Shown here: piece after piece, positions 1 through 64,000 of the stretch
How the letters are laid out: every line of letters starts with the position of its first letter
Numbering within the stretch: the stretch's first letter is position 1
NCBI GenBank assembly: GCA_947374315.1
Contig: CANCBK010000001.1
Span: 1 to 64,000 of the forward strand
Reading direction: 5' to 3'
DNA from: Burkholderiaceae bacterium
GTDB taxonomy: Bacteria; Pseudomonadota; Gammaproteobacteria; Burkholderiales; Burkholderiaceae
Length of the DNA stretch: 64,000 nucleotides
Notes under the pieces: model-generated
What the model was told of the DNA's origin: nothing
What the model saw: the letters and a program-made list of their open reading frames with translations, nothing else
Database searches by the model: none
Program-made: the position numbers and the translations under genes

Positions 1-153
1 ATTAATTTGCACTTTCAGGTAAAAGGAAAAGACCTCGATTCAGCAAAAGTAGATCGTGCCGTGAAGTTGTCCCATGAAAAATATTGCTCAGCAACGACCA
101 TGCTCGCGAAGACGGCGGAACTGACCTATAGCTTTGAGATCATTCCAGAATAA
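1..153 (+). CDS. OsmC family peroxiredoxin-like protein, C-terminal part (5' end outside window)
   Basis: The first 50 codons in frame 1 run without a stop to TAA at 151-153. They read like the C-terminus of an OsmC/Ohr-fold protein: a basic strand, then a helix containing the SHEKYCSATTML segment, where the family's second redox cysteine sits, then a final strand ending in FEIIPE. Members reduce organic or inorganic hydroperoxides in the cytoplasm using two cysteines; only the C-terminal cysteine is visible here. The stop codon lies two bases from the end of rnpB on the opposite strand. The family is fairly sure; the exact subfamily (OsmC, YhfA-like or Ohr) cannot be told from this piece. 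Confidence 0.75.
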   Translation: MNLHFQVKGKDLDSAKVDRAVKLSHEKYCSATTMLAKTAELTYSFEIIPE

Positions 154-155
154 GT

Positions 156-462
156 GCAGAGTCAATCGATAAGCCGGATTCTGTCGCCTAGATTTGCATC
201 TAGGGGCAATCATTCCTCTAGGCCGGCAGTTACCTGACGGCTCAAGCTCCCTACCCGCAGACTCAGCGGGTCGCCTCATCGCCTGCTTACTTGGGATTGC
301 TCCAGGTGGAGGTTACCGCGTTTCACCGTAACTAAATACGCTCGTCTCTGTGGCCCTATTCCTCACGTTGCCGTGGATGGCCGTTAGCCATCACCCTACC
401 CTATGGAGTCCGGACTTTCCTCCCCCTCAATAAAGAGGCGGCGATTGCCCAATTGACTCTGC
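156..462 (-). ncRNA. rnpB: RNase P RNA (M1 RNA), bacterial type A
   Basis: The catalytic RNA of ribonuclease P trims the 5' leader of pre-tRNAs together with the RnpA protein. On the minus strand the conserved GAGGAAAGTCCGGACTCC segment lies near the 5' end (about 410-427), and the universal 3' element ending in AATCCGGCTTATCGATTG lies near 165-182. The terminal helix P1 is directly visible: 452-462 and 156-166 are perfectly complementary over 11 bases, which sets the ends. At about 307 nt it is shorter than the E. coli RNA (377 nt), so some peripheral helices are probably reduced. It is convergent with the OsmC-like gene and downstream of pyrC on the same strand. Confidence 0.95.
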
Positions 463-486
463 GACTGCAGTCTAACGCAGTCGCAG
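459..486 (-). repeat. Perfect 10-bp inverted repeat in the rnpB leader
   Basis: 459-468 and 477-486 are perfectly complementary arms around an 8-base loop. There is no T-run after it in either direction, so it does not look like a normal intrinsic terminator. On the rnpB transcript its 3' arm includes the first four bases of the P1 helix strand. It may be a leader or processing hairpin. Confidence 0.6.
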
Positions 487-527
487 ACATTTAGCCTAAA
501 AAAGAAAAATAGAGGTGTATTGCCTGC

Positions 528-1601
528 TTAAGCTAAAGACCAAGCAATGGTCTCGCCAGCACGTAGCGGGACAATAGTCGCTTCACCCAAGGGCAGTTCA
601 GACGGAATACTTTGGGCTTGTTTGACCAATGTGATTTTTTTAGTATTGCGCGGTAATGAATAAAAATCGGGCCCGAAGAAACTAGCGAAGCCCTCAAGCT
701 TGTCTAACTTACCAACACTCTCAAATGCCTCGGCATATAAACCCATGGCATTAAAGGCGCTATAGCAGCCAGCACAGCCGCAAGCCGTCTCTTTAGCGCC
801 CTTTGCATGCGGTGCGCTATCCGTGCCCAAGAAGAATCTAGGGCTACCACTGGTTGCTGCCTCCAGTAAAGCGACGCGATGCTCTTCACGCTTGAGAACA
901 GGCAAACAATAGTTGTGAGGACGAATACCCCCAGCAAAAATAGCATTGCGATTCATGAGCAAATGTTGCGGCGTAATGGTAGCAGCCAAAATATTTTTTC
1001 CACCCGTTTGCGCATCACGCACATAGTGCGCAGCTTGCTTCGTAGTGATATGTTCAAAGACGATCTTGAGCTCAGGAAAATCTTGGCGCAAAGGCTCGAG
1101 AACCTGATCAATAAACACAGATTCACGATCAAAGATATCGATGTCTGCGCTAGTCACTTCGCCATGCACCAATAATGGCATACCCACAGCCTGCATTGCT
1201 TCCAGCGCGCTGTAGCAACGCTTGATATCGCTCACGCCCGCATCGCTATTGGTAGTGGCTCCAGCCGGGTACAACTTCACCGCTGCAATTCCTTCGGCTT
1301 TTGCTTTTCGCACTTCATCTGCGGAGGTATTGTCAGTGAGATATAAAGTCATTAACGGTGTGAAGCTGCTAATGCCCAACAGCTGAAGACTGTCTTCAAT
1401 TCGAGTGCGATATGCCTTGGCCAATTCCACCGTTGTCACTGGAGGCTTCAAATTCGGCATGATGATGGCACGAGCAAATTGACGTGCAGTATCTGCCAAC
1501 ACATCTTTCATGACTTCACCATCACGAATATGTAAATGCCAGTCATCTGGCTGAATCAATTGAATTTGGGTTGGGCTAGTAGGCATGTTTTTGGTATTCA
1601 T
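528..1601 (-). CDS. pyrC: Dihydroorotase
   Basis: Cyclises N-carbamoyl-L-aspartate to dihydroorotate in cytoplasmic de novo pyrimidine synthesis. It is the class II, E. coli PyrC-like form: the metal-binding HLH motif in DWHLHIRDG is at about residues 20-27, the lysine that is carboxylated lies in [14 protein letters not shown] near residue 110, metal histidines lie in HGEVT and FEHITT, and the catalytic Asp is in GTDSAPHAK. About 357 residues fits the family. I chose the ATG at 1601; the frame stays open to a start at 1640 that would overlap the upstream glycerate kinase by 29 bp, and an internal ATG at 1586 is also possible. It is the last gene of the minus-strand series and lies just before rnpB. 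Confidence 0.95.
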
Positions 1602-1611
1602 TTTTACTGCA

Positions 1612-2937
1612 TTAGTTAAGCAGGATGATGCGGAAATCATTCACATTTGTAAGTGTAGGGCCAGTTTCTACCAAAGCATCTAATTGCACAAAAAAACCAT
1701 AACAATCATGCTGCGCCAAAAACTGACTCGGAGCCAAGCCTTGATCTTGCGACCTCCTCCGAATCGCCGGTGTAAACCAGGCGCCAGCATTCTTCTCGCT
1801 GCCATCAATTCCATCAGTATCCGCCGCTAAAGCAGAGATATTCTCGATATCAAAGCTGGTATTAAAGAGTGCTAAGAGATATTCACTACAGCGGCCTCCG
1901 CGCCCCTGAATCCCTGCCGGCAAAGTGACAGTACATTCACCACCAGAAATCAATGCCAAAGGCGGCTTAAGCACCTGCTGTCCCTGGGAATATTGCCGAG
2001 CTTGAGCAGCGTGTTCCATACCGACATCTTGTGCCTCACCCGTAATAGTGTCACCCAATATCACTGGCGCATACCCTTGAGTACGAACATATTCTGCCGC
2101 GGCCTCAAGACTCTTATAGGCCGTAGCAATCACATGATTACTGACTGGGGCATTGCGTAAATCATCACCCTTTAATGTCTCCGGAACCTCGCCAGCATTA
2201 CCCCGATTTAAATGCAATAAAACAGGGGCTGGTATCAATCCCTCACCTAAACCATATTTCACCAAAATATCTAAGGCATCTTGGTAAGTGGAATAGTCGG
2301 CTGCACAAGGACCACTAGCGATATCTGCAGGAGAATCCCCTGTCACATCTGAAATCAATAAAGCCTCTACTCGCGCACCACGCGCAATAGCTAATCTTGC
2401 TAAGTTCCCACCCAAGATGGCAGATAAGTGTTTACGCACTACATTCATCTCTTCAATCGGCGCACCAGAACGTAATAGCGCTTCAGTAGTCTGACGCATA
2501 TCTTCGATGCTGATACCCGCCTGGGGAAGGGTCAGCAAGCTGGAACCCCCGCCTGAAATTAAGGCAATGAGAACATCGCCTGCTTGCAAATCATCCACTA
2601 AACGATAAATCTCTTTCGCACCATCCATACCCGCTTGATCTGGCACAGGGTGTCCCGCCTCAATAATCCGAATGTGATTCGTTGGCGAATGATGACCATA
2701 GCGGGTCAAAACCACGCCCTCAACATTCACCTGGGGCCAATGCGTTTTTGCGTAATTCTCTAATGCACTCGCCATGGAAGCACTAGCCTTACCTGCCCCC
2801 ACAACCACACACCTGCATTGAGGTTCTCGCCCAACAGGAAATATTTTGGCCAAATATTGCGGAATAATGAGTTGAGGATCAGCGACTGCTACCGCAGCTG
2901 CAAAAGCAGTTTTAAGAATGGTTTCTTGTTTGCTCAT
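1612..2937 (-). CDS. Glycerate 2-kinase (GckA/TtuD type, MOFRL family)
   Basis: Phosphorylates D-glycerate to 2-phosphoglycerate with ATP, linking glyoxylate, tartrate or serine catabolism to lower glycolysis. The N-terminal DUF4147 domain holds GAGKASASM near residue 48 and the phosphate-binding [11 protein letters not shown] near residue 130. The C-terminal MOFRL domain holds [10 protein letters not shown] and a DTDGIDGS segment near residue 375. At 441 residues it is of normal length. The ATG at 2937 has AGGA about eight bases upstream; the preceding TTG at 2940 is an alternative. It lies 10 bp before pyrC and 9 bp after the ABC transporter, so the three are probably cotranscribed. Whether the substrate comes from glycolate or hydroxypyruvate cannot be read from the context. 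Confidence 0.9.
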
Positions 2938-2946
2938 CAAAATATC

Positions 2947-4770
2947 CTAATCAAGAGTGGCGCGTTCTTGCATTTGCCACATCTCGGCATATCGACCATT
3001 GGCGAGCAAGAGTTCGCCATGTGTTCCTCGCTCCACAATCTGCCCATGATCCATCACTAAAATTTGATCAGCGTGAACAATGGTTGATAGTCGATGCGCA
3101 ATGATCAATGTAGTGCGATTTTTGGCAAGGCTCAGTAACTCTTCTTGAAACGCACGTTCAGTTTTGGAATCTAAAGCTGAAGTAGCCTCATCAAATAGCA
3201 ACATCGCTGGTCTTTTCAGCAAGGTTCGCGCAATCGCAACCCGCTGCTTTTCTCCGCCAGATAACTTGAGTCCGCGCTCGCCCACCTGAGTTTCATAACC
3301 ATCAGGTAAATGTTTAATAAAGCGATCAATCTGTGCTGCTCTTGCGGCCTCGTGAACCTCTCCAATCGAGGCGCTGGGATTGCCATAGGCAATGTTGTAG
3401 CCAATGGTGTCATTGAATAACACAGTATCTTGCGGAACAATGCCGATAGCCTTACGCAAGCTTGACTGAGTGACATCCACAATATTTTGACCATCAATCA
3501 GAATCTTGCCCGATTGAATATCATAAAAACGGAATAACAAACGCGCCAAGGTGCTCTTACCTGCGCCACTTTGCCCCACCACCGCGGTAATAGTTCCGGC
3601 TGGAATATTGAAACTCACATCGCGCAAGATTGCTCGCTTGGCATCATAGTGAAACGACACATTTTCAAAGCGCACATCTGGCCCACATTCTTGATTGTGG
3701 ATATGTAAAGCTTTGGCATTTGGCGCATCAGCGATTTCTTTCTCGGTATTAAGAAGAGAAAACATACGATCCATATCGGTAAGCGACTGTTTAATCTCTC
3801 GATAAATCACACCCAAGAAATTCAAGGGGATATATAGCTGAATCATCAAGGTGTTGACTAAGACCAAATCACCTAAGGTCATAGATCCGTCGATCACCCC
3901 CAAAGTTGCCCGCCATAAAATCATCACGAGGCCCGCTGCAATAATGCTTTGTTGCCCAAAATTGAGTAAGGCTAAAGACTTTTGGGACTTCACAGCTGCC
4001 GCCTGGTAGCGCACCAGGTTCTGATCGTAGCGACTAGCTTCGAAAGCCTCATTACCAAAATACTTCACCGTCTCGAAATTCAATAGAGAGTCGATCGCCT
4101 TTTGATTGGCTTTTGAATCCATGTCATTCATGGTGCGACGGAAATGGGTGCGCCATTCCGTGACGACCACTGTGAAGCCAATATAGAGCACCAAAGCAAC
4201 TAAGGTAATAGCTGCGAACCAAATATCGTATGCATAGGCAAAGTAGCCAAGCACTAAGCAGAACTCAATCAAGGTTGGCAAGATACTGTAAAGCGAATAG
4301 GAAATCAGCGACTGAATTCCGCGAGTACCCCGCTCAATATCGCGACTAACACCACCTGTCTGGCGCGCCAAATGAAAGCTCAATGCTAGGGAGTGCAAAT
4401 GCTCAAAGACCTGTAGAGCGACTTTGCGAACCGCATTTTGGGTCACTCGAGCAAAGAGAGATTCACGCAACTCTGTGAATAAGGAGGCAGAGATTCTTAA
4501 TAGGCCGTAAGCCAAGATCAACCCAGCTGGAACAACCAATAGAGCCTTTGGAGAGTCCGCTTTGATATTGAGTGCATCGATCAAGCGCTTCATCAAAATG
4601 GGGATGCCAAGATTGGTGACCTTGGCAGCAACTAAGCAGCTCAGAGCAATCGCCACCCTAAATTTGTACTCCAGCAAATAAGGAAGTAAGTCGCGGATGA
4701 CTTTCCAGTCACTTCCTTGAGAAGGTTTTGAATCGGCGGCTGAATGATGGTGACCAGATGAATGTCTCAT
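2947..4770 (-). CDS. ABC exporter, ATP-binding/permease fusion (Atm1/HMT-like)
   Basis: A half-transporter of 607 residues: an N-terminal six-helix membrane domain (about residues 35-330) followed by a nucleotide-binding domain. The latter shows Walker A GQSGAGKST, the signature LSGGEKQRVAIAR, Walker B MLLFDEATSALD and the switch histidine in IIAHRLSTI. The membrane domain resembles bacterial Atm1/ABCB7-like transporters, which export glutathione-linked or metal-conjugated compounds as homodimers in the inner membrane. The N-terminus is histidine-rich (HSSGHHHSAAD), which could bind metal. That is a guess from composition, and the substrate is not determined by the neighbours (nudB upstream, glycerate kinase downstream). 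Confidence 0.9.
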   Translation of the reverse strand: MRHSSGHHHSAADSKPSQGSDWKVIRDLLPYLLEYKFRVAIALSCLVAAKVTNLGIPILMKRLIDALNIKADSPKALLVVPAGLILAYGLLRISASLFTELRESLFARVTQNAVRKVALQVFEHLHSLALSFHLARQTGGVSRDIERGTRGIQSLISYSLYSILPTLIEFCLVLGYFAYAYDIWFAAITLVALVLYIGFTVVVTEWRTHFRRTMNDMDSKANQKAIDSLLNFETVKYFGNEAFEASRYDQNLVRYQAAAVKSQKSLALLNFGQQSIIAAGLVMILWRATLGVIDGSMTLGDLVLVNTLMIQLYIPLNFLGVIYREIKQSLTDMDRMFSLLNTEKEIADAPNAKALHIHNQECGPDVRFENVSFHYDAKRAILRDVSFNIPAGTITAVVGQSGAGKSTLARLLFRFYDIQSGKILIDGQNIVDVTQSSLRKAIGIVPQDTVLFNDTIGYNIAYGNPSASIGEVHEAARAAQIDRFIKHLPDGYETQVGERGLKLSGGEKQRVAIARTLLKRPAMLLFDEATSALDSKTERAFQEELLSLAKNRTTLIIAHRLSTIVHADQILVMDHGQIVERGTHGELLLANGRYAEMWQMQERATLD

Positions 4771-4794
4771 CGCTCTATCTTAGTCACTTATGCT

Positions 4795-5238
4795 CTAGTG
4801 CGCAGAGAGCAATTGCAGAATCGCTTCTCCATTGCTACGAGAAAAACATTTGCTTGCCGCATCTATATATGGAAGCCATTGATAGGCGACATGCTCTCTT
4901 GGAGCCAAGGTGATTGGGGTGTCATCCGGCACCTGCAATGAAAACCAATGCTCAGTATTTTGGACAACTCCAGAAGCATAGCGATAACGCCACTGAGGGT
5001 AAATCTCATACTCAATCTGATGGTGCATATCTTGCAAGGAATCCGCTGGCAATGAATTGACGTCAATACCGGTTTCCTCCAACACTTCTCGTGCAGCAGC
5101 CAAACTAAGATCTTCATCAACAGCATCAATGCTACCGGTGACTGATTGCCAGAAGCCGGGCTTGTCTGCTCGCTCTATCAGCAAGACCTCCCCATTCAAT
5201 TTGTAGATTACTACTAAAACTGAAATAGGGATTTTCAA
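4795..5238 (-). CDS. nudB: Dihydroneopterin triphosphate diphosphatase (Nudix)
   Basis: Removes pyrophosphate from 7,8-dihydroneopterin triphosphate, the second step of folate synthesis. The Nudix box is at about residues 35-58 with AAREVLEETGI at its core. The loop between GS and the first box glutamate (GSIDAVDE) is one residue longer than the strict GX5E pattern. The QSVTGS lead-in is typical of NudB. The start must be TTG at 5238: an in-frame TAA lies only two codons upstream (5245-5247) and no ATG or GTG comes early in the frame. The upstream aspS ends 22 bp away, an arrangement common in Burkholderiales, so translation may depend partly on coupling. Confidence 0.88.
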   Translation of the reverse strand: MKIPISVLVVIYKLNGEVLLIERADKPGFWQSVTGSIDAVDEDLSLAAAREVLEETGIDVNSLPADSLQDMHHQIEYEIYPQWRYRYASGVVQNTEHWFSLQVPDDTPITLAPREHVAYQWLPYIDAASKCFSRSNGEAILQLLSAH

Positions 5239-5260
5239 GATATCTTAAACACCTGCTTGC

Positions 5261-7060
5261 TTATGCGGCTGGAGTAGCTTGACGTAAACGAATGTGCAAC
5301 TCTTTCAGTTGACGCTCATCTACTGGGCTAGGCGCTTGCGTTAACAAACATTGCGCACGTTGTGTTTTAGGGAAGGCGATCACATCACGAATAGAGTCGG
5401 CACCCGTCATCATCGTAACAATGCGGTCCAAGCCAAAAGCGATACCGCCATGTGGAGGCGCGCCATACTGCAAGGCATCCAGCAAGAAACCAAACTTTGC
5501 TTGCGCTTCTTCTGCGCCAATCTTCAATGCGCGAAATACTTGGCTCTGTACCGCCTCTTGGTGAATACGAACAGATCCGCCACCAATCTCACTCCCATTA
5601 AGGACCATGTCGTAGGCTTTAGCCAAACACTTACCTGGATTAGATTCGAGGTACTGCATGTGTTCATCTTTAGGGCTGGTAAACGGATGATGGCAAGCAA
5701 CCCAGCGGGCTTCGCCTTCATCGTAGTCAAACATCGGGAAGTCCACTACCCACAATGGCTTCCAACCTTCAGTAGAGAGGCCATGTGCCTTGCCCCAAGC
5801 GGAGTGACCAATTTTCAGGCGCAAGCCACCAATGGCATCGTTCACGACTTTTTCTTTATCGGCACCGAAGAAAATAATGTCTCCATCTTTAGCACCAGTA
5901 CGCTTCAAGATACCTTCAATGGCGGCATCATGTAAATTCTTGACAATCGGTGATTGCAGGCCATTGCGCCCCTCAGCTACGGAGTTCACCTTGATCCAAG
6001 CTAAACCCTTGGCGCCATAGATGCTGACAAATTGAGTGTAGTCATCGATTTCGCTACGGCTAATTTCAGATCCACCGGGAACGCATAAACCAACCACGCG
6101 TCCACCTTCCTGGTTGGCAGCACCAGAGAACACCTTGAAATCAACGTCCTTCATTAAATCAGTCAATTCAGTGAATTCAAAATTCACACGCAAATCAGGC
6201 TTATCCGAGCCAAAGCGTGCCATACCTTCTGAATAAGGCATGGTTGGGAATGGATTCGGTAACTCGACATTCATAGTGACTTTGAAAATATGACGAATCA
6301 TGTTTTCAAACAATTCGCGAATCTCCAATTCATCCAAGAAGGCTGTTTCACAGTCGATCTGGGTAAATTCAGGCTGACGGTCAGCACGCAAATCTTCGTC
6401 ACGGAAACACTTCGTAATTTGATAGTAGCGATCAAAGCCAGCCACCATCAACAATTGCTTAAACAACTGGGGAGATTGCGGTAAAGCAAAGAACTGACCA
6501 TCATGAACTCGTGAAGGCACTAAATAATCACGAGCACCTTCAGGTGTACTCTTGGTCAACATGGGTGTTTCGATATCAATGAAGCCAGCAGTATCCAAAT
6601 AGCGACGGCACTCCATCGCTACGTTATAACGCAGGCGCAAATTCTTTTGCATCTGTGGGCGACGCAAATCTAAAACACGATGCGTTAAACGCGTGGTCTC
6701 AGATAAGTTTTCATCTTCCAATTGGAATGGAGGGGTAATGGAGGCATTCAAAATCACCAGGCTATGGCAGAGGACTTCTATCTTGCCGCTGACCAAATCA
6801 TTATTCTCAGTGCCAGCAGGACGTGCGCGTACCAAACCTTTAATCTGAATACAAAACTCATTGCGCACCTGCTCAGCCAATGCGAACATGTCTGGACGAT
6901 CTGGATCGCATACAACCTGAACAAAACCCTGGTGATCACGCAAATCAATAAAGATCACGCCACCATGGTCGCGGCGGCGATTTACCCAACCAGAAAGGGT
7001 CACTTCTTGACCAATGAGTGATTCAGTTACCTGGCCGCAGGTATGGCTTCGCATCGACAT
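5261..7060 (-). CDS. aspS: Aspartyl-tRNA synthetase
   Basis: Charges tRNA-Asp (possibly also tRNA-Asn in its non-discriminating form) in the cytoplasm. It is the bacterial-type class II enzyme, 599 residues: an N-terminal OB-fold anticodon-binding domain (residues 1-110, with [11 protein letters not shown]), the class II catalytic core with motif 2 ([18 protein letters not shown]), the bacterial GAD insertion in the middle, and motif 3 ([13 protein letters not shown]) near residue 545. It is followed by nudB after 22 bp and preceded by the DUF502 gene after 16 bp. The start [11 protein letters not shown] fits the family. Confidence 0.97.
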
Positions 7061-7076
7061 AACAATTTCCTATAAA

Positions 7077-7730
7077 TCAAAAATGATGTGGTGACTGCGG
7101 TGCAGTCAACCCGGTTGAACTTGTGGGGGGAACGGATCCCATTGAAACAATATGCTTAAGCGCCTCTTCAACACTCATCTCTAATTCGATGGTGTGGGCA
7201 CGAGGCACAATCATAAAAAATCCAGATGTTGGGTTTGGCGTAGTTGGCAAAAACACATTCACATAACCTTCGCCCAACTTAGTAGAAACTTCCTTCGCGG
7301 GAATGCCCGTCTGAAACGCGATCGACCAAGAATCCGCATGCGGATAACGAATTAATAACGCCTTACTAAAAGCCTGACCACTGCCAGAAAATAAGGTTGA
7401 GGAAACTTGTTGGACGCTGGAGTAAATAGAGCGCACGACGGGAATGCGATTGATCTGTTTGTTCCACATACGAACCCACCATTGCCCAGCAAAACTAATG
7501 GCAATGAGTCCAGTAAACATGATGACCGAAACCACAATCAAAATGCCAACACCAGGTAGCTCACGGAAATGTTGTAGATCAGCGGCAAACTGATTCGGAA
7601 ACACGGCAATAATGGCATGCATTACAGAACCAAAAACACCGTCGAGCAGACCCAGGCCCCAGGCAATCACCCAAATGGTGATTGACATCGGTGCCCACAC
7701 CAAAATGCCTGCGATAAAGTATTTTTTCAT
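7077..7730 (-). CDS. DUF502 family inner-membrane protein
   Basis: A protein of 217 residues with two hydrophobic segments, at about residues 5-27 and 58-82, and a conserved cytoplasmic or periplasmic part containing VPVVRSIYSSVQQV and VFLPTTPNPTSG. These are the hallmarks of the DUF502 family (COG2928). Its biochemical role is unknown. The gene is commonly found just upstream of aspS in betaproteobacteria, as here. In many Burkholderiales an FmdB-type zinc-ribbon gene precedes it, but the 64-bp gap to ubiB leaves no room for one. Confidence 0.85.
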   Translation of the reverse strand: MKKYFIAGILVWAPMSITIWVIAWGLGLLDGVFGSVMHAIIAVFPNQFAADLQHFRELPGVGILIVVSVIMFTGLIAISFAGQWWVRMWNKQINRIPVVRSIYSSVQQVSSTLFSGSGQAFSKALLIRYPHADSWSIAFQTGIPAKEVSTKLGEGYVNVFLPTTPNPTSGFFMIVPRAHTIELEMSVEEALKHIVSMGSVPPTSSTGLTAPQSPHHF

Positions 7731-7794
7731 TTGCCTATGCTTATGCCCTGCCTAACCTGGCATTTTAGCGGTTTAAGCGCGGATCGGCGACAGA

Positions 7795-9381
7795 CTAATA
7801 GAGATTGAGGCTAATTATCAAAATTCCGGCCAAAAACCCACCAGCGAAGAGCAAGGCGCCCACCAATAGACGATGAGTGCGTCTTTCTTGCAGTAAAAGG
7901 CCTTTCAGGACCTCTAATTCGCCATTTTGATCTCTTTGTTGACCACGTCCCAAGGCTAAGCTTTCAGCAATTAAGCGGGGTAAGGTCGGCAAAATTTGGG
8001 CCCAGCCCGGCGCTTCCGACTTAATACCATCAACTAAAGCTCTCCAGCCCAGCTGCTGGCTGACCCATTTTTCCAAAATCGGCTTGGCAGTTTTCCAAAG
8101 ATCCAAATCAGGATCTAGTTGACGGGCCAACCCTTCAACATTCAATAAGGTCTTTTGGAGCAAGGTCAGCTGAGGCTGAATCTCCACTTTAAAGCGGCGG
8201 GAAGTTTGGAACAAACGCATCAAGACAATGCCTAATGAGATTTCTTTTAAAGGACGATCAAAGTACGGTTCACATACTGAGCGGACCGCGCCCTCCAGCT
8301 CTTCGACTCGAGTATTGGCAGGAACCCAGCCAGATTCAATATGCAATTCAGCTACACGACGGTAATCGCGATTAAAGAATGCTAAGAAATTTAATGCCAA
8401 ATAACTTTTATCAGACTGACTCAGCGCACCAACAATCCCGAAATCTAAAGAAATAAATCGACCAAAAGTTTCTGGCTCCAAGCTGATCATGATATTGCCT
8501 GGGTGCATATCCGCATGAAAAAAACCGTACTGGAACACCTGCGTAAAAAATATCTCTACGCCATCGGCGGCAAGCTTTTTAAAGTCAACACCAGCGGCGC
8601 GTAATTCTGCAGTACGCCCAATCGAAACGCCATTCATTTTTTCCATCACAATGACATTGGTATGACACAAGTCCCAATACATTTCTGGAATCATTAACTT
8701 TTTAGAATCTGTGAAGTAACGACGCAACTGACTTGCATTCGCCGCCTCACGCATGAGATCCAATTCATCATGCAAATAGGTATCAAACTCCGCTACGTTC
8801 TCGCGAGGCTTCAGGCGTCTGCCATCCTCCGAACTTCTTTCAATAATTTTTGCCAAGTCATAAAGTAAAGCCAAGTCACCCTCGATCACCGGCAGAATAC
8901 CTGGGCGCAAGACCTTCACCGCAACCGCACGACCTTCCCATTCAGGATGTTTTTCAGTACCCCGTAAAAGACCAAAGTGCACCTGTGCCACGGAGGCGCT
9001 GGCTACGGGGGTGGCATCAAAGCTAACGAATATTTCTTCAATGGACTGACCCAGTGCCAATTCAATTAAACGACAGGATTCCTCATTAGAAAAAGGGGGT
9101 ACCTGATCCTGTAACTTCGCCAACTCATTGGCAATATCTTCTGGCAATAGGTCGCGACGCGTAGAGAGTACTTGTCCAAACTTAACAAAGATAGGGCCAA
9201 GCGCCTCTAGAGTTAAACGAATGCGTTCGCCTCTAGGCAAAGACTCACCGGGAGAAGTCCAGCAAATAATCGTTAATACACCGCGCCGAATACCCGGCTT
9301 GAGAATATCGCGCAACAAAGGGAGTAAACCAAAGCGCCAAGCAGTAAAGAAAATAAAAGAGAGACGAGCAAGACGACGCAC
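7795..9381 (-). CDS. ubiB: UbiB, ABC1/ADCK-family atypical kinase for ubiquinone biosynthesis
   Basis: An ATPase/kinase-like protein needed for ubiquinone synthesis, anchored to the inner membrane. Of 528 residues, it shows the ABC1-specific KxGQ motif ([16 protein letters not shown], near residue 70), an alanine-rich nucleotide loop (ASASVAQVH), VAVKVLRPG with the ATP-binding lysine, and the HADMHPGN catalytic loop followed by DFG in SLDFGIVG. One or two hydrophobic helices close the C-terminus (about 500-525). The start codon is GTG at 9381. ubiJ lies 6 bp upstream, and ubiE is further upstream, forming a ubiquinone cluster. Confidence 0.95.
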
Positions 9382-9387
9382 GATGAA

Positions 9388-10005
9388 TTAACCTTTTTGC
9401 TCTAGAAGTTGGATGCGCTTTTCTATGCGATTAACCGCATCACGCAAATCATTTAATTCATTCTTGCGAATCATAAAATCTCGTTTATTCAAAAGTACTT
9501 TTCTTTCTTCGCTGACATATTCCACGACATTCTCTAGTAAATCAGCAACTGCCGATCTTCCGGAGGAGACTAATTTCTTACCTTGACGTACAGCAAAGTT
9601 CGCTGGCGCATCGCCAATCAAGCGCGCCAAATCTTCCTCATACTCCCACCGTACCTGTCCTGCTAAACGTCCCAGCAATTGCGCCAAATCGGCATCACCG
9701 GTAATTTTGACTGACTTCATCGCTTGCTCTCGCAGACCTCCTGAGCCACCAGCAATTGCGCTTAGGGCCTCAGCAGAAACATCCAACTCCAATGATGGCT
9801 TATCAACATGGGGGGATGATGCCAACAAGCCTTCCGGAGTCAACTCAAAAGTAAGATTGCCAATAGGCAGCTTCATCAAAATCACTTTGCCTGCATGACA
9901 AGCCAACTCCGCCATCGCCCAAGGCTCCGCCATCAGGACATGATTAATCCCTCGGCAAGTGGCAGCAGATGCAATAGTGTGAGTGGCGGGAGAGGCGGTA
10001 GTCAT
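9388..10005 (-). CDS. ubiJ: UbiJ-like SCP2-domain ubiquinone biosynthesis accessory factor
   Basis: UbiJ binds the lipid intermediates of ubiquinone synthesis with its SCP2 domain and holds the Ubi metabolon together with UbiK. The central part (GNLTFELTPEGLL through KITGDADLAQLLGRL) has the SCP2 layout, and the C-terminus ends in a heptad-rich helix (LRDAVNRIEKRIQLLEQK). Position next to ubiB supports the call. I took the ATG at 10005, though the frame is open to 10026. A strong terminator ends only 6 bases upstream of 10005, leaving no room for a normal Shine-Dalgarno site, so an internal start (ATG at 9933, MAEPWAMAEL) deserves consideration. About 205 residues with the chosen start. Confidence 0.82.
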   Translation of the reverse strand: MTTASPATHTIASAATCRGINHVLMAEPWAMAELACHAGKVILMKLPIGNLTFELTPEGLLASSPHVDKPSLELDVSAEALSAIAGGSGGLREQAMKSVKITGDADLAQLLGRLAGQVRWEYEEDLARLIGDAPANFAVRQGKKLVSSGRSAVADLLENVVEYVSEERKVLLNKRDFMIRKNELNDLRDAVNRIEKRIQLLEQKG

Positions 10006-10011
10006 AAGTGT

Positions 10012-10039
10012 AAAAAACCCGCACAAGTGCGGGCTTTCG
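10012..10039 (-). terminator. Intrinsic terminator after the Tim44-like gene
   Basis: On the minus strand a GC stem CCCGCA / TGCGGG with a four-base loop, extended by A-T and G-T pairs, is followed by six T residues (10012-10017). It lies between the Tim44-like gene (stop at 10058) and the ubiJ start at 10005, so it should uncouple ubiJ-ubiB from upstream transcription unless read through. Confidence 0.85.
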
Positions 10040-10057
10040 ATGGAAAGTACCTCAAGC

Positions 10058-10969
10058 TTAAACCAACTGCGAAATACCCGCCAGTACCCAGCCTCCAGGG
10101 CCTGTCACCGGCTTACTTAAATTCCAAATTTCAGAGAAGTTATTCGCTTGCGCACCTGGCTGCTCACGAATCATGCCAGTGAACTGCACGCTGCAGTAAT
10201 ACGCATGATCAGAAGTCTCAATGCCCAATAATTGCGCATTGAGTGTCACCACATCCGTTTGATTGGCGCTATCCGCACGACCTGAAAGATCTTGCTCGAT
10301 CGTCATAAACATCTCTGAGTTGGTGTACTCACGCAATGCAGTCAGGTCACCCTGATCCCATGCTTTTTGTAGGGACGCAAAATATTGCTTAGCATTCTCT
10401 AAAAATGCGTACTCATCGAACCCCGGCGGCAATGTCGACTGAAATGGTGGGGGCTCATCAGTTGCAACACCTCCAAAGGCATTGGCTGCCGGCGTAAATG
10501 CAGGCTCTTGCCTAGATGCGGAATTGTCTGAAGTGCGCTGCATTCCTTGCGACGGAACATTCGTCGCTTGACCCGCACCCGATAAAGCAGGCAACAATCT
10601 TCTGATGACAAACATAATCGCGAAGCCTGCCAAAACAGCAATCAGCAATCCAGTAATCAGGGAAGACGCTGCCTCACCCAATCCAAAGTGAGACAAGAGA
10701 TATCCAATACCCAAGCCAGCAGCTAAACCGCCCAACATTCCACCCATTCCACCAAAGCGACTGGGTGTTGGCGCTTGTGTCGGAGCTGGTGCAGTCGGTT
10801 GAGCTTGCTGTACTGGTTTTTGCATAGGGGCAGCCTGCCTTTGGATTGGAGCGCTAGGCATCCTACCAAAACTTCTTCCACCACCAAAGCGAGCAGCATC
10901 TGCAGGACCAATAGAAGCAATGATCAAGCTCAGACTTAAGAACACTGCTTTGAAAAAATGCTTATTCAT
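10058..10969 (-). CDS. Tim44-like domain protein, exported or membrane-bound
   Basis: 303 residues. A signal peptide (residues 1-25, ending GPADAA) precedes an Arg/Gly/Phe-rich stretch (ARFGGGRSFGRMP) and a proline/glutamine/alanine-rich linker. Next come two hydrophobic segments (about 75-95 and 100-122, the first containing a GGMLGGLAAGLGIGYLL glycine pattern) and a C-terminal Tim44/MBA1-like domain (about 185-303). Bacterial Tim44-like proteins of this layout are widespread beside ubi genes in betaproteobacteria. The mitochondrial relative tethers the protein-import motor to the membrane, but the bacterial function is not established. A terminator follows the gene, and ubiE lies 55 bp upstream. 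Confidence 0.85.
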   Translation of the reverse strand: MNKHFFKAVFLSLSLIIASIGPADAARFGGGRSFGRMPSAPIQRQAAPMQKPVQQAQPTAPAPTQAPTPSRFGGMGGMLGGLAAGLGIGYLLSHFGLGEAASSLITGLLIAVLAGFAIMFVIRRLLPALSGAGQATNVPSQGMQRTSDNSASRQEPAFTPAANAFGGVATDEPPPFQSTLPPGFDEYAFLENAKQYFASLQKAWDQGDLTALREYTNSEMFMTIEQDLSGRADSANQTDVVTLNAQLLGIETSDHAYYCSVQFTGMIREQPGAQANNFSEIWNLSKPVTGPGGWVLAGISQLV

Positions 10970-11024
10970 ACTTTTATCTCCCTAGAACTACTGTAATTCC
11001 CAAGCGCCAAACACTTCATCTTGA

Positions 11025-11768
11025 TTAATATTTAATGCCAATATGCAAGGCAACAATTCCGCCAGTCATTCTGTGGGTTTCCACTTCATCAAAGCCAACT
11101 CCCAGCATGATCTCTTTAAGGGCTTGGGCATCTGGATGCATGCGAATGGACTCAGCCAAATAGCGGTAGCTTTCAGAGTCTTGGGCGATTTTTTCACCCA
11201 ACCAAGGTAGCACCTTGAATGAATAGGTGTCATAAACAGGCTGCAGAAATGCATCTGGCTTGGAAAACTCCAATACCAGCACCCGACCACCTGGTTTGAT
11301 GACGCGGCGCATCTCGCCTAAAGCGACATCTTTATGAGTCATGTTCCGCAAACCAAATGCCACCGTCACCACATCAAAATGATTGGCGGGAAATGGGATT
11401 TTTTCTGCGTCAAACTGAACACATGGCAAAGCCAAGCCTTTATCTAGCAAGCGGTCACGGCCAACTCCCAGCATTGACGCATTAATATCACTCAACCATA
11501 CCTGCGCCTCAGGGTTATGGCCCCAGGCGGCCGCACGCGCGAAGGCTGCAGCCAGGTCACCCGTTCCACCAGCGATATCCAATACCTTTTGGCCAGGGCG
11601 AACTTGTGCGCGAGCAATCGTCACTTTCTTCCACAGGCGATGCAATCCGAATGACATCAAGTCATTCATCACATCGTATTTGCTCGCTACAGAGTGAAAG
11701 ACTTCTGCGACTTTGCCAGCCTTTTCGGCTTCGTCAACGCTTTGATATCCAAAATGGGTCTTACTCAT
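11025..11768 (-). CDS. ubiE: Demethylmenaquinone/2-methoxy-6-polyprenyl-benzoquinol C-methyltransferase
   Basis: SAM-dependent C-methylation in ubiquinone (and, where present, menaquinone) synthesis. At 247 residues it has family-typical motifs: [19 protein letters not shown] at the N-terminus, SAM motif [13 protein letters not shown] near residue 65, [22 protein letters not shown] near residue 130, and the C-terminal [15 protein letters not shown]. The DUF971 gene is 28 bp upstream and the Tim44-like gene 55 bp downstream, all on the minus strand. Confidence 0.96.
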
Positions 11769-11796
11769 ATTCTGCTTTGCTCTACTCTAATAATGA

Positions 11797-12186
11797 TCAA
11801 TGACTACCGCAAGAGTGTCCGCCAGCAACACTCATTGGAGTATCGCGATCTAAACCAGCGGCAGTTAATTTGTCCAAATGCTCTTTCCATAACTGCTCAT
11901 GGTTTTCACATAAAAAGCGTAAGTAATCCCAGGTATATAAGCCTGAATCATGCCCATCTGAAAAAGAGGGTTTGATAGCGTAATGGCCGACTGGCTCAAT
12001 ATTGGCAATTAAGACATCGCGCTTGCCTGTTTGTAGAGTTTCTTGTCCCGGGCCATGACCTTGCACTTCAGCCGAAGGTGACACCACCCTCAAAAACTCA
12101 AATGGCAATCGATAGGTATTGCCATCTTCATAAGTTAGTTCCAATACTTTAGATTGTTGATGCACAACTACATTTGTTGGGATCAT
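11797..12186 (-). CDS. DUF971 (gamma-butyrobetaine hydroxylase-like N-terminal domain) protein
   Basis: A small stand-alone protein of about 129 residues with the DUF971 core: LELTYEDGNTYRLPFEFLRV followed by VSPSAEVQGHGPGQE, and later VGHYAIKPSFSDGHDSGLY and a WDYLRFLCEN helix. In eukaryotic gamma-butyrobetaine hydroxylases this domain binds zinc and precedes the oxygenase, which is absent here. The C-terminus ends GGHSCGSH, a possible metal-binding tail. ATG at 12186 overlaps the stop of the upstream dehydrogenase as TGATG, showing translational coupling. Function is unknown. An Fe-S-related role has been suggested for such domains, but nothing in the sequence proves it. Confidence 0.83.
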   Translation of the reverse strand: MIPTNVVVHQQSKVLELTYEDGNTYRLPFEFLRVVSPSAEVQGHGPGQETLQTGKRDVLIANIEPVGHYAIKPSFSDGHDSGLYTWDYLRFLCENHEQLWKEHLDKLTAAGLDRDTPMSVAGGHSCGSH

Positions 12187-15100
12187 CAAACCAATACCCT
12201 CTCAATGCCACCCTGATTTGCCTTTGCAACATAATCTTGCATCCAATCATCGCCCAATAATTTTTGAGCCATCTCGACCACGATGTAATCCGCAGTGGTG
12301 CCACTATCTGCATCAAAGCGCGTTAATCCCTGCAAGCAAGATGGGCAGCTCGTAAGCACTTTGACCTCACCGGTGAAGTCGCCTTTACGCAACTCATTGG
12401 CACCCTTCTCCATCTCAATCTCTTTACGGAAGCGGACTTGCGTAGAAATATCAGGACGCGTCACAGCCAAGGTCCCAGACTCTCCGCAGCAACGATCGTT
12501 TTTCTGAATGGCTTTGCCGTCATCTAGCTGGATGAGCTCATTGACTGTCTTGAGTGGGTCTTGCAACTTCATCGGTGAGTGGCAGGGGTCGTGATACATA
12601 TACTTCACACCAGTCACATTAGAAAGCTTCACGCCCTTCTCAAGTAGATATTCATGAATATCAATAATGCGGCAGCCAGGGAAGATCTGTTCAAACTGGT
12701 AACCCGCTAATTGGTCATAGCAAGTTCCACAAGAAACCACCACTGTCTTGATGTCTAAATAATTGAGAGTATTAGCGACACGATGGAAAAGAACGCGATT
12801 GTCCGTAATCATCTTCTCTGCTTTATCGAAGTCGCCATTACCCCGCTGTGGATAGCCGCAACACAAATAGCCCGGAGGCAATACTGTTTGCACGCCAACA
12901 TTCCATAGCATGGCTTGAGTAGCCAATCCTACCTGGGAGAACAAACGCTCCGAACCACAACCCGGGAAATAAAACACCGCCTCCGTATCCGCAGAAGTGG
13001 TTTTTGGATCCCGAATGATTGGGACGTAATTCGCATCTTCAATATCTAAGAGCGCACGAGCCGTCTTCTTAGGTAAATTGCCTGGCATCTTCTTGTTGAC
13101 GAAGAAGATGACCTGTTCTTTGATATTTGGCTTCGTTACCGTTGCAGGTGGGTGTGCAGTTTGCTTACGCGCCAACTTCCGGAACACATCATTCCCTAAG
13201 CGTTGCAATTTGTAGCCCCAGCCAATCATCATCTTGCGAGTCAGATTAATAGTGTCGGGATTAGTAGCGTTTAGGAAGAACATGGAAGCGGCAGTCCCGG
13301 GATTGAAGCGCTGCTGACCCATCTTACGCAACAAGTTACGCATGTTCATCGTTACATCGCCGAAGTCAATTTTGACTGGACAAGGCGTTAAGCACTTGTG
13401 GCAAACCGTGCAATGCGCAGCAACGTCATCGAACATTTCCCAATGGCGAATGGATACACCCCGACGCGTTTGCTCTTCATACAAAAAAGCTTCGATCAGC
13501 AAAGAGGTTGCCAAAATCTTGTCGCGTGGGCTGTACAACAAATTGGCGCGTGGCACGTGGGTAGAGCAAACAGGTTTGCACTTGCCGCAACGCAAACAAT
13601 CTTTCACGCTATCAGCGATTGCACCAATGTCGCTTTGCTGCATGATGATGGACTCATGGCCCATCAAACCAAAGCTCGGGGTATAGGCCATGCTGAGATC
13701 AGCATTTGGCATTAACTTGCCTTTATTGAAGCGGCCCTCTGGATCAACGCGCTGCTTGTAAGCGCGAAAATCCTTCAACTCCGCCTCAGTGAGATATTCA
13801 AGCTTAGTAATACCAATGCCATGCTCACCAGAAATTACCCCATCTAGGGAGCGGGCCAATTTCATAATCCGAGCTACCGCACGATGCGCATCTTGCAACA
13901 TCTCATAGTCATCAGAGTTCACAGGAATGTTGGTGTGCACATTACCGTCACCAGCATGCATATGTAGCGCCACGAAAACACGCTTACGCAAAATATTCTT
14001 ATGGGTAGCCTCTAATTCATTGAGGATAGGCTCAAAGGCTAGACCACCAAATATGATTCTGAGTTCAGCACGCACTTCAGTTTTCCAAGAGGCGCGCAAA
14101 CTGTAATTCTGCAAGTCTGGGAAATACGTATCCATCTGCGTCAACCACCCAGACCAACGCGCCCGTACTTTGCCGATCAACTCAAGCGCCTGCTGAACGC
14201 GATCACCTAAAATTTCCGCAGTGGGAATTTCATAATCTTCAGTGGCTTTGCCTAGTGGTAATGCGCTCTTTTTCAAGAACGATTCAAGACCATCCAACAT
14301 CTGCAATTTATTTTTGAGTGAGAGCTCAATATTGATGCGCTCAATACCTTCTGTGTACTCACCCATACGTGGCAATGGAATCACCACGTCTTCATTAATC
14401 TTGAATGCATTGGTATGACGAGCAATGGCAGCAGTACGCGCACGATCCAACCAAAACTTTTTACGTGCTTCAGCGCTGACCGCCACAAAGCCTTCGCCAA
14501 CCCGATTATTGGCCATGCGAACGACTTCACTGGTCGCGGCAGCTACCGCTTCTTCATCATCACCAGCAATGTCACCAATCAACACCATTTTTGGCAGGGC
14601 GTTACGCTTAGACTTCGTTGAATAACCTACCGCTCTCAAATAGCGATCATCCAAGTGCTCTAAACCAGCCAAGATTGGGCCGCCGTTTTTACTTAAGCCA
14701 TCAAGATAAGCTTTAATTTCTACAATGCTCGGAATCGCTTCTTGCGCTTGACCAAAAAACTCCAAGCAAACAGTACGCATGTATTTAGGCATACGATGCA
14801 GTACCCAAGTAGCACTGGTAATTAAACCATCACAACCTTCTTTTTGAACGCCCGGTAAGCCCGATAAAAACTTATCGGTTACATCCTTACCCAAACCTTC
14901 TTTACGAAAACGCTTGCCCTCTACTTCGAGAATTTCTGTTTTAAGAATACGTTCGCCAGGCTCACTCAAGCCATCCGACCAAGTCAGCTGAAAGCGGACT
15001 TTTTCTGCAACGTGAATTTTTCCAAGATTGTGTTCTAAGCGCTCGATATCCAGCCAATTGCCTTCTGGATCCACCATGCGCCAGCTAGCGAGGTTATCCA

Positions 15101-16025
15101 ATGCAGTGCCCCACAGGACCGCTTTTTTACCGCCGGCATTCATGGCGATATTACCGCCAATACAGCTGGCATCAGCAGAAGTGGGGTCGACTGCAAAGAC
15201 AAGCCCGGCTCGCTCTGCCGCATCTGAAACTCTGCGAGTCACTACACCAGCGCCTGTAAAGATCGTCGAGACTTCATGCTCTACACCTGGCAAACGTTTT
15301 ACTTTGACGCCGTCAATTTGCTCAAGTTTCTCAGTATTAATAACTGCCGACATAGCGTAAAGAGGAATAGCGCCACCGGTATAGCCAGTGCCACCTCCAC
15401 GCGGAATAATCGTCAAACCTAATTCCACACAAGCTTTTACTAAACCGGGGATTTCAGATTCATAATCCGGCTTCAGTACCACCAATGGGAACTCCACGCG
15501 CCAGTCGGTTGCATCCGTTACGTGAGCAGCACGAGATACGCCATCAAAACAAATATTGTCAGAAGCGGTAATGCGACCCAGTTCTTTACGAGCGCGCTTA
15601 CGAATCTCCGTCACCTCTTTGAAACCTTGCTCAAAGTTTTCAACGGCACGATGTGCGGCGTTTAATAACACTTGAACTTGCTCAGCGGATTCGGAGCTCG
15701 AACGTTTTTGCACCTCACCGAGGCGATGCCATAGCGCATCAATCAATAATTGGCGGCGATTGGCGTTATCTAATAAGTCATCTTGCAAGAAGGGGTTGCG
15801 TTGAACCACCCAGATGTCACCCAAGACCTCGAATAACATGCGAGCGGAGCGGCCAGTACGGCGAACGCCACGCAAGTCATTGAGAACACGCCATGACTCC
15901 TCGCCCAGCAGGCGAATGACGATTTCACGATCGGAAAAAGAGGTGTAGTTGTAGGGGATTTCGCGCAAGCGGGGTGAGCCGGCTTCGGCATCTAGCAACT
16001 GGTTCAAAGCTAATGGTGCGTTCAT
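12186..16025 (-). CDS. Giant FAD-linked oxidase/4Fe-4S/CCG-domain dehydrogenase (DUF3683, D-2-hydroxyacid dehydrogenase-like)
   Basis: A 1279-residue fusion. Residues about 15-130 match the DUF3683 type of N-terminus ([20 protein letters not shown]). A PCMH-type FAD domain (about 170-400) carries [11 protein letters not shown], and a FAD-oxidase C-terminal domain follows (about 470-770, with [13 protein letters not shown] and SGEHGIG). Two 4Fe-4S motifs ([11 protein letters not shown] and [12 protein letters not shown]) lie at about 820-900. GlpC-like CCG regions ([32 protein letters not shown]) lie at about 1030-1235. It probably oxidises a D-2-hydroxyacid such as D-lactate or 2-hydroxyglutarate at the membrane and passes electrons toward quinone; the substrate is inferred only from relatives. 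It is coupled to the DUF971 gene downstream and diverges from ilvA. Confidence 0.88.
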
Positions 16026-16159
16026 AGCGTCATGTTTGATAAATATGCATTTTAATTGAGCAAACCTGATATTGGCAGGAAACAGGGAAAGTTGTTGGCC
16101 AAAGGGATAAACCCTTGCAAATCTAAGGGCTTAGAGGCCATTCATGGTACGCTCATCGC
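16026..16159. promoter_or_regulatory. Divergent intergenic region between the FAD/Fe-S dehydrogenase and ilvA
   Basis: This 134-bp spacer must hold promoters for both divergent genes. I see AT-rich stretches but no hexamer pair convincing enough to place a promoter and no clear operator or attenuator hairpin. Confidence 0.45.
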
Positions 16160-17680
16160 ATGGCAACGAACTATTTAAAGAAAATTTTATCGGCCCGAGT
16201 CTACGATGTGGCCAGGGAAACAGAGCTCCAAGTAGCCCCCGAACTAACAAAACGCTTAGGTAACCAAGTTTTACTTAAAAGGGAGGATAACCAGCCGGTT
16301 TTCTCTTTTAAGCTTCGTGGTGCCTATAACAAAATGGCCCATTTGCCCCCAGAGGCCCTAAAACGCGGGGTCATAGCAGCCTCCGCGGGCAATCATGCCC
16401 AAGGCGTAGCTCTGGCAGCCTCAAAAATGAAGTGCAAAGCGGTCATCGTCATGCCCCTGACCACTCCGAGCGTCAAAATTGATGCGGTGAAGGCGCGTGG
16501 CGGCTCCTGGGTTGAAGTGATTCTGCATGGCGAGTCTTATAGCGATGCATTTAAGTATTCCGAGCTTTTAGAGAAAAAACGGGGTCTGACCTTTGTTCAT
16601 CCATTCGATGACCCCGATGTTATTGCTGGACAAGGCACGATTGCCCTGGAAATTTTTCAGCAATACCAAGAACCCATCGACGCCATTTTTGTAGCCATTG
16701 GTGGTGGTGGCTTAATCTCAGGTATTGGTGAATATGTCAAAGCGGTAAGCCCCAAAACTAAGGTCATCGGCGTTCAGTCCGTTGACTCTGACGCCATGAG
16801 GCGATCACTCGAAGCAAACAAGCGGATCGAGATGAAAGATGTGGGCCTCTTTTCAGATGGCACCGCCGTCAAGCTCGTAGGAAAAGAAACTTTCCGCATT
16901 TGCAAGCGGGTAGTAGATGACATCATCACCGTTGATACCGATGAGATTTGCGCTGCGATCAACGACGTCTTTACGGATACGCGTAGCATTCTGGAGCCTG
17001 CTGGCGCCCTTGCTATTGCCGGTATGAAGAAGTACGTAGAAAAACATCGCCTCAAAAAGAAAACATTGGTTGCCATTGCTTGTGGTGCCAATATGAATTT
17101 CAGTCGCTTGCGTTTTGTGGCTGAACGCGCTGATGTTGGCGAATCCCGCGAAGCCGTGTTTGCCGTTACCATCCCAGAAGAGCGTGGCTCGTTCAAACGC
17201 TTTTGTGAATTGCTTGGCAATCGCAACGTCACTGAATTCAACTATCGCATCGCTGATCAAAGCGAAGCCCATATCTTTGTTGGTATTGGCACGCAGAAAC
17301 CAAGCGATAGCGCAGCAATTGCAAAGCACTTCCGCAAAGCTAAATTTGCGACCATCGATCTCACTCAAGATGAGTTAGCCAAGTCCCACTTGCGTCATAT
17401 GGTGGGTGGCCACTCCACGCTTGCAAAAGATGAATTACTCTACCGCTTTGAATTTCCTGAGCGCCCAGGAGCACTGATGAAGTTCCTCACCAGCATGGCC
17501 CCGAACTGGAATATCAGCCTTTTCCATTACCGTAACCACGGTGCTGACTATGGTCGGATTTTGGTAGGTATTCAGGTTCCTAAAAACGAGCAGAAAAAAT
17601 TCCAAAACTTTTTAGCTTCACTTGGCTATCCCCATTGGAATGAAACTGACAACCCGGCTTATCGCCTGTTCCTAAAATGA
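16160..17680 (+). CDS. ilvA: Threonine ammonia-lyase, biosynthetic
   Basis: Deaminates L-threonine to 2-oxobutanoate, the first committed step of isoleucine synthesis; PLP-dependent and cytoplasmic. At 506 residues it is the long, isoleucine-inhibited form. A fold-type II PLP domain has the Schiff-base lysine in PVFSFKLRGAYNKM (near residue 55), the SAGNHAQGVA loop and the glycine loop AIGGGGLISG. Two ACT-like regulatory domains follow (about 330-415 and 425-506, with RFEFPERPGALMKFL). Start ATG at 16160. It is followed after 13 bp by a 5'-nucleotidase and then queF, probably one transcript. Confidence 0.96.
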   Translation: MATNYLKKILSARVYDVARETELQVAPELTKRLGNQVLLKREDNQPVFSFKLRGAYNKMAHLPPEALKRGVIAASAGNHAQGVALAASKMKCKAVIVMPLTTPSVKIDAVKARGGSWVEVILHGESYSDAFKYSELLEKKRGLTFVHPFDDPDVIAGQGTIALEIFQQYQEPIDAIFVAIGGGGLISGIGEYVKAVSPKTKVIGVQSVDSDAMRRSLEANKRIEMKDVGLFSDGTAVKLVGKETFRICKRVVDDIITVDTDEICAAINDVFTDTRSILEPAGALAIAGMKKYVEKHRLKKKTLVAIACGANMNFSRLRFVAERADVGESREAVFAVTIPEERGSFKRFCELLGNRNVTEFNYRIADQSEAHIFVGIGTQKPSDSAAIAKHFRKAKFATIDLTQDELAKSHLRHMVGGHSTLAKDELLYRFEFPERPGALMKFLTSMAPNWNISLFHYRNHGADYGRILVGIQVPKNEQKKFQNFLASLGYPHWNETDNPAYRLFLK

Positions 17681-17693
17681 GATGTAATTCGTA

Positions 17694-18602
17694 ATGTCTT
17701 ATACGCTTACCGGAAAACTTGTCGTAGCGATTTCATCGCGCGCACTCTTTGACTTCGAGGAAGAGAATCGCATATTTGAATCTGCCGATGACAGCGCTTA
17801 TATGAAACTGCAGCTAGAGCGCCTCTCTGAGGCCGCTCAAACTGGCGTAGCCTTTCCTCTTGTTAAAAAGTTATTGGCATTTAATGAAGATGGTGAGCAA
17901 CGGGTTGAGGTCGTGATTCTGTCGCGCAATGATCCCGTTAGCGGTTTACGTGTCTTCCGCTCAGCCAAGCATCATGGCTTACATTTAGAGCGTGGCGTAT
18001 TCACTAGAGGGCGCGCGCCTTATCACTATTTACGCTCATTGCATGCGAACTTGTTCCTCTCGGCGAACGAAGATGATGTCCGCGCCACGATTGACGCAGG
18101 CTTCCCTGCGGCACGCGTCTATCCAGAGTCCAGCAAAACGGCAGAGTCCCATCCCAACGAAATCCGAATTGCCTTTGACGGAGATGCAGTGCTCTTTTCA
18201 GACGAAGCGGAACAGGTATTTCAGAGTGAAGGTCTAGTGGCTTTTGTGGACCATGAAAGCAAGAATGTCGCCATCCCACTTCCACCAGGCCCATTCAAGC
18301 CTTTGCTAGAGGCGCTGCACCACTTGCAACGCAGTACTAGCGAAAAGGGGATGCGCATTCGCACCGCCTTGGTAACTGCTCGTTCCGCACCCGCACATGA
18401 GCGCGCTATTCGCACTCTGATGGCCTGGGGAATTGATGTAGATGAAGCCATGTTCCTTGGTGGGCTTTCTAAAAGCGAATTCCTCCGCGAATTTGAGCCG
18501 GACTTTTTCTTTGATGATCAAACCGGCCACTGCCAATCCGCCGCATCCGTTGCGCCTACGGGCCATGTCGTATCCGGCGTATCAAATAGACGTAAAAGCT
18601 AA
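17694..18602 (+). CDS. 5'-nucleotidase (PF06189 family)
   Basis: 302 residues of the cytosolic 5'-nucleotidase family related to animal NT5C1, which dephosphorylates nucleoside monophosphates. Visible features are [17 protein letters not shown] (near residue 12), the [21 protein letters not shown] segment, [16 protein letters not shown] (an HAD-like aspartate motif near residue 160) and the late FFDDQTGHC motif. The gene lies between ilvA and queF, and its stop overlaps the queF start by one base (TAATG), so queF translation is coupled to it. A link to queuosine or purine turnover is possible but unproven. Confidence 0.85.
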
Positions 18603-19429
18603 TGTCAACAATACCTCTTGGTCAAGCAACGCAATACCCTGATCAATATGATCCGAGCTTGCTCTTCCCTATTCCACGTGCTGAGAATCGCCTCAAATTA
18701 GGCATCAAGCCAAATCAAGCACTGCCATTTGTTGGCGTCGATATTTGGAATGCGTTTGAGCTTAGCTGGCTGAATAAAAAAGGGAAGCCCCAGATTGCTT
18801 TAGCGGAATTTCAGGTTCCGGCTGATTCACCCAACATGATTGAATCTAAGTCTTTCAAGCTCTACCTCAATAGCCTGAACAATGCGCGGTTTGAGGATGA
18901 AGATGAAGTGCGTGCGCGATTGATTGCCGATCTATCCGCAGTCGCTGGTAGCAGCATCTCTACTCGCATCAGTTCGACAGAATTGGTAGCCAAAAAAGGG
19001 ATTCAGGAAATGGGTGGCGTCCTCATGGATCGCCTTGATATTGAAATCGATCCCAAAGAAACCGCTGACCCCTCGCTACTCGGCGTAAATGAATCTTTTG
19101 GACCCATTGAGCAATGCTTGGTTTCTCATTTACTCAAATCCAATTGCCCAGTTACTGGCCAGCCCGATTGGGCTAGCGTAGAAATTCGTTATCAAGGCCG
19201 TCCAATCTTGGAAGAAGGCTTGCTACGCTACCTGGTTGGCTTCAGACAATTAGGCGAGTTTCATGAGCATTGTGTTGAGACCATTTTTTGCGATATTAAA
19301 CGTCAATGCAAACCTGAAAAGCTTTCAGTCTATGCACGTTATACCCGACGTGGCGGACTAGACATCAACCCCTTCCGCACAGATCACAATGCACCATGGC
19401 CAAGCAATGTACGCCACGCAAGGCAATAA
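18602..19429 (+). CDS. queF: NADPH-dependent 7-cyano-7-deazaguanine reductase
   Basis: Reduces preQ0 to preQ1 in queuosine biosynthesis. At 275 residues it is the long, bimodular type (YqcD/QueF-2 domains of the tunnelling fold). It shows [17 protein letters not shown] at the N-terminus, the substrate-binding [10 protein letters not shown] motif near residue 80, and the nucleophilic cysteine in [13 protein letters not shown] near residue 180. The C-terminal part ends [13 protein letters not shown]. It starts one base inside the 5'-nucleotidase stop codon. Its own stop directly abuts the stop of the convergent gene at 19430. Confidence 0.97.
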
Positions 19430-20665
19430 CTAGGGCACAAGCACCTGTTTTGGTGTGACCAAAATTGGGCCATAGATCTGCTCGAGATTCTTTTGGATGC
19501 TGGGTACTTGAGAAAAACAACCTTTTACAATGGCTGGGGTTGAGTACCAATCGGCATCGCCTTTGGCCTCATCAATAAATGATTTCATCACGATTGCGCT
19601 ATCAACATCATCTAGCCCAGCAGCCTTTAGCTTGATGAATCCGGAGGAACAGGCCCTTGCTAAGTCGGCACCTTCCGCTCTCGAGATTTGCTGCAAAAGA
19701 CTTGGCGCGGAGCTATTTAAAATCTGCATGAAGTTTTGCCCCGTACCTGGCATTTGGAAATTCAAGATCGACTCAGCAGATAAATTCTCTCGACTAGCCA
19801 ATCCCTCAATATTCGACACAGTTGGATAAAACATGCTTCGGAAATACTGAAACTCCAACTTCACAGTAAATAAGAGTTGCTTGTCTGATTGAGGATCTTT
19901 CTGCAATTGCAGAATTTTCTTGTCGGTCAAGCTACCTACGCTTTGATCGGCCTTGTAAACGGAGACTTCAACCGCGCGAATCCCCTTACGCAATTCTGAC
20001 CAAGTAAAGGTGACCGGTACCTTTGCATCTACCATTCCCTGCAAAAGACTATTGGCTTTCTTTTGTGTCTCGCCGACAACGGAATTTCCAACTGTCGCTG
20101 AGATCCCGCCAATCGCAGCAGCTGAGCCACCGGTTGCCACGATTGCCGCAGCCCCCAACAGCAATTTGGCAGAACCAATGAAATCCTGATTGGAGTCGCT
20201 TGAACTTCTCACATCCAACACCAAGGAAAGGGCGCCAGGATTAAATATGGAATAGGTTCCCAGCACGGTCATAGGCACAACCGATAGGGGGGTAGTACTC
20301 AATGATGAACATTCAGAGCCGCCATCCCTGCCATCAAAAGTAGCAATCGGAATATCTAACTTATCGAGCTTTCCTTTAAAGCCGTGCGTCATGACAGACA
20401 AAACCAGTTGCGTCTTATCTGAACCCCAAAAACTATGGCTTGCCATCTGCGTACAGCTACTGACAGGAACTACCTCAGAAGTGATCGTGAGATATCCATC
20501 ATTACCCCGGCCATCACGCAACCAATCTGGAGACTCCCCTTTAACAAATGAGGGATTCATATCCGGAAAGAAAAAGGGGGCGGCTAGAGATATCTTCGGT
20601 AAAGCAGCAACGATGACGGCCACGCATACCAAGGCTGATGATTTGATTATCTCTGGGAGATTCAT
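19430..20665 (-). CDS. Unrecognised exported protein
   Basis: I do not recognise a family. The 411-residue product has a signal peptide (about residues 1-28, ending ISLAAP). The mature part begins with PFFFPDMNPSFVKGESPDWLRDG and contains two cysteines before residue 125. A glycine/alanine-rich hydrophobic stretch follows (about 165-198, GAAAIVATGGSAAAIGGI), resembling a glycine-zipper membrane segment. The rest is polar with mixed strands, including TFTWSELRKGIRAVEVSVYK. It probably resides in the periplasm or outer envelope. Both neighbours are convergent or unrelated (queF, ssb), so context gives no function. No stop, frameshift or odd composition is seen. It is lineage-restricted as far as I can tell. 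Confidence 0.7.
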   Translation of the reverse strand: MNLPEIIKSSALVCVAVIVAALPKISLAAPFFFPDMNPSFVKGESPDWLRDGRGNDGYLTITSEVVPVSSCTQMASHSFWGSDKTQLVLSVMTHGFKGKLDKLDIPIATFDGRDGGSECSSLSTTPLSVVPMTVLGTYSIFNPGALSLVLDVRSSSDSNQDFIGSAKLLLGAAAIVATGGSAAAIGGISATVGNSVVGETQKKANSLLQGMVDAKVPVTFTWSELRKGIRAVEVSVYKADQSVGSLTDKKILQLQKDPQSDKQLLFTVKLEFQYFRSMFYPTVSNIEGLASRENLSAESILNFQMPGTGQNFMQILNSSAPSLLQQISRAEGADLARACSSGFIKLKAAGLDDVDSAIVMKSFIDEAKGDADWYSTPAIVKGCFSQVPSIQKNLEQIYGPILVTPKQVLVP

Positions 20666-20731
20666 GGATTCATTTTAGGTGAATATGAAAAATATAGCGT
20701 TATCCATGTTGCGGCACCAAAGAGCAAAAAG

Positions 20732-20765
20732 AAAAAACCCCAGAAAGTGTAAGCTTGCTGGGGTT
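20732..20765 (-). terminator. Intrinsic terminator of ssb
   Basis: On the minus strand an eight-base stem (AACCCCAG / CTGGGGTT) is followed by a run of six T residues, 37 bases after the ssb stop codon at 20802. Confidence 0.85.
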
Positions 20766-20801
20766 CATTGCTCAGCAGTCAAACGACCGCTATCGCCTTA
20801 A

Positions 20802-21260
20802 TTAAAACGGAATGTCGTCATCCATTGCGCCAAGGGATGCAGCATTTGAAGATGCTGGAGCAGATTGCTCAGCCGGCTTTGCGCGGCTATAGCTTTCACC
20901 ACCACCATCACCACTTCCGCCTACTGGCTTACCACCAAGCATTTGCATTGTTTCCGCAACGATCTCGGTGGAATATTTTTCTTGACCACTAGCATCAGTC
21001 CACTTGCGAGTACGCAAACGACCTTCTACGTAAACCTGTGAACCTTTTTTAAGATATTGACCAGCGATCTCTGCAAGCTTTCCAAAGAATGCAACGCGGT
21101 GCCATTCTGTGGTTTCTTTCATTTCGCCAGATTGCTTATCTTTGTAACGATCTGATGTCGCTACCGAAATATTTGTTACAGCATCGCCGCTTGGCATGAA
21201 GCGTGTTTCTGGATCGCGTCCTACGTTACCTACGATGATGACCTTATTTACCGAAGCCAT
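20802..21260 (-). CDS. ssb: Single-stranded DNA-binding protein
   Basis: Binds ssDNA as a tetramer during replication, repair and recombination. The N-terminal OB-fold (residues 1-110) contains [36 protein letters not shown] and [17 protein letters not shown] glycine/serine-rich linker leads to the conserved acidic tip MDDDIPF, which recruits partner proteins. At 152 residues it is slightly short in the linker. It has its own terminator and lies in the usual ssb-MFS-uvrA order. I see no convincing LexA-type box between it and the MFS gene. Confidence 0.97.
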
Positions 21261-21340
21261 GTTGTCTCCCGAAGAAAAATGATGATGTGAGTTAAATCTT
21301 CATTGCAGCTAAAAAATATATTGAATAAGTGTAGCTACGG

Positions 21341-22525
21341 CTATGTCTTTGCTACTACATCCTTTGAATCTACTACTTTCGCAGGCAATTCACGCATCGA
21401 CCAAGCAATTATAAGCCAGCACAAAAGCAGTGCCGCGCCCATAGCAAAGACGGATAAATCGCCATGGCTATCCATCAGCCAACCCCCAATGACAGCCCCT
21501 GTGAAGAGGCCAATCGACTGGGTGGTGTTGTAAACACCCAGGGCGGTTCCCTTGGATTCTTTGGCAAAACGAGAAACCAAGGAAGGCTGTAAAGCTTCTA
21601 GCAAATTAAAGCCTACAAAGTAAATAAGCAATGCCAGCGCAATGATTGAAATGGAAGTTGCTTTCGTGAACACGCACTCGGCAATCAAGAGCAGCACAAT
21701 GGCTACTAACAAGATCGTACGGAGTTTTTGCTTCTTCTCACCAAAAATCAGAATGGGTGCCATTAAGAAAAAGGAGAGCAGAACCACTGGGAGATACACC
21801 TGCCAATGGGACGCCAATGGGAGGCCAGCTTGAACCAGCAAACGGGGTACCACCAAGAACATCGCTACCTGAGTGGCATGCAATACAAAGACGCCTGCAT
21901 TCAGACGCATCAATTCAGGACGAAGAAATACTTCCTTCAAGCTTGCTTGCCGTACCTTAGCCTCAGGCTTAGTGCTTGGCAAAATGTAATAAGCGACAAA
22001 CATCGCCCCCACACCCAACACTGCAAGTACCACAAAAATACCACTCAAACTGATCATGCGATAGATTGGTGCAGCGATCACGAGCGATAAAGCAAATGAC
22101 AGTGCAATACTGCCCCCCACTATCGCCATTGCACGGGTGCGTACCTGTTCACGGGTTAAATCGGCAACCCAGGCAGAAATGGCTGCCGAGACCGCACCAG
22201 CGCCCATCACCCCACGACCAATGGCGATCCATAACAGGCTATCTTGGGCGGCGCAAATTAAGGCGCCTGCAATAAACAGGGAAAGCCCCCACAAAACCAC
22301 TGGTTTTCGACCAATTCGGTCAGAAAGCCTGCCCAGCGGGATGTAAAAGAAGGCCTGAACAATATTGAAGATCCCCAGGGTTAAGCCAACCCACAAGGCA
22401 TGCTCGCCACCAGGCAAGCCCCGCGCATGAATGCTGAAAACCGGTAAAAGCAGAAATAGGCCCAGCATACGGAGGCCAAAGATGCCTGCTAAGGCGAGAG
22501 TTGAGCGAAGTTCGGAAGGATTCAT
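21341..22525 (-). CDS. MFS transporter, YajR-like drug:H+ antiporter family
   Basis: An inner-membrane transporter of 394 residues with about 12 predicted helices. The loop 2-3 signature is GRLSDRIGRKPV (near residue 67) and helix 5 carries a GGSIALSFALSLVIAAPI antiporter-type motif. It resembles the transmembrane part of YajR but lacks the C-terminal cytoplasmic YAM domain. The substrate is unknown. It is found between ssb and uvrA in many betaproteobacteria, which is context, not proof of function. It diverges from uvrA with 37 bp between starts. Confidence 0.85.
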   Translation of the reverse strand: MNPSELRSTLALAGIFGLRMLGLFLLLPVFSIHARGLPGGEHALWVGLTLGIFNIVQAFFYIPLGRLSDRIGRKPVVLWGLSLFIAGALICAAQDSLLWIAIGRGVMGAGAVSAAISAWVADLTREQVRTRAMAIVGGSIALSFALSLVIAAPIYRMISLSGIFVVLAVLGVGAMFVAYYILPSTKPEAKVRQASLKEVFLRPELMRLNAGVFVLHATQVAMFLVVPRLLVQAGLPLASHWQVYLPVVLLSFFLMAPILIFGEKKQKLRTILLVAIVLLLIAECVFTKATSISIIALALLIYFVGFNLLEALQPSLVSRFAKESKGTALGVYNTTQSIGLFTGAVIGGWLMDSHGDLSVFAMGAALLLCWLIIAWSMRELPAKVVDSKDVVAKT

Positions 22526-22562
22526 GGGAAGGGGCTATATTAACAAGTTACGCTAAAAAATC

Positions 22563-25451
22563 ATGAATAACGAAATTAAGATCCGTGGTGCACGTACGCA
22601 CAACCTCAAAAACATCAATCTAGATATCCCTAGAGAGAAATTGGTCGTCTTGACCGGACTGTCTGGCTCAGGCAAAAGCTCGCTTGCTTTTGATACTTTG
22701 TATGCCGAAGGCCAGCGTCGCTATGTGGAATCCTTATCCGCATATGCCCGTCAGTTTTTGCAGTTAATGGAAAAGCCGGACGTGGATACGATTGAAGGCC
22801 TTTCTCCCGCCATTTCGATTGAACAAAAAGCAACTAGCCACAATCCTCGCTCTACTGTGGGTACGGTCACTGAAATTCATGATTACCTGCGTTTGTTATT
22901 TGCCCGCGCCGGAACTCCGCACTGCCCAGAACACGATCTGCCCTTAGAAGCCCAAAGTGTTTCTCAAATGGTCGACACCGTTTTGGCAATGCCCGAAGAT
23001 ACCAAGTTAATGATCTTGGCCCCTGTAGTGAGCGAGCGTAAAGGTGAGTTCGTCGATTTATTCCAGGATCTACAAGCCCAAGGTTTTGTGCGCTTTCGCG
23101 TGCGCTCTGGAGGTGGCACAACGAATACTGCTAAAGCAGAGATCTTCGAGGTTGATCAATTACCCGCACTCAAGAAGAACGATAAACATTCGATTGAAGT
23201 AGTCGTTGACCGCATTAAAGTGCGCCCAGATATTCAGCAGCGTGTAGCGGAATCATTTGAGACGGCTTTACGCCTCGCTGATGGCAAGGCCATGATTGTG
23301 AACATGGATACTGGCAAAGAGATGATTTTCTCTAGCAAATTTGCCTGCCCGATTTGCTCTTATTCATTACAAGAGCTTGAGCCGCGCCTCTTCTCATTTA
23401 ACAACCCGATGGGTGCCTGCCCATCGTGCGATGGCTTAGGTCATCAGTCTTTCTTTGACCCAAAGCGCATTGTTGCCCACCCAGACCTATCGCTCGCATC
23501 TGGTGCCATTAAAGGCTGGGATCGGCGAAATCAGTTTTACTTCAAACTATTGCAAACCTTGGCCAAGCATGGCGGGTTTGATGTCGAGAAGCCATTTGAG
23601 ACTTTGAATAAGAAACAGCAGGATCTCATTTTGCTAGGTTCAGGTGACGTCACCATTCCATTTGAATATATCAATGAGCGCGGCAAAAATAGTATTCGTG
23701 AACATGCCTTTGAAGGCATCGTCGCTAACTTCGAGCGACGCTATCGCGAGACAGAATCTGCCACGGTACGAGAAGAATTGTCCCGCTATCAAAATGTACA
23801 AACCTGCCCAGAATGTGCTGGTAGCCGCTTACGCAAAGAGGCGCGCTTTGTCAAAGTGGGTGATGGCAAGCAATCGCGCGCTATTTATGAAATCAGCGCC
23901 CTCCCTTTAAAAGAAGCGAAAGAATATTTTGAAGCCCTTGACCTTAAAGGCGCCAAACGAGAAATCGCCGACAAGATTGTGAATGAAATTGCTTCGCGCT
24001 TGCGCTTCTTGAATGATGTGGGCTTAGACTATCTTTCGCTAGAGCGAAGTGCGGATACCCTCTCTGGTGGCGAGGCTCAACGTATTCGTCTCGCATCGCA
24101 GATTGGCTCTGGCCTAACGGGTGTGATGTATGTACTAGATGAGCCCTCCATTGGCCTGCATCAGCGCGATAACGATCGCCTGATCGGTACCTTGAAACAT
24201 CTACGTGACTTGGGTAATAGCGTGCTGGTAGTTGAGCATGATGAAGATATGATTCGCGCTTCGGACTATGTCATCGACATTGGTCCTGGTGCCGGTGTCC
24301 ATGGTGGTGAAGTGGTGGCCGAAGGCACTCCAGCAGAAGTGGAAGCCAACCCAAAATCTCTGACAGGCGCCTATTTGTCTGGCCGTGAATGGATCGCTGT
24401 TCCAGAAAAGCGTATACCCGTCAATGATAAATTCTTAGAAATTATTGGGGCACGTGGCAATAACCTGCAATCAGTCCATGCCCAGATTCCAGTCGGCTTA
24501 TTAACCTGCGTTACTGGTGTATCTGGCTCCGGAAAATCCACTCTCATTAATGACACACTGCATCACGCAGTCGCACAACACATCTATGGCTCGAATGCTG
24601 AGCCTGCAGCGCATGACGCCATTAAGGGTCTCGAAAACTTTGACAAAGTCATTAGCGTAGACCAATCCCCGATTGGCAGAACGCCACGCTCTAACCCGGC
24701 TACTTATACCGGTCTATTCACCCCCATCAGGGAGCTCTTTTGTGGCGTACCTGCCGCACGTGAGCGTGGCTATGAGGCTGGTCGCTTTTCTTTTAATGTC
24801 AAAGGTGGTCGTTGCGATGCCTGTGAAGGTGATGGCGTCATCAAAGTAGAAATGCATTTCTTGCCAGATGTGTATGTGCCTTGCGATGTCTGTCATGGCA
24901 AACGCTATAACCGCGAGACCCTGGATATTCGGTACAAAGGTAAGAATATTCATGAGGTGCTATCGATGACTATCGAGCAAGCCCATGAATTCTTTGAAGC
25001 GGTTCCCATCGTGAAACGGAAACTCAAAACCCTGCTTGATGTGGGTTTGGGTTACGTCAAACTAGGACAAAGTGCCACGACTCTTTCTGGCGGTGAAGCG
25101 CAACGTGTCAAGCTGTCACTAGAACTCTCAAAACGGGATACCGGCAGAACACTGTATATCTTGGATGAGCCAACTACTGGCCTTCATTTCCACGATATTC
25201 AATTGCTGCTGACTGTTCTACAGACCCTCAAGAAACAAGGCAACACCATTGTCATCATTGAGCACAACTTAGATGTGATCAAAACTGCAGATTGGATTAT
25301 TGATTTGGGCCCTAAAGGGGGCGCTGGTGGCGGACAGATTATTGCTACTGGTACACCAGAAGAAGTGGCTAAAAATGAGGCTAGCTTTACAGGGCATTAC
25401 TTAGGGCCACTACTCATTCGCAAAACGGTGACTACGAAAAAGAAAAAGTAA
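22563..25451 (+). CDS. uvrA: Excinuclease ABC subunit A
   Basis: The damage-recognition ATPase of nucleotide excision repair; as a dimer it loads UvrB on lesions. At 962 residues it has two ABC-type ATPase modules: Walker [10 protein letters not shown] near residue 33 and GVSGSGKST near residue 660, and signature sequences LSGGEAQRI and LSGGEAQRV. Zinc-binding cysteine pairs lie near residues 262-290 (CPIC / CPSC) and 755-785 (CDAC / CDVC), with a further pair (CPECAGSRL) near 415. A lysine-rich tail ends the protein. The 37-bp spacer before it shows no CTGT-N8-ACAG-type LexA site. Confidence 0.98.
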
Positions 25452-25474
25452 TTTAAGAAGCGTTACTTGCGCAA

Positions 25475-27454
25475 TCAGAGCAATTTAGATTCGGCTAAAT
25501 CGGTCGCCTCTGAGTTGCCTGAGAGCACCAAAATATCGTTAGCCTGTAAACGCAATTCAGGGGCAAGCTCTAACTTGACGTAGTCAGCCCCGCCTACTTT
25601 TCGCCTGACTGCCTGTACGCTCACGCCCTCATTTTCAAGATGCAACTCTTCGAGAGTCTTGCCAATGCTGGCTGAGTCTGGCAACAAGGTGACTGAATGC
25701 AAACGCCACGACTCTTTAGACTCCGCATCATCAGCCGCTCCACGAAAGTACCCACGTAACAAGCTGTAGCGTGCCTCACGTGCGCTCGTAATGCGACGAA
25801 CCACTTTACGCATTGGCACACCCATCATCAACAATACATGTGAGGCCATCATGAGGCTACCTTCAATCAACTCTGGAACAACCTCGGTCGCACCTGCTGC
25901 TTGCAACTTTGCCAAATCCGCATCATCTTTAGTGCGCACCAATACTGTCATGCCTGTACGTAAATGTTCGACCTGATGCAGCACTTTCAATGTCGCTGGC
26001 GTATCTGCATAAGTAATCACTACAGCCTTCGCTCTGGCTAAACCCGCGGCAACCAAATAATTCTCTCTACTCGCGTCGCCATAGACCACGTTATCACCTG
26101 CGGCGGCCGCTTCCTTCACTCGATCGGGGTCCATATCTAAAGCGATGTAGGGAATTTTTTCTTGATCCAACATACGAGCTAGGCTTTGACCAGAACGACC
26201 GAAACCACAAATCACCACATGATTTTCTGTACGAACACTTTTAGCTGCGACTCGGGTCAACGCCAACGATTGCAGTAGCCACTCATTACTGGAGAAGCGC
26301 ATCGCAATGCGATCGCTATATTGAATCAGGAAAGGCGCACCGAACATGGATAGCAACATTGCCGCCAATACCGCTTGACTCAAAGCGGGATCGATTAAAT
26401 CTAAGCCATCAATTTGATTGAGCAACACAAAACCGAATTCTCCCGCCTGGGCCAAACACAAACCCGTTCGTATAGAAATGCCTGGGCTGGAGCCAAAAGC
26501 ACGTGATAACAAAGCAATCAGGCCAAACTTAAAGACTAAAGGTCCCATGAGCAAGAGCAGGACCAGTAGCCACTGTTGATAAATGACCTGGAAGTCGAGC
26601 AACATCCCCACAGTAATAAAGAAGAGGCCTAAGAGAACATCCCTAAAAGGTTTGACGTCTTCCTCCACCTGATGGCGGTAGGGTGTTTCCGCAATTAACA
26701 TGCCTGCCAAGAACGCCCCAAGCGCTAAGGACAAGCCAAAGTGCTCCGTCAGTCCAGCCATCCCCAAAACGATGAGTAAGAGGTTGAGCATGAACAACTC
26801 TTGGGAGCGTAATTTAGCGACCAGACCAAACCAGCGACTCATTAAGGTTTGGCCAATGACAAAAATAAGCACAAGCGCCACCGTAATCTTGATGGAGGCT
26901 GCGGTCAGCGCTAGAAACAAATCCCCCGGATTTTTACCTAAGGAGGGCAGCAAAATTAATAGAAAGACAACCGCGAGATCCTGGAATAGCAAAATACCAA
27001 TAATGTTGCGGCCATGATCAGTCTCAATTTCGGAGCGATCAGAGATGAGCTTGGTGACAATGGCTGTAGAGGACATTGCTAAGGCGCCCCCTAGCGCGAT
27101 GGCCGCCTCCCAAGAGATGGGGTAAATCCAGTTCATCAGCAGGCTGGCCGGAACTGCGAGCAACATGGTCAAAATGACCTGACTGGCGCCCAAGCCAAAG
27201 ACGATGGTTCGCATAGCTCTGAGCTTGTGGAGATTGAATTCCAGGCCAATCGAGAACATCAAGAAAACTACCCCAAATTCCGCCAAATACTTCACAGTGG
27301 CAGAATCATTGGCCAAACCAAGGGCATGGGGTCCAATCAGGACGCCAATGGCTAAATAGCCCAAAATGGGGGGTAGTCCAAAATAGCGGAAAATAACTAC
27401 CCCGGCCACTCCTGAGGCCAGCAAGATGAGAGTTAACTGAAGGACTGACGGCAT
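25475..27454 (-). CDS. Monovalent cation:proton antiporter-2 (CPA2), KefB/KefC-like, with RCK domains
   Basis: 659 residues. An N-terminal Na+/H+ exchanger-type membrane domain of about 12 helices (1-385) includes GLEFNLHKLRAM and AIALGGALAMSSTAIVTKL. A Rossmann-type RCK_N domain (about 410-525) starts at HVVICGFGRSGQSLARML, where NAD(H) or a nucleotide would bind. An RCK_C domain (about 570-655) ends the protein. Kef proteins mediate glutathione-gated K+ efflux against electrophiles. Whether this one is glutathione-gated cannot be told, and no KefF/KefG-type ancillary subunit lies beside it. It diverges from kdsD with only 11 bp between start codons. Confidence 0.9.
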   Translation of the reverse strand: MPSVLQLTLILLASGVAGVVIFRYFGLPPILGYLAIGVLIGPHALGLANDSATVKYLAEFGVVFLMFSIGLEFNLHKLRAMRTIVFGLGASQVILTMLLAVPASLLMNWIYPISWEAAIALGGALAMSSTAIVTKLISDRSEIETDHGRNIIGILLFQDLAVVFLLILLPSLGKNPGDLFLALTAASIKITVALVLIFVIGQTLMSRWFGLVAKLRSQELFMLNLLLIVLGMAGLTEHFGLSLALGAFLAGMLIAETPYRHQVEEDVKPFRDVLLGLFFITVGMLLDFQVIYQQWLLVLLLLMGPLVFKFGLIALLSRAFGSSPGISIRTGLCLAQAGEFGFVLLNQIDGLDLIDPALSQAVLAAMLLSMFGAPFLIQYSDRIAMRFSSNEWLLQSLALTRVAAKSVRTENHVVICGFGRSGQSLARMLDQEKIPYIALDMDPDRVKEAAAAGDNVVYGDASRENYLVAAGLARAKAVVITYADTPATLKVLHQVEHLRTGMTVLVRTKDDADLAKLQAAGATEVVPELIEGSLMMASHVLLMMGVPMRKVVRRITSAREARYSLLRGYFRGAADDAESKESWRLHSVTLLPDSASIGKTLEELHLENEGVSVQAVRRKVGGADYVKLELAPELRLQANDILVLSGNSEATDLAESKLL

Positions 27455-27465
27455 ATACTCACCCC

Positions 27466-28458
27466 ATGATAGCTAAGACTCGTGACCGAACCCTAAAGCT
27501 TGCGCGCGACACCCTCACAATTGAGGCTGCTGCACTGCACGCGATGCGCGATCGCCTTGAAGGATCTAACGCAGATGCCCTAGTGCTAGCGGTTGAGCTG
27601 CTGCACTCCTGTCAAGGGCGCATCGTCGTTTCTGGGATTGGCAAATCGGGGCACATCGCCCGTAAGATTGCGGCCACCTTTGCCTCTACCGGCTCCCCAG
27701 CTTTTTTTGTCCATCCTGCCGAAGCCAGTCATGGCGACTTAGGCATGGTTACTCGCGATGATGTCTTTGTTGCCTTATCCAATTCCGGCGAGACCGATGA
27801 ACTCCTCACTATCGTGCCAATTGTGAAGCGCACAGGCGCAAAACTCATTGCACTCACCGGCGCTCCAAATTCATCCCTGGCGAAATTGGCGGATGCGCAT
27901 TTAGATACCAGCGTAGAAAAAGAAGCGTGCCCATTGAACTTGGCGCCAACTTCCAGCACAACAGCAGCCCTGGCAATGGGCGATGCCTTAGCCGTTGCCT
28001 TGCTAGATGCGCGCGGTTTTCAAGCGGAAGACTTTCAACGCTCACACCCGGGCGGACGTTTGGGTCGTAAACAATTAATGCATGTCAGCGAAGTCATGCG
28101 CGGGCTTGACGAAACTCCCAAAATTTCTATCGCCGCCTCATTGCCAGATGCACTTCTTGAAATGACTGCCAAACGGATGGGTATGGTTGTCACGCTCGAC
28201 AGCCAAAATCAAGTTGCCGGAATTTTTACTGATGGTGATTTACGTCGACTGCTTGAGAAGAGCACCAATCTTGATGGCCTCACTTTGAAGGACGCCATCA
28301 CCTCTGCGCCCCGCACGATTCCGCCTGAACTATTGGCAGAAGAGGCCATTGAGATGATGGAAAAACATCGGATCAACCATTTAGTGGTGACCGACCCTCA
28401 GGGCGCTTTACTTGGTGCACTCAATCTACATGACTTATTTGCTGCCAAAGTAATTTAA
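27466..28458 (+). CDS. kdsD: D-arabinose 5-phosphate isomerase
   Basis: Interconverts ribulose 5-phosphate and arabinose 5-phosphate, the first step to Kdo of lipopolysaccharide. 330 residues: an N-terminal SIS domain (about 35-175, with VVSGIGKSGHIARKIAATFAS, HPAEASHGDLGM and SNSGETDEL) and a pair of CBS domains (about 205-325, with GIFTDGDLRR and HRINHLVVTD). It opens the LPS series kdsD-kdsC-lptC-lptA-lptB. Its promoter region is confined to or inside the 5' end of the divergent antiporter gene. Confidence 0.96.
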   Translation: MIAKTRDRTLKLARDTLTIEAAALHAMRDRLEGSNADALVLAVELLHSCQGRIVVSGIGKSGHIARKIAATFASTGSPAFFVHPAEASHGDLGMVTRDDVFVALSNSGETDELLTIVPIVKRTGAKLIALTGAPNSSLAKLADAHLDTSVEKEACPLNLAPTSSTTAALAMGDALAVALLDARGFQAEDFQRSHPGGRLGRKQLMHVSEVMRGLDETPKISIAASLPDALLEMTAKRMGMVVTLDSQNQVAGIFTDGDLRRLLEKSTNLDGLTLKDAITSAPRTIPPELLAEEAIEMMEKHRINHLVVTDPQGALLGALNLHDLFAAKVI

Positions 28459-28494
28459 GGCGGCAACTTTTACAATTTTTATTAATCTATACCC

Positions 28495-29067
28495 ATGCCT
28501 AGCGCCTTTAATGCCCACAACACCAACCCTCTAAGCCAATACCCACAAGCTTGGGAGCGCGCTGGGGCAGTCAAACTACTCGTACTCGATGTCGATGGCG
28601 TCCTTACCAATGGTCAGGTATTTATCGGCGAAAACGGCAAAGAAACCATCAAGGCATTTGATATTCAAGACGGATTGGGAATTAAGCTATTGGAAAAGAT
28701 TGGCATTCCAACAGCCATCATTACCGGCCGTAACTCAAAAATGGTACTAGGTCGCTGTGAAGAACTTGGTATTCAACAGGTGCACATGGGAGTAGAAAAT
28801 AAAGCGCAGGCCTTAGACCATATTCTTCAATCTCTTGGATTGAAATCCGCTGATTGCGCAGTCATGGGTGATGACTGGCCTGATTTTCAAATGATGAAGT
28901 CGGCTGGCTTCAAAGTATGCCCCGCCCAAGGGCATGATGCCGTGAAAGAAACGGCTCATTTTGTCACCACTCGCTCTGGCGGCAACGGTGCCGTGCGTGA
29001 AGTTTGTGACCTGATCTTGAAAGCGCAAAACCGCTACGAGGAACTACTCGCTCAGGCGCGCGCTTAA
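28495..29067 (+). CDS. kdsC: 3-deoxy-D-manno-octulosonate 8-phosphate phosphatase
   Basis: Hydrolyses Kdo 8-phosphate to Kdo. A C0-type HAD phosphatase of 190 residues with motif I LVLDVDGVLTNGQ (near residue 30), motif II ITGRNS (near 78) and motif III VMGDDWPDFQMM (near 122), but no cap domain, consistent with a tetramer. The first 20 residues form a polar extension (NAHNTNPLSQY). It lies 36 bp after kdsD and 11 bp before lptC. Confidence 0.95.
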   Translation: MPSAFNAHNTNPLSQYPQAWERAGAVKLLVLDVDGVLTNGQVFIGENGKETIKAFDIQDGLGIKLLEKIGIPTAIITGRNSKMVLGRCEELGIQQVHMGVENKAQALDHILQSLGLKSADCAVMGDDWPDFQMMKSAGFKVCPAQGHDAVKETAHFVTTRSGGNGAVREVCDLILKAQNRYEELLAQARA

Positions 29068-29078
29068 GGTATTTCGTA

Positions 29079-29723
29079 ATGCAACTCAATCCTCAACAAA
29101 TCAAATGGAGTATATGGCGCACTTTATTACGCCTCATGCCTTTGATCTTGATGGGCACACTCACTCTTGTCACCTTTTGGTTGGTCAAGAAAAATACGCC
29201 CGAGGAAAAATCGGCCATTGAGCGAGTCCGCTTACATGAGCCTGACTACACCATCAAGGATGGTGCGCTATCCGCCCTCAATGAGCTTGGCGATACTAAA
29301 TATCGAGTCTTAGGAAAAAAAGTAACGCACTATGATGACGATGCTTCAATTGATATAGAAGTCCCACGCATGCGCTTATTCCAGCCGGAAAAATCTCCAG
29401 TCACTGTAAAGGCAGATACTGGACATGTAGACGGCGACCTGACTATTTTGGATCTGATGGATAACGCTGAAATATTTCGACCGCCTCAGGCTGCGTCAGC
29501 TACTGAGCCAGCTAGGCCGCGCATGCTTGCCCGCTCCTCTTATTTCAAGGTGCTGATAAACGATGACATTATTGAAACAGATAAACCCATCACGCTGGAA
29601 CAAGGGGTCTCTGTGATCCATGCAATGGATGGCGGCGTCTTCAACAATGTTGAGCAAAGCATGGTTTTATCCGGACAAGTCAGGGGTCGCATAGAGCGCA
29701 TACAGCCGAGAGCCCAGCCATGA
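29079..29723 (+). CDS. lptC: LPS export ABC transporter periplasmic protein LptC
   Basis: An inner-membrane bitopic protein that passes LPS from LptBFG to LptA. 214 residues: one N-terminal helix (about 17-38, LILMGTLTLVTFWLVKKN) followed by a beta-jellyroll periplasmic domain with DYTIKDGALSALNELGDTKY. It overlaps lptA by four bases (ATGA), so the two are translationally coupled. LptC is poorly conserved in sequence; position between kdsC and lptA makes the call firm. Confidence 0.92.
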   Translation: MQLNPQQIKWSIWRTLLRLMPLILMGTLTLVTFWLVKKNTPEEKSAIERVRLHEPDYTIKDGALSALNELGDTKYRVLGKKVTHYDDDASIDIEVPRMRLFQPEKSPVTVKADTGHVDGDLTILDLMDNAEIFRPPQAASATEPARPRMLARSSYFKVLINDDIIETDKPITLEQGVSVIHAMDGGVFNNVEQSMVLSGQVRGRIERIQPRAQP

Positions 29724-30277
29724 GCTTATTGCGCCAGCTAACCATTTCTACGGCAGTCTTGACCGCCTGCATCATCACGACAGCTCACGCTGAAAAAGCA
29801 GATCAAGATAAGCCCATTATTTTGGAAGCGGAAAAAGTTTCTGTAAACGATGTACAACAAGTCTATGACCTCGAAGGTAAAGTAGTTTTAATCAAAGGCA
29901 GCATTCTCATTACTGGCGAGAACGGCAACATCCAGGTTGATCCCGAGGGTTATGAATACGTTGATGTTCAAGCTAGCCCTGAATCCACTGCCAGCTTTAG
30001 ACAAAGACGCGAAGGGCCTGCCAATGAGTTCATGCAGGGGCGCGGTCAAACGGTTACCTACAACGCCAAGACCGAGCTGCTTACTCTCACTGGGGATGCC
30101 AGCCTGAAGCGCCTTCATAACATGCAAATGCTAGATCAGTTACGCGGCTGGAAAATTGACTATGACGATGTTTTACAACGCTATCAAGTCTTGCCACCCA
30201 CAGACGCTAAATCAGATGACCTGCCGCTGGCTAGGGCCATCCTTTCACCAAGACGGAAAGCTACACTAGAGAAATGA
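29720..30277 (+). CDS. lptA: LPS transport periplasmic protein LptA
   Basis: Forms the periplasmic bridge carrying LPS to LptD/E. 185 residues with a signal peptide (about 1-24, ending TTAHAEKA) and an OstA-type jellyroll: [38 protein letters not shown], and [23 protein letters not shown]. It overlaps lptC and lptB by four bases on each side, indicating a tightly coupled operon. Confidence 0.95.
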
Positions 30278-31041
30278 CCACGGATTCAAGCAGCCCCCAA
30301 AAACCAGCAACCCTTAGCGCTCAGCATCTCCAAAAGCGCTACGGATCTCGCACAGTAGTGCGAGATGTTTCGGTAGAGGTAAAGTGCGGCGAAGTGGTTG
30401 GGTTGCTAGGTCCTAATGGTGCAGGGAAAACGACCTCCTTCTACATGATTGTTGGTCTGGTTCCGCTGGATGGTGGCAGCATTATTCTGGATGGTACCGA
30501 TATCACCCACCTTCCGATTCATGAGCGAGCTCGCATGGGCCTGTCTTACCTACCCCAAGAGGCTTCTGTTTTCAGAAAACTTAATGTGGCTGAAAACATT
30601 CAAGCGGTGTTGGAGCTACAAGTGCAGGGCGGCAAGCCATTAAGCAAGGCGGAGATTGCACATCGCTTAGATGAACTCCTAGGTGAACTGCAAATTAGCC
30701 ATCTTCGCAATAATCCTGCGTTATCCCTATCTGGTGGCGAGCGCCGCCGCGTTGAGATTGCTAGAGCGCTGGCCTCCCAGCCTAAATTCATTTTGCTCGA
30801 CGAGCCTTTTGCGGGCGTAGACCCCATCGCCGTTGGAGAAATTCAGCGGATTGTGCGCTTCCTAAGAGACCGTCAAATTGGCGTCCTCATCACTGACCAC
30901 AATGTTCGTGAAACCTTGGGTATTTGCGATCACGCCTATATCATTAGTGAAGGCAGTGTTCTGGCGGAAGGTAAGCCAGACCAGATCATTGAGAATGACG
31001 CTGTCAGAAGAGTCTATCTCGGCGAAAACTTCCGCATGTAA
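30274..31041 (+). CDS. lptB: LPS export ABC transporter ATP-binding protein LptB
   Basis: Cytoplasmic ATPase powering LPS extraction with LptF/LptG. 255 residues, with Walker [19 protein letters not shown] (near residue 50), Q-loop YLPQEASVF, signature [15 protein letters not shown] (near 152), Walker [14 protein letters not shown] and switch [10 protein letters not shown]. The family-typical end is [10 protein letters not shown]. The following 185 bp carries no intact gene but a decayed rpoN fragment before hpf. Confidence 0.98.
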
Positions 31042-31079
31042 ATATGCTGGGTTTTCGACTATTTATTAAATAAACATGA

Positions 31080-31187
31080 TCTGCCCCCTTGGTTTTCAGC
31101 AAAATCGCTGATACGCTGGAGGTTCATGAAGTTCATTCCCATATAAACAAGTACAACATTGCAGGGGCCTGCTGCGCACCCCGGTAA
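31080..31187 (+). pseudogene. rpoN: Decayed remnant of rpoN (sigma-54), helix-turn-helix region
   Basis: Between lptB and hpf, where rpoN normally stands, one frame reads APLVFSKIADTLEVHE from 31083 to 31130, then a few unrelated residues and NKY at 31146-31154. This follows the sigma-54 DNA-binding segment, which runs roughly PLVLRDIADxLGLHESTISRVTTNKYM. The serine, threonine and isoleucine residues after HE are altered and about three codons are missing before NKY. The frame is closed by stops on both sides (a TGA just before 31080, TAA at 31185). The rest of the roughly 480-residue protein, including the RpoN box, is absent. I infer gene loss by deletion with a surviving scrap; the match is by eye. 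Confidence 0.7.
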
Positions 31188-31226
31188 TAATTTGCGCACG
31201 CATTTTGCTATGAATAGGAGCTGCTG

Positions 31227-31550
31227 ATGAATTTGAAAATTAATAGCCGTCATGTAGAAGTTACTCCAGCCATGCGAACCCACCTCGAAACCGGGTTAGC
31301 AAAAATTCGCAAACACTTTGACCATGTCCTAGATGCCTCTGCATTTTTGATCGTGGATAACGCCAAAGAAAAAGATCTTCGCCAAGCTGCCGAGATCACC
31401 ATTCACCTGAAAGGCAAGGAACTCTTTGCTGAGGCACATAATGCCGACCTCTATCACGCTATGGACGCAGTCGTCGATAAACTCGAGCGTCAGGTTGTAA
31501 AACACAAAGAGAAGATCCAGGACCATCATCACGAAAAGCATTTTGAGTAA
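31227..31550 (+). CDS. hpf: Ribosome hibernation promoting factor (short HPF/YfiA family)
   Basis: Binds the 30S subunit in stationary phase and stabilises inactive ribosomes. 107 residues: MNLKINSRHVEVTPAMRTHLE at the start, the beta-alpha-beta-beta-beta-alpha fold with LRQAAEITIHLKGKELFAEA, and ADLYHAMDAVVDKLERQVVKHKEK. The C-terminus is basic and histidine-rich (HHHEKHF). It lacks the extra dimerisation domain of long HPF. A good Shine-Dalgarno site (AGGAG, 31216-31220) precedes the ATG. It keeps the usual place before ptsN even though rpoN is lost. Confidence 0.95.
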   Translation: MNLKINSRHVEVTPAMRTHLETGLAKIRKHFDHVLDASAFLIVDNAKEKDLRQAAEITIHLKGKELFAEAHNADLYHAMDAVVDKLERQVVKHKEKIQDHHHEKHFE

Positions 31551-31583
31551 TTCCTGGCATCAGGACACCTATAATCCATTGAT

Positions 31584-32042
31584 ATGAATGCCCTGACTGA
31601 TATTTTCACCCTAGACCGCATTGCCTTAAATAGTCCCTCTAAAAATCGGGCTGAGGCATTTGCGGCCGTAGGTGAGCTGTTTGCTAGACAATCAGGTCTT
31701 GAGGCTGAGGCAGTAGTTAGCTTCCTAAATGCACGCGAGGACTTAGGTTCTACCGCTCTAGGGGCTGGTGTTGCCATACCTCATGGTCGCGTTAAGGGGC
31801 TCAAGCACCCTATCGCAGCATTCGTAAGATTAAAAGAGTCTATTGAATTTGCTGCACCCGATGGCGAAGCTGTCTCTATTCTGATTTTTTTATTGGTTCC
31901 CGAAAAAGCGACCCAACAACACTTGGAAATTTTGTCTTCGATTGCACAACTCTTATCCGACCAAGACGCCCGCAAATCACTTGCGTCGGAAGAGAGTCCA
32001 GAAAAAGTGTGTCATCTCCTGCAAACATGGGGCTCCGCTTGA
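31584..32042 (+). CDS. ptsN: PTS IIA-like nitrogen regulatory protein (EIIA-Ntr)
   Basis: Phosphoacceptor of the nitrogen PTS (EI-Ntr to NPr/HPr to EIIA-Ntr), which regulates K+ uptake, stress and carbon/nitrogen balance by protein contacts. 152 residues of a PTS EIIA type-2 domain with the phosphorylated histidine in [12 protein letters not shown] (near residue 68) and [23 protein letters not shown]. The downstream hprK reading frame begins inside its 3' end. Confidence 0.95.
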
Positions 32043-33028
32043 CGATACAGACGCTACTCCTCGAGGGAGTGACCGCACAACAGATCTTTGATGACAATGT
32101 TTCAGACTTAAGGCTCTCCTGGATTGGTGGCCTAGAAGGCGCAGATCGAACCTTCCCTCCTGAGGCTGTTAAAGCAGCAGCGGCCAGTTCTGACTTAGTA
32201 GGTCACTTAAACCTCATCCACCCTAGCCGGATTCAGATTTTTGGTGAGCAAGAAGTTGACTATCACGCTGAACTTGAACCGAAACAAAGGCAAGAGCAGA
32301 TCTCCAGCTTAATTTCGAAAACACCGCCTTGTGTGATTGTTGCGGACGGCAAGGAAGCCGACCCTGATCTACAGCTCTTTTGCCAAAGATCCTCCACCCC
32401 CCTATTTACGACAGCCATTTCCGCTGCCGAGGTGATTGATCACCTGCGTACCTACCTGACTAAGATTGGCGCCCCCCAAGTCACCAAACATGGCGTCTTC
32501 ATGGATATTTTGGGCTTAGGCGTCTTAATTATGGGTGAGTCTGGCTTAGGAAAAAGCGAATTAGGCTTGGAGCTCATTTCTCGTGGTCACGGCTTAGTCG
32601 CTGATGATGCGGTGGATTTTGCTCGCCTTGGTCCCGACTATATTGAAGGTCGCTGCCCCGTAATCTTGCGTAACCTCTTAGAAGTTCGCGGACTAGGATT
32701 ATTAGATATTCGCACCATCTTTGGTGAAACTGCCGTTCGTCGTAAATTAAAGCTACGTTTAATTGTGCAACTGGTACGCCGCAATGATGGTGAGTTTGAG
32801 CGCCTACCATTGGAAGCGCAACATATTGATGTTTTAGGTGTTCCCATCAGAACTGTCAAAATTCAAGTGGCTGCAGGTCGTAACTTAGCGGTACTGGTAG
32901 AAGCAGCGGTACGCAATACCATTTTGCAATTGCGTGGCATTGATACCTTGAAAGAGTTTATCGAGCGTCAACGCATACAGATGAATGCGGAAGCCGACTC
33001 CGCCAAATCACAAGGTCGCCTCCTCTAG
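32009..33028 (+). CDS. hprK: HPr kinase/phosphorylase
   Basis: Phosphorylates or dephosphorylates HPr on its regulatory serine; common in betaproteobacteria with incomplete PTS. N-terminal regulatory domain (about 25-150), then Walker A GESGLGKS near residue 176, [16 protein letters not shown], and the signature [15 protein letters not shown] near 228. The C-terminal helix ends FIERQRIQM. The start is uncertain: GTG at 32009 gives 339 residues and a 34-bp overlap with ptsN, ATG at 32027 gives 333, and GTG at 32069 ([10 protein letters not shown]), close to where the family similarity begins, gives 319. Its stop is one base before the rapZ ATG. Confidence 0.94.
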
Positions 33029-33029
33029 C

Positions 33030-33920
33030 ATGCACATCAATCTGATTACCGGAATCTCGGGCTCAGGTAAATCGGTCGCCCTGAGGGCCTTTGAGGATGC
33101 TGGCTATGACTGCGTAGACAACCTGCCAGTTACTCTATTAGAAAATCTCATCACCACACTAGAAAACGAAAAGAGTGAACGTGTAGCAGTGGCTATTGAT
33201 GCGCGACGCGGTCAATCCATTGCAGAGCTGCCCAAGATTCTAGAAAACCTCCGTCGCAATCATCACGTACGGGTCCTGTTTCTGAATGCCGATACCAATA
33301 CACTGATACAACGCTTTTCTGAAACTCGCAGACGTCACCCGCTCTCGCGAAATACCCAGCAGACTCAAGCCGCAACACTGGTTGAAGCGATTGATAAAGA
33401 GCGCAGCCTGCTAGAGCCCTTGCGCGCACAGGCGCATAGCATTGATACCAGCAACCTGCCAGCTCATGCATTGCGCTCTTGGATTCGAGATCTCCTGAAA
33501 GATAAGCCCCAAGGACTAACGGTGATTTTTGAATCCTTTGGATTTAAAAAGGGCTTACCTAGCGAAGCAGATCTAGCATTTGATGTGCGCTGCCTCCCTA
33601 ATCCACACTACGACAAAGCTTTGACCTCCCTTTCAGGAAAAGATCAAGCGGTCAAAGAATTTTTAGAAAAGATTCCTGAAGTCATCAGCATGGAAGGTGA
33701 CATCATTCAATTTGTTGAAAAATGGTTGCCCCACTACATTGCAGATGGTCGTAGCTACCTCACAGTCGCCATTGGCTGCACTGGAGGGCAACATCGCTCA
33801 GTCTATCTGGTTAGTCGAATCATGACCCATTTTCTCGCTCAACCAGATTTAGCTGCGCTCAATATCAATTTTTTAAGTCGTGACCGCGAGCTAGACTCAA
33901 TCCCTGTAAAAGCAATTTAA
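33030..33920 (+). CDS. rapZ: RNase adapter protein / nucleotide-binding protein RapZ
   Basis: A P-loop protein that in E. coli guides RNase E to the GlmZ sRNA and senses glucosamine 6-phosphate. 296 residues from the ATG at 33030, one base after the hprK stop; a longer frame to 32985 would cut into hprK. Walker A GISGSGKSVAL lies at about residues 7-17, then DNLPVTLL, AIDARRGQS, FLNADTNTLIQRFSETRRRHPL, and the C-terminal IGCTGGQHRSVYLV RNA-binding segment. Its last 56 bp overlap the 3' end of mutY on the other strand. The RNA target in this lineage is unknown. Confidence 0.95.
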   Translation: MHINLITGISGSGKSVALRAFEDAGYDCVDNLPVTLLENLITTLENEKSERVAVAIDARRGQSIAELPKILENLRRNHHVRVLFLNADTNTLIQRFSETRRRHPLSRNTQQTQAATLVEAIDKERSLLEPLRAQAHSIDTSNLPAHALRSWIRDLLKDKPQGLTVIFESFGFKKGLPSEADLAFDVRCLPNPHYDKALTSLSGKDQAVKEFLEKIPEVISMEGDIIQFVEKWLPHYIADGRSYLTVAIGCTGGQHRSVYLVSRIMTHFLAQPDLAALNINFLSRDRELDSIPVKAI

Positions 33921-35028
33921 TCGGTTGCGGTAAACCGTACTTTCCAAGCTGATGCAAGGAGACCCACTTCAAATCCTCATTGGAGAATGTCACGACATCG
34001 CTAGCAACTACATGCCAAATCTGCATCCATAGCCGTCTATGGGTAAAGACATGTTTAATTTCCAACCCCCGCTCAACCGACTGACAAGCGTTCACGGTGG
34101 CAGAGGTCTTTTCTTCAGGCAGCACTAGATTCAGCAATTCCTTGGCAGTCAAAGTGACCTGACCTACTATTGCATTATTAGCAGAAATTCGCTCTTTCGC
34201 TCTCCAGGCTGATTCAGGCAAAGACCAGAGTCCACCCCAAATTGCTTTGTCAGGACGCTTTTGTAATAACACTGAATCGCCATGCCTCAACACCAACATA
34301 TCGCAATCAAATTCGGGAGATTTTGCTTTCACAAGCTTGCGTGGCAATAGCAATACTTGATCACTAAGATTGGCCTGGCACTCCTTAGCAAAAGGGCACC
34401 GCTTTGTGCCACTCAAGCAGACGGGCTTACGAGAGGTACACCAGGTTGCGCCAAAGTCCATCAAGGCTTGGGTATATACCGGCATATCTTGAGGATTCTT
34501 AGGAAGCAATTTTTCAGCCAACGTCCATAGTCGATCATTGACGGTCTTCTCTTGCAGTGCGCCTTCCACTCCAAATAAACGCGCCAGAATGCGCTTCACA
34601 TTGGCATCCAAAATGGGTGCTCGTTCATAAAAAGCAAAGGCTGCAATTGCGCCCGCAGTGGATCTACCAATTCCCTTTAATTGCTCAAGAAAAATAGGAT
34701 CGCTCGGAAATTTACCCCCAAACTCTTCCATCACTTGATTTGCGCAAATATGCAAATTACGAGCACGCGAGTAATAACCGAGTCCAGCCCATTCAGCCAA
34801 GACATCATCCAATGGCGCGGCAGCCAATTTCTTGACCGTCGGAAAACGTTTCATGAAGCGTGGGTAGCGCTCTAAGACTGTAGCCACCTGGGTTTGTTGC
34901 AACATGATTTCAGAAACCCATACAGCGTAGGGGTCTCGAATACTTTGCCAAGGCAGACCCTGACGCCCATCCAAGCCATGCCAGGCAATCAGTTTTTTGG
35001 CGAAGTGTTTGATTAACGCTTCTGACAT
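33865..35028 (-). CDS. mutY: A/G-specific adenine glycosylase
   Basis: Removes adenine mispaired with 8-oxoguanine, acting with MutM next door. The HhH-GPD catalytic domain includes WVSEIMLQQTQVATV and LKGIGRSTAGAIAAFAF with the catalytic Asp in PILDANVKRIL. The 4Fe-4S loop (34378-34440) has cysteine spacing C-X6-C-X6-C-X5-C instead of the usual X6-X2-X5. The C-terminal Nudix-like domain (about 235-375) recognises 8-oxoG. About 387 residues from ATG 35028; the frame is open to 35037. The start overlaps the mutM end, and the 3' end overlaps rapZ by 56 bp. Confidence 0.95.
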   Translation of the reverse strand: MSEALIKHFAKKLIAWHGLDGRQGLPWQSIRDPYAVWVSEIMLQQTQVATVLERYPRFMKRFPTVKKLAAAPLDDVLAEWAGLGYYSRARNLHICANQVMEEFGGKFPSDPIFLEQLKGIGRSTAGAIAAFAFYERAPILDANVKRILARLFGVEGALQEKTVNDRLWTLAEKLLPKNPQDMPVYTQALMDFGATWCTSRKPVCLSGTKRCPFAKECQANLSDQVLLLPRKLVKAKSPEFDCDMLVLRHGDSVLLQKRPDKAIWGGLWSLPESAWRAKERISANNAIVGQVTLTAKELLNLVLPEEKTSATVNACQSVERGLEIKHVFTHRRLWMQIWHVVASDVVTFSNEDLKWVSLHQLGKYGLPQPIKLLLQGLSLARGHDLKN

Positions 35029-35849
35029 TGGGGGCAAAAATAGGTGGAGCGCTGACCTTGCACTATTTGCTTAATCAGCGTCTTACACACCTTGCAAGCT
35101 TGATCTTTTCGATCATAGACTTTGGTCTGCACCATAAAGTGCCCTGGATTACCTTCGTTGTTCACAAAGTCTTTCAAAGTACTGCCACCAGCATCAATGG
35201 CCTTTTTCAGAATCAATCTCACGGCGGCAGCCAATCGAGAGCACTGCGGACGCGTTAACTTTCCAGCCGCTTTTGCCGGATGAATGCCAGCCTCAAACAA
35301 ACTTTCAGAGCAATAAATATTACCGACACCAACCACTGCCTGCCCAGCCAATAAAAATTGTTTTACCGCAACACTGCGTTTACGAGAGTGCCGATATAAA
35401 ACATCCGCACCCAGTTCGCCCGCAAACTCTGGTGAAAAAGGTTCGACTCCGAGCTTCTGCAAGAGGGCATTTTTCTCAATGGGCCCTTTGGATTTTGGAT
35501 GCCATAAAACGGCGCCAAATTTACGGGGATCATGCAAACGCAAACTCAGTTTGTCAAACTCGAAGGTCACTCGATCATGCGGCTTAAGGGGATCACCGCT
35601 GGGAAGTACGCGTAAGGTTCCGGTCATACCCAGATGGAGCAACAAATAGCCCGTATCCATTTCCATCAATAAATATTTGCCACGACGTTTTATCCCTAAA
35701 ACCTTCTGGCCAGAAAGTAGCTTATCCAAATTGCTAGGTACAGGCCAACGCAAACGGCCGTCAATAATTTTGACGGCACTAAGCTTACGCCCCTCTAAAT
35801 GAGGCTGGATACCCAATCGGGTAACTTCGACTTCTGGGAGTTCTGGCAT
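35013..35849 (-). CDS. mutM: Formamidopyrimidine-DNA glycosylase
   Basis: Excises 8-oxoguanine and FapyG and nicks the AP site. The start at 35849 gives the required MPELPEVEV with the catalytic Pro2/Glu3; the ATG one codon earlier would bury the proline. The catalytic lysine lies in RRGKYLLMEM near residue 57. H2TH helices include QAVVGVGNIYCSESLFEAGI. The C-terminal zinc finger has CKVC and CPQC. 278 residues. mutY starts within its last codons, a coupled GO-repair pair. Only 35 bp separate this start from the divergent TPR-LolB gene. Confidence 0.97.
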   Translation of the reverse strand: MPELPEVEVTRLGIQPHLEGRKLSAVKIIDGRLRWPVPSNLDKLLSGQKVLGIKRRGKYLLMEMDTGYLLLHLGMTGTLRVLPSGDPLKPHDRVTFEFDKLSLRLHDPRKFGAVLWHPKSKGPIEKNALLQKLGVEPFSPEFAGELGADVLYRHSRKRSVAVKQFLLAGQAVVGVGNIYCSESLFEAGIHPAKAAGKLTRPQCSRLAAAVRLILKKAIDAGGSTLKDFVNNEGNPGHFMVQTKVYDRKDQACKVCKTLIKQIVQGQRSTYFCPQCQKR

Positions 35850-35884
35850 CAATGGATTGTAGATTCGGAGATTAGAATGTGCTT

Positions 35885-37372
35885 ATGACCAAATTTTCAC
35901 TAAAGCCTCTTTTACGGGCCTTATTGCTCACAACGGGAATAGGAATCAGTCTTTCCTGTAGCTACGCCATTGCCAGAACCAGCAGCATTGAAAGCGGTGA
36001 AGGGGTGTTTGAGGTGCTAGCCTCTGAAATCGCCCTGCAACGGGGTGAGGCTGGCTTAGCCTACAACACCTATTTGGAGCTCGCACGGAAGCTCGATGAT
36101 CCTCGTTTGGCACAAAGGGCCATGGAGATTGCGATTGCCGCTGGCGCGCCTGATTTAGCATTACAAGCAGCCCAAACTTGGGATAACCTGGCTGGACCGA
36201 AACAGATCCAACCCAAGGAGGTGCTGATCACCCTCCTAATTTTGAATCAACGCTGGTCAGATGCGGTTAGCCCCGCTATTACGCTTTTGCATCAGCAAAC
36301 CCCTGTGCAACGTGAAAATACCTTGTTGCAGATTCAGGCCTTGCTGTCTAAAGCCAGCGATGAGTCAGATGCCTTGCGGGCTTTTTATGAAATTGTTTCG
36401 AGCTTAAAACCCGAGCCAAAAGACCCTGGACTTCTCTACACCTATGCGATGTCTGCAGAAAAGGCTGGGCATATCGACGTAATGGAAAAGACCTTGCGTG
36501 AGATCTTGCGCAAAAATCCCAATGATGTGAATAGCCTGAACGCATTGGGTTACTCGCTTGCTGATCGCAATCAAAAATTGCCTGAAGCTTTCAAACTCAT
36601 TAGCAAAGCACATCAACTGTCCCCTAAAGATGGTTTTATTTTGGATAGTCTTGGATGGGTCAACTTCCGCATGGGCAAAAATGCCTTAGCACTTGAACAA
36701 CTCCAGCAAGCGTTCGACATCAAACCCGAAGCAGATATTGCTGCGCACATGGGTGAAGTCTTGTGGACCATGAATCGTCCAGTTGAAGCAGAAGACGTAT
36801 GGCGCAAAGGCCAGCAATTAGATGCCAATAACCCCACCCTCAAAGAAACTTTAAATCGATTAAAGCCGGATTGGTCGGTAGCTGATACCGCCCTCAAAGG
36901 CACATGGGATGGTCGTTTCGCAGTAAAGGTCACCGGCATAACCGAAAGCAATAATCAAGGTGGCTCTGGTGGATTCACCTTAACCCAAGATGCGCTAACG
37001 GATGTATTGGAAATTCGCAATCCCGTTGGTGGCGCGATTGCCAAAATTACGATTAAGCCTGGAGAAGCCTCGCTAGAGCGCGACGGTCAAGTGACTACTG
37101 CAATTGATGCAGATACGCTGATTCAGAATGCATTGGGACTACCACTGCCTGCGCGCGGTCTATCCGATTGGTTGCGTGGACAAACTCGCCCAGGTAGCAA
37201 TGCAAGTGTTGAGCGCAATGCCAAAGGCCAAGTAAGCAAAATTACTCAAGATGGCTGGACCTTAAATTACCACTGGGGCAATTCTCAGCGTTTAGAAAAA
37301 CTGATGTTGACTCGGAGCTCTAATCTCGGGTCCATTGATATCCGCCTGGTATTTGATACTCCGAATGAATGA
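35885..37372 (+). CDS. TPR protein fused to LolB-like lipoprotein-localisation domain
   Basis: A continuous frame of about 495 residues. The N-terminal signal peptide (about 1-30) has an AIA cleavage pattern; a cysteine at about residue 25 (SLSC) is a poor lipobox match. TPR-type helical repeats span about 35-325 (VFEVLASEIALQRGEAGLAY, NDVNSLNALGYSLADRN, FILDSLGWVNFRMGKN). From about residue 338 (position 36896) the sequence turns LolB-like: TWDGRFAVKV, GGFTLTQDALTDVLEI, RNPVGGAIAKI, GLPLPARGLSDWLRG and QDGWTLNYHW. In other Burkholderiales a TPR gene and lolB are separate neighbours before ispE. LolB inserts lipoproteins into the outer membrane and is itself a lipoprotein, but no cysteine precedes the LolB part here. 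Confidence 0.85.
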   Translation: MTKFSLKPLLRALLLTTGIGISLSCSYAIARTSSIESGEGVFEVLASEIALQRGEAGLAYNTYLELARKLDDPRLAQRAMEIAIAAGAPDLALQAAQTWDNLAGPKQIQPKEVLITLLILNQRWSDAVSPAITLLHQQTPVQRENTLLQIQALLSKASDESDALRAFYEIVSSLKPEPKDPGLLYTYAMSAEKAGHIDVMEKTLREILRKNPNDVNSLNALGYSLADRNQKLPEAFKLISKAHQLSPKDGFILDSLGWVNFRMGKNALALEQLQQAFDIKPEADIAAHMGEVLWTMNRPVEAEDVWRKGQQLDANNPTLKETLNRLKPDWSVADTALKGTWDGRFAVKVTGITESNNQGGSGGFTLTQDALTDVLEIRNPVGGAIAKITIKPGEASLERDGQVTTAIDADTLIQNALGLPLPARGLSDWLRGQTRPGSNASVERNAKGQVSKITQDGWTLNYHWGNSQRLEKLMLTRSSNLGSIDIRLVFDTPNE

Positions 37373-38255
37373 AGTTGGAACGACGAGGGCCGCTTTAGAA
37401 CTTCGCTGCCCTGCAAAGCTCAACCTCTTTCTTCATATCATTGGACATCGTGCGGATGGATACCACCTACTGCAATCTGTTTTTCAGCTCATTGACTGGT
37501 GCGATCTACTCACACTAAGGCGCATTCCTGAAAATGAGATTCGCCGCATCGACCCTATTCCGGGTGTGCCACCACAACAGGATTTGGTGGTCCGCGCCGC
37601 TCAGTTGTTAAAAGATTTCTGCCAGATTGATCAGGGCGTGGAGATTCGCCTAGAAAAGATCATTCCGATGGGAGCAGGGCTGGGTGGTGGATCCTCAGAT
37701 GCGGCCTCCACCCTCATCGGCCTTAATCACCTATGGAATCTGCATCTTGATATCCACACTTTGAGCCAACTCGGACTAAAACTCGGCGCAGATGTGCCAT
37801 TTTTCATCTTTGGGCAAAACGCTTTTGTTGAGGGTATTGGGGAGAAATTACAAGAAATCTCCCTGGAAACTCAAGACTTTGTGGTGATCTTCCCCAATCA
37901 AGGCATCGCAACCGCGCAGATTTTTCAAGACCCTCAATTGACCCGAGATCACGCTCCGATTACAATAGATCGCTTTCTTGCATCGCCAAGGTCATATCAG
38001 TCAAATGATTGTCAGGCAGTAGCGGTGCGGAATTGTCCTGAAGTGAAGCAAGCATTAGATTGGATTGACAAGACACTGCCAAACTCGGCGCCTTGTATGT
38101 CTGGCTCTGGAAGTAGCGTATTTGCCGCCTTAGACCCTAAGACGGATATCGCAAAACTAGAAAATCTCCTGCAAAATCTTCCTAAAGGATGGATAGGTCG
38201 AATTGTTCGAGGGCTAAATAAAAATCCCGCTTACAATTTGATTTCTTCAGATTAA
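37365..38255 (+). CDS. ispE: 4-diphosphocytidyl-2-C-methyl-D-erythritol kinase
   Basis: The GHMP-kinase step of the MEP isoprenoid pathway. 296 residues from ATG 37365, which overlaps the preceding gene's stop by 8 bp (start inside AATGAATGA). Motifs: CPAKLNLFLHIIGHRADGYH near residue 17, the ATP-binding glycine loop PMGAGLGGGSSDAA near residue 102, LGADVPFF, and the C-terminal CMSGSGSSVFA. It sits between the LolB fusion and tRNA-Gln, the usual place. An upstream frame extension to 37335 is not needed. Confidence 0.97.
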   Translation: MNEVGTTRAALELRCPAKLNLFLHIIGHRADGYHLLQSVFQLIDWCDLLTLRRIPENEIRRIDPIPGVPPQQDLVVRAAQLLKDFCQIDQGVEIRLEKIIPMGAGLGGGSSDAASTLIGLNHLWNLHLDIHTLSQLGLKLGADVPFFIFGQNAFVEGIGEKLQEISLETQDFVVIFPNQGIATAQIFQDPQLTRDHAPITIDRFLASPRSYQSNDCQAVAVRNCPEVKQALDWIDKTLPNSAPCMSGSGSSVFAALDPKTDIAKLENLLQNLPKGWIGRIVRGLNKNPAYNLISSD

Positions 38256-38260
38256 GCTGT

Positions 38261-38337
38261 AGGGGAATCGCCAAGCTGGTTAAGGCACTGGATTTTGATT
38301 CCAGCATGCGAAGGTTCGAATCCTTCTTCCCCTGCCA
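38261..38337 (+). tRNA. tRNA-Gln (anticodon TTG)
   Basis: A full cloverleaf of 77 nt: acceptor stem AGGGGAA / TTCCCCT, discriminator G and encoded CCA, anticodon stem CTGGA / TCCAG around TTTTGAT with anticodon TTG at 38295-38297, and T-loop GGTTCGAATCC. It starts six bases after the ispE stop and is followed by prs. Confidence 0.98.
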
Positions 38338-38397
38338 ATTACTGTAGATACGACCTCAAGACATCCATTCGACCCCACCAAAACTCCAAAATCACTT

Positions 38398-39366
38398 ATG
38401 TCCGCTCCAATGAACGCTGATTTACTGACTCTTTTCACAGGCAATGCAAATCCGGTTTTGGCCCATGCGGTTGCCAAAGAGCTAAGCCTCCCGATGGGAA
38501 AAGCATTTGTTGGTCGGTTCTCTGATGGTGAAATTCAGGTAGAAATTCAAGAGAATGTCCGCGGCAAAAATGTCGTAGTCATTCAGTCCACATGTGCTCC
38601 AACGAATGACAGCTTGATGGAACTCATGATTATGATTGACGCCCTCAAGCGAGCATCAGCAAGCCGCATAACCGCAGTGATCCCTTACTTCGGTTACGCT
38701 AGACAAGACCGTCGCCCCCGTTCGGCACGGGTTGCCATCTCCGCCAGGATCGTTGCTAACATGCTCCAATCCGTTGCAGGCGTTGAGCGTGTTTTAACCA
38801 TGGATCTCCATGCCGACCAAATTCAGGGCTTTTTTGATATCCCCGTAGATAACATCTACTCATCACCGGTACTGCTTGCTGATCTCCAAGCTCAGAAGAC
38901 CCAAAAAGACCTCCTCATTGTTTCACCAGACATTGGCGGCGTTGTTCGCGCCCGCGCAATGGCTAAGCAATTGGGTACAGATTTGGCGATTATTGATAAA
39001 CGTCGCCCTAAAGCAAATGTCTCCGAAGTAATGCACCTTATCGGCGAAGTAGAAGGCCGTCACTGCGTCATCATGGATGACATCATTGATACCGGTGGAA
39101 CGCTCTGTAAGGCTGCTGAAGCTCTTAAAGAGCGCGGCGCTAAGGGCGTTACCGCTTACTGTACTCACGCCGTCCTCTCTGGCGGTGCTGTAGCCCGAAT
39201 TGCCGCCTCCGAGTTAGATGAATTGGTTGTTACCGACACCATCCCACTCACTGCAGAGGCATTAAAGGTCGCAAAAATCCGTCAATTAAGTGTTGCTCCT
39301 ATCCTCGCTGAAACCCTTTCCCGCATTAGCAAGGGTGATTCAGTGATGTCGATGTTTGCCGAATAA
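38398..39366 (+). CDS. prs: Ribose-phosphate pyrophosphokinase
   Basis: Makes PRPP from ribose 5-phosphate and ATP for nucleotides, histidine, tryptophan and NAD. 322 residues, class [17 protein letters not shown] (near residue 42), the flexible loop [20 protein letters not shown] (near 100), the metal-binding [19 protein letters not shown] (near 137) and the PRPP loop [14 protein letters not shown] (near 222) are all present. It lies between tRNA-Gln and rplY, a common betaproteobacterial order. Confidence 0.98.
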
Positions 39367-39446
39367 GCTAAAAATAGCGTTTCTAGCACTGTTTTTAGCA
39401 GTTTTGAGGCTTTTCTAGGCAAAAACTGCTATTCCCACGATATAAT
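39367..39446 (+). promoter_or_regulatory. prs-rplY spacer: two overlapping inverted repeats and a -10 box
   Basis: Repeat 1 pairs 39367-39374 with 39392-39399 (GCTAAAAA / TTTTTAGC). Repeat 2 pairs 39397-39405 with 39422-39430 (AGCAGTTTT / AAAACTGCT). They share 39397-39399, so the two hairpins exclude each other. A perfect TATAAT lies at 39441-39446, with no clear -35 hexamer. A promoter for rplY and a hairpin ending prs transcription are the simplest readings. Confidence 0.45.
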
Positions 39447-39502
39447 CAAAGGCTTTTCTGTTTGGTCGCGAACGGAAATTAACCTTAATTTAGGAATTGA
39501 AT

Positions 39503-40138
39503 ATGAAAGTAGTAGCCTTTGAAAGAAGCGTACAGGGAACGGGTGCGAGCCGCCGTCTGCGCAACTCCGGTAAAACTCCGGGAATTATCTATGGCGGTAA
39601 AGACGCCGTATCAGTCATTGAGTTGGATCACAACGCACTGTTCCATGCTCTCCGTAAGGAAGCATTCCACTCGTCCATCCTTGATCTTGAAATCGACGGA
39701 AAAGCACAAAAAGTGCTGTTGCGCGACTATCAAATGCACCCATTCAAGCCTTTGGTTCTGCACATCGACTTCCAGCGCGTTTCTGCGACTGAGAAAGTTC
39801 ACATGCGCGTTCCATTGCATTTCGTGAACGCTGACTCTTCAGCGGCCGTGAAATTACAAGGCGCAGTATTAAGCCATATCTCCACTGAGTTGGAAGTGTC
39901 TTGCTTGCCAGCAGACTTGCCAGAGTTCATTGAAGTGGACTTGGGCAATATCGAAGTTGGCCATGGTATTCATGCCAAAGACATCACATTGCCAAAAGGC
40001 GTTTCCTTGGTATTGCATGTTGAGCAAGAAAACCCAGTATTAGCTAATGCACGTATCCCAACAGTGAAATCTGCCGATACTGAAGCTGCTCCAGCTGCAG
40101 GAGCTCCGGCTGCTGAAGCTGCAAAAGATAAAGCTTAA
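39503..40138 (+). CDS. rplY: 50S ribosomal protein L25, general stress (Ctc) form
   Basis: Binds 5S rRNA in the large subunit. The product of about 211 residues is the long Ctc type: an N-terminal L25 domain (1-92, [20 protein letters not shown] and [20 protein letters not shown]) plus a C-terminal TL5-like beta domain. An alanine-rich charged tail ([18 protein letters not shown]) ends the protein. The ATG at 39503 has AGGA upstream; the ORF can be opened from TTG 39497 but that is less likely. It is followed by a clear terminator. Confidence 0.96.
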
Positions 40139-40167
40139 TTATTTAAGCGCTATCTTTGCGACAGAGG

Positions 40168-40197
40168 AAGCCCGCTACCAAGCGGGTTTTCTTTTTT
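40168..40197 (+). terminator. Intrinsic terminator of rplY
   Basis: A six-base GC stem (CCCGCT / AGCGGG), extended by flanking A-T pairs, is followed by TTTTCTTTTTT. It lies 30 bases after the rplY stop and separates it from pth. Confidence 0.8.
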
Positions 40198-40228
40198 GTA
40201 GAAATGCTTTTATCCTTAAGCACACATC

Positions 40229-40825
40229 ATGATTAAATTAATTGTTGGCCTTGGTAATCCAGGCGAAGAACATGTAGAAGATCGGCACAATGCAGGCTTC
40301 TGGTTTGTGGACGCCTTGGCCAAACAATTCAATACCCGCTTTGAAACTGAGAAACGTTTTCATGGAAAAGTAGCCAAGGCTAAGTGGGATGGAGAAGATC
40401 TCTTCTTATTAAAGCCAAGCACTTATATGAATTTGAGTGGTCAGGCCGTAGGAGCGCTTTGCCGCTTTCACAAAATTGCGCCTCAAGATGTGCTCGTAGT
40501 GCAAGATGAGCTCGACCTCAAACCCGGCACAGCACGCATTAAGCTTGGTGGTGGCACCGGCGGACACAATGGCTTAAAAGACATCCAAGCCCACCTTGGA
40601 ACCCCAGACTACTGGCGCTTGCGCCTAGGCATTGGCCACCCTCGTGATCTCGCTGGTGAAGGCGCACGCCCCATGGATGTCGCTGACTATGTGTTGAGAA
40701 GGCCGTTACAGGTGGAGCAAAAACAAATCGGTGCCAGTATTGAAAATGGATTGCAGGTCTTGCCTGTGTTTCTGAGGGGCGATGCCCAAGCAGCCATGCT
40801 GGAATTGCATTCCAAAACAAATTAA
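40229..40825 (+). CDS. pth: Peptidyl-tRNA hydrolase
   Basis: Releases tRNA from prematurely dropped peptidyl-tRNAs. 198 residues with LIVGLGNPGEEHVEDRHNAGFWFVD (catalytic histidine in the RHNAG motif near residue 22), KPSTYMNLSGQAVG near 71, VQDELDLKPGTARIK with the catalytic Asp near 95, and GGGTGGHNGLKDI near 108. Of normal length. It lies after the rplY terminator and ends 27 bp from the convergent ferredoxin gene. Confidence 0.97.
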   Translation: MIKLIVGLGNPGEEHVEDRHNAGFWFVDALAKQFNTRFETEKRFHGKVAKAKWDGEDLFLLKPSTYMNLSGQAVGALCRFHKIAPQDVLVVQDELDLKPGTARIKLGGGTGGHNGLKDIQAHLGTPDYWRLRLGIGHPRDLAGEGARPMDVADYVLRRPLQVEQKQIGASIENGLQVLPVFLRGDAQAAMLELHSKTN

Positions 40826-40847
40826 GCGGTACTAGTGCACCTACCGC
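40826..40847. terminator. Weak hairpin between convergent pth and ferredoxin genes
   Basis: A six-base inverted repeat (GCGGTA / TACCGC) with a ten-base loop fills the 27-bp space between the two stop codons. T-richness after it is low on the plus side (AATACTTATTT). It could act as a shared terminator. Confidence 0.4.
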
Positions 40848-40852
40848 AATAC

Positions 40853-41649
<797 letters not shown>

Positions 41650-41670
41650 TTATCAGCTACAGGCAAGAGT

Positions 41671-42273
41671 TTAGTCCCTTATAGAGCGAAATAGACAAGC
41701 TTTTACCTGACCAGCCTCTAGGTATTTTCCACAATGCCAGTTGGGCACTAGGGCCTCAATTTGCTCACGCGAGCGACTGGCAGGAAACTCCACATAAATT
41801 CCTCCGCCTGTGCTGTCATCGCAAATTCGGGCTGCCTCTACCAATGCTTGATTTAATAAACCCTCCTCCTGAAAGGGTGGATCTATAAAAATCAAGTTGC
41901 TAGAGTGATCAGCCTGCTGTTTCAAAAACGCTAAGCTATCTCTGTGAAAAATCTGCACAGCCCCAGGGACCGGAGAAGACTGCAACAAAGCAAAATTAGC
42001 CATTAGGTTGGCATGAGCCTTCTTCTCTTTTTCCAATAGAGTCACAGAATTGGCATGACGTGATGCCGCCTCAAAACCCAAAGCGCCTGTACCAGCGAAT
42101 AAGTCCAAACAGTTCAAGCCCGTCAAATCCTGCCCCAACCAATTAAATACAGTTTCGCGAATACGGTCAGTGCTTGGGCGCAAGCCTGGCAGGTCCAGAA
42201 CATTTAATAAGCGACTTCGCCAAATGCCCCCAATAATGCGGATTTTCTTAGGGGGCTCTGAATGCCTCCCCAA
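41671..42273 (-). CDS. rsmD: 16S rRNA (guanine(966)-N2)-methyltransferase
   Basis: Methylates G966 of 16S rRNA in the 30S subunit. 200 residues with KIRIIGGIWRSRLL at the start, GLRPSTDRIRETVFNWL near residue 30, SAM motif LDLFAGTGALGFEAASR near 57, and the base-flipping motif IFIDPPFQEE near 130. The start at 42273 is a TTG codon, and the frame reads back into the M16 gene's end upstream, so TTG is the best choice. Followed by coaD. Confidence 0.94.
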   Translation of the reverse strand: MGRHSEPPKKIRIIGGIWRSRLLNVLDLPGLRPSTDRIRETVFNWLGQDLTGLNCLDLFAGTGALGFEAASRHANSVTLLEKEKKAHANLMANFALLQSSPVPGAVQIFHRDSLAFLKQQADHSSNLIFIDPPFQEEGLLNQALVEAARICDDSTGGGIYVEFPASRSREQIEALVPNWHCGKYLEAGQVKACLFRSIRD

Positions 42274-42292
42274 CTGAGCTGACTTGGCTGGC

Positions 42293-43639
42293 TTATTTAT
42301 TTTTAGCTCCCAAGACCACGATCTTCATGCGATCCATGGCTAGGTATTTTTGGAATGCCGCCTTTACTTGCCCCAAGGTCACTGCATCAACTTGCTTAGT
42401 CCACACTTCCATCGTATCGAGCGGTAAATTATTCCAAGCAATGGATGAGACATTGTCGAGTAACTTGCGGTTGTTATCAATTCTCAAGGGGTAGCCGTTG
42501 ATGAGATTGGCCTTAGCCGCATCGAGTTCGGCTTGCGTAGGTCCATTGGCGATAAATTGTTCAATCGTCGAGCTCATCACCTCAAGCGCCAAAGTGGCCT
42601 GATCATTCTTAGTTTGTAGGCCCGCTTGAAATATCCCCGCATCCTTACCGGGAGCAAAGTAACTGAATACGCTATATGCAAGCCCGCGCTTTTCACGAAC
42701 CTCTGACATTAGGCGAGCTACAAAGCCACCACCACCCAACACATAATTTCCCACCATCAAGGGAAAGTAATCAGGGTTGCTACGGGTCACAGCAGTCATC
42801 CCCATGGCGATATGTGCTTGTTGAGAATCAAAGGGAATGTTGACTTCACGTTGACTGAGAGTCTCAATAGGTGAGCGCTCAAACTCAGGGAGTTTGGCAA
42901 TGGCAGGGCCAGCCTGAGAAATCTGTTGCAATAAGGCCTGAACAATCTCACTAGCTTCAGGTTTACTAACATCACCCACGATGCTAATAATCATCCTGTC
43001 GCCACGATAAAACTGTTTATGGAACTGCTGCAAATCCAGTGCGCTGATATTGGCAATACTTTGTACCGTTGGTGAATTGCCCAGTGGGTAATCCCCATAA
43101 ACCAACTTTCTAAAGCGACGATCTAATACCGCTTCAGGCTTAGTCTCCGACTCCAATAAGGCCGTAGTCATTCTTTGTTTCTCACGCACCAAAATCTTAG
43201 AGTCATAAGTCGGGGCACTTAACATTGCTGAAGCCAACCGAACTACGCGATCGCGCAAATCCTTTCTACTTAAAGTCCGAATACGCATGACGGCACGTTC
43301 ACCACTGACAGAAACACCGACATTCGCACCGAGGTCTGCAATCTCATCGGCAATTTGCGCCTCTGTAAGCGAGCTCTGACCTGACTTCGCGCCATAACTC
43401 ATCAACTCCCCAGCCACGGTTGCCAACCCACTCTTAGCAGCTGGATCATATCGATCACCAGCATCAATGCTGATCTCAATATCGACCATGGGTAAAGCTT
43501 TGGTTTGCACGAAATAGGCTTGAGCACCTTTGACAGAATCTAATTTCTCAATGGGCAAGATAGCTTGGGCAGATGACAGCACTCCCAGTAACAATATAGA
43601 AGCTAAGAAACATTGCTGAATCGATTTTCTCATTAGCAT
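42293..43639 (-). CDS. M16 family peptidase-like protein, non-catalytic partner
   Basis: 448 residues with a signal peptide (about 1-26, ending SSAQAIL). It has the M16 fold but lacks the HXXEH zinc motif at the place where the partner protein has it (here GLATVAGELMSYGAK). It retains the glycine-rich loop and the R/Y pair (LGGGGFVARLMSEVREKRGLAYSVFS) typical of the substrate-binding subunit. It probably forms a periplasmic heterodimer with the catalytic protein encoded upstream, as in alpha/beta processing-peptidase pairs. Their reading frames overlap by one base (TAATG). Substrate unknown. Confidence 0.9.
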   Translation of the reverse strand: MLMRKSIQQCFLASILLLGVLSSAQAILPIEKLDSVKGAQAYFVQTKALPMVDIEISIDAGDRYDPAAKSGLATVAGELMSYGAKSGQSSLTEAQIADEIADLGANVGVSVSGERAVMRIRTLSRKDLRDRVVRLASAMLSAPTYDSKILVREKQRMTTALLESETKPEAVLDRRFRKLVYGDYPLGNSPTVQSIANISALDLQQFHKQFYRGDRMIISIVGDVSKPEASEIVQALLQQISQAGPAIAKLPEFERSPIETLSQREVNIPFDSQQAHIAMGMTAVTRSNPDYFPLMVGNYVLGGGGFVARLMSEVREKRGLAYSVFSYFAPGKDAGIFQAGLQTKNDQATLALEVMSSTIEQFIANGPTQAELDAAKANLINGYPLRIDNNRKLLDNVSSIAWNNLPLDTMEVWTKQVDAVTLGQVKAAFQKYLAMDRMKIVVLGAKNK

Positions 43640-45027
43640 TATTTACCTCCTTGCTTGTTCTCGCCAGACTGACGTGCCTGCGGATCTAAGACTGCGATCG
43701 TCAATCCCTCATCCACTAAATATTTTTTGGCAACTGCCTGTACTTGAGCAGGTGTAATGGTTTGCATTTTCTCCAACATGAGATCAATTTCTCGCCAAGA
43801 AAATCCCGCCATCTCCGTGCTACCAATTTCCATAGCCTGACCAAAGATGGAGTCACGCTTATAAATTTGCTCAGACAAGATGCGCACCTGAATACGCTTT
43901 AACTCAGACTCCAAAATTCCCTTATCGGCAATTTCTTTTAATACTTTACGAATACTGCTTTCGGCCTGCGACACCGTTCTGCCTTTGGCCATACTGCTGC
44001 TGATCAAAAATAGTTCTGGGCCCCTGGAGACCATGTCGTAACCCACACCCACATCATTAACCACGCGCTCTTGCTTAACGAGTACCCGATTTAAACGGGC
44101 ATTGTCATAGCCATCTAAGACAGCAGCCAACAGCTCTAGCGCATAGGGCTCATCATCATCTAACTTGCCTGGCTGCAGCTTGGGCACTTTCCAAGCCATC
44201 GATAACTGTGCGCTATCGGCAGGCGCCTTCACTTGTACGCGCTTCACCCCTTTTTGTGGCGGCTCTACTTGAGGCTTACGTACCGGCAACTCTCCAACAG
44301 ATGCAGCGCCATAATATTTTTCAACCGCCCTCAAAATAATCTGGGGCTCCACATCACCAGCAATCACTACGGTTGCATTGTTAGGCTTGTACCAACTGCG
44401 GTACCAGTCACGCGCATCGGCAGCCTTCATATTCTCAAGATCGTTCATCCAACCCACTACTGGGTGACGATAAGGCGAGCTCATATAGGCAGTTGCCATT
44501 AAGGATTCATTCAGTAAGCTGCTGGGATTATCTTCGGTGCGCAGACGACGCTCTTCCATCACTACCTGAATTTCTTTTAAGAATTCCGCATCATCAAAAT
44601 TGAGGTTTGACATACGATCCGCCTCAAGTTTGATCACCTCGTCGATCTTTGACTTTTCTACCTGCTGAAAATACGCGGTGTAATCACGAGAGGTAAAGGC
44701 ATTCTCACGCCCACCTACCGCGGCAACCAAGCGAGAAAATTCACCCGCCTTCACTTTATCGGTACCCTTAAACATCATGTGTTCAAGCACATGAGCCGTC
44801 CCAGTGCGGCCATTAACCTCATCCATTGACCCAGCGCGATACCAAACCATATGGGCAACCGTCGGGGCGCGATGATCTTCACGCACAATCAGCTTGAGCC
44901 CGTTGGAAAGCTGAAACTCATGAGTACTCGATAGCCCACTCTCTGGTGCCGCCCAAGCACACTGACTGCACATCATTAAATAGAAAGAAAAGCGAAGTAA
45001 AGTGGAGCGCATCTGTAAGATCACCAT
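43639..45027 (-). CDS. M16 family zinc peptidase, catalytic subunit
   Basis: 462 residues with a signal sequence (MRSTLLRFSFYLMMCSQCAW, cleaved near AWAAPE). The inverted zinc motif HXXEH is visible in AHVLEHMMFKGT near residue 82, with the third zinc glutamate in the EADRMSNLNF region near 160, and a C-terminal domain binding the partner. It probably cleaves periplasmic or signal-type peptides. The start at 45027 is used; ATG 45012, at MRSTLL, is an alternative. It diverges from ftsY by 48 bp. Confidence 0.92.
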   Translation of the reverse strand: MVILQMRSTLLRFSFYLMMCSQCAWAAPESGLSSTHEFQLSNGLKLIVREDHRAPTVAHMVWYRAGSMDEVNGRTGTAHVLEHMMFKGTDKVKAGEFSRLVAAVGGRENAFTSRDYTAYFQQVEKSKIDEVIKLEADRMSNLNFDDAEFLKEIQVVMEERRLRTEDNPSSLLNESLMATAYMSSPYRHPVVGWMNDLENMKAADARDWYRSWYKPNNATVVIAGDVEPQIILRAVEKYYGAASVGELPVRKPQVEPPQKGVKRVQVKAPADSAQLSMAWKVPKLQPGKLDDDEPYALELLAAVLDGYDNARLNRVLVKQERVVNDVGVGYDMVSRGPELFLISSSMAKGRTVSQAESSIRKVLKEIADKGILESELKRIQVRILSEQIYKRDSIFGQAMEIGSTEMAGFSWREIDLMLEKMQTITPAQVQAVAKKYLVDEGLTIAVLDPQARQSGENKQGGK

Positions 45028-45075
45028 ATCCCAAGAATTAAATTGATAAGATGCAAGGATTAAATTGTATCGATT

Positions 45076-45966
45076 ATGTTCGGCCTACGTAAAACCCTCG
45101 GATCCCTATTCAAATCAAATCAGACTGATGAAGCCTGGTTTGATGCCCTAGAAGAATCTCTCATCCTCAGCGATGTGGGTCTACCTACGACTGAGCAATT
45201 GATTGGCAAGCTCCGTAAGGCTGCCAAGTCAGAAAAGGCGAATAACCCAGAAGACCTCCAAAAATTATTAATCCAAGAAGTTGCCAGCCTAATAAGGCCT
45301 TTGGAGCCAATCCCCAATCCGCTATACACCCATGATCAAAAAGCGGTGCCTGAGGTATGGCTTGTCATCGGCGTCAATGGTGCAGGCAAGACAACCACCA
45401 TCGGCAAGCTCTGTCGCCTCTTTCAGTCCCAAGGCAAGTCTGTTTTGCTGGCAGCCGGCGATACCTTTCGAGCGGCAGCGCGCAATCAACTCCTGGAATG
45501 GGGTGGTCGCAACCAAGTGGACGTAATAACCCAAGAAAGCGGTGATGCTGCTGCCGTAGCCCACGATGCCATCCACGCCGCCATCTCGCGTAAGAGCGAT
45601 ATTTTGATTATTGATACTGCTGGACGTCTAGCCACGCAAGATCACCTTATGGAAGAGTTGAAGAAGGTCAAAAGAGTCATCGGCAAGGCCCTTCCTGGGG
45701 CGCCTCACCAGACTTTGCTGGTACTTGATGGCAATACAGGTCAAAACGGTTTAAGCCAAGTAAAGGCCTTTCATGCGGCTTTGGGTCTAAGCGCCTTAAT
45801 CGTGACCAAACTCGATGGCACCGCCAAGGGGGGTGTCATTTGTGCGCTTGCCCACATCCTCAGCGATCAGACAAAGCCAGCGATATTGGCCCTCGGTAAA
45901 GGAGAGGGAATTGACGATTTAGCCCCCTTCACTGCCGAACAGTATTCTTCTGAATTGTTCAATTAA
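45076..45966 (+). CDS. ftsY: Signal recognition particle receptor FtsY
   Basis: The SRP GTPase that docks nascent membrane-protein ribosomes at the translocon. 296 residues: an N-domain helical bundle, then G-domain motifs G1 GVNGAGKTTTIGKL (near residue 98), LLAAGDTFRAAA, G3 LIIDTAGRLATQ, G4 VTKLDGTAKGG and the C-terminal GEGIDDLAPF. The acidic A domain of the E. coli protein is missing, leaving only a short, hydrophobic N-terminus (MFGLRKTLGSLFK) that could be the membrane-binding helix. rpoH follows downstream. Confidence 0.96.
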   Translation: MFGLRKTLGSLFKSNQTDEAWFDALEESLILSDVGLPTTEQLIGKLRKAAKSEKANNPEDLQKLLIQEVASLIRPLEPIPNPLYTHDQKAVPEVWLVIGVNGAGKTTTIGKLCRLFQSQGKSVLLAAGDTFRAAARNQLLEWGGRNQVDVITQESGDAAAVAHDAIHAAISRKSDILIIDTAGRLATQDHLMEELKKVKRVIGKALPGAPHQTLLVLDGNTGQNGLSQVKAFHAALGLSALIVTKLDGTAKGGVICALAHILSDQTKPAILALGKGEGIDDLAPFTAEQYSSELFN

Positions 45967-45994
45967 ATCATTGGCTTACAAGCTTAAAAAACCA

Positions 45995-46021
45995 TTAGCA
46001 CTCACTTGACAAGAGTGCTAA
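45995..46021 (+). promoter_or_regulatory. CIRCE operator (HrcA-binding site) upstream of rpoH
   Basis: A perfect inverted repeat TTAGCACTC-N9-GAGTGCTAA, identical to the classical CIRCE consensus bound by the repressor HrcA. The nine-base spacer contains TTGACA (46006-46011), a consensus -35 hexamer; a candidate -10 (CATATC, 46030-46035) lies 18 bases downstream. Bound HrcA would cover the -35. It lies 38 bp upstream of the rpoH ATG. Confidence 0.88.
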
Positions 46022-46035
46022 AATAGAGCCATATC
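46006..46035 (+). promoter_or_regulatory. Probable sigma-70 promoter of rpoH
   Basis: TTGACA at 46006-46011 is a perfect -35 box inside the CIRCE spacer. The -10 is uncertain; CATATC at 46030-46035 has 18-base spacing. The overlap means repressor binding and RNA polymerase binding would exclude each other. Confidence 0.5.
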
Positions 46036-46058
46036 AATACCTAAAATATAAAAAGAAA

Positions 46059-47006
46059 ATGGTTCAAAAGAAAGCATTTAATCCGCAATTGCAAGCAAGG
46101 CAAACACTGCCGGCAGCGCAGACTGCTGCGGCTTCGCTTGCTTTTCCGATGTTGCCTTCCTTGGGGGTTGGCACACTCGACTCTTACATCTCGTATGTAA
46201 ATCGCGTACCCATGCTCAGCGCCGCGGAAGAACTCCATCTGGCGCAAGAATTTCGTCGTACTGAAAATGTGGATGCCGCCAAAACCTTGGTGCTCTCACA
46301 CCTCCGCTTAGTGGTCTCTGTTGCCCGTCAATATTTGGGCTACGGCATTCCGCATGCCGACTTAATTCAGGAAGGCAATGTGGGTCTCATGAAGGCCGTC
46401 AAACGCTACGACCCCGACCAAGGTGCGCGCTTAGTCTCCTATGCCATCCATTGGATTAAGGCCGAGATCCATGAGTACATCCTTAAAAATTGGCGCTTGG
46501 TCAAAGTGGCCACAACCAAAGCGCAGCGCAAGCTATTCTTTAATTTGCGCAGCAATAAACCGACTCTCGCCGCTCTCACCCCAAAAGAAATTGACGCTTT
46601 AGCTAAGGCTCTCGATGTGAAGGGCTCTGATGTGAAAGAGATGGAGATGCGCCTCGCTGGCGGTGATGTCGCCCTAGAGGGTGACGACAATGATGATGAA
46701 TCCGCCTATGCACCGATTCAATGGTTAGCTGATAACAGCCAAGAACCTACCGAGATGATGGCCGCGGCTGCAACCGATGCTTTACATGGCCCTCGATTAG
46801 ATCAGGCGCTCATGGCTTTGGATGAGCGTAGTCGTAACATTGTTCAATCACGCTGGTTAGCGATGGATGCGGATGGCAATGGTACAAAAACATTGCACGA
46901 TCTCGCCAGTGAATATGGCATCTCAGCAGAGCGTGTTCGCCAGATCGAAACATCCGCCCTCAAAAAGATGCGTGGCCTGCTACAAGCGCAAGCCGCTTCA
47001 ATTTAA
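46059..47006 (+). CDS. rpoH: RNA polymerase sigma factor RpoH (sigma-32)
   Basis: Directs transcription of heat-shock genes. 315 residues, about 30 longer than the E. coli protein owing to an N-terminal extension (residues 1-35, rich in Gln/Ala). Sigma region 2 includes YISYVNRVPMLSAAEE and DLIQEGNVGLMKAVKRYDP. The diagnostic RpoH box QRKLFFNLR follows KATT (near 150), and region 4 has LHDLASEYGISAERVRQIE. It follows ftsY, as in many proteobacteria. A perfect CIRCE site lies upstream, suggesting HrcA repression in addition to post-transcriptional control. Confidence 0.97.
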   Translation: MVQKKAFNPQLQARQTLPAAQTAAASLAFPMLPSLGVGTLDSYISYVNRVPMLSAAEELHLAQEFRRTENVDAAKTLVLSHLRLVVSVARQYLGYGIPHADLIQEGNVGLMKAVKRYDPDQGARLVSYAIHWIKAEIHEYILKNWRLVKVATTKAQRKLFFNLRSNKPTLAALTPKEIDALAKALDVKGSDVKEMEMRLAGGDVALEGDDNDDESAYAPIQWLADNSQEPTEMMAAAATDALHGPRLDQALMALDERSRNIVQSRWLAMDADGNGTKTLHDLASEYGISAERVRQIETSALKKMRGLLQAQAASI

Positions 47007-47614
47007 CGAAGTAACTCCTTCAAGTCTTGCGCCAAGGTTTCCGGACCTTGGGCATGCTTGATATAAAGGCGCAAATGGCCTTCCGGGTCAAAAGCATAAC
47101 TTCCTGCTGTGTGATCTATAGTGTATGAGCCTGGGCTAATGCCAGGCACCTTCTTGTAATAAATCTTAAAGTCTTTTGTCACCTTCTCTAATGCAGCCTG
47201 ATCTGCTGGACGCAATCCCAAGAAGCGCGAATTAAATGCGGGGACATACTGCTTCAGAATGGCTGCGGTATCTCGCTCGGGATCTACCGTTACAAATAAG
47301 ACCTGCACCTTCTCTGCCTGCGGCCCCAACAAGGTCATAGCCTGCTGCATCTCAATCAGTGTCGTTGGACAAACATCAGGGCACTGCGTGTAACCAAAGA
47401 ACATTACAACGACCTTACCCTTAAAGTCCTCCAGAGTTCTGACATTGCCGTCGGTATCAAGCAAGCTAAAGTCGGTACCAAAGGCCTTGCTACCAGTAAT
47501 GTCGATGTTCTTAAAGCTTGACTGAGGACTACAAGCAACTACAAGCAATCCCAATAGCGACAAGAGCAAGATGCGAGCGATACGGCAGACTAATGTTGAG
47601 GAATTCATATTCAT
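47003..47614 (-). CDS. SCO1/SenC family copper chaperone for cytochrome c oxidase
   Basis: A membrane-anchored, thioredoxin-fold protein that delivers copper to the CuA centre or reduces its cysteines. 203 residues with an N-terminal membrane anchor or lipoprotein-type signal (IARILLLSLLGLLVVACSPQ; cysteine near residue 28 fits a lipobox), the CPDVC copper motif in FFGYTQCPDVCPTTL near residue 78, and the copper histidine in YTIDHTAGSYAF near 167. It is the last gene of the cytochrome oxidase series and overlaps the rpoH 3' end by four bases on the opposite strand. Confidence 0.95.
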   Translation of the reverse strand: MNMNSSTLVCRIARILLLSLLGLLVVACSPQSSFKNIDITGSKAFGTDFSLLDTDGNVRTLEDFKGKVVVMFFGYTQCPDVCPTTLIEMQQAMTLLGPQAEKVQVLFVTVDPERDTAAILKQYVPAFNSRFLGLRPADQAALEKVTKDFKIYYKKVPGISPGSYTIDHTAGSYAFDPEGHLRLYIKHAQGPETLAQDLKELLR

Positions 47615-47615
47615 C

Positions 47616-48509
47616 TCAAATGAAATAGTGATCTATTAAGAGTGCTGCAAACAAGAGAGATAAATAGGTAATCGAAAATCTGAAGGTCTTCTTGGCCAGC
47701 GCATCGCTATAGGAAACGAACAACGCAATGACATAAGCCAGGAATATCAACCCAAGGATCATTGCGGAGACCAGGTATACCATGCCACTCATCCCATAAA
47801 TATAAGGAAGCAAAGTAGCGGCTATCAAGATCAGGGTGTATAGCAAGATATTGAGAAGCGTAAAGCGCTCCCCATGAGTGACTGGCAACATTGGCAAGCC
47901 ACTCTGTACATAATCATCGCGACGATACAAAGCCAGCGCCCAAAAGTGTGGAGGGGTCCAAACAAAAATAATCAAGACCAACAGCCAGGCTTCTGCAGAC
48001 AGGCCATTAGTCACTGCCGCCCAACCTAAGGCGGGCGGCATTGCGCCAGAGAGCCCACCAATCACAATATTTTGCGGAGTTGCAGGCTTAAGCAACCAGG
48101 TATAGATCACGGCGTATCCAACAAATGTCGCCACGGTGAGCCACATGGTTAATGGGTTACAAAAATTCCATAAGATCACCATTCCCAAACTACCGAGAAC
48201 AATTGAAAAAATAGTAATGTGAAAAGGCGTTACCTCACCCGTGGCGGATGGCCTCCATGCAGTCCGTTTCATCTTCGCATCTACTGCCTGCTCAATCAAA
48301 CAGTTCATTGCAAAGGCTGCGCCAGCCAATAACCAAATGCCAACAATCCCACCAATGAGCACTGGATAAGGAACCATGCCCGGAGTTGCCAAGAACATAC
48401 CAATCACCGCGCAGAAAACAGCAAGCTGAGTGACGCGAGGTTTGGTAAGAACCCAATATTGACGCCAGCGTGGCATCGCTACAGGTGCGGAGGAAATGGG
48501 GCTGCTCAT
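47616..48509 (-). CDS. ctaB: Protoheme IX farnesyltransferase (heme O synthase)
   Basis: Attaches a farnesyl group to heme b to make heme o, the precursor of heme a. 297 residues with about nine membrane helices. The prenyltransferase Asp-rich motif lies near residue 70-85, here [19 protein letters not shown], and a second conserved region is [19 protein letters not shown] near 180. It is followed after one base by the sco gene, and ctaA precedes it by 5 bp. Confidence 0.96.
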
Positions 48510-48514
48510 GATGA

Positions 48515-49636
48515 TTAGGCTATCTTAATATGAATGGGTGCACTCCAAGAGGACCAGCGGCTTAAGCGAACTAGGCAGAACACTAAAGCGGCTGAACCAG
48601 CGGTATGCATTAAGGCGGCAAAGAGTGGCCACTGAAAGACCACATTAGAGATACCCGTAAGCGCCTGAAGGATGAGCAAGGCGAGCAGTAACTTGGCAAC
48701 ACGACTCATTTCCGAGGATGTCGAATGGCTCAGCTTCAGAGCGTTCATTGCCAACAAACCAAGTGTCACTAGGGCAATCATAGCGAACACCCGATGGGCC
48801 CAATGAATTGTCTGTAAAGCCATAGGGGTAATAGACTCCCCTTGAGCGGTGAGGCCCAATTTACGCCACAAAGTAAACCCTTCCTGCCAAGCAGTTGCTG
48901 GCCAGAAAGACCCCAGACAAGTTGGGAAATCAGGACAAGCGAGTACGGCGTAATTGGTGCTGACCCATGCGCCCAAGAAGATCTGCATCGTTAGCGCAAT
49001 AAAAGCAATCGATAGTAACTTGGCAGAAAGGGGGCTAACCTGAAGCTGGTGGATGGAAGCTTTTTTATCACCCCATGCTTGTTGTGCATATGCCGTTAAA
49101 GAAGCAAGCAAGAGTAAGGCCAACATCAGGTGAATAGTCACAATGATGGGTTGTAATTTCAGGGTAACTGTCCAGGCCCCAAATGCTCCCTGAATACAAA
49201 CCAAGCTAAGCAAACCAAGACTTCTTAATGCAGGTTTCTTACCAAATTCCTTCAGCTTGCTCCAGGCCAACCCCGCCTGAATCAAAATCAAGGTGCCCAC
49301 CGTCATTGCTAAATAACGGTGAATCATTTCGATCCAAGCCTTGAGCACTGTCACAGGTCCGGTAGGCATGCTAGCTTGAGCAAGCTGAATGTCACCAATC
49401 GCATGCCATGGGTTTGAAGTGCCATAACAGCCCGGCCAATCAGGACAACCTAGGCCGGAGTCCGTTAGACGGGTAAACGCACCGAAGACAATGAGGTCAA
49501 AAGTCATAAAGACTAAAACCCAATTCAGTTTTTGGAAAAAGTCATAGCCCGGCCTTGTCCATAGATACGTCAAAGGCAACCCAGCAAAAATAATGGCGAT
49601 TGCCGCCAATTCACCCAGTAGCGACAGACTACTCAT
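48515..49636 (-). CDS. ctaA: Heme A synthase (COX15/CtaA family)
   Basis: Oxidises the C8 methyl of heme o to give heme a. 373 residues, about eight helices, with conserved [14 protein letters not shown] near residue 57, [13 protein letters not shown] near 107 and [13 protein letters not shown] near 283, whose histidines ligate heme. The cysteine pair [13 protein letters not shown] occurs near 233. Its start overlaps the stop of the upstream gene by four bases (49633-49636). Confidence 0.95.
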
Positions 49637-50292
49637 TGCAAGTTCTCACCTTTACGATTGAGGCGCAGCAGCTTTTCCAAATCCTTTTTAATGTTGCCAA
49701 ACTCTTTTGGGGAATGGGTAACAGAAAAGACCATCATTTTCGCAGGACTAGGATCAATCAACTGAATCTTTTGGCCTGCGCCATCACGATTAAGCCAAGC
49801 CTCAAACTCAGCCCTTAGTTTGGGATCCGCCGGTAAATTAATAATCTGAAACCCTGCCATCTGCTGATCATAGGCCAGCAATACTTCTGGATCGACTGGC
49901 TTACCATCCGTATTAATCCATATTAATTGCACCCGCCCGCTTTCACGACCCACTGCAATACGCAACTGACGCATGAGATATAGGGCCTCTAGGCACGATT
50001 CATTTTTTACAGTACATTCCCCTGCAGGTCGAGCGACTAGCAAAGTCCACTTACCATTAAAAGGAATATCAAACCAAGCGGGATTCAACTCTTGTATAGG
50101 TTGGACCAAAGTCCCAAAATTGGTTTTTCCACCTTCTGGTTTAAATACGTAATAGGCTAGATAAGAGGCAATCACCGGGGCAGCGCAAGCCAGCAGTAAA
50201 AAAAGCATCTGCAAGCGGCCACGGCGAGTCCGGGCATTAATCTTGGACGCATCAGTTTGCGATGCCGGAATCAATAACTCTTTATCACTCAC
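49633..50292 (-). CDS. Cytochrome oxidase-locus membrane-anchored thioredoxin-like protein of unknown function
   Basis: 219 residues: a cytoplasmic start, one membrane helix (about 29-49, LFLLLACAAPVIASYLAYYVF), then a periplasmic domain. The order GKWTLLVARPAGECTVKNESCLEALYLMRQL, IWINTD, and the IQLIDPSPAKMMVFS strand resembles an SCO/thioredoxin fold. Instead of the CXXXC of SCO, the pair is C-X6-C (CTVKNESC, near residue 94), after the first strand. Proteins of this type occur between SURF1 and ctaA in many Burkholderiales, so I infer a role in oxidase assembly. It overlaps SURF1 and ctaA by four bases on each side. Confidence 0.75.
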   Translation of the reverse strand: MSDKELLIPASQTDASKINARTRRGRLQMLFLLLACAAPVIASYLAYYVFKPEGGKTNFGTLVQPIQELNPAWFDIPFNGKWTLLVARPAGECTVKNESCLEALYLMRQLRIAVGRESGRVQLIWINTDGKPVDPEVLLAYDQQMAGFQIINLPADPKLRAEFEAWLNRDGAGQKIQLIDPSPAKMMVFSVTHSPKEFGNIKKDLEKLLRLNRKGENLQ

Positions 50293-51071
50293 ACTCTATC
50301 TCCATTGACATCAAGCTCTCGCCGATATTTCATGAGCCCATTAATGAGCCAGAACAAAAATCCTGATAAGGCCAGCGCGAACCACTGAAAGGCATAAGCA
50401 TAATGGCGATCGACTCCGTTTGTTGGGAGCGGCCAATTTCTGACCAAGCCATCATTCTTAGCCGAATTGGATTCTCTCAATATGAAGGGGAGTTGCGCCC
50501 AGCCGTGGCTTTGGGCCTCAAATGCCAAATCAAAATTTTGCTCTATGCGGGGCTTAGTTTTAGCATCACCTTTTTGGCCTAACTCATAAACCCTTCCAGG
50601 ATGAGGGAAGACAACACCCTCAATCACTACCAAACCATCTGGAGTCTGGATGGGTGGTAGCTCGATACGATTTTCATTATTGCGAGGAGCCCAGCCTCGA
50701 TTTACCCACAAGATGTTTTCTTGGCCATCCAGCCTTAAGGGCGTCATTAAATAAAAACCCGATTGCGCCACATTACCAGCGCCACCTTCCGGAATAGGGC
50801 GAGGCCGGTTATCAAGCCAAATTGCTTCATCCTGAAGAAAGCGTCCACGGGCAATCATCCGACGCTCTGTGGCCTGATCTAAGCTGAAAGCATCTGCATT
50901 GGCATTCAGCATAGGCATCTGCAATTTGGCAGCCAAGGACTCGCCCAGGCGAATCTTCTGCTCTGCCCGACTAAGCTGCCAAATACCAGCGCTACAGCCA
51001 ACCAAAATCACCACAAGGGCTGATAAAGTAGCGACTATACGATTAGTAATCAAGCTAGAAAATATATTCAC
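50289..51071 (-). CDS. SURF1 family cytochrome oxidase assembly protein
   Basis: An inner-membrane factor thought to deliver heme a to subunit I. 260 residues with one helix at each end (about 12-31 and 227-246) and a periplasmic loop holding the conserved WQLSRAEQK, GRFLQDEAIWLDNRP, LWVNRGWAPRN and the C-terminal HYAYAFQWFALA. The start is GTG at 51071. It diverges from the DUF2909 gene with 14 bp between starts. Confidence 0.95.
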   Translation of the reverse strand: MNIFSSLITNRIVATLSALVVILVGCSAGIWQLSRAEQKIRLGESLAAKLQMPMLNANADAFSLDQATERRMIARGRFLQDEAIWLDNRPRPIPEGGAGNVAQSGFYLMTPLRLDGQENILWVNRGWAPRNNENRIELPPIQTPDGLVVIEGVVFPHPGRVYELGQKGDAKTKPRIEQNFDLAFEAQSHGWAQLPFILRESNSAKNDGLVRNWPLPTNGVDRHYAYAFQWFALALSGFLFWLINGLMKYRRELDVNGDRV

Positions 51072-51085
51072 AGGAGTATTTTGAG

Positions 51086-51298
51086 ATGAAATGGATTATT
51101 CCAATTGCACTGCTAATGATTGTAGGAAGCTTAGGCTCGGCACTCTTTTTCATGATGAAAGATAAAGGTGGTAGCTCAAGAATGGTTCAGTCCCTTATGT
51201 TACGCATTGGACTTTCAATCATCTTGTTCCTTGGTATTTTGATTGCTCACTATTTTGGTTATATTGAAGCTACCGGCATTCGAGTAGGCACAAACTAA
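51086..51298 (+). CDS. DUF2909 twin transmembrane protein
   Basis: A small protein of 70 residues with two hydrophobic helices (about 3-22 and 39-61, IGLSIILFLGILIAHYFGYI) and a basic loop between. It matches the twin-transmembrane proteins coded inside cox loci of Burkholderiales. It is on the plus strand in the middle of the minus-strand oxidase series, with a clear AGGAG site (51072-51076). Function unknown. Confidence 0.82.
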   Translation: MKWIIPIALLMIVGSLGSALFFMMKDKGGSSRMVQSLMLRIGLSIILFLGILIAHYFGYIEATGIRVGTN

Positions 51299-51330
51299 GC
51301 GCCATTAATAAAATCGAGAACCCAAAACAA

Positions 51331-51351
51331 ATCGGGGCTTAACGCCCCGAT
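51331..51351. terminator. Bidirectional hairpin between DUF2909 gene and coxC/ctaE
   Basis: A perfect 8-bp stem (ATCGGGGC / GCCCCGAT) with a five-base loop lies between two convergent stop codons (51298 and 51362). T-rich stretches are short on both sides (GTTTATT on plus, TTGTTTT on minus), so it may work as a terminator for both. Confidence 0.7.
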
Positions 51352-51361
51352 GTTTATTGCC

Positions 51362-52216
51362 TTACATCCAGTAAACAGCGATGTAGAGACCTAGCCAGAC
51401 AACGTCAACAAAGTGCCAGTACCAAGCGGCACCCTCAAACGCAAAATGATTCTCAGCAGTAAAGTCGCCACGAATCATGCGACGCAACACAATCGCTAAC
51501 ATTAAGCCGCCCAGGAATACGTGGAAGCCATGAAAACCAGTCAACATGAAGAAGGTGGATCCATAGATGCCTGAAGTTAATTTCAGGTTGAGCTCATGGT
51601 ATGCATGGTAGTACTCGAAAGCCTGGAAGCATAAGAACACAAAACCAAGACCAACAGTTGCCGCCAACCCAATAATGGCTTTCTTCATGTGATTTTCACG
51701 AAGCGCATGATGAGCGTAAGTCACTGTTACACCAGAGCTCAAAAGCAACAAGGTGTTGATCGTTGGAATAGGCCACGGGCCCATGGTGGTGAACTTCTGC
51801 ACCAAGCCTGCTGGGCCAGCATTAGGCCAAACAGCCGTAAAGTCAGGCCAAAGTAATTTACTCTCAACATCACCCATCCAAGGCATTGCAATATTGCGCG
51901 CATAGAACAATGCCGCAAAAAATGCGCCGAAGAACATAATTTCAGAAAAGATAAACCAAGCCATTGACCAGCGATAAGAGATATCAACGTTAATGCCGTT
52001 CTTGCCCGCATTTGACTCGGCAATCGTATCGCCGAACCAGTTGTAGAGCACAAATAAAACCCATAGAACGCCTACAGCAGTAAGTGGACCGCCCCAGGCT
52101 GCATGGTTTACCCAGCCAGACATACCAGCACCAAAGGCAAGTAAACCCAGTGCCGCCCTAGCTGGATGGCCAGATAGTCCAGGAACAAAATAGTAAGGGG
52201 TTGAATTGGATGACAT
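51362..52216 (-). CDS. ctaE: Cytochrome c oxidase subunit III
   Basis: The seven-helix core subunit of the aa3-type oxidase, important for stability and proton access. About 284 residues from the ATG at 52216, which has GAGAG upstream; the frame is open to TTG 52234. Conserved parts: YYFVPGLSGHPARAALG, the SEIMFFGAFFAALFYAR segment near residue 90, HHALRENHMKKA near 173 and FEGAAWYWHFVDVVWLGLY at the end. DUF2970 and ctaG lie upstream. Confidence 0.96.
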   Translation of the reverse strand: MSSNSTPYYFVPGLSGHPARAALGLLAFGAGMSGWVNHAAWGGPLTAVGVLWVLFVLYNWFGDTIAESNAGKNGINVDISYRWSMAWFIFSEIMFFGAFFAALFYARNIAMPWMGDVESKLLWPDFTAVWPNAGPAGLVQKFTTMGPWPIPTINTLLLLSSGVTVTYAHHALRENHMKKAIIGLAATVGLGFVFLCFQAFEYYHAYHELNLKLTSGIYGSTFFMLTGFHGFHVFLGGLMLAIVLRRMIRGDFTAENHFAFEGAAWYWHFVDVVWLGLYIAVYWM

Positions 52217-52245
52217 CTTATTCTCTCTATTCAATCAAAAAATAA

Positions 52246-52440
52246 TCAATGGGATACAACTGCTTTAACTATTAGGAGGAGTATGCCCATAAAAATTAAG
52301 GCACCTACTACTCCCGCAATAATAATGTGGATAAAACTTAATGAAGCTACATCGTCCTGCAAGCCTGATTTCTTACGAACACCCAAGAAGGCCCACAGGA
52401 CCGCGACCATGGATTGCATAAAAGTACTTTTTTTACTCAT
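52246..52440 (-). CDS. DUF2970 family small membrane protein
   Basis: 64 residues with a single strong membrane helix near the C-terminus (about 36-58, IIAGVVGALIFMGILLLIV) and a polar N-terminal part (MVAVLWAFLGVRKKSG) typical of DUF2970. It occurs regularly between ctaG and subunit III in Burkholderiales. Its ATG overlaps the ctaG stop (ATGA). Function unknown; a role in the oxidase is suggested only by place. Confidence 0.85.
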   Translation of the reverse strand: MSKKSTFMQSMVAVLWAFLGVRKKSGLQDDVASLSFIHIIIAGVVGALIFMGILLLIVKAVVSH

Positions 52441-53030
52441 GAGACCGATCTCGATTTAGGCGTTGTTGAGCCCGCAGGCTGCTGACCAACTCCCAACTCA
52501 AAGAAGGTATAAGACAAAGTAATGGTTTTCACATCATCCGGCAGCCCAGCATCAATAACAAATACCACTGGCATTTTTCGCACTTCATGCGCAGCCAATG
52601 TTTGCTGTTGAAAACAGAAACACTCTAATTTTGTGAAAAACTCCATCGCGCTTTTAGGGGCATAGCTTGGAATCGCTTGAGCTTCTACTGGGCGATCTAA
52701 ATTATTAGAAACTACATACACAATTTCAGTCATCTCGCCGGGGTGAACTTCCAAAAAGTTCTTGACTGGGTGAAATGTAAATGGACCGCGACTATTGGAA
52801 TCAAACTCAATAGTCACCACACGCGAATAATCCACCTGCGTGTTGCCTACTTTATTGGCGCTGTAAGCCCTAATACCGTAGTCATTCTTGCTGGTAATCA
52901 CATTAATACCGGTCACTTTGCATAAAGCCTTATACATTGGCACTAACGCGTAACCAAAACCAAACATCATCACTGAAGCAATCAGTAACTTCAATAAGAT
53001 TTGACGGTTAATAGAAGCAATCGCAGACAT
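52437..53030 (-). CDS. ctaG: Cytochrome c oxidase assembly protein CtaG/Cox11
   Basis: Copper chaperone for the CuB centre of subunit I. 197 residues: one N-terminal helix (about 11-30, KLLIASVMMFGFGYALVPMYK) with the conserved cysteine in ALCKVTGIN, then a periplasmic Ig-like domain with the copper-binding CFC motif in KLECFCFQQQ near residue 136. It is coupled to the DUF2970 gene by a four-base overlap. Confidence 0.96.
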   Translation of the reverse strand: MSAIASINRQILLKLLIASVMMFGFGYALVPMYKALCKVTGINVITSKNDYGIRAYSANKVGNTQVDYSRVVTIEFDSNSRGPFTFHPVKNFLEVHPGEMTEIVYVVSNNLDRPVEAQAIPSYAPKSAMEFFTKLECFCFQQQTLAAHEVRKMPVVFVIDAGLPDDVKTITLSYTFFELGVGQQPAGSTTPKSRSVS

Positions 53031-53046
53031 GACTATCTATTGAGAG

Positions 53047-53178
53047 TTAACTCAACACGCTCCGTTTAATCACAATGCCGATAAAGAAAATAATGGCAAC
53101 GCTAAAAAGGATAAAACCCAATCTGCGATTGCTAGCAGATTGGGATTTTTGTAATGCTGTTTTAGATTCCTGCGGCAT
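53047..53178 (-). CDS. Cytochrome oxidase small assembly protein (43 residues)
   Basis: A short frame MPQESKTALQKSQSASNRR followed by one membrane helix (about 20-40) and a basic C-terminus. It starts inside the 3' end of ctaD (overlap 53162-53178) and sits 16 bp before ctaG. Small single-helix proteins occupy this exact position in many betaproteobacterial cox operons. The longer frame open to 53262 lies inside ctaD and is not expected to be used. The start choice and the function remain uncertain. Confidence 0.68.
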   Translation of the reverse strand: MPQESKTALQKSQSASNRRLGFILFSVAIIFFIGIVIKRSVLS

Positions 53179-54781
53179 GCAACTCTTCAGCGCTAGGAGG
53201 AGTTTCAAATGTATGGTGTGGCGCTGGTGAAGGCACAGTCCACTCCAAACCTTTGGCGCCATCCCATGGCTTCATTGGAGCTTTTTCACCTTGACCACGG
53301 TAAGCCGGCATTACAACGAAGATCAAGAAGTAAACCTGAGACAAACCAAAGCCAAGTGCGCCGATAGAAGCTACCATATTGAAATCAGCAAACTGAGTTG
53401 GATAGTCAGCATAACGGCGTGGCATACCCGCTAAGCCCAAGAAGTGCATTGGGAAGAAAGTGATGTTGAAGAAAATCATGGAAGCCCAGAAATGGATCTT
53501 GCCGCGAGTTTCATTGGCCATGAAGCCAGTCCACTTTGGACACCAGTAGTAGAAACCAGCAAACATCGCAAACAATGAGCCTGCTACCAATACATAGTGG
53601 AAGTGAGCTACCACGTAATAGGTATCTTGCACACCAATATCAATTGGTGCCATTGCCAGGATGAGGCCAGTAAAGCCACCCATAGTAAATACGAAAATAA
53701 ATCCAACAGCCCACAACATTGGAGTCTCAAATGTCATTGAGCCTTTCCACATTGTCGCCACCCAGTTAAAAATCTTCACGCCAGTTGGAACGGCAATCAA
53801 CATCGTGGCGTACATGAAGAACAATTGACCAGTCACTGGCATACCCGTGGCAAACATGTGGTGAGCCCAAACGATGAATGACAAGATCGCAATAGATGCG
53901 GTTGCATAAACCATTGAGCTATAGCCAAACAATGTTTTTCTAGAGAAAGCAGGAATGATTTCGCTGATGATTCCGAACGCAGGAAGAATCATGATGTAAA
54001 CCTCTGGATGACCGAAGAACCAGAAAATATGCTGGAACATGATTGGGTCACCGCCACCAACAGCAGAGAAGAATGAAGTTCCGAAATGGCGATCCGTCAG
54101 AACCATGGTAATTGCGCCGGCCAATACAGGCATTACAGCAATCAACAAATAAGCAGTAATCAACCAAGTCCAGCAGAACATTGGCATCTTCATCAATGTC
54201 AAACCAGGAGCACGCATGTTCAAGATGGTCACGATGATGTTAATCGAACCCATGATGGAAGATGCGCCTAGCAAATGCAACGCAAAAATAGCCATGTCTA
54301 AACCTGGGCCCATTTGTGAAGTCAATGGCGCATACAAAGTCCAACCGCCAGCAGGGGCGCCGCCTGGAGCCAAGAACGATCCAAACAACAAGCATGCAGC
54401 CACTGGCAGAATCCAGAAGCTAAAGTTATTCATACGAGCAAAAGCCATATCGGATGCGCCGATTTGCAATGGAACCATCCAGTTCGCAAATCCAACGAAG
54501 GCCGGCATGATCGCGCCAAACACCATCACCAGTCCGTGCATCGTAGTGAGCTGATTAAAAAACTCAGGACGGAAAAACTGTAGACCTGGTTGAAATAGCT
54601 CCAAGCGAATACCCAAAGCCATTACACCGCCAGCCAGTAAGCTGATGAATGAAAAAATCAGGTACATCGTACCGATGTCTTTGTGGTTCGTTGCGAACAA
54701 CCAGCGACGCCAACCATGTGGCGTGTGATCATCATGCGCATCGTGATGTACGTGATCGTGGGCGGTAGAGACTGTGCTCAT
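53162..54781 (-). CDS. ctaD: Cytochrome c oxidase subunit I
   Basis: The catalytic subunit with heme a and the heme a3/CuB centre. 539 residues and 12 helices. Visible: NQLTTMHGLVMVFGAIMPAF with a heme a histidine near residue 85, the WFFGHPEVYIMILPAFG motif (CuB histidine cross-linked to tyrosine) near 265, HHMFATGMPV near 315, and the D/K-channel region DTYYVVAHFHYVLVAGS with two histidines near 400. A histidine-rich N-terminus (HDHVHHDAHDDHTPHG) precedes the first helix. ctaC is 40 bp upstream. Confidence 0.98.
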   Translation of the reverse strand: MSTVSTAHDHVHHDAHDDHTPHGWRRWLFATNHKDIGTMYLIFSFISLLAGGVMALGIRLELFQPGLQFFRPEFFNQLTTMHGLVMVFGAIMPAFVGFANWMVPLQIGASDMAFARMNNFSFWILPVAACLLFGSFLAPGGAPAGGWTLYAPLTSQMGPGLDMAIFALHLLGASSIMGSINIIVTILNMRAPGLTLMKMPMFCWTWLITAYLLIAVMPVLAGAITMVLTDRHFGTSFFSAVGGGDPIMFQHIFWFFGHPEVYIMILPAFGIISEIIPAFSRKTLFGYSSMVYATASIAILSFIVWAHHMFATGMPVTGQLFFMYATMLIAVPTGVKIFNWVATMWKGSMTFETPMLWAVGFIFVFTMGGFTGLILAMAPIDIGVQDTYYVVAHFHYVLVAGSLFAMFAGFYYWCPKWTGFMANETRGKIHFWASMIFFNITFFPMHFLGLAGMPRRYADYPTQFADFNMVASIGALGFGLSQVYFLIFVVMPAYRGQGEKAPMKPWDGAKGLEWTVPSPAPHHTFETPPSAEELHAAGI

Positions 54782-54821
54782 GGATTACTCCGGTTTCGTT
54801 TTATCTGTATTAGTTAATGGA

Positions 54822-55979
54822 TTACTTGCCAGCATGTGCAGCAATAATGTCTTGGGTCTGAATCACTTCACCCGTCTTATTGCCCCATGAATTACGGGTA
54901 TAGGTGATCACCGCAGCGATATCGCCGTCAGAAAGAACTCCGCCCCACTTCGGCATTGCATTTTTACCGTTGAGCAAAATATTGAATTGACCTTCTTTAG
55001 GGCCATTCACTACCTTACTGCCGTCCAGCGCTGGGAATGCGCCCGCGCCTTTACCGTTAGGTTGGTGACATGCTGCGCAATTGGCCGCATACACTTTTGC
55101 GCCACGCTCTTTTTGCTCATCCAATGTGTAAACCTTGGATGGATCATCGGAGGCCGCTGCCATTTCTTTTTTCTTCTGCTCTACCCATTTGGTGTAGTCG
55201 TCTTGGGAAACCACTTTGACAACAATCGGCATGAATGCGTGCTCAGCACCGCACAACTCTGAACATTGGCCACGATAAGTGCCAATCGTATCAACACGGA
55301 ACCAAGTGTCACGAACAAAACCTGGAATCGCATCCTGCTTGACACCAAACGCTGGAATAGCCCATGAGTGAATCACGTCATTCGCAGTCGTAATCATGCG
55401 GATCTTTTTGCCAACCGGCACAACTACTTCATTATCGACTTCCATCAAATAGGTATTTGATTTAGGCGCTAAATTATTAATAGCCTCACGTGAAGTTGAC
55501 ATAGTGGACAAGAAGCTAATACCCTCGCCCTCACCTTTGATGTAGTCGTAACCCCATTTCCACTGGTAACCAGTAGTTTTAATGGTGATATCAGAGTTGG
55601 TAGTGTCTTTCATCGCAACCACTGTTTTTGTTGCTGGCAAAGCCATGCCAATCACGATCAACAATGGGATCACTGTCCAAATGATTTCAACTGTAGTGCT
55701 TTCATGGAAAGAGGCGGATTTCGCACCTAATGACTTGCGATGCTTCAGGATGGAATAGAACATCACACCAAACACGCCAATAAAGATGAGCGCGCAAATG
55801 ACCAACATCATCCAATGCAACCAATGGATCTCTTGCATGATCTTAGTTGCTGGGGCAGTAAAGTTCATCTGCAACACGGCTGGGCCGCCCTGCATATTTT
55901 CAACCGCATGTGCAAATGCACTGCCAAAGGCTGCTACTAAATAGAGCGAAGCCCTAGTGACTTTTCCAAATAAATTCAT
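54822..55979 (-). CDS. ctaC: Cytochrome c oxidase subunit II with C-terminal cytochrome c domain
   Basis: 385 residues. A signal sequence (about 1-25), two helices (about 50-75 and 95-115) and a CuA cupredoxin domain whose ligands lie in VIHSWAIPAFGVK and RGQCSELCGAEHAFMP (near residues 205 and 240). After a linker, a cytochrome c domain carries CAACHQPNGKG (near 300) with the likely methionine ligand in AMPKWGG near 335. The fusion is of the caa3 type and lets a soluble or bound donor pass electrons directly. It is the first gene of the oxidase operon. Confidence 0.95.
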   Translation of the reverse strand: MNLFGKVTRASLYLVAAFGSAFAHAVENMQGGPAVLQMNFTAPATKIMQEIHWLHWMMLVICALIFIGVFGVMFYSILKHRKSLGAKSASFHESTTVEIIWTVIPLLIVIGMALPATKTVVAMKDTTNSDITIKTTGYQWKWGYDYIKGEGEGISFLSTMSTSREAINNLAPKSNTYLMEVDNEVVVPVGKKIRMITTANDVIHSWAIPAFGVKQDAIPGFVRDTWFRVDTIGTYRGQCSELCGAEHAFMPIVVKVVSQDDYTKWVEQKKKEMAAASDDPSKVYTLDEQKERGAKVYAANCAACHQPNGKGAGAFPALDGSKVVNGPKEGQFNILLNGKNAMPKWGGVLSDGDIAAVITYTRNSWGNKTGEVIQTQDIIAAHAGK

Positions 55980-56069
55980 CTTATTCTCTGTTCATTGTCG
56001 TGAACTTCTGCAGCAATACAGCCCCAGATAGTCCAAAAAAGCGATATCAAGCCAATACTTCCAGCGCTG

Positions 56070-56098
56070 ATTATAGGGTTAATTAAGTCCGACAACAA
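56070..56098 (-). promoter_or_regulatory. Candidate promoter of the cytochrome oxidase operon
   Basis: On the minus strand a perfect TATAAT (56070-56075) is preceded at exactly 17 bases by TTGTTG (56093-56098). This would give a leader of about 85 nt before ctaC. The -35 matches only three of six consensus bases, so the call rests on the -10. The wider 181-bp spacer (55980-56160) contains no other clear element. Confidence 0.45.
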
Positions 56099-56160
56099 AC
56101 GAGATAAGCCATGCTCCCCTCAACCTTGGCAATGGTTTAAAAGATAGTAAGCACTCACAC

Positions 56161-56964
56161 TTAAGCAGAATCACTCCTAGTCTTGCGTTGGATTTGATTT
56201 AGATCAATATAGGCCACGTGATCCTGTGCTTTAGCTAGGTGCTTGCCCAAAGCCCAAGCGTGCCCATAAACAAGCTCTAGGGTGAGTTTTTTAGGCAAAT
56301 GGGTGAGGTCTGGAGCACCCTGATGCGAGGAATCGAGCAAATTGAAAGCCCTGGCATCGTCAAGCATCAGCAAATTAGACTCATAGTCTAAATTGAGAAA
56401 CTCCATATCCATCACGGGATCAGAAAAACGCTCGCCGAGGAGTGCATCACCCATATCGTGCATATCCCAGGGGCTAGCCAATTTTTTCAATGGAAGCTCT
56501 TGAGCAAATTCTTCGGCACGGAGTTCTTTGGCGGTATCGGGACCCAAATAACTGAATGTCAGCAAACCGCCTTCTTTAAGTACTCGCCAGCACTCCTGCA
56601 GAAAATGCTGAGGATCGGCCAAATCCTGAATCAACAGTACGCTGAATATCAAATTGACAGAATTGTCAGGAAGATTAATTCGACCTGTTTTTTGGTAGTC
56701 CCTCACAGAAATCAGGGGGGCAGCTTTAAACCTAGAGTCCCATAAACGAGCAATCTTGAATCTGAATAAATCAAATCCAGATAATTCAGCTTCAGGCGCA
56801 CTATGAAAACATATCCCAGGAAAGCGTTTTGTCAGAAAACGGGCATGTGCCCCCGGGAAATCCGGAATCACCAAGACATCCTTTGCCTCTAAGTTCACGA
56901 TGTCTAATTTTTGCAACATACGGTCTGCAATTTCATCCTGAAGCCATCTGATTGATTGGGTCAT
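56161..56964 (-). CDS. SAM-dependent methyltransferase, BioC-like
   Basis: 267 residues with a BioC-type layout: IADRMLQKLDIV near the N-terminus, a central region with VNLIFSVLLIQDLADPQHFLQECWRVLKEGGLLTFSYLGPDT (motifs III-IV, near residue 103-145), and a C-terminal part with HLPKKLTLELVYGHAWALGK. BioC methylates malonyl-ACP at the start of biotin synthesis. The GxGxG motif I is degenerate here (VLVIPDFPGAHARFL), so SAM binding may be weak or unusual. No bio genes lie beside it in this window. It diverges from comF with 23 bp between starts. Confidence 0.75.
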   Translation of the reverse strand: MTQSIRWLQDEIADRMLQKLDIVNLEAKDVLVIPDFPGAHARFLTKRFPGICFHSAPEAELSGFDLFRFKIARLWDSRFKAAPLISVRDYQKTGRINLPDNSVNLIFSVLLIQDLADPQHFLQECWRVLKEGGLLTFSYLGPDTAKELRAEEFAQELPLKKLASPWDMHDMGDALLGERFSDPVMDMEFLNLDYESNLLMLDDARAFNLLDSSHQGAPDLTHLPKKLTLELVYGHAWALGKHLAKAQDHVAYIDLNQIQRKTRSDSA

Positions 56965-56987
56965 TGGCTCAGTATACTCAGCAGCCG

Positions 56988-57731
56988 ATGCGTCTAATAG
57001 AGAACACTTTCCAGGCTATTTGTTCACATCTATTGCCAAGCGCATGCATCGCTTGTGAAGTATTTCAGCAACATACGCTCTGCACTAAATGCACCGAAAT
57101 ATTGCTTGCGGAACAGCTACTCAATTACGAATGCTGCCATCAATGTGGACTGCTTCTACTAGCCGATGAAATTGCAGAACAACGCTGTCGGGAGTGCGCC
57201 CTCAATCCCCCCTACTTTGATCAGACCTTCTGCCTTGATCGATACGACGGCAGACTGCAATCCGCCTTGCATCAGTTGAAATATCATCGCCGACTTTCTT
57301 GTGCGCATGGACTGGCATCTGCATGGAATGCGCTCATGGCTGAAAGCTTAAAAGATCTTGAGGCAGACTATCTCTTACCAGTTCCACTCAGCCAAGAGAA
57401 GTTATGTGCCCGCGGCTTCAATCAAAGTTGGGAGTTGGCTAGGCGTCTTTGCTGCGAAGGCCATATCCATAAAAATCCCTATATCTTGATGCGTCATCAT
57501 CACACCCAACATCAAGCCAATGAAAACCGCGCCAATCGTCACGCCGCTATTCGGGATATGTTCTACATCAACCCAAAATACGCAAGTCTTCTAGAGTCTG
57601 CAACAGTCATCGTATTTGACGATGTGATGACCAGCGGAGCAACCCTCAATGAAATTGCCCGAGTTCTGAAGGACAATGGCGTATCTCGTGTCATTAATTG
57701 GGTTCTACTGAGAACACTTCGTCCCTCATAA
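56988..57731 (+). CDS. comF: ComF family phosphoribosyltransferase-like protein
   Basis: About 247 residues. An N-terminal four-cysteine zinc ribbon (CIACEVF, CTKC, CHQCG, CREC) is followed by a double-wing linker and a type I PRTase domain with the PRPP loop VIVFDDVMTSGATLNE near residue 210. ComF proteins take part in DNA uptake during competence in some bacteria; the enzymatic role is unclear. The ATG at 56988 is taken; the longer frame to 56952 overlaps the divergent methyltransferase. It is followed by trmL after 24 bp. Confidence 0.92.
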   Translation: MRLIENTFQAICSHLLPSACIACEVFQQHTLCTKCTEILLAEQLLNYECCHQCGLLLLADEIAEQRCRECALNPPYFDQTFCLDRYDGRLQSALHQLKYHRRLSCAHGLASAWNALMAESLKDLEADYLLPVPLSQEKLCARGFNQSWELARRLCCEGHIHKNPYILMRHHHTQHQANENRANRHAAIRDMFYINPKYASLLESATVIVFDDVMTSGATLNEIARVLKDNGVSRVINWVLLRTLRPS

Positions 57732-57755
57732 AGCAGATAGCGCAAAGACCAGAGC

Positions 57756-58226
57756 ATGTTTAATATTGTCTTATTCGAACCAGAAATCCCGCCTAACACT
57801 GGGAACATCATTCGGTTGTGCGCCAATACAGGCGCTAAGTTGCATTTAATCGAACCGCTTGGCTTTCCCATGGAGGATGCCAAGCTACGTCGAGCAGGTC
57901 TTGACTATCACGAGTTCGCAAGAGTAAAAGTGCATAAGAACTGGACCCAATTTCTCGCCGATGAACAACCAAAGCCTGAACGTATTTTTGCCCTGACCAC
58001 CAAGGGGTCTGGAAAGTTCCATGACGGCCAATATCTGCCCGAAGATTATTTTGTTTTTGGCTCAGAAACCAAAGGGATTACAGAAGAAGTGAGAAGCTCG
58101 ATTCCAACACCCAACCAAATGCGCTTAGCAATGCAAGACAGCAGTCGTAGCTTGAATCTTTCAAATACAGTGGCAATTGTGGTTTATGAAGCTTGGCGCC
58201 AAAACGGACTCGCTGGCGGGAACTAG
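57756..58226 (+). CDS. trmL: tRNA (cytidine(34)/uridine(34)-2'-O)-methyltransferase
   Basis: Methylates the wobble ribose in tRNA-Leu isoacceptors. 156 residues of the SPOUT fold: FNIVLFEPEIPPNTGNIIRL at the start (residues 2-21), FVFGSETKGI near residue 105, and the knot end MQDSSRSLNLSNTVAIVVYEAW. Length fits the minimal family. It ends 7 bp before the convergent gpsA stop. Confidence 0.95.
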   Translation: MFNIVLFEPEIPPNTGNIIRLCANTGAKLHLIEPLGFPMEDAKLRRAGLDYHEFARVKVHKNWTQFLADEQPKPERIFALTTKGSGKFHDGQYLPEDYFVFGSETKGITEEVRSSIPTPNQMRLAMQDSSRSLNLSNTVAIVVYEAWRQNGLAGGN

Positions 58227-58233
58227 TCGAAAC

Positions 58234-59256
58234 TTAAACCTCAACCGTGGGATCGCGCCCCATGAGTTTTTTAACGGCCTCATGCGGCGAGAGTTTTCCA
58301 GATAAGACCTCGCTCATCATTGCAGTAATCGGCATCTCGACCCCTAAACGTTTAGCGAGATTACCAACGGCTGAGGCGCACAAGACGCCTTCTGCAACAT
58401 GCCCCAAGTTATCTAAAATTTCAGGTAATGATTGACCTGCTGCAAGCGCAAGCCCTACGCGACGATTACGTGAGAGGTCGCCAGTAGCAGTCAAAATTAA
58501 ATCGCCTATACCAGTCAATCCCATGCAAGTCTCAGGCCGGCCACCGGCTGCCTTTACCAAACGCATCATCTCTGCAAGACCGCGGGTTAAAACCGCAGCA
58601 CGCGCATTTAGGCCAAGATCTAAACCATCGCCGATACCAGCAGCAATGGCTAAAACATTTTTAATAGCGCCACCCAATTCAACGCCAATCAAATCATCGC
58701 TGGCGTAGATGCGCATATTGCCGTGATGAAAAGCGGCTTGAACAATGTCACACAAGGCAGTCGACTTGCTGGCAATGGTTAAGGCACAGGGCATGCCGCT
58801 ACCAACCTCTTGCGCAAAACTAGGCCCCGATAAAGCGCCATAGAAGTGATGCAAGCCATGACCATGCAACTGGTCTTCACGATCGACCACTTGATGCGGT
58901 AATAAGGTTGTGGTTGGCTCTAAACCTTTGCATAACCAAACAATATTGAGTGGGTGTTTGGCTACGCGCAATACTTGCGCCACCGTTTCTGATAAGCCCG
59001 ACATTGGGGTGGCAATCACCAAAAGATCATTTTGAGAAAGGCGCTCAATTGCGTGCTCAAAATTACTTTCTAATTGCAGTCCTTTAGGCAAAATCACGCC
59101 AGGCAAATACGCTGCGTTCTCACCCGTTTTCTGAATGCCTTCCAACTGCTCAACATTACGAGACCATAAGCAAACATCGCCAGACTGAAGATGGCGCGCG
59201 GCTTGCGCGGCCATAGCAGTCCCCCAGGAACCAGCTCCAAGCAGCGTCACTTTCAT
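58234..59256 (-). CDS. gpsA: Glycerol-3-phosphate dehydrogenase [NAD(P)+]
   Basis: Reduces dihydroxyacetone phosphate to sn-glycerol 3-phosphate for phospholipids. 340 residues with the N-terminal nucleotide fold VTLLGAGSWGTAMAAQAA (residues 3-20), KGLEPTT near 110, GALSGPSFAQEVGSG near 140, and the catalytic lysine in GVELGGAIKNVLAIAAGIGDGL near 200. secB precedes it by 26 bp, the common grxC-secB-gpsA order. Confidence 0.97.
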   Translation of the reverse strand: MKVTLLGAGSWGTAMAAQAARHLQSGDVCLWSRNVEQLEGIQKTGENAAYLPGVILPKGLQLESNFEHAIERLSQNDLLVIATPMSGLSETVAQVLRVAKHPLNIVWLCKGLEPTTTLLPHQVVDREDQLHGHGLHHFYGALSGPSFAQEVGSGMPCALTIASKSTALCDIVQAAFHHGNMRIYASDDLIGVELGGAIKNVLAIAAGIGDGLDLGLNARAAVLTRGLAEMMRLVKAAGGRPETCMGLTGIGDLILTATGDLSRNRRVGLALAAGQSLPEILDNLGHVAEGVLCASAVGNLAKRLGVEMPITAMMSEVLSGKLSPHEAVKKLMGRDPTVEV

Positions 59257-59282
59257 GATCTGTGGGCTTTTATTAAGACCAG

Positions 59283-59804
59283 TTAGTGGGGGAGAATGAT
59301 TTTGCTTTCATCGGCAGAGCTACTCTCCGTTGCAGCAGCTTGCTGTGCCTGCATGATGCGGTGCTCGTACATGGCATGGAAATTAATTTCATTCAAATGA
59401 ATTGGCTGGAAGCCAGCACGGCTAATCGTGTCGGCAATATTCGAGCGCAAGTACGGATACAAAATCGTTGGGCAAGCAATACCTAACATTGGATCAATTT
59501 GCTCTGGAGGAATATTGCTAAATTCAAAAATACCTGCTTGCTTTGCTTCAACCAAAAAGAGTACCTTGCCCTCTACTTTGGCAGTTACTGTGGCAATCAG
59601 GGCTACTTCAAAAATTTCATCGCTCAGGCGTGTCACTGCAACATCTACCTCAACCTCTACTTGAGGCTCAGCGGCAACCAATAAAATTTGTGGTGCGTTT
59701 GGTTGCTCCAAAGATAAATCTTTGAGATAAATACGCTGAATACGAAATCCAGCTTCTTTGGAGTTGTCAGCGCTATCTGGAGCAGCAGTGGATTTTTCAG
59801 TCAT
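59283..59804 (-). CDS. secB: Protein-export chaperone SecB
   Basis: A cytosolic tetrameric chaperone that keeps preproteins unfolded and hands them to SecA. 173 residues with [21 protein letters not shown] near residue 21, [19 protein letters not shown] near 80, the [22 protein letters not shown] motif near 113 and NFHAMYEHR near 140. An acidic N-terminus is present. It is 23 bp after grxC and before gpsA on the minus strand. Confidence 0.97.
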
Positions 59805-59827
59805 GAGGAACTTTCTGGGTAAATTTT

Positions 59828-60082
59828 TTAAGCCAATAGTGAATCAAGTTGACCGGCACGATCAAGTGCAACTAGATCGTCATAACCGCCAACATGGGTT
59901 TCACCAATGTAAATTTGGGGCACAGTACGGCGGCCCGTACGAGTCATCATGAGCTCGCGCTGCGCAGGATCACGATCAATGAGAATCTTTTCTAGATTCG
60001 CAACACCCTTCTTTTGCAAAAACTTTTCTGCCATTACGCAATAAGGGCAGACTTGGGTGCTGTACATGGTGACTGATGGCAT
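59828..60082 (-). CDS. grxC: Glutaredoxin 3
   Basis: A glutathione-dependent dithiol oxidoreductase of 84 residues. The CPYC active site is at about residues 12-15 ([17 protein letters not shown]), the cis-proline is in RTVPQIYIG near 53, and the GGYDDL glutathione-binding turn is near 65. It is preceded by the rhodanese gene at 15 bp and followed by secB. Confidence 0.97.
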
Positions 60083-60097
60083 ATCTAGCTCGCTGAA

Positions 60098-60514
60098 TTA
60101 TTTGACCAATGGCAGTGCTGCAGCCTGCCAAGCTTCTACGCCGCCTTGCAAGGCTCCCACCTCGGCAAATCCCAGCTTTTGCACTTCGGCAATCGTTTTT
60201 CGGGAGATGGCACCCGTTTCGCAAACCAAAATAAGCGGGTTCTTGCGATCTAGCTTCAACTTTTCAATCCTCGCAACAATCTCGGTACTTAGCGCATGCT
60301 TGGCACCTGGCAAATGACCTGCCTTGAACGCCTCTTCTGGACGTAAGTCCAAAACGGCTGCTTTGCGGCGGTTAATCCAGATAGTCGCTTCGGTAGGCGA
60401 TAGGCCTTTTCCGCTAATTAGCGTAGATAATGTAGGAAGGAAAAGCGCTACGCCTGAAACCAACATGAGGGCGAAGAGCGCTAAATTATCAATTTGTGTG
60501 AGAAAGTTCATCAC
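60098..60514 (-). CDS. Membrane-anchored rhodanese-like protein
   Basis: 138 residues with one N-terminal helix (about 8-28, LALFALMLVSGVALFLPTL) and a single rhodanese domain: AVLDLRPEEAFKAGHLPGAKH, then the active-site loop starting with the catalytic cysteine in LVCETGAISR near residue 97, and a final LQGGVEAWQAAALPLVK. It probably handles sulfane sulfur at the membrane. Such a gene commonly stands between gpmA and grxC in betaproteobacteria. It diverges from gpmA by 19 bp. Confidence 0.92.
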   Translation of the reverse strand: MMNFLTQIDNLALFALMLVSGVALFLPTLSTLISGKGLSPTEATIWINRRKAAVLDLRPEEAFKAGHLPGAKHALSTEIVARIEKLKLDRKNPLILVCETGAISRKTIAEVQKLGFAEVGALQGGVEAWQAAALPLVK

Positions 60515-60533
60515 CAGATTATAGAATGGCTCT

Positions 60534-61223
60534 ATGAAACAACTTGTCCTTATTCGTCATGGCGAATCCGCCTGGAACCTTGAAAACCGCTTCACTGGCT
60601 GGGCGGATGTTGACTTGACCTCAAAAGGCACAGAACAGGCCCTTGCTGCAGGTGAAAACCTTCGGAAAGCAGGGTATGAGTTTGATGTGGCCTACACCTC
60701 GGTATTACGACGTGCGATTCGCACTCTTTGGCATGTACAAGACACTATGGACCTCATGTGGCTCCCTGTAGTACACAGCTGGAGATTGAATGAACGTCAT
60801 TACGGCGCCCTGACTGGACTCAATAAAGCAGAAACTGCCGCTCAATACGGCGATGCACAAGTTCACATTTGGCGCCGCTCTTACGATGTACGCCCCCCGT
60901 TGCTGGAAGCAAACGATGAGCGAAATCCGCAAAATGACCGTCGCTACGAAAAACTCAGCGCTGCAGACATTCCCTTGGGCGAGTGCCTAAAAGACAATGT
61001 CGAGCGTGTCTTACCCCTTTGGAATGAATCGATTGCTCCAGCCCTCAAGGCGGGTAAGCGGGTCTTGCTAGTTGCACACGGCAACAGCATTCGTTCTTTA
61101 ATTAAGTATCTCGATCAGGTTTCTGACGAAGACATTATGGAAATCAACGTTCCTAATGGCATTCCACTTGTTTATGAGCTTGATGACAACCTCAAGCCGA
61201 TTCAGCATTTTTATTTGGATTAA
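60534..61223 (+). CDS. gpmA: 2,3-bisphosphoglycerate-dependent phosphoglycerate mutase
   Basis: Interconverts 3- and 2-phosphoglycerate in glycolysis and gluconeogenesis. 229 residues: [20 protein letters not shown] (phosphohistidine near residue 10), the [16 protein letters not shown] segment near 83, and [16 protein letters not shown] with the second histidine near 182. Family-typical length. The S41 peptidase gene follows after 14 bp. Confidence 0.97.
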
Positions 61224-61237
61224 GGTAAAACAGAAGC

Positions 61238-62671
61238 ATGCGCGTATTTTTTAAGAACTTTGCCCTTGTCGCTGTTGGCTTAATCGCCGGGGTTGCAGCA
61301 ACCATCCAACTGTCAGCAACCGCCCAGCAGGGTGCGACGCTACCTTTAGATGAACTGCGCACACTATCTAATGTCTTCGCTCAAATTAAACGTGAATATG
61401 TTGAGCCAATTGAAGATAAGCAGTTGTTAACGGATGCGGTCAAAGGCATGGTGAGCAGTCTTGATCCCCATTCCACCTATTTAGACAAAAAAGACTTCGC
61501 AGAGATGCAAGAGCAAACTAGCGGTAAGTTTGCAGGTCTGGGGATTGAAATTACTTCTGAAGATGGCGTAGTAAAGGTCCTCAATCCAATTGAAGATAGT
61601 CCTGCCGCTCGTGCCGGCTTACAAGCAGGCGACCTGATTACCCGTTTGGATGACAAACCCGTTCGTGGCATGTCTCTTGATAAAGCCGTACGCACCATGC
61701 GTGGCACACCGGGCACAAAAATTACCCTGACTGTATTTCGTAAGAGCGAAGAGCGTAGCTTTCCAGTAACCATTACTCGTGCTGAAATCAAAGTGCAATC
61801 GGTTAAAGCCAAAATTTTGGATAACGATATTGCCTGGGTTAGGGTAACTAGCTTTCAGGAGCGCACCGTTCCCGATCTCGCCAAGAAATTAACCGAGCTT
61901 GCCAATCAAGATTCCAAAATGAAGGGCATCATTCTTGATCTTCGAAATAATGGTGGTGGCCTACTACAAGGTGCAGTGGGTGTTGCCGCTGCCTTCTTAC
62001 CTGCCGATGCTGTGGTCGTTTCAACCAAAGGCCAGACGCCTGAATCTAAGCAAATATTTAATGCTACGCCAGAGATGTACCGTCTTGGCGAGCCTGGGGA
62101 TCCATTAGCTGGAGTGCCGGCGATGTACAAAAAATTACCCATGGTCGTTTTGGTAAATGCCTATTCCGCATCCGCATCTGAAATTGTTGCTGGCGCCTTG
62201 CAAGACTACAAACGCGCAACCATCATTGGTAAAACCACTTTCGGCAAAGGCTCCGTACAAACCGTACGCCCATTGAGCAATGATTCAGCCCTTAAGATCA
62301 CGACTGCCTATTACTACACGCCCAGTGGAAAATCCATTCAGGCATATGGTGTTAAGCCTGATATCGCTGTAGATCAAAACAAAGATGGTGATCCTGATGA
62401 TGTATTAATCACGCGCGAAATTGATAGCGAGAAACATTTGCGCAATACTCAATCTTCGGAAGAGAAGTTGATTGCTGATCGTGAAAAACGTCGACTCGAA
62501 GAGCTGCAGCGCATTGAAGATAAGAATGCCAAAAAGACTCCTGAGGAAAAAGAAAAGGAAAAGTCTAAGAAACCTACCGAGCTTGGTAGCCCAGATGACT
62601 TTATGCTTTCTCAAGCAGTCGCTTTTATCAATGGCGAGCCAGTGAAACGCTCAGCCTCCAAGCTCGAATAA
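61238..62671 (+). CDS. ctpA: Carboxy-terminal processing peptidase (S41 family)
   Basis: A periplasmic serine/lysine protease. 477 residues: a signal peptide or anchor (about 1-30), a helical start with the FAQIKREYVEPIEDK segment, a PDZ domain (about 95-180, FAGLGIEITSEDGVVKV), and the protease core with LDLRNNGGGLLQGAV near 235, the nucleophilic serine in AYSASASEIVAGALQDYKRA near 312 and the catalytic lysine in GKTTFGKGSVQT near 337. A charged lysine/glutamate-rich tail (about 400-450) is unusual but contiguous. Lies in the gpmA-ctpA-moeB order. Confidence 0.95.
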   Translation: MRVFFKNFALVAVGLIAGVAATIQLSATAQQGATLPLDELRTLSNVFAQIKREYVEPIEDKQLLTDAVKGMVSSLDPHSTYLDKKDFAEMQEQTSGKFAGLGIEITSEDGVVKVLNPIEDSPAARAGLQAGDLITRLDDKPVRGMSLDKAVRTMRGTPGTKITLTVFRKSEERSFPVTITRAEIKVQSVKAKILDNDIAWVRVTSFQERTVPDLAKKLTELANQDSKMKGIILDLRNNGGGLLQGAVGVAAAFLPADAVVVSTKGQTPESKQIFNATPEMYRLGEPGDPLAGVPAMYKKLPMVVLVNAYSASASEIVAGALQDYKRATIIGKTTFGKGSVQTVRPLSNDSALKITTAYYYTPSGKSIQAYGVKPDIAVDQNKDGDPDDVLITREIDSEKHLRNTQSSEEKLIADREKRRLEELQRIEDKNAKKTPEEKEKEKSKKPTELGSPDDFMLSQAVAFINGEPVKRSASKLE

Positions 62672-62699
62672 GTCTCACCCCATTATTTTGGGCTTGCCT

Positions 62700-63452
62700 A
62701 TGAATGATGAGCAGCTACTTCGCTATTCACGGCATTTACTGCTTGAGGAAATTGATGTTGCTGGCCAAGAAATACTACTGGGCTCGCATGTCCTCATTAT
62801 TGGTGCTGGCGGGCTTGGCAGCGCTGCCGCGCCTTACTTGGCGGCTGCTGGCATTGGAAAAATCACGCTGGTAGATCACGATCAAGTGGAGCTCACCAAT
62901 TTGCAGCGACAAATCATGCACACCCAAAACTCTATTGGGAAAAGCAAGGTGGCGTCCGGCAAAACGTTTCTGCAGGACCTGAATCCAGCCCTCACTATTA
63001 ATGCAATTGAAGAGAAAGCCTCTGCGGCATTGCTGGCCTCTCTCTTGCTGAGCGTGGACATTGTTTTGGATTGCACGGATAACTTTTATACACGCCACCT
63101 CATCAATGCCGCATGCTTCAATAAGAAGGTGCCCCTAGTCTCTGGATCGGCCCTCAAGTTTGATGGTCAGTTAAGCGTCTTTGATTCTAGAAATGCATCA
63201 TCCCCTTGCTATGCCTGCCTCTTTTCTCCAGATGAGCAATTTGAGGAAGTCAGTTGTGCCAGCATGGGCATCTTTTCTCCCTTGGTGGGAATTATTGGTG
63301 CCATGCAAGCAGCGCAAGCCCTGCAAGTACTCATTGGGTTTGGCGAATCTTTGGTTGGCAGAATGCTGCTTTGGAATGCGCTCAATACTCAGATTAATGA
63401 GATTCGCATTTCTAGAAATCCAGAGTGCGTAGTTTGCGGTCAAACTCACTGA
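62700..63452 (+). CDS. MoeB/ThiF family sulfur-carrier adenylyltransferase (E1-like)
   Basis: Adenylates the C-terminal glycine of a ubiquitin-like sulfur carrier (MoaD or ThiS). About 250 residues from ATG 62700: YSRHLLLEEIDVAGQE near residue 8, the ATP loop IIGAGGLGSAAAPYLAAAG near 32, DHDQVELTNLQRQIMH, and the catalytic cysteine in EEVSCASMGIFSPLVG near 182. Zinc cysteines occur as CYAC near 170 and CVVC at the end. There is no C-terminal rhodanese domain. MoeB and ThiF cannot be told apart here. Confidence 0.92.
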   Translation: MNDEQLLRYSRHLLLEEIDVAGQEILLGSHVLIIGAGGLGSAAAPYLAAAGIGKITLVDHDQVELTNLQRQIMHTQNSIGKSKVASGKTFLQDLNPALTINAIEEKASAALLASLLLSVDIVLDCTDNFYTRHLINAACFNKKVPLVSGSALKFDGQLSVFDSRNASSPCYACLFSPDEQFEEVSCASMGIFSPLVGIIGAMQAAQALQVLIGFGESLVGRMLLWNALNTQINEIRISRNPECVVCGQTH

Positions 63453-63474
63453 CATCAAACATGAGTAAAGCTTG

Positions 63475-64000
63475 TTAAGCCATTAGCTTTTCAAGCGCAT
63501 CAGCCTGTTCCTCAGGCTCAATCGCCCGCAATACCGCAGCAATACGAGACTTAAGCAAGCCCACATCTGCCTTCAAAATCTCACGCTTCACCAATAACAA
63601 CTGACTGAAGTGCATTGAAAAATCGGTCAGCCCCAATCCCAACAGTAACTTTGTCATGGAAGGGTCTCCTGCCATCTCGCCACAGACCGCCACAGGAATA
63701 TTGGCGCGCTTGGCTTGATCAATAATGCTGAACAACAAGTTCAAGATTGCAGGATGTAATGGATCATAGAGATGGGCAACCGCATGATCGGCTCGATCAA
63801 TTGCCAGGGTGTACTGAATTAAATCATTGGTGCCAATTGATAAAAAATCAAAGCGATTGATGAACAAAGGCAATACCAAGGCTGCAGCCGGGATCTCAAT
63901 CATGGCACCCACCTGGATATTAGGATTGAATGCCTGACCACGCTGATGCAGCTGATGCTTTGCTTTTTCAATCAAACGCAATGTCTCGTCAATCTCTTTG
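63475..64000 (-). CDS. ptsI: Phosphoenolpyruvate-protein phosphotransferase (enzyme I), C-terminal part; start outside window
   Basis: PEP-dependent phosphodonor to HPr in the PTS. About 174 residues of the PEP-binding barrel end are visible: VGAMIEIPAAALVLP, the signature DFLSIGTNDLIQYTLAIDR with the PEP-binding region, VAVCGEMAGDPSMTKLLLGLGL (active-site cysteine), and FSMHFSQLLLVKREIL. The frame runs open through the window edge, so the catalytic histidine domain is not seen. With ptsN and hprK it completes much of a regulatory PTS. Confidence 0.95.
   Translation of the reverse strand, partial: KEIDETLRLIEKAKHQLHQRGQAFNPNIQVGAMIEIPAAALVLPLFINRFDFLSIGTNDLIQYTLAIDRADHAVAHLYDPLHPAILNLLFSIIDQAKRANIPVAVCGEMAGDPSMTKLLLGLGLTDFSMHFSQLLLVKREILKADVGLLKSRIAAVLRAIEPEEQADALEKLMA

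Follow-up and report, generated by a model that had tools for sequence, protein, structure and literature searches.

Between lptB and hpf, a Burkholderiaceae bacterium carries a short stretch of DNA that translates like part of the sigma-54 factor RpoN, which raises the question of whether it is debris of a lost gene or a part that has been kept for another role. The stretch belongs to the window analysed here, 64,000 nt of contig CANCBK010000001.1, in which the genes and spacer elements described below lie on the + strand. The upstream neighbour lptB (30274..31041) is an open reading frame of 255 aa that corresponds to LptB in the 34 related loci with both lptB and hpf. Downstream are hpf for hibernation promoting factor (31227..31550; an open reading frame of 107 aa, assigned also by synteny) and ptsN (31584..32042; open reading frame and synteny), the next gene of the presumed operon. 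The lptB stop at 31041 and the hpf ATG at 31227 are separated by a spacer of 185 nt. In the related loci with both genes the spacer measures 180-194 nt (34 of 34), and therefore leaves no room for rpoN. The related loci, 35 in all, were collected through the LptA protein from named Polynucleobacter or metagenome-assembled relatives, and L019 was dropped from the spacer sets because no hpf was found on its contig. A preliminary description of this DNA had read 31083-31130 as the helix-turn-helix (HTH) segment of rpoN, flanked by stops, and had seen in it a sigma factor at a late stage of loss. Its frame and coordinates proved correct: 31083..31130 reads APLVFSKIADTLEVHE, now non-coding, and the spacer frame from 31044 runs through ...SAPLVFSKIADTLEVHEVHSHINKYNIAGACCAPR into two stops, as claimed.

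The piece descends from rpoN. Intact hpf-linked rpoN genes of the family, 41 in number (20 distinct 48-mers) and none from Polynucleobacter, supplied a 48-nt DNA profile. Its best place on both strands of the 64 kb was 31086, with 27.9 bits against -22.9 for the runner-up, a match that we regard as decisive. With the same profile, 82 of 83 rpoN-less lptB-hpf spacers, a set that includes repeat retrievals of some genomes, outscored every other + strand place of the window. A protein profile of the last 200 RpoN residues of 13 relatives ranked 31080-31184 first among 2966 six-frame segments of the window (E 0.035; next 1.7); this match falls at the one expected place and is weak by itself. In other rpoN-less spacers the protein profile gave 8e-8 (G349), 8e-6 (G049), 1e-4 (G028), 2e-4 (G064) and 0.005 (G020), while many Polynucleobacter spacers scored more weakly than the window and 25 of the 83 had no segment at E ≤ 1. 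The source is the sigma-54 DNA-binding domain (PF04552), of which no protein is encoded here any more.

Synteny and an intermediate form agree with the origin that the preliminary description had proposed. In sister lineages lptB and hpf flank an intact rpoN, which in G198, G173, G137 and G166 ends 10-15 nt before hpf; G344, G210 and G216 have the same gene order. The bridging intermediate between the intact gene and the remnant is G349, whose 419-nt spacer holds a recognisable rpoN pseudogene (tblastn 6e-12; PF04552 over cut-off) in which the HTH and the C-terminal end are still visible among several stops. The same genome possesses an intact rpoN elsewhere (G349:C1:1479175-1479642) in addition to the half-eroded copy at hpf (locus L120), and reads as a case of a sigma factor halfway through displacement or replacement. 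The triplet NKY at 31146-31154, put forward as a further remnant after the HTH, is not retained in all relatives and was rejected, independent support being absent.

The idea of a late stage of loss fared less well. The 75 spacers of the Polynucleobacter type reduce to 68 unique ones, and across these the HTH piece is nearly frozen: 31 of the 37 positions in 31086-31122 have a pairwise identity of at least 0.9, next to saturated fourfold sites, whose identity averages 0.38 over the 72 of lptB and 0.41 over the 17 of hpf. Graded decay, sought among the spacers of relatives, was not seen within Polynucleobacter. Of the original interpretation, descent from rpoN stands and loss in progress gives way to strong constraint: the piece is similar to rpoN above chance and lies at the ancestral locus, and it does not evolve as neutral or decaying sequence. 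None of the six positions in 31086-31122 with an identity below 0.9 is a third codon position, so the conservation does not serve a protein, and a short peptide encoded at the HTH was ruled out. No plasmid relatives of the spacer were found.

The conserved letters have the arrangement of a promoter. Every one of the 83 rpoN-less spacers contains a single copy of the motif TTGGWW-N17-TANNNT; the set leaves out nine loci (L129-L137) in which hpf has no lptB close by. The copy in the window's own spacer consists of a predicted -35 element, TTGGTT at 31089..31094, taken out of Leu-Val codons, and, 17 nt further on, a predicted -10 element, TACGCT at 31112..31117, taken out of Asp-Thr-Leu codons. 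With TGA at 31109..31111 directly before the -10, the copy falls within the 16-18 nt spacing, and has the TGN, of an extended -10 promoter of the RpoD type. From the -10 spacing, transcription would be expected to start in 31124..31128, where CATG (31125-31128) is invariant. In a comparison of seven lineages that lost rpoN, all seven retain TGN, and conservation was 0.90 for the -35, 0.90 for TGN and 0.78 for the -10, with 0.55 for the 14 nt between the elements and 0.38 and 0.36 for the flanks. From the motif to the hpf ATG the distance varies between 49 and 557 nt, as befits a promoter and not an element whose position is fixed by the start codon. A six-codon frame, MKFIPI, occupies 31126-31146, where the hpf transcript is expected to begin; GGAGG stands three bases before its ATG, and relatives strongly conserve this ATG and the GGAG but its codons less.

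How much weight the motif can bear depends on its background. Shuffled spacers contained it in 0.1-3.6% of cases, and it occurs three times on the two strands of the 64-kb window, so that the motif by itself is too common to serve as proof. Across 398 genomes of the family, a pattern scan found one copy of the element in each of 47 and none in the others. Each hexamer agrees with the sigma-70 consensus at three of six positions, and this partial match explains why a generic promoter scan of 30900-31400 returned no promoter-like site; the extended TGN may compensate for this. In the family-drawn genomes with hpf away from lptB (L129-L137), none of the nine loci had the motif within 400 nt upstream of the gene, and a relocated hpf can thus manage with another promoter, a point that tells slightly against the reading proposed below. 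The region upstream of hpf in these loci differs from that of the lptB-adjacent ones. Eight of the nine genomes lack an rpoN match, and G029 has one. In a separate hand-chosen set of 30 small genomes, five had no match to hpf.

The same signal is already written into intact rpoN genes. TTGGTT-17-TANNNT lies in the HTH codons of 55 of the 58 distinct family genomes in which rpoN is followed by hpf (61 rows, with three second retrievals, L175, L182 and L183), and in none of the 12 family copies without hpf next to them. The count is 12 rather than 13 because the contig of L069, nominally without hpf and carrying the motif, ends 77 nt past the gene. To lessen bias, 18 family loci from further down the list were added to the 30 best-scoring ones. 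In the draws across the class and the order, the motif was absent from all 38 loci that the search expression could read (35 linked to hpf, 3 unlinked; 22 of the 60 drawn were not readable). Among these outside genes, L227 has a -10-like TACACT and L214 has TTGGTT; no gene has both together. In all, 29 rpoN loci escaped the expression, the 22 from the wider draws and seven from the family. A further expression matched none of these seven. Re-reading of them gave TTGATT-17-TACGCT in L263 (G177) and ATGGTA-17-TACCGT in L122, from the same genome as L177 (G289), no motif in L174, L080 and L081, and no match in L082. The exceptions G137, G166, G216 and G289, in which an intact rpoN precedes hpf but does not carry the motif in its strict form, belong to one sister clade, and G173 of that clade has the motif.

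Codon choice in intact genes bears the same mark where base composition permits it to be seen. In all five high-GC loci examined, each of nine or ten genes, the HTH window ranked between second and fifth in codon atypicality among 2203-2334 windows, and the three lowest windows of each locus all lay at the HTH except for one kdsD window in L158. In all five AT-rich loci the HTH window was unremarkable (ranks 208-1947); with codons that are not unusual there, the codon argument rests on high-GC genomes. The single lowest codon window fell within six codons of the HTH in 40 of 50 high-GC3 family genes versus 0 of 28 outside genes, a comparison that left out L079-L082. A second dip in codon typicality, 61-62 codons past the HTH, has a mean z of about -2.2 in the 50 high-GC3 family genes and is not among the lowest offsets in the 28 outside genes; it is perhaps a second embedded signal.

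The same piece was retained in repeated, independent losses. Trees were built from nine neighbouring proteins (2042-2046 columns) with 25, 26 or 41 of 66 rows and no mixture model, the more careful ones, with 25 and 26 rows, under LG+G4. The lost lineages stand apart in these trees: Polynucleobacter with G263; G349; G339; G028, G049 and G064 together; G020; and G011. At least four changes of state are needed without the long-branched G011 and G033, and five with G011; another count also gave five. A regain of rpoN at the same spot would be unlikely, and counting losses only gives five without G011 and six with it, the placement of G011 being less sure on account of its long branch.

Taken together, we consider it highly probable that hpf is served by an extended -10 promoter in the spacer, read by the housekeeping sigma factor, that originated inside rpoN and was kept by selection. 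A simpler account, in which the HTH remnant was left by random deletions and is vanishing, has in its favour that the piece is a true rpoN remnant in small genomes, that G349 represents an intermediate stage, and that where hpf is gone from the locus no such piece stands upstream of hpf. We nevertheless judge it very improbable, given a sequence near-invariant in 68 unique spacers beside saturated fourfold sites, retention of the same part with a spacing of 17 in five to six independent losses, and a codon signature that intact high-GC genes already carry. Scarcely credible is that the resemblance to RpoN arose by chance or convergence, from a promoter whose translation resembles an HTH by accident: the E value of 0.035 at the protein level would leave room for this, against which stand the synteny, the intermediate pseudogene of G349 and the second remnant, from the rpoN 3' end, described below.

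More serious, and still unlikely in our view, is that the segment binds a transcription factor or regulates hpf in some other way, without being its promoter. Such a binding site, whether by itself or combined with a promoter, could give the same constraint, and the sequence from hexamer to hexamer is also conserved in Polynucleobacter, with the inverted repeat TCAGC-N6-GCTGA (31096-31111). Across the lost lineages, however, the hexamers and TGN persist at 17 nt and the sequence between them has diverged, and none of the six further lost lineages compared shows the inverted repeat. The repeat itself, which in the window and in many Polynucleobacter falls between the two predicted hexamers, could be an operator.

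Contrary to the preliminary description, by which everything else of the gene was missing, the last rpoN codons are also retained in Polynucleobacter, in the window at 31163..31202, where they are non-coding. Polynucleobacter spacers have GGGGC..GCTGCGCACCCC..TGCGCA.GCA where sister lineages have the last rpoN codons GGGACTCACTGCGCATCCC..TTGCGTAGG (RDSLRIPAMHLRR). A profile of this 3' end from seven intact copies scored 72 of the 83 spacers above all other + strand places of the window. The window's own site, whose row has a one-base gap, came third on the + strand and fifth over both strands, so that in this strain the second remnant rests on the alignment with relatives. It is present in G349 and absent from the lost lineages G339, G263, G028, G049, G064, G020 and G011. 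In the 68 unique spacers, 31164-31181 is conserved like the HTH piece save at 31168-31170.

If transcription starts near 31124-31126, as the -10 would predict, hpf has a leader of about 100 nt that includes this second remnant; the Shine-Dalgarno sequence of hpf, AGGAG, lies at 31216..31220, assigned from sequence and alignment. Within the leader, 31163..31202 may form an H-type pseudoknot, which we drew by hand by pairing 31164-31167 with 31179-31182 and 31170-31178 with 31193-31202. In 28 sequences, two intact genes and one pseudogene among them, 95.9% of cells were paired, compared with at most 69.2% in slid controls. Few pairs were variable; four changed on both sides, a number reached by 22 of 500 shuffles, and further pair types were no more frequent than in shuffles (274/500). 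Nested folding of the leader was no better than in shuffles (z 0.90). A known RNA family was ruled out by Rfam, which gave no match at E up to 1 in 30900-31400. A function of the hpf leader RNA in Polynucleobacter is possible, and a DNA dyad or inverted repeat would look alike.

Which sigma factor would read the promoter can be narrowed by gene content. The -10 element TACGCT resembles the -10 consensus of sigma-S. Among 24 genomes tested, six had rpoS (TIGR02394) over cut-off, and none of the ten of the Polynucleobacter type did, which rules out RpoS control as a general explanation and means that the promoter there must work without RpoS. The hpf promoter is likely read by the housekeeping sigma factor. 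Sigma-54 itself found no match over cut-off in many bearers: in the ten Polynucleobacter-type genomes first tested, PF04552 gave no match over cut-off and one below threshold, and of the 47 family genomes with the element, 36 had no PF04552 match over cut-off and 11 had an intact rpoN elsewhere. The locus has thus lost rpoN, but not every bearer is without sigma-54. Ten of these 11 distant copies were seen (L074-L077, L178-L181, L184, L185), and all lack the promoter codons. In two loci of the Polynucleobacter type, L169 and L170 (G186, G074), an intact rpoN lies away from hpf with much the same neighbours in both, some resembling CheW, chemoreceptor and bactofilin genes by eye; it may belong to a motility or pilus cluster that is either old or acquired. 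The window has 16 places like -24/-12 (sigma-54) promoters with at most one mismatch, against 8.9 expected, and one of 100 shuffles reached as many.

A promoter of hpf within rpoN has a precedent in Pseudomonas aeruginosa, for which Akiyama 2018 is reportedly the primary study. An excerpt of PMC7764885 states that hpf of P. aeruginosa is served by a separate promoter situated inside the rpoN coding sequence, as proposed here; exposure of the promoter by gene loss is not mentioned in that excerpt. Since none of the 35 hpf-linked rpoN genes of the wider draws has our motif, the promoter of P. aeruginosa must have another position or another sequence. Excerpts of PMC6755734 describe meningococcal and gonococcal rpoN-like sequences as degenerate, with the HTH lost and the RpoN box kept in 269 of 290 meningococcal isolates; degeneration is thus shared, whereas here the HTH codons are the part retained. 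In reduced Buchnera genomes, conserved spacers hold decaying pseudogenes together with retained regulatory elements (PMC3164680, in excerpt). Buchnera and the present case share the setting, spacers of shrinking genomes; here the retained element comes from within the lost gene itself and has outlasted several independent losses. In the open-licence literature, the titles and abstract openings among the matches listed did not describe the Burkholderiaceae promoter or its survival after rpoN loss.

We propose the following course of events. In Burkholderiaceae with rpoN adjoining hpf, codons for PLVLREIADTL in the sigma-54 HTH region would mostly be chosen so that the DNA also reads TTGGTT-17-TANNNT, and a promoter inside rpoN would give hpf a transcript of its own, probably serving ptsN-hprK-rapZ as well. 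Where rpoN is lost and lptB and hpf still adjoin, deletions would erode the gene on both sides, but selection for hpf expression would preserve a core of about 30-45 nt. Polynucleobacter would in addition have retained the last rpoN codons within the new hpf leader.

The broader statement, to which we give even weight for and against, is that in Burkholderiaceae the DNA of the sigma-54 recognition helix doubles as the hpf promoter, constrains codons in the larger part of the family and determines what remains after loss in place, and that Polynucleobacter recruited both ends of rpoN, one as a promoter and the other as a structured hpf leader. If this is true, repeated gene loss would have dissected out the same promoter, and apparent debris would become a natural experiment in which independent losses of the host gene reveal the part of its DNA that serves a neighbour. 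This would indicate a promoter lying inside a strongly conserved coding segment of a sigma factor and shaping the codon choice of a family, and would suggest a method for finding hidden promoters, namely to ask which part persists when a gene is lost. For the bacteria themselves, it would bear on how ribosome hibernation is kept up once sigma-54 is lost.
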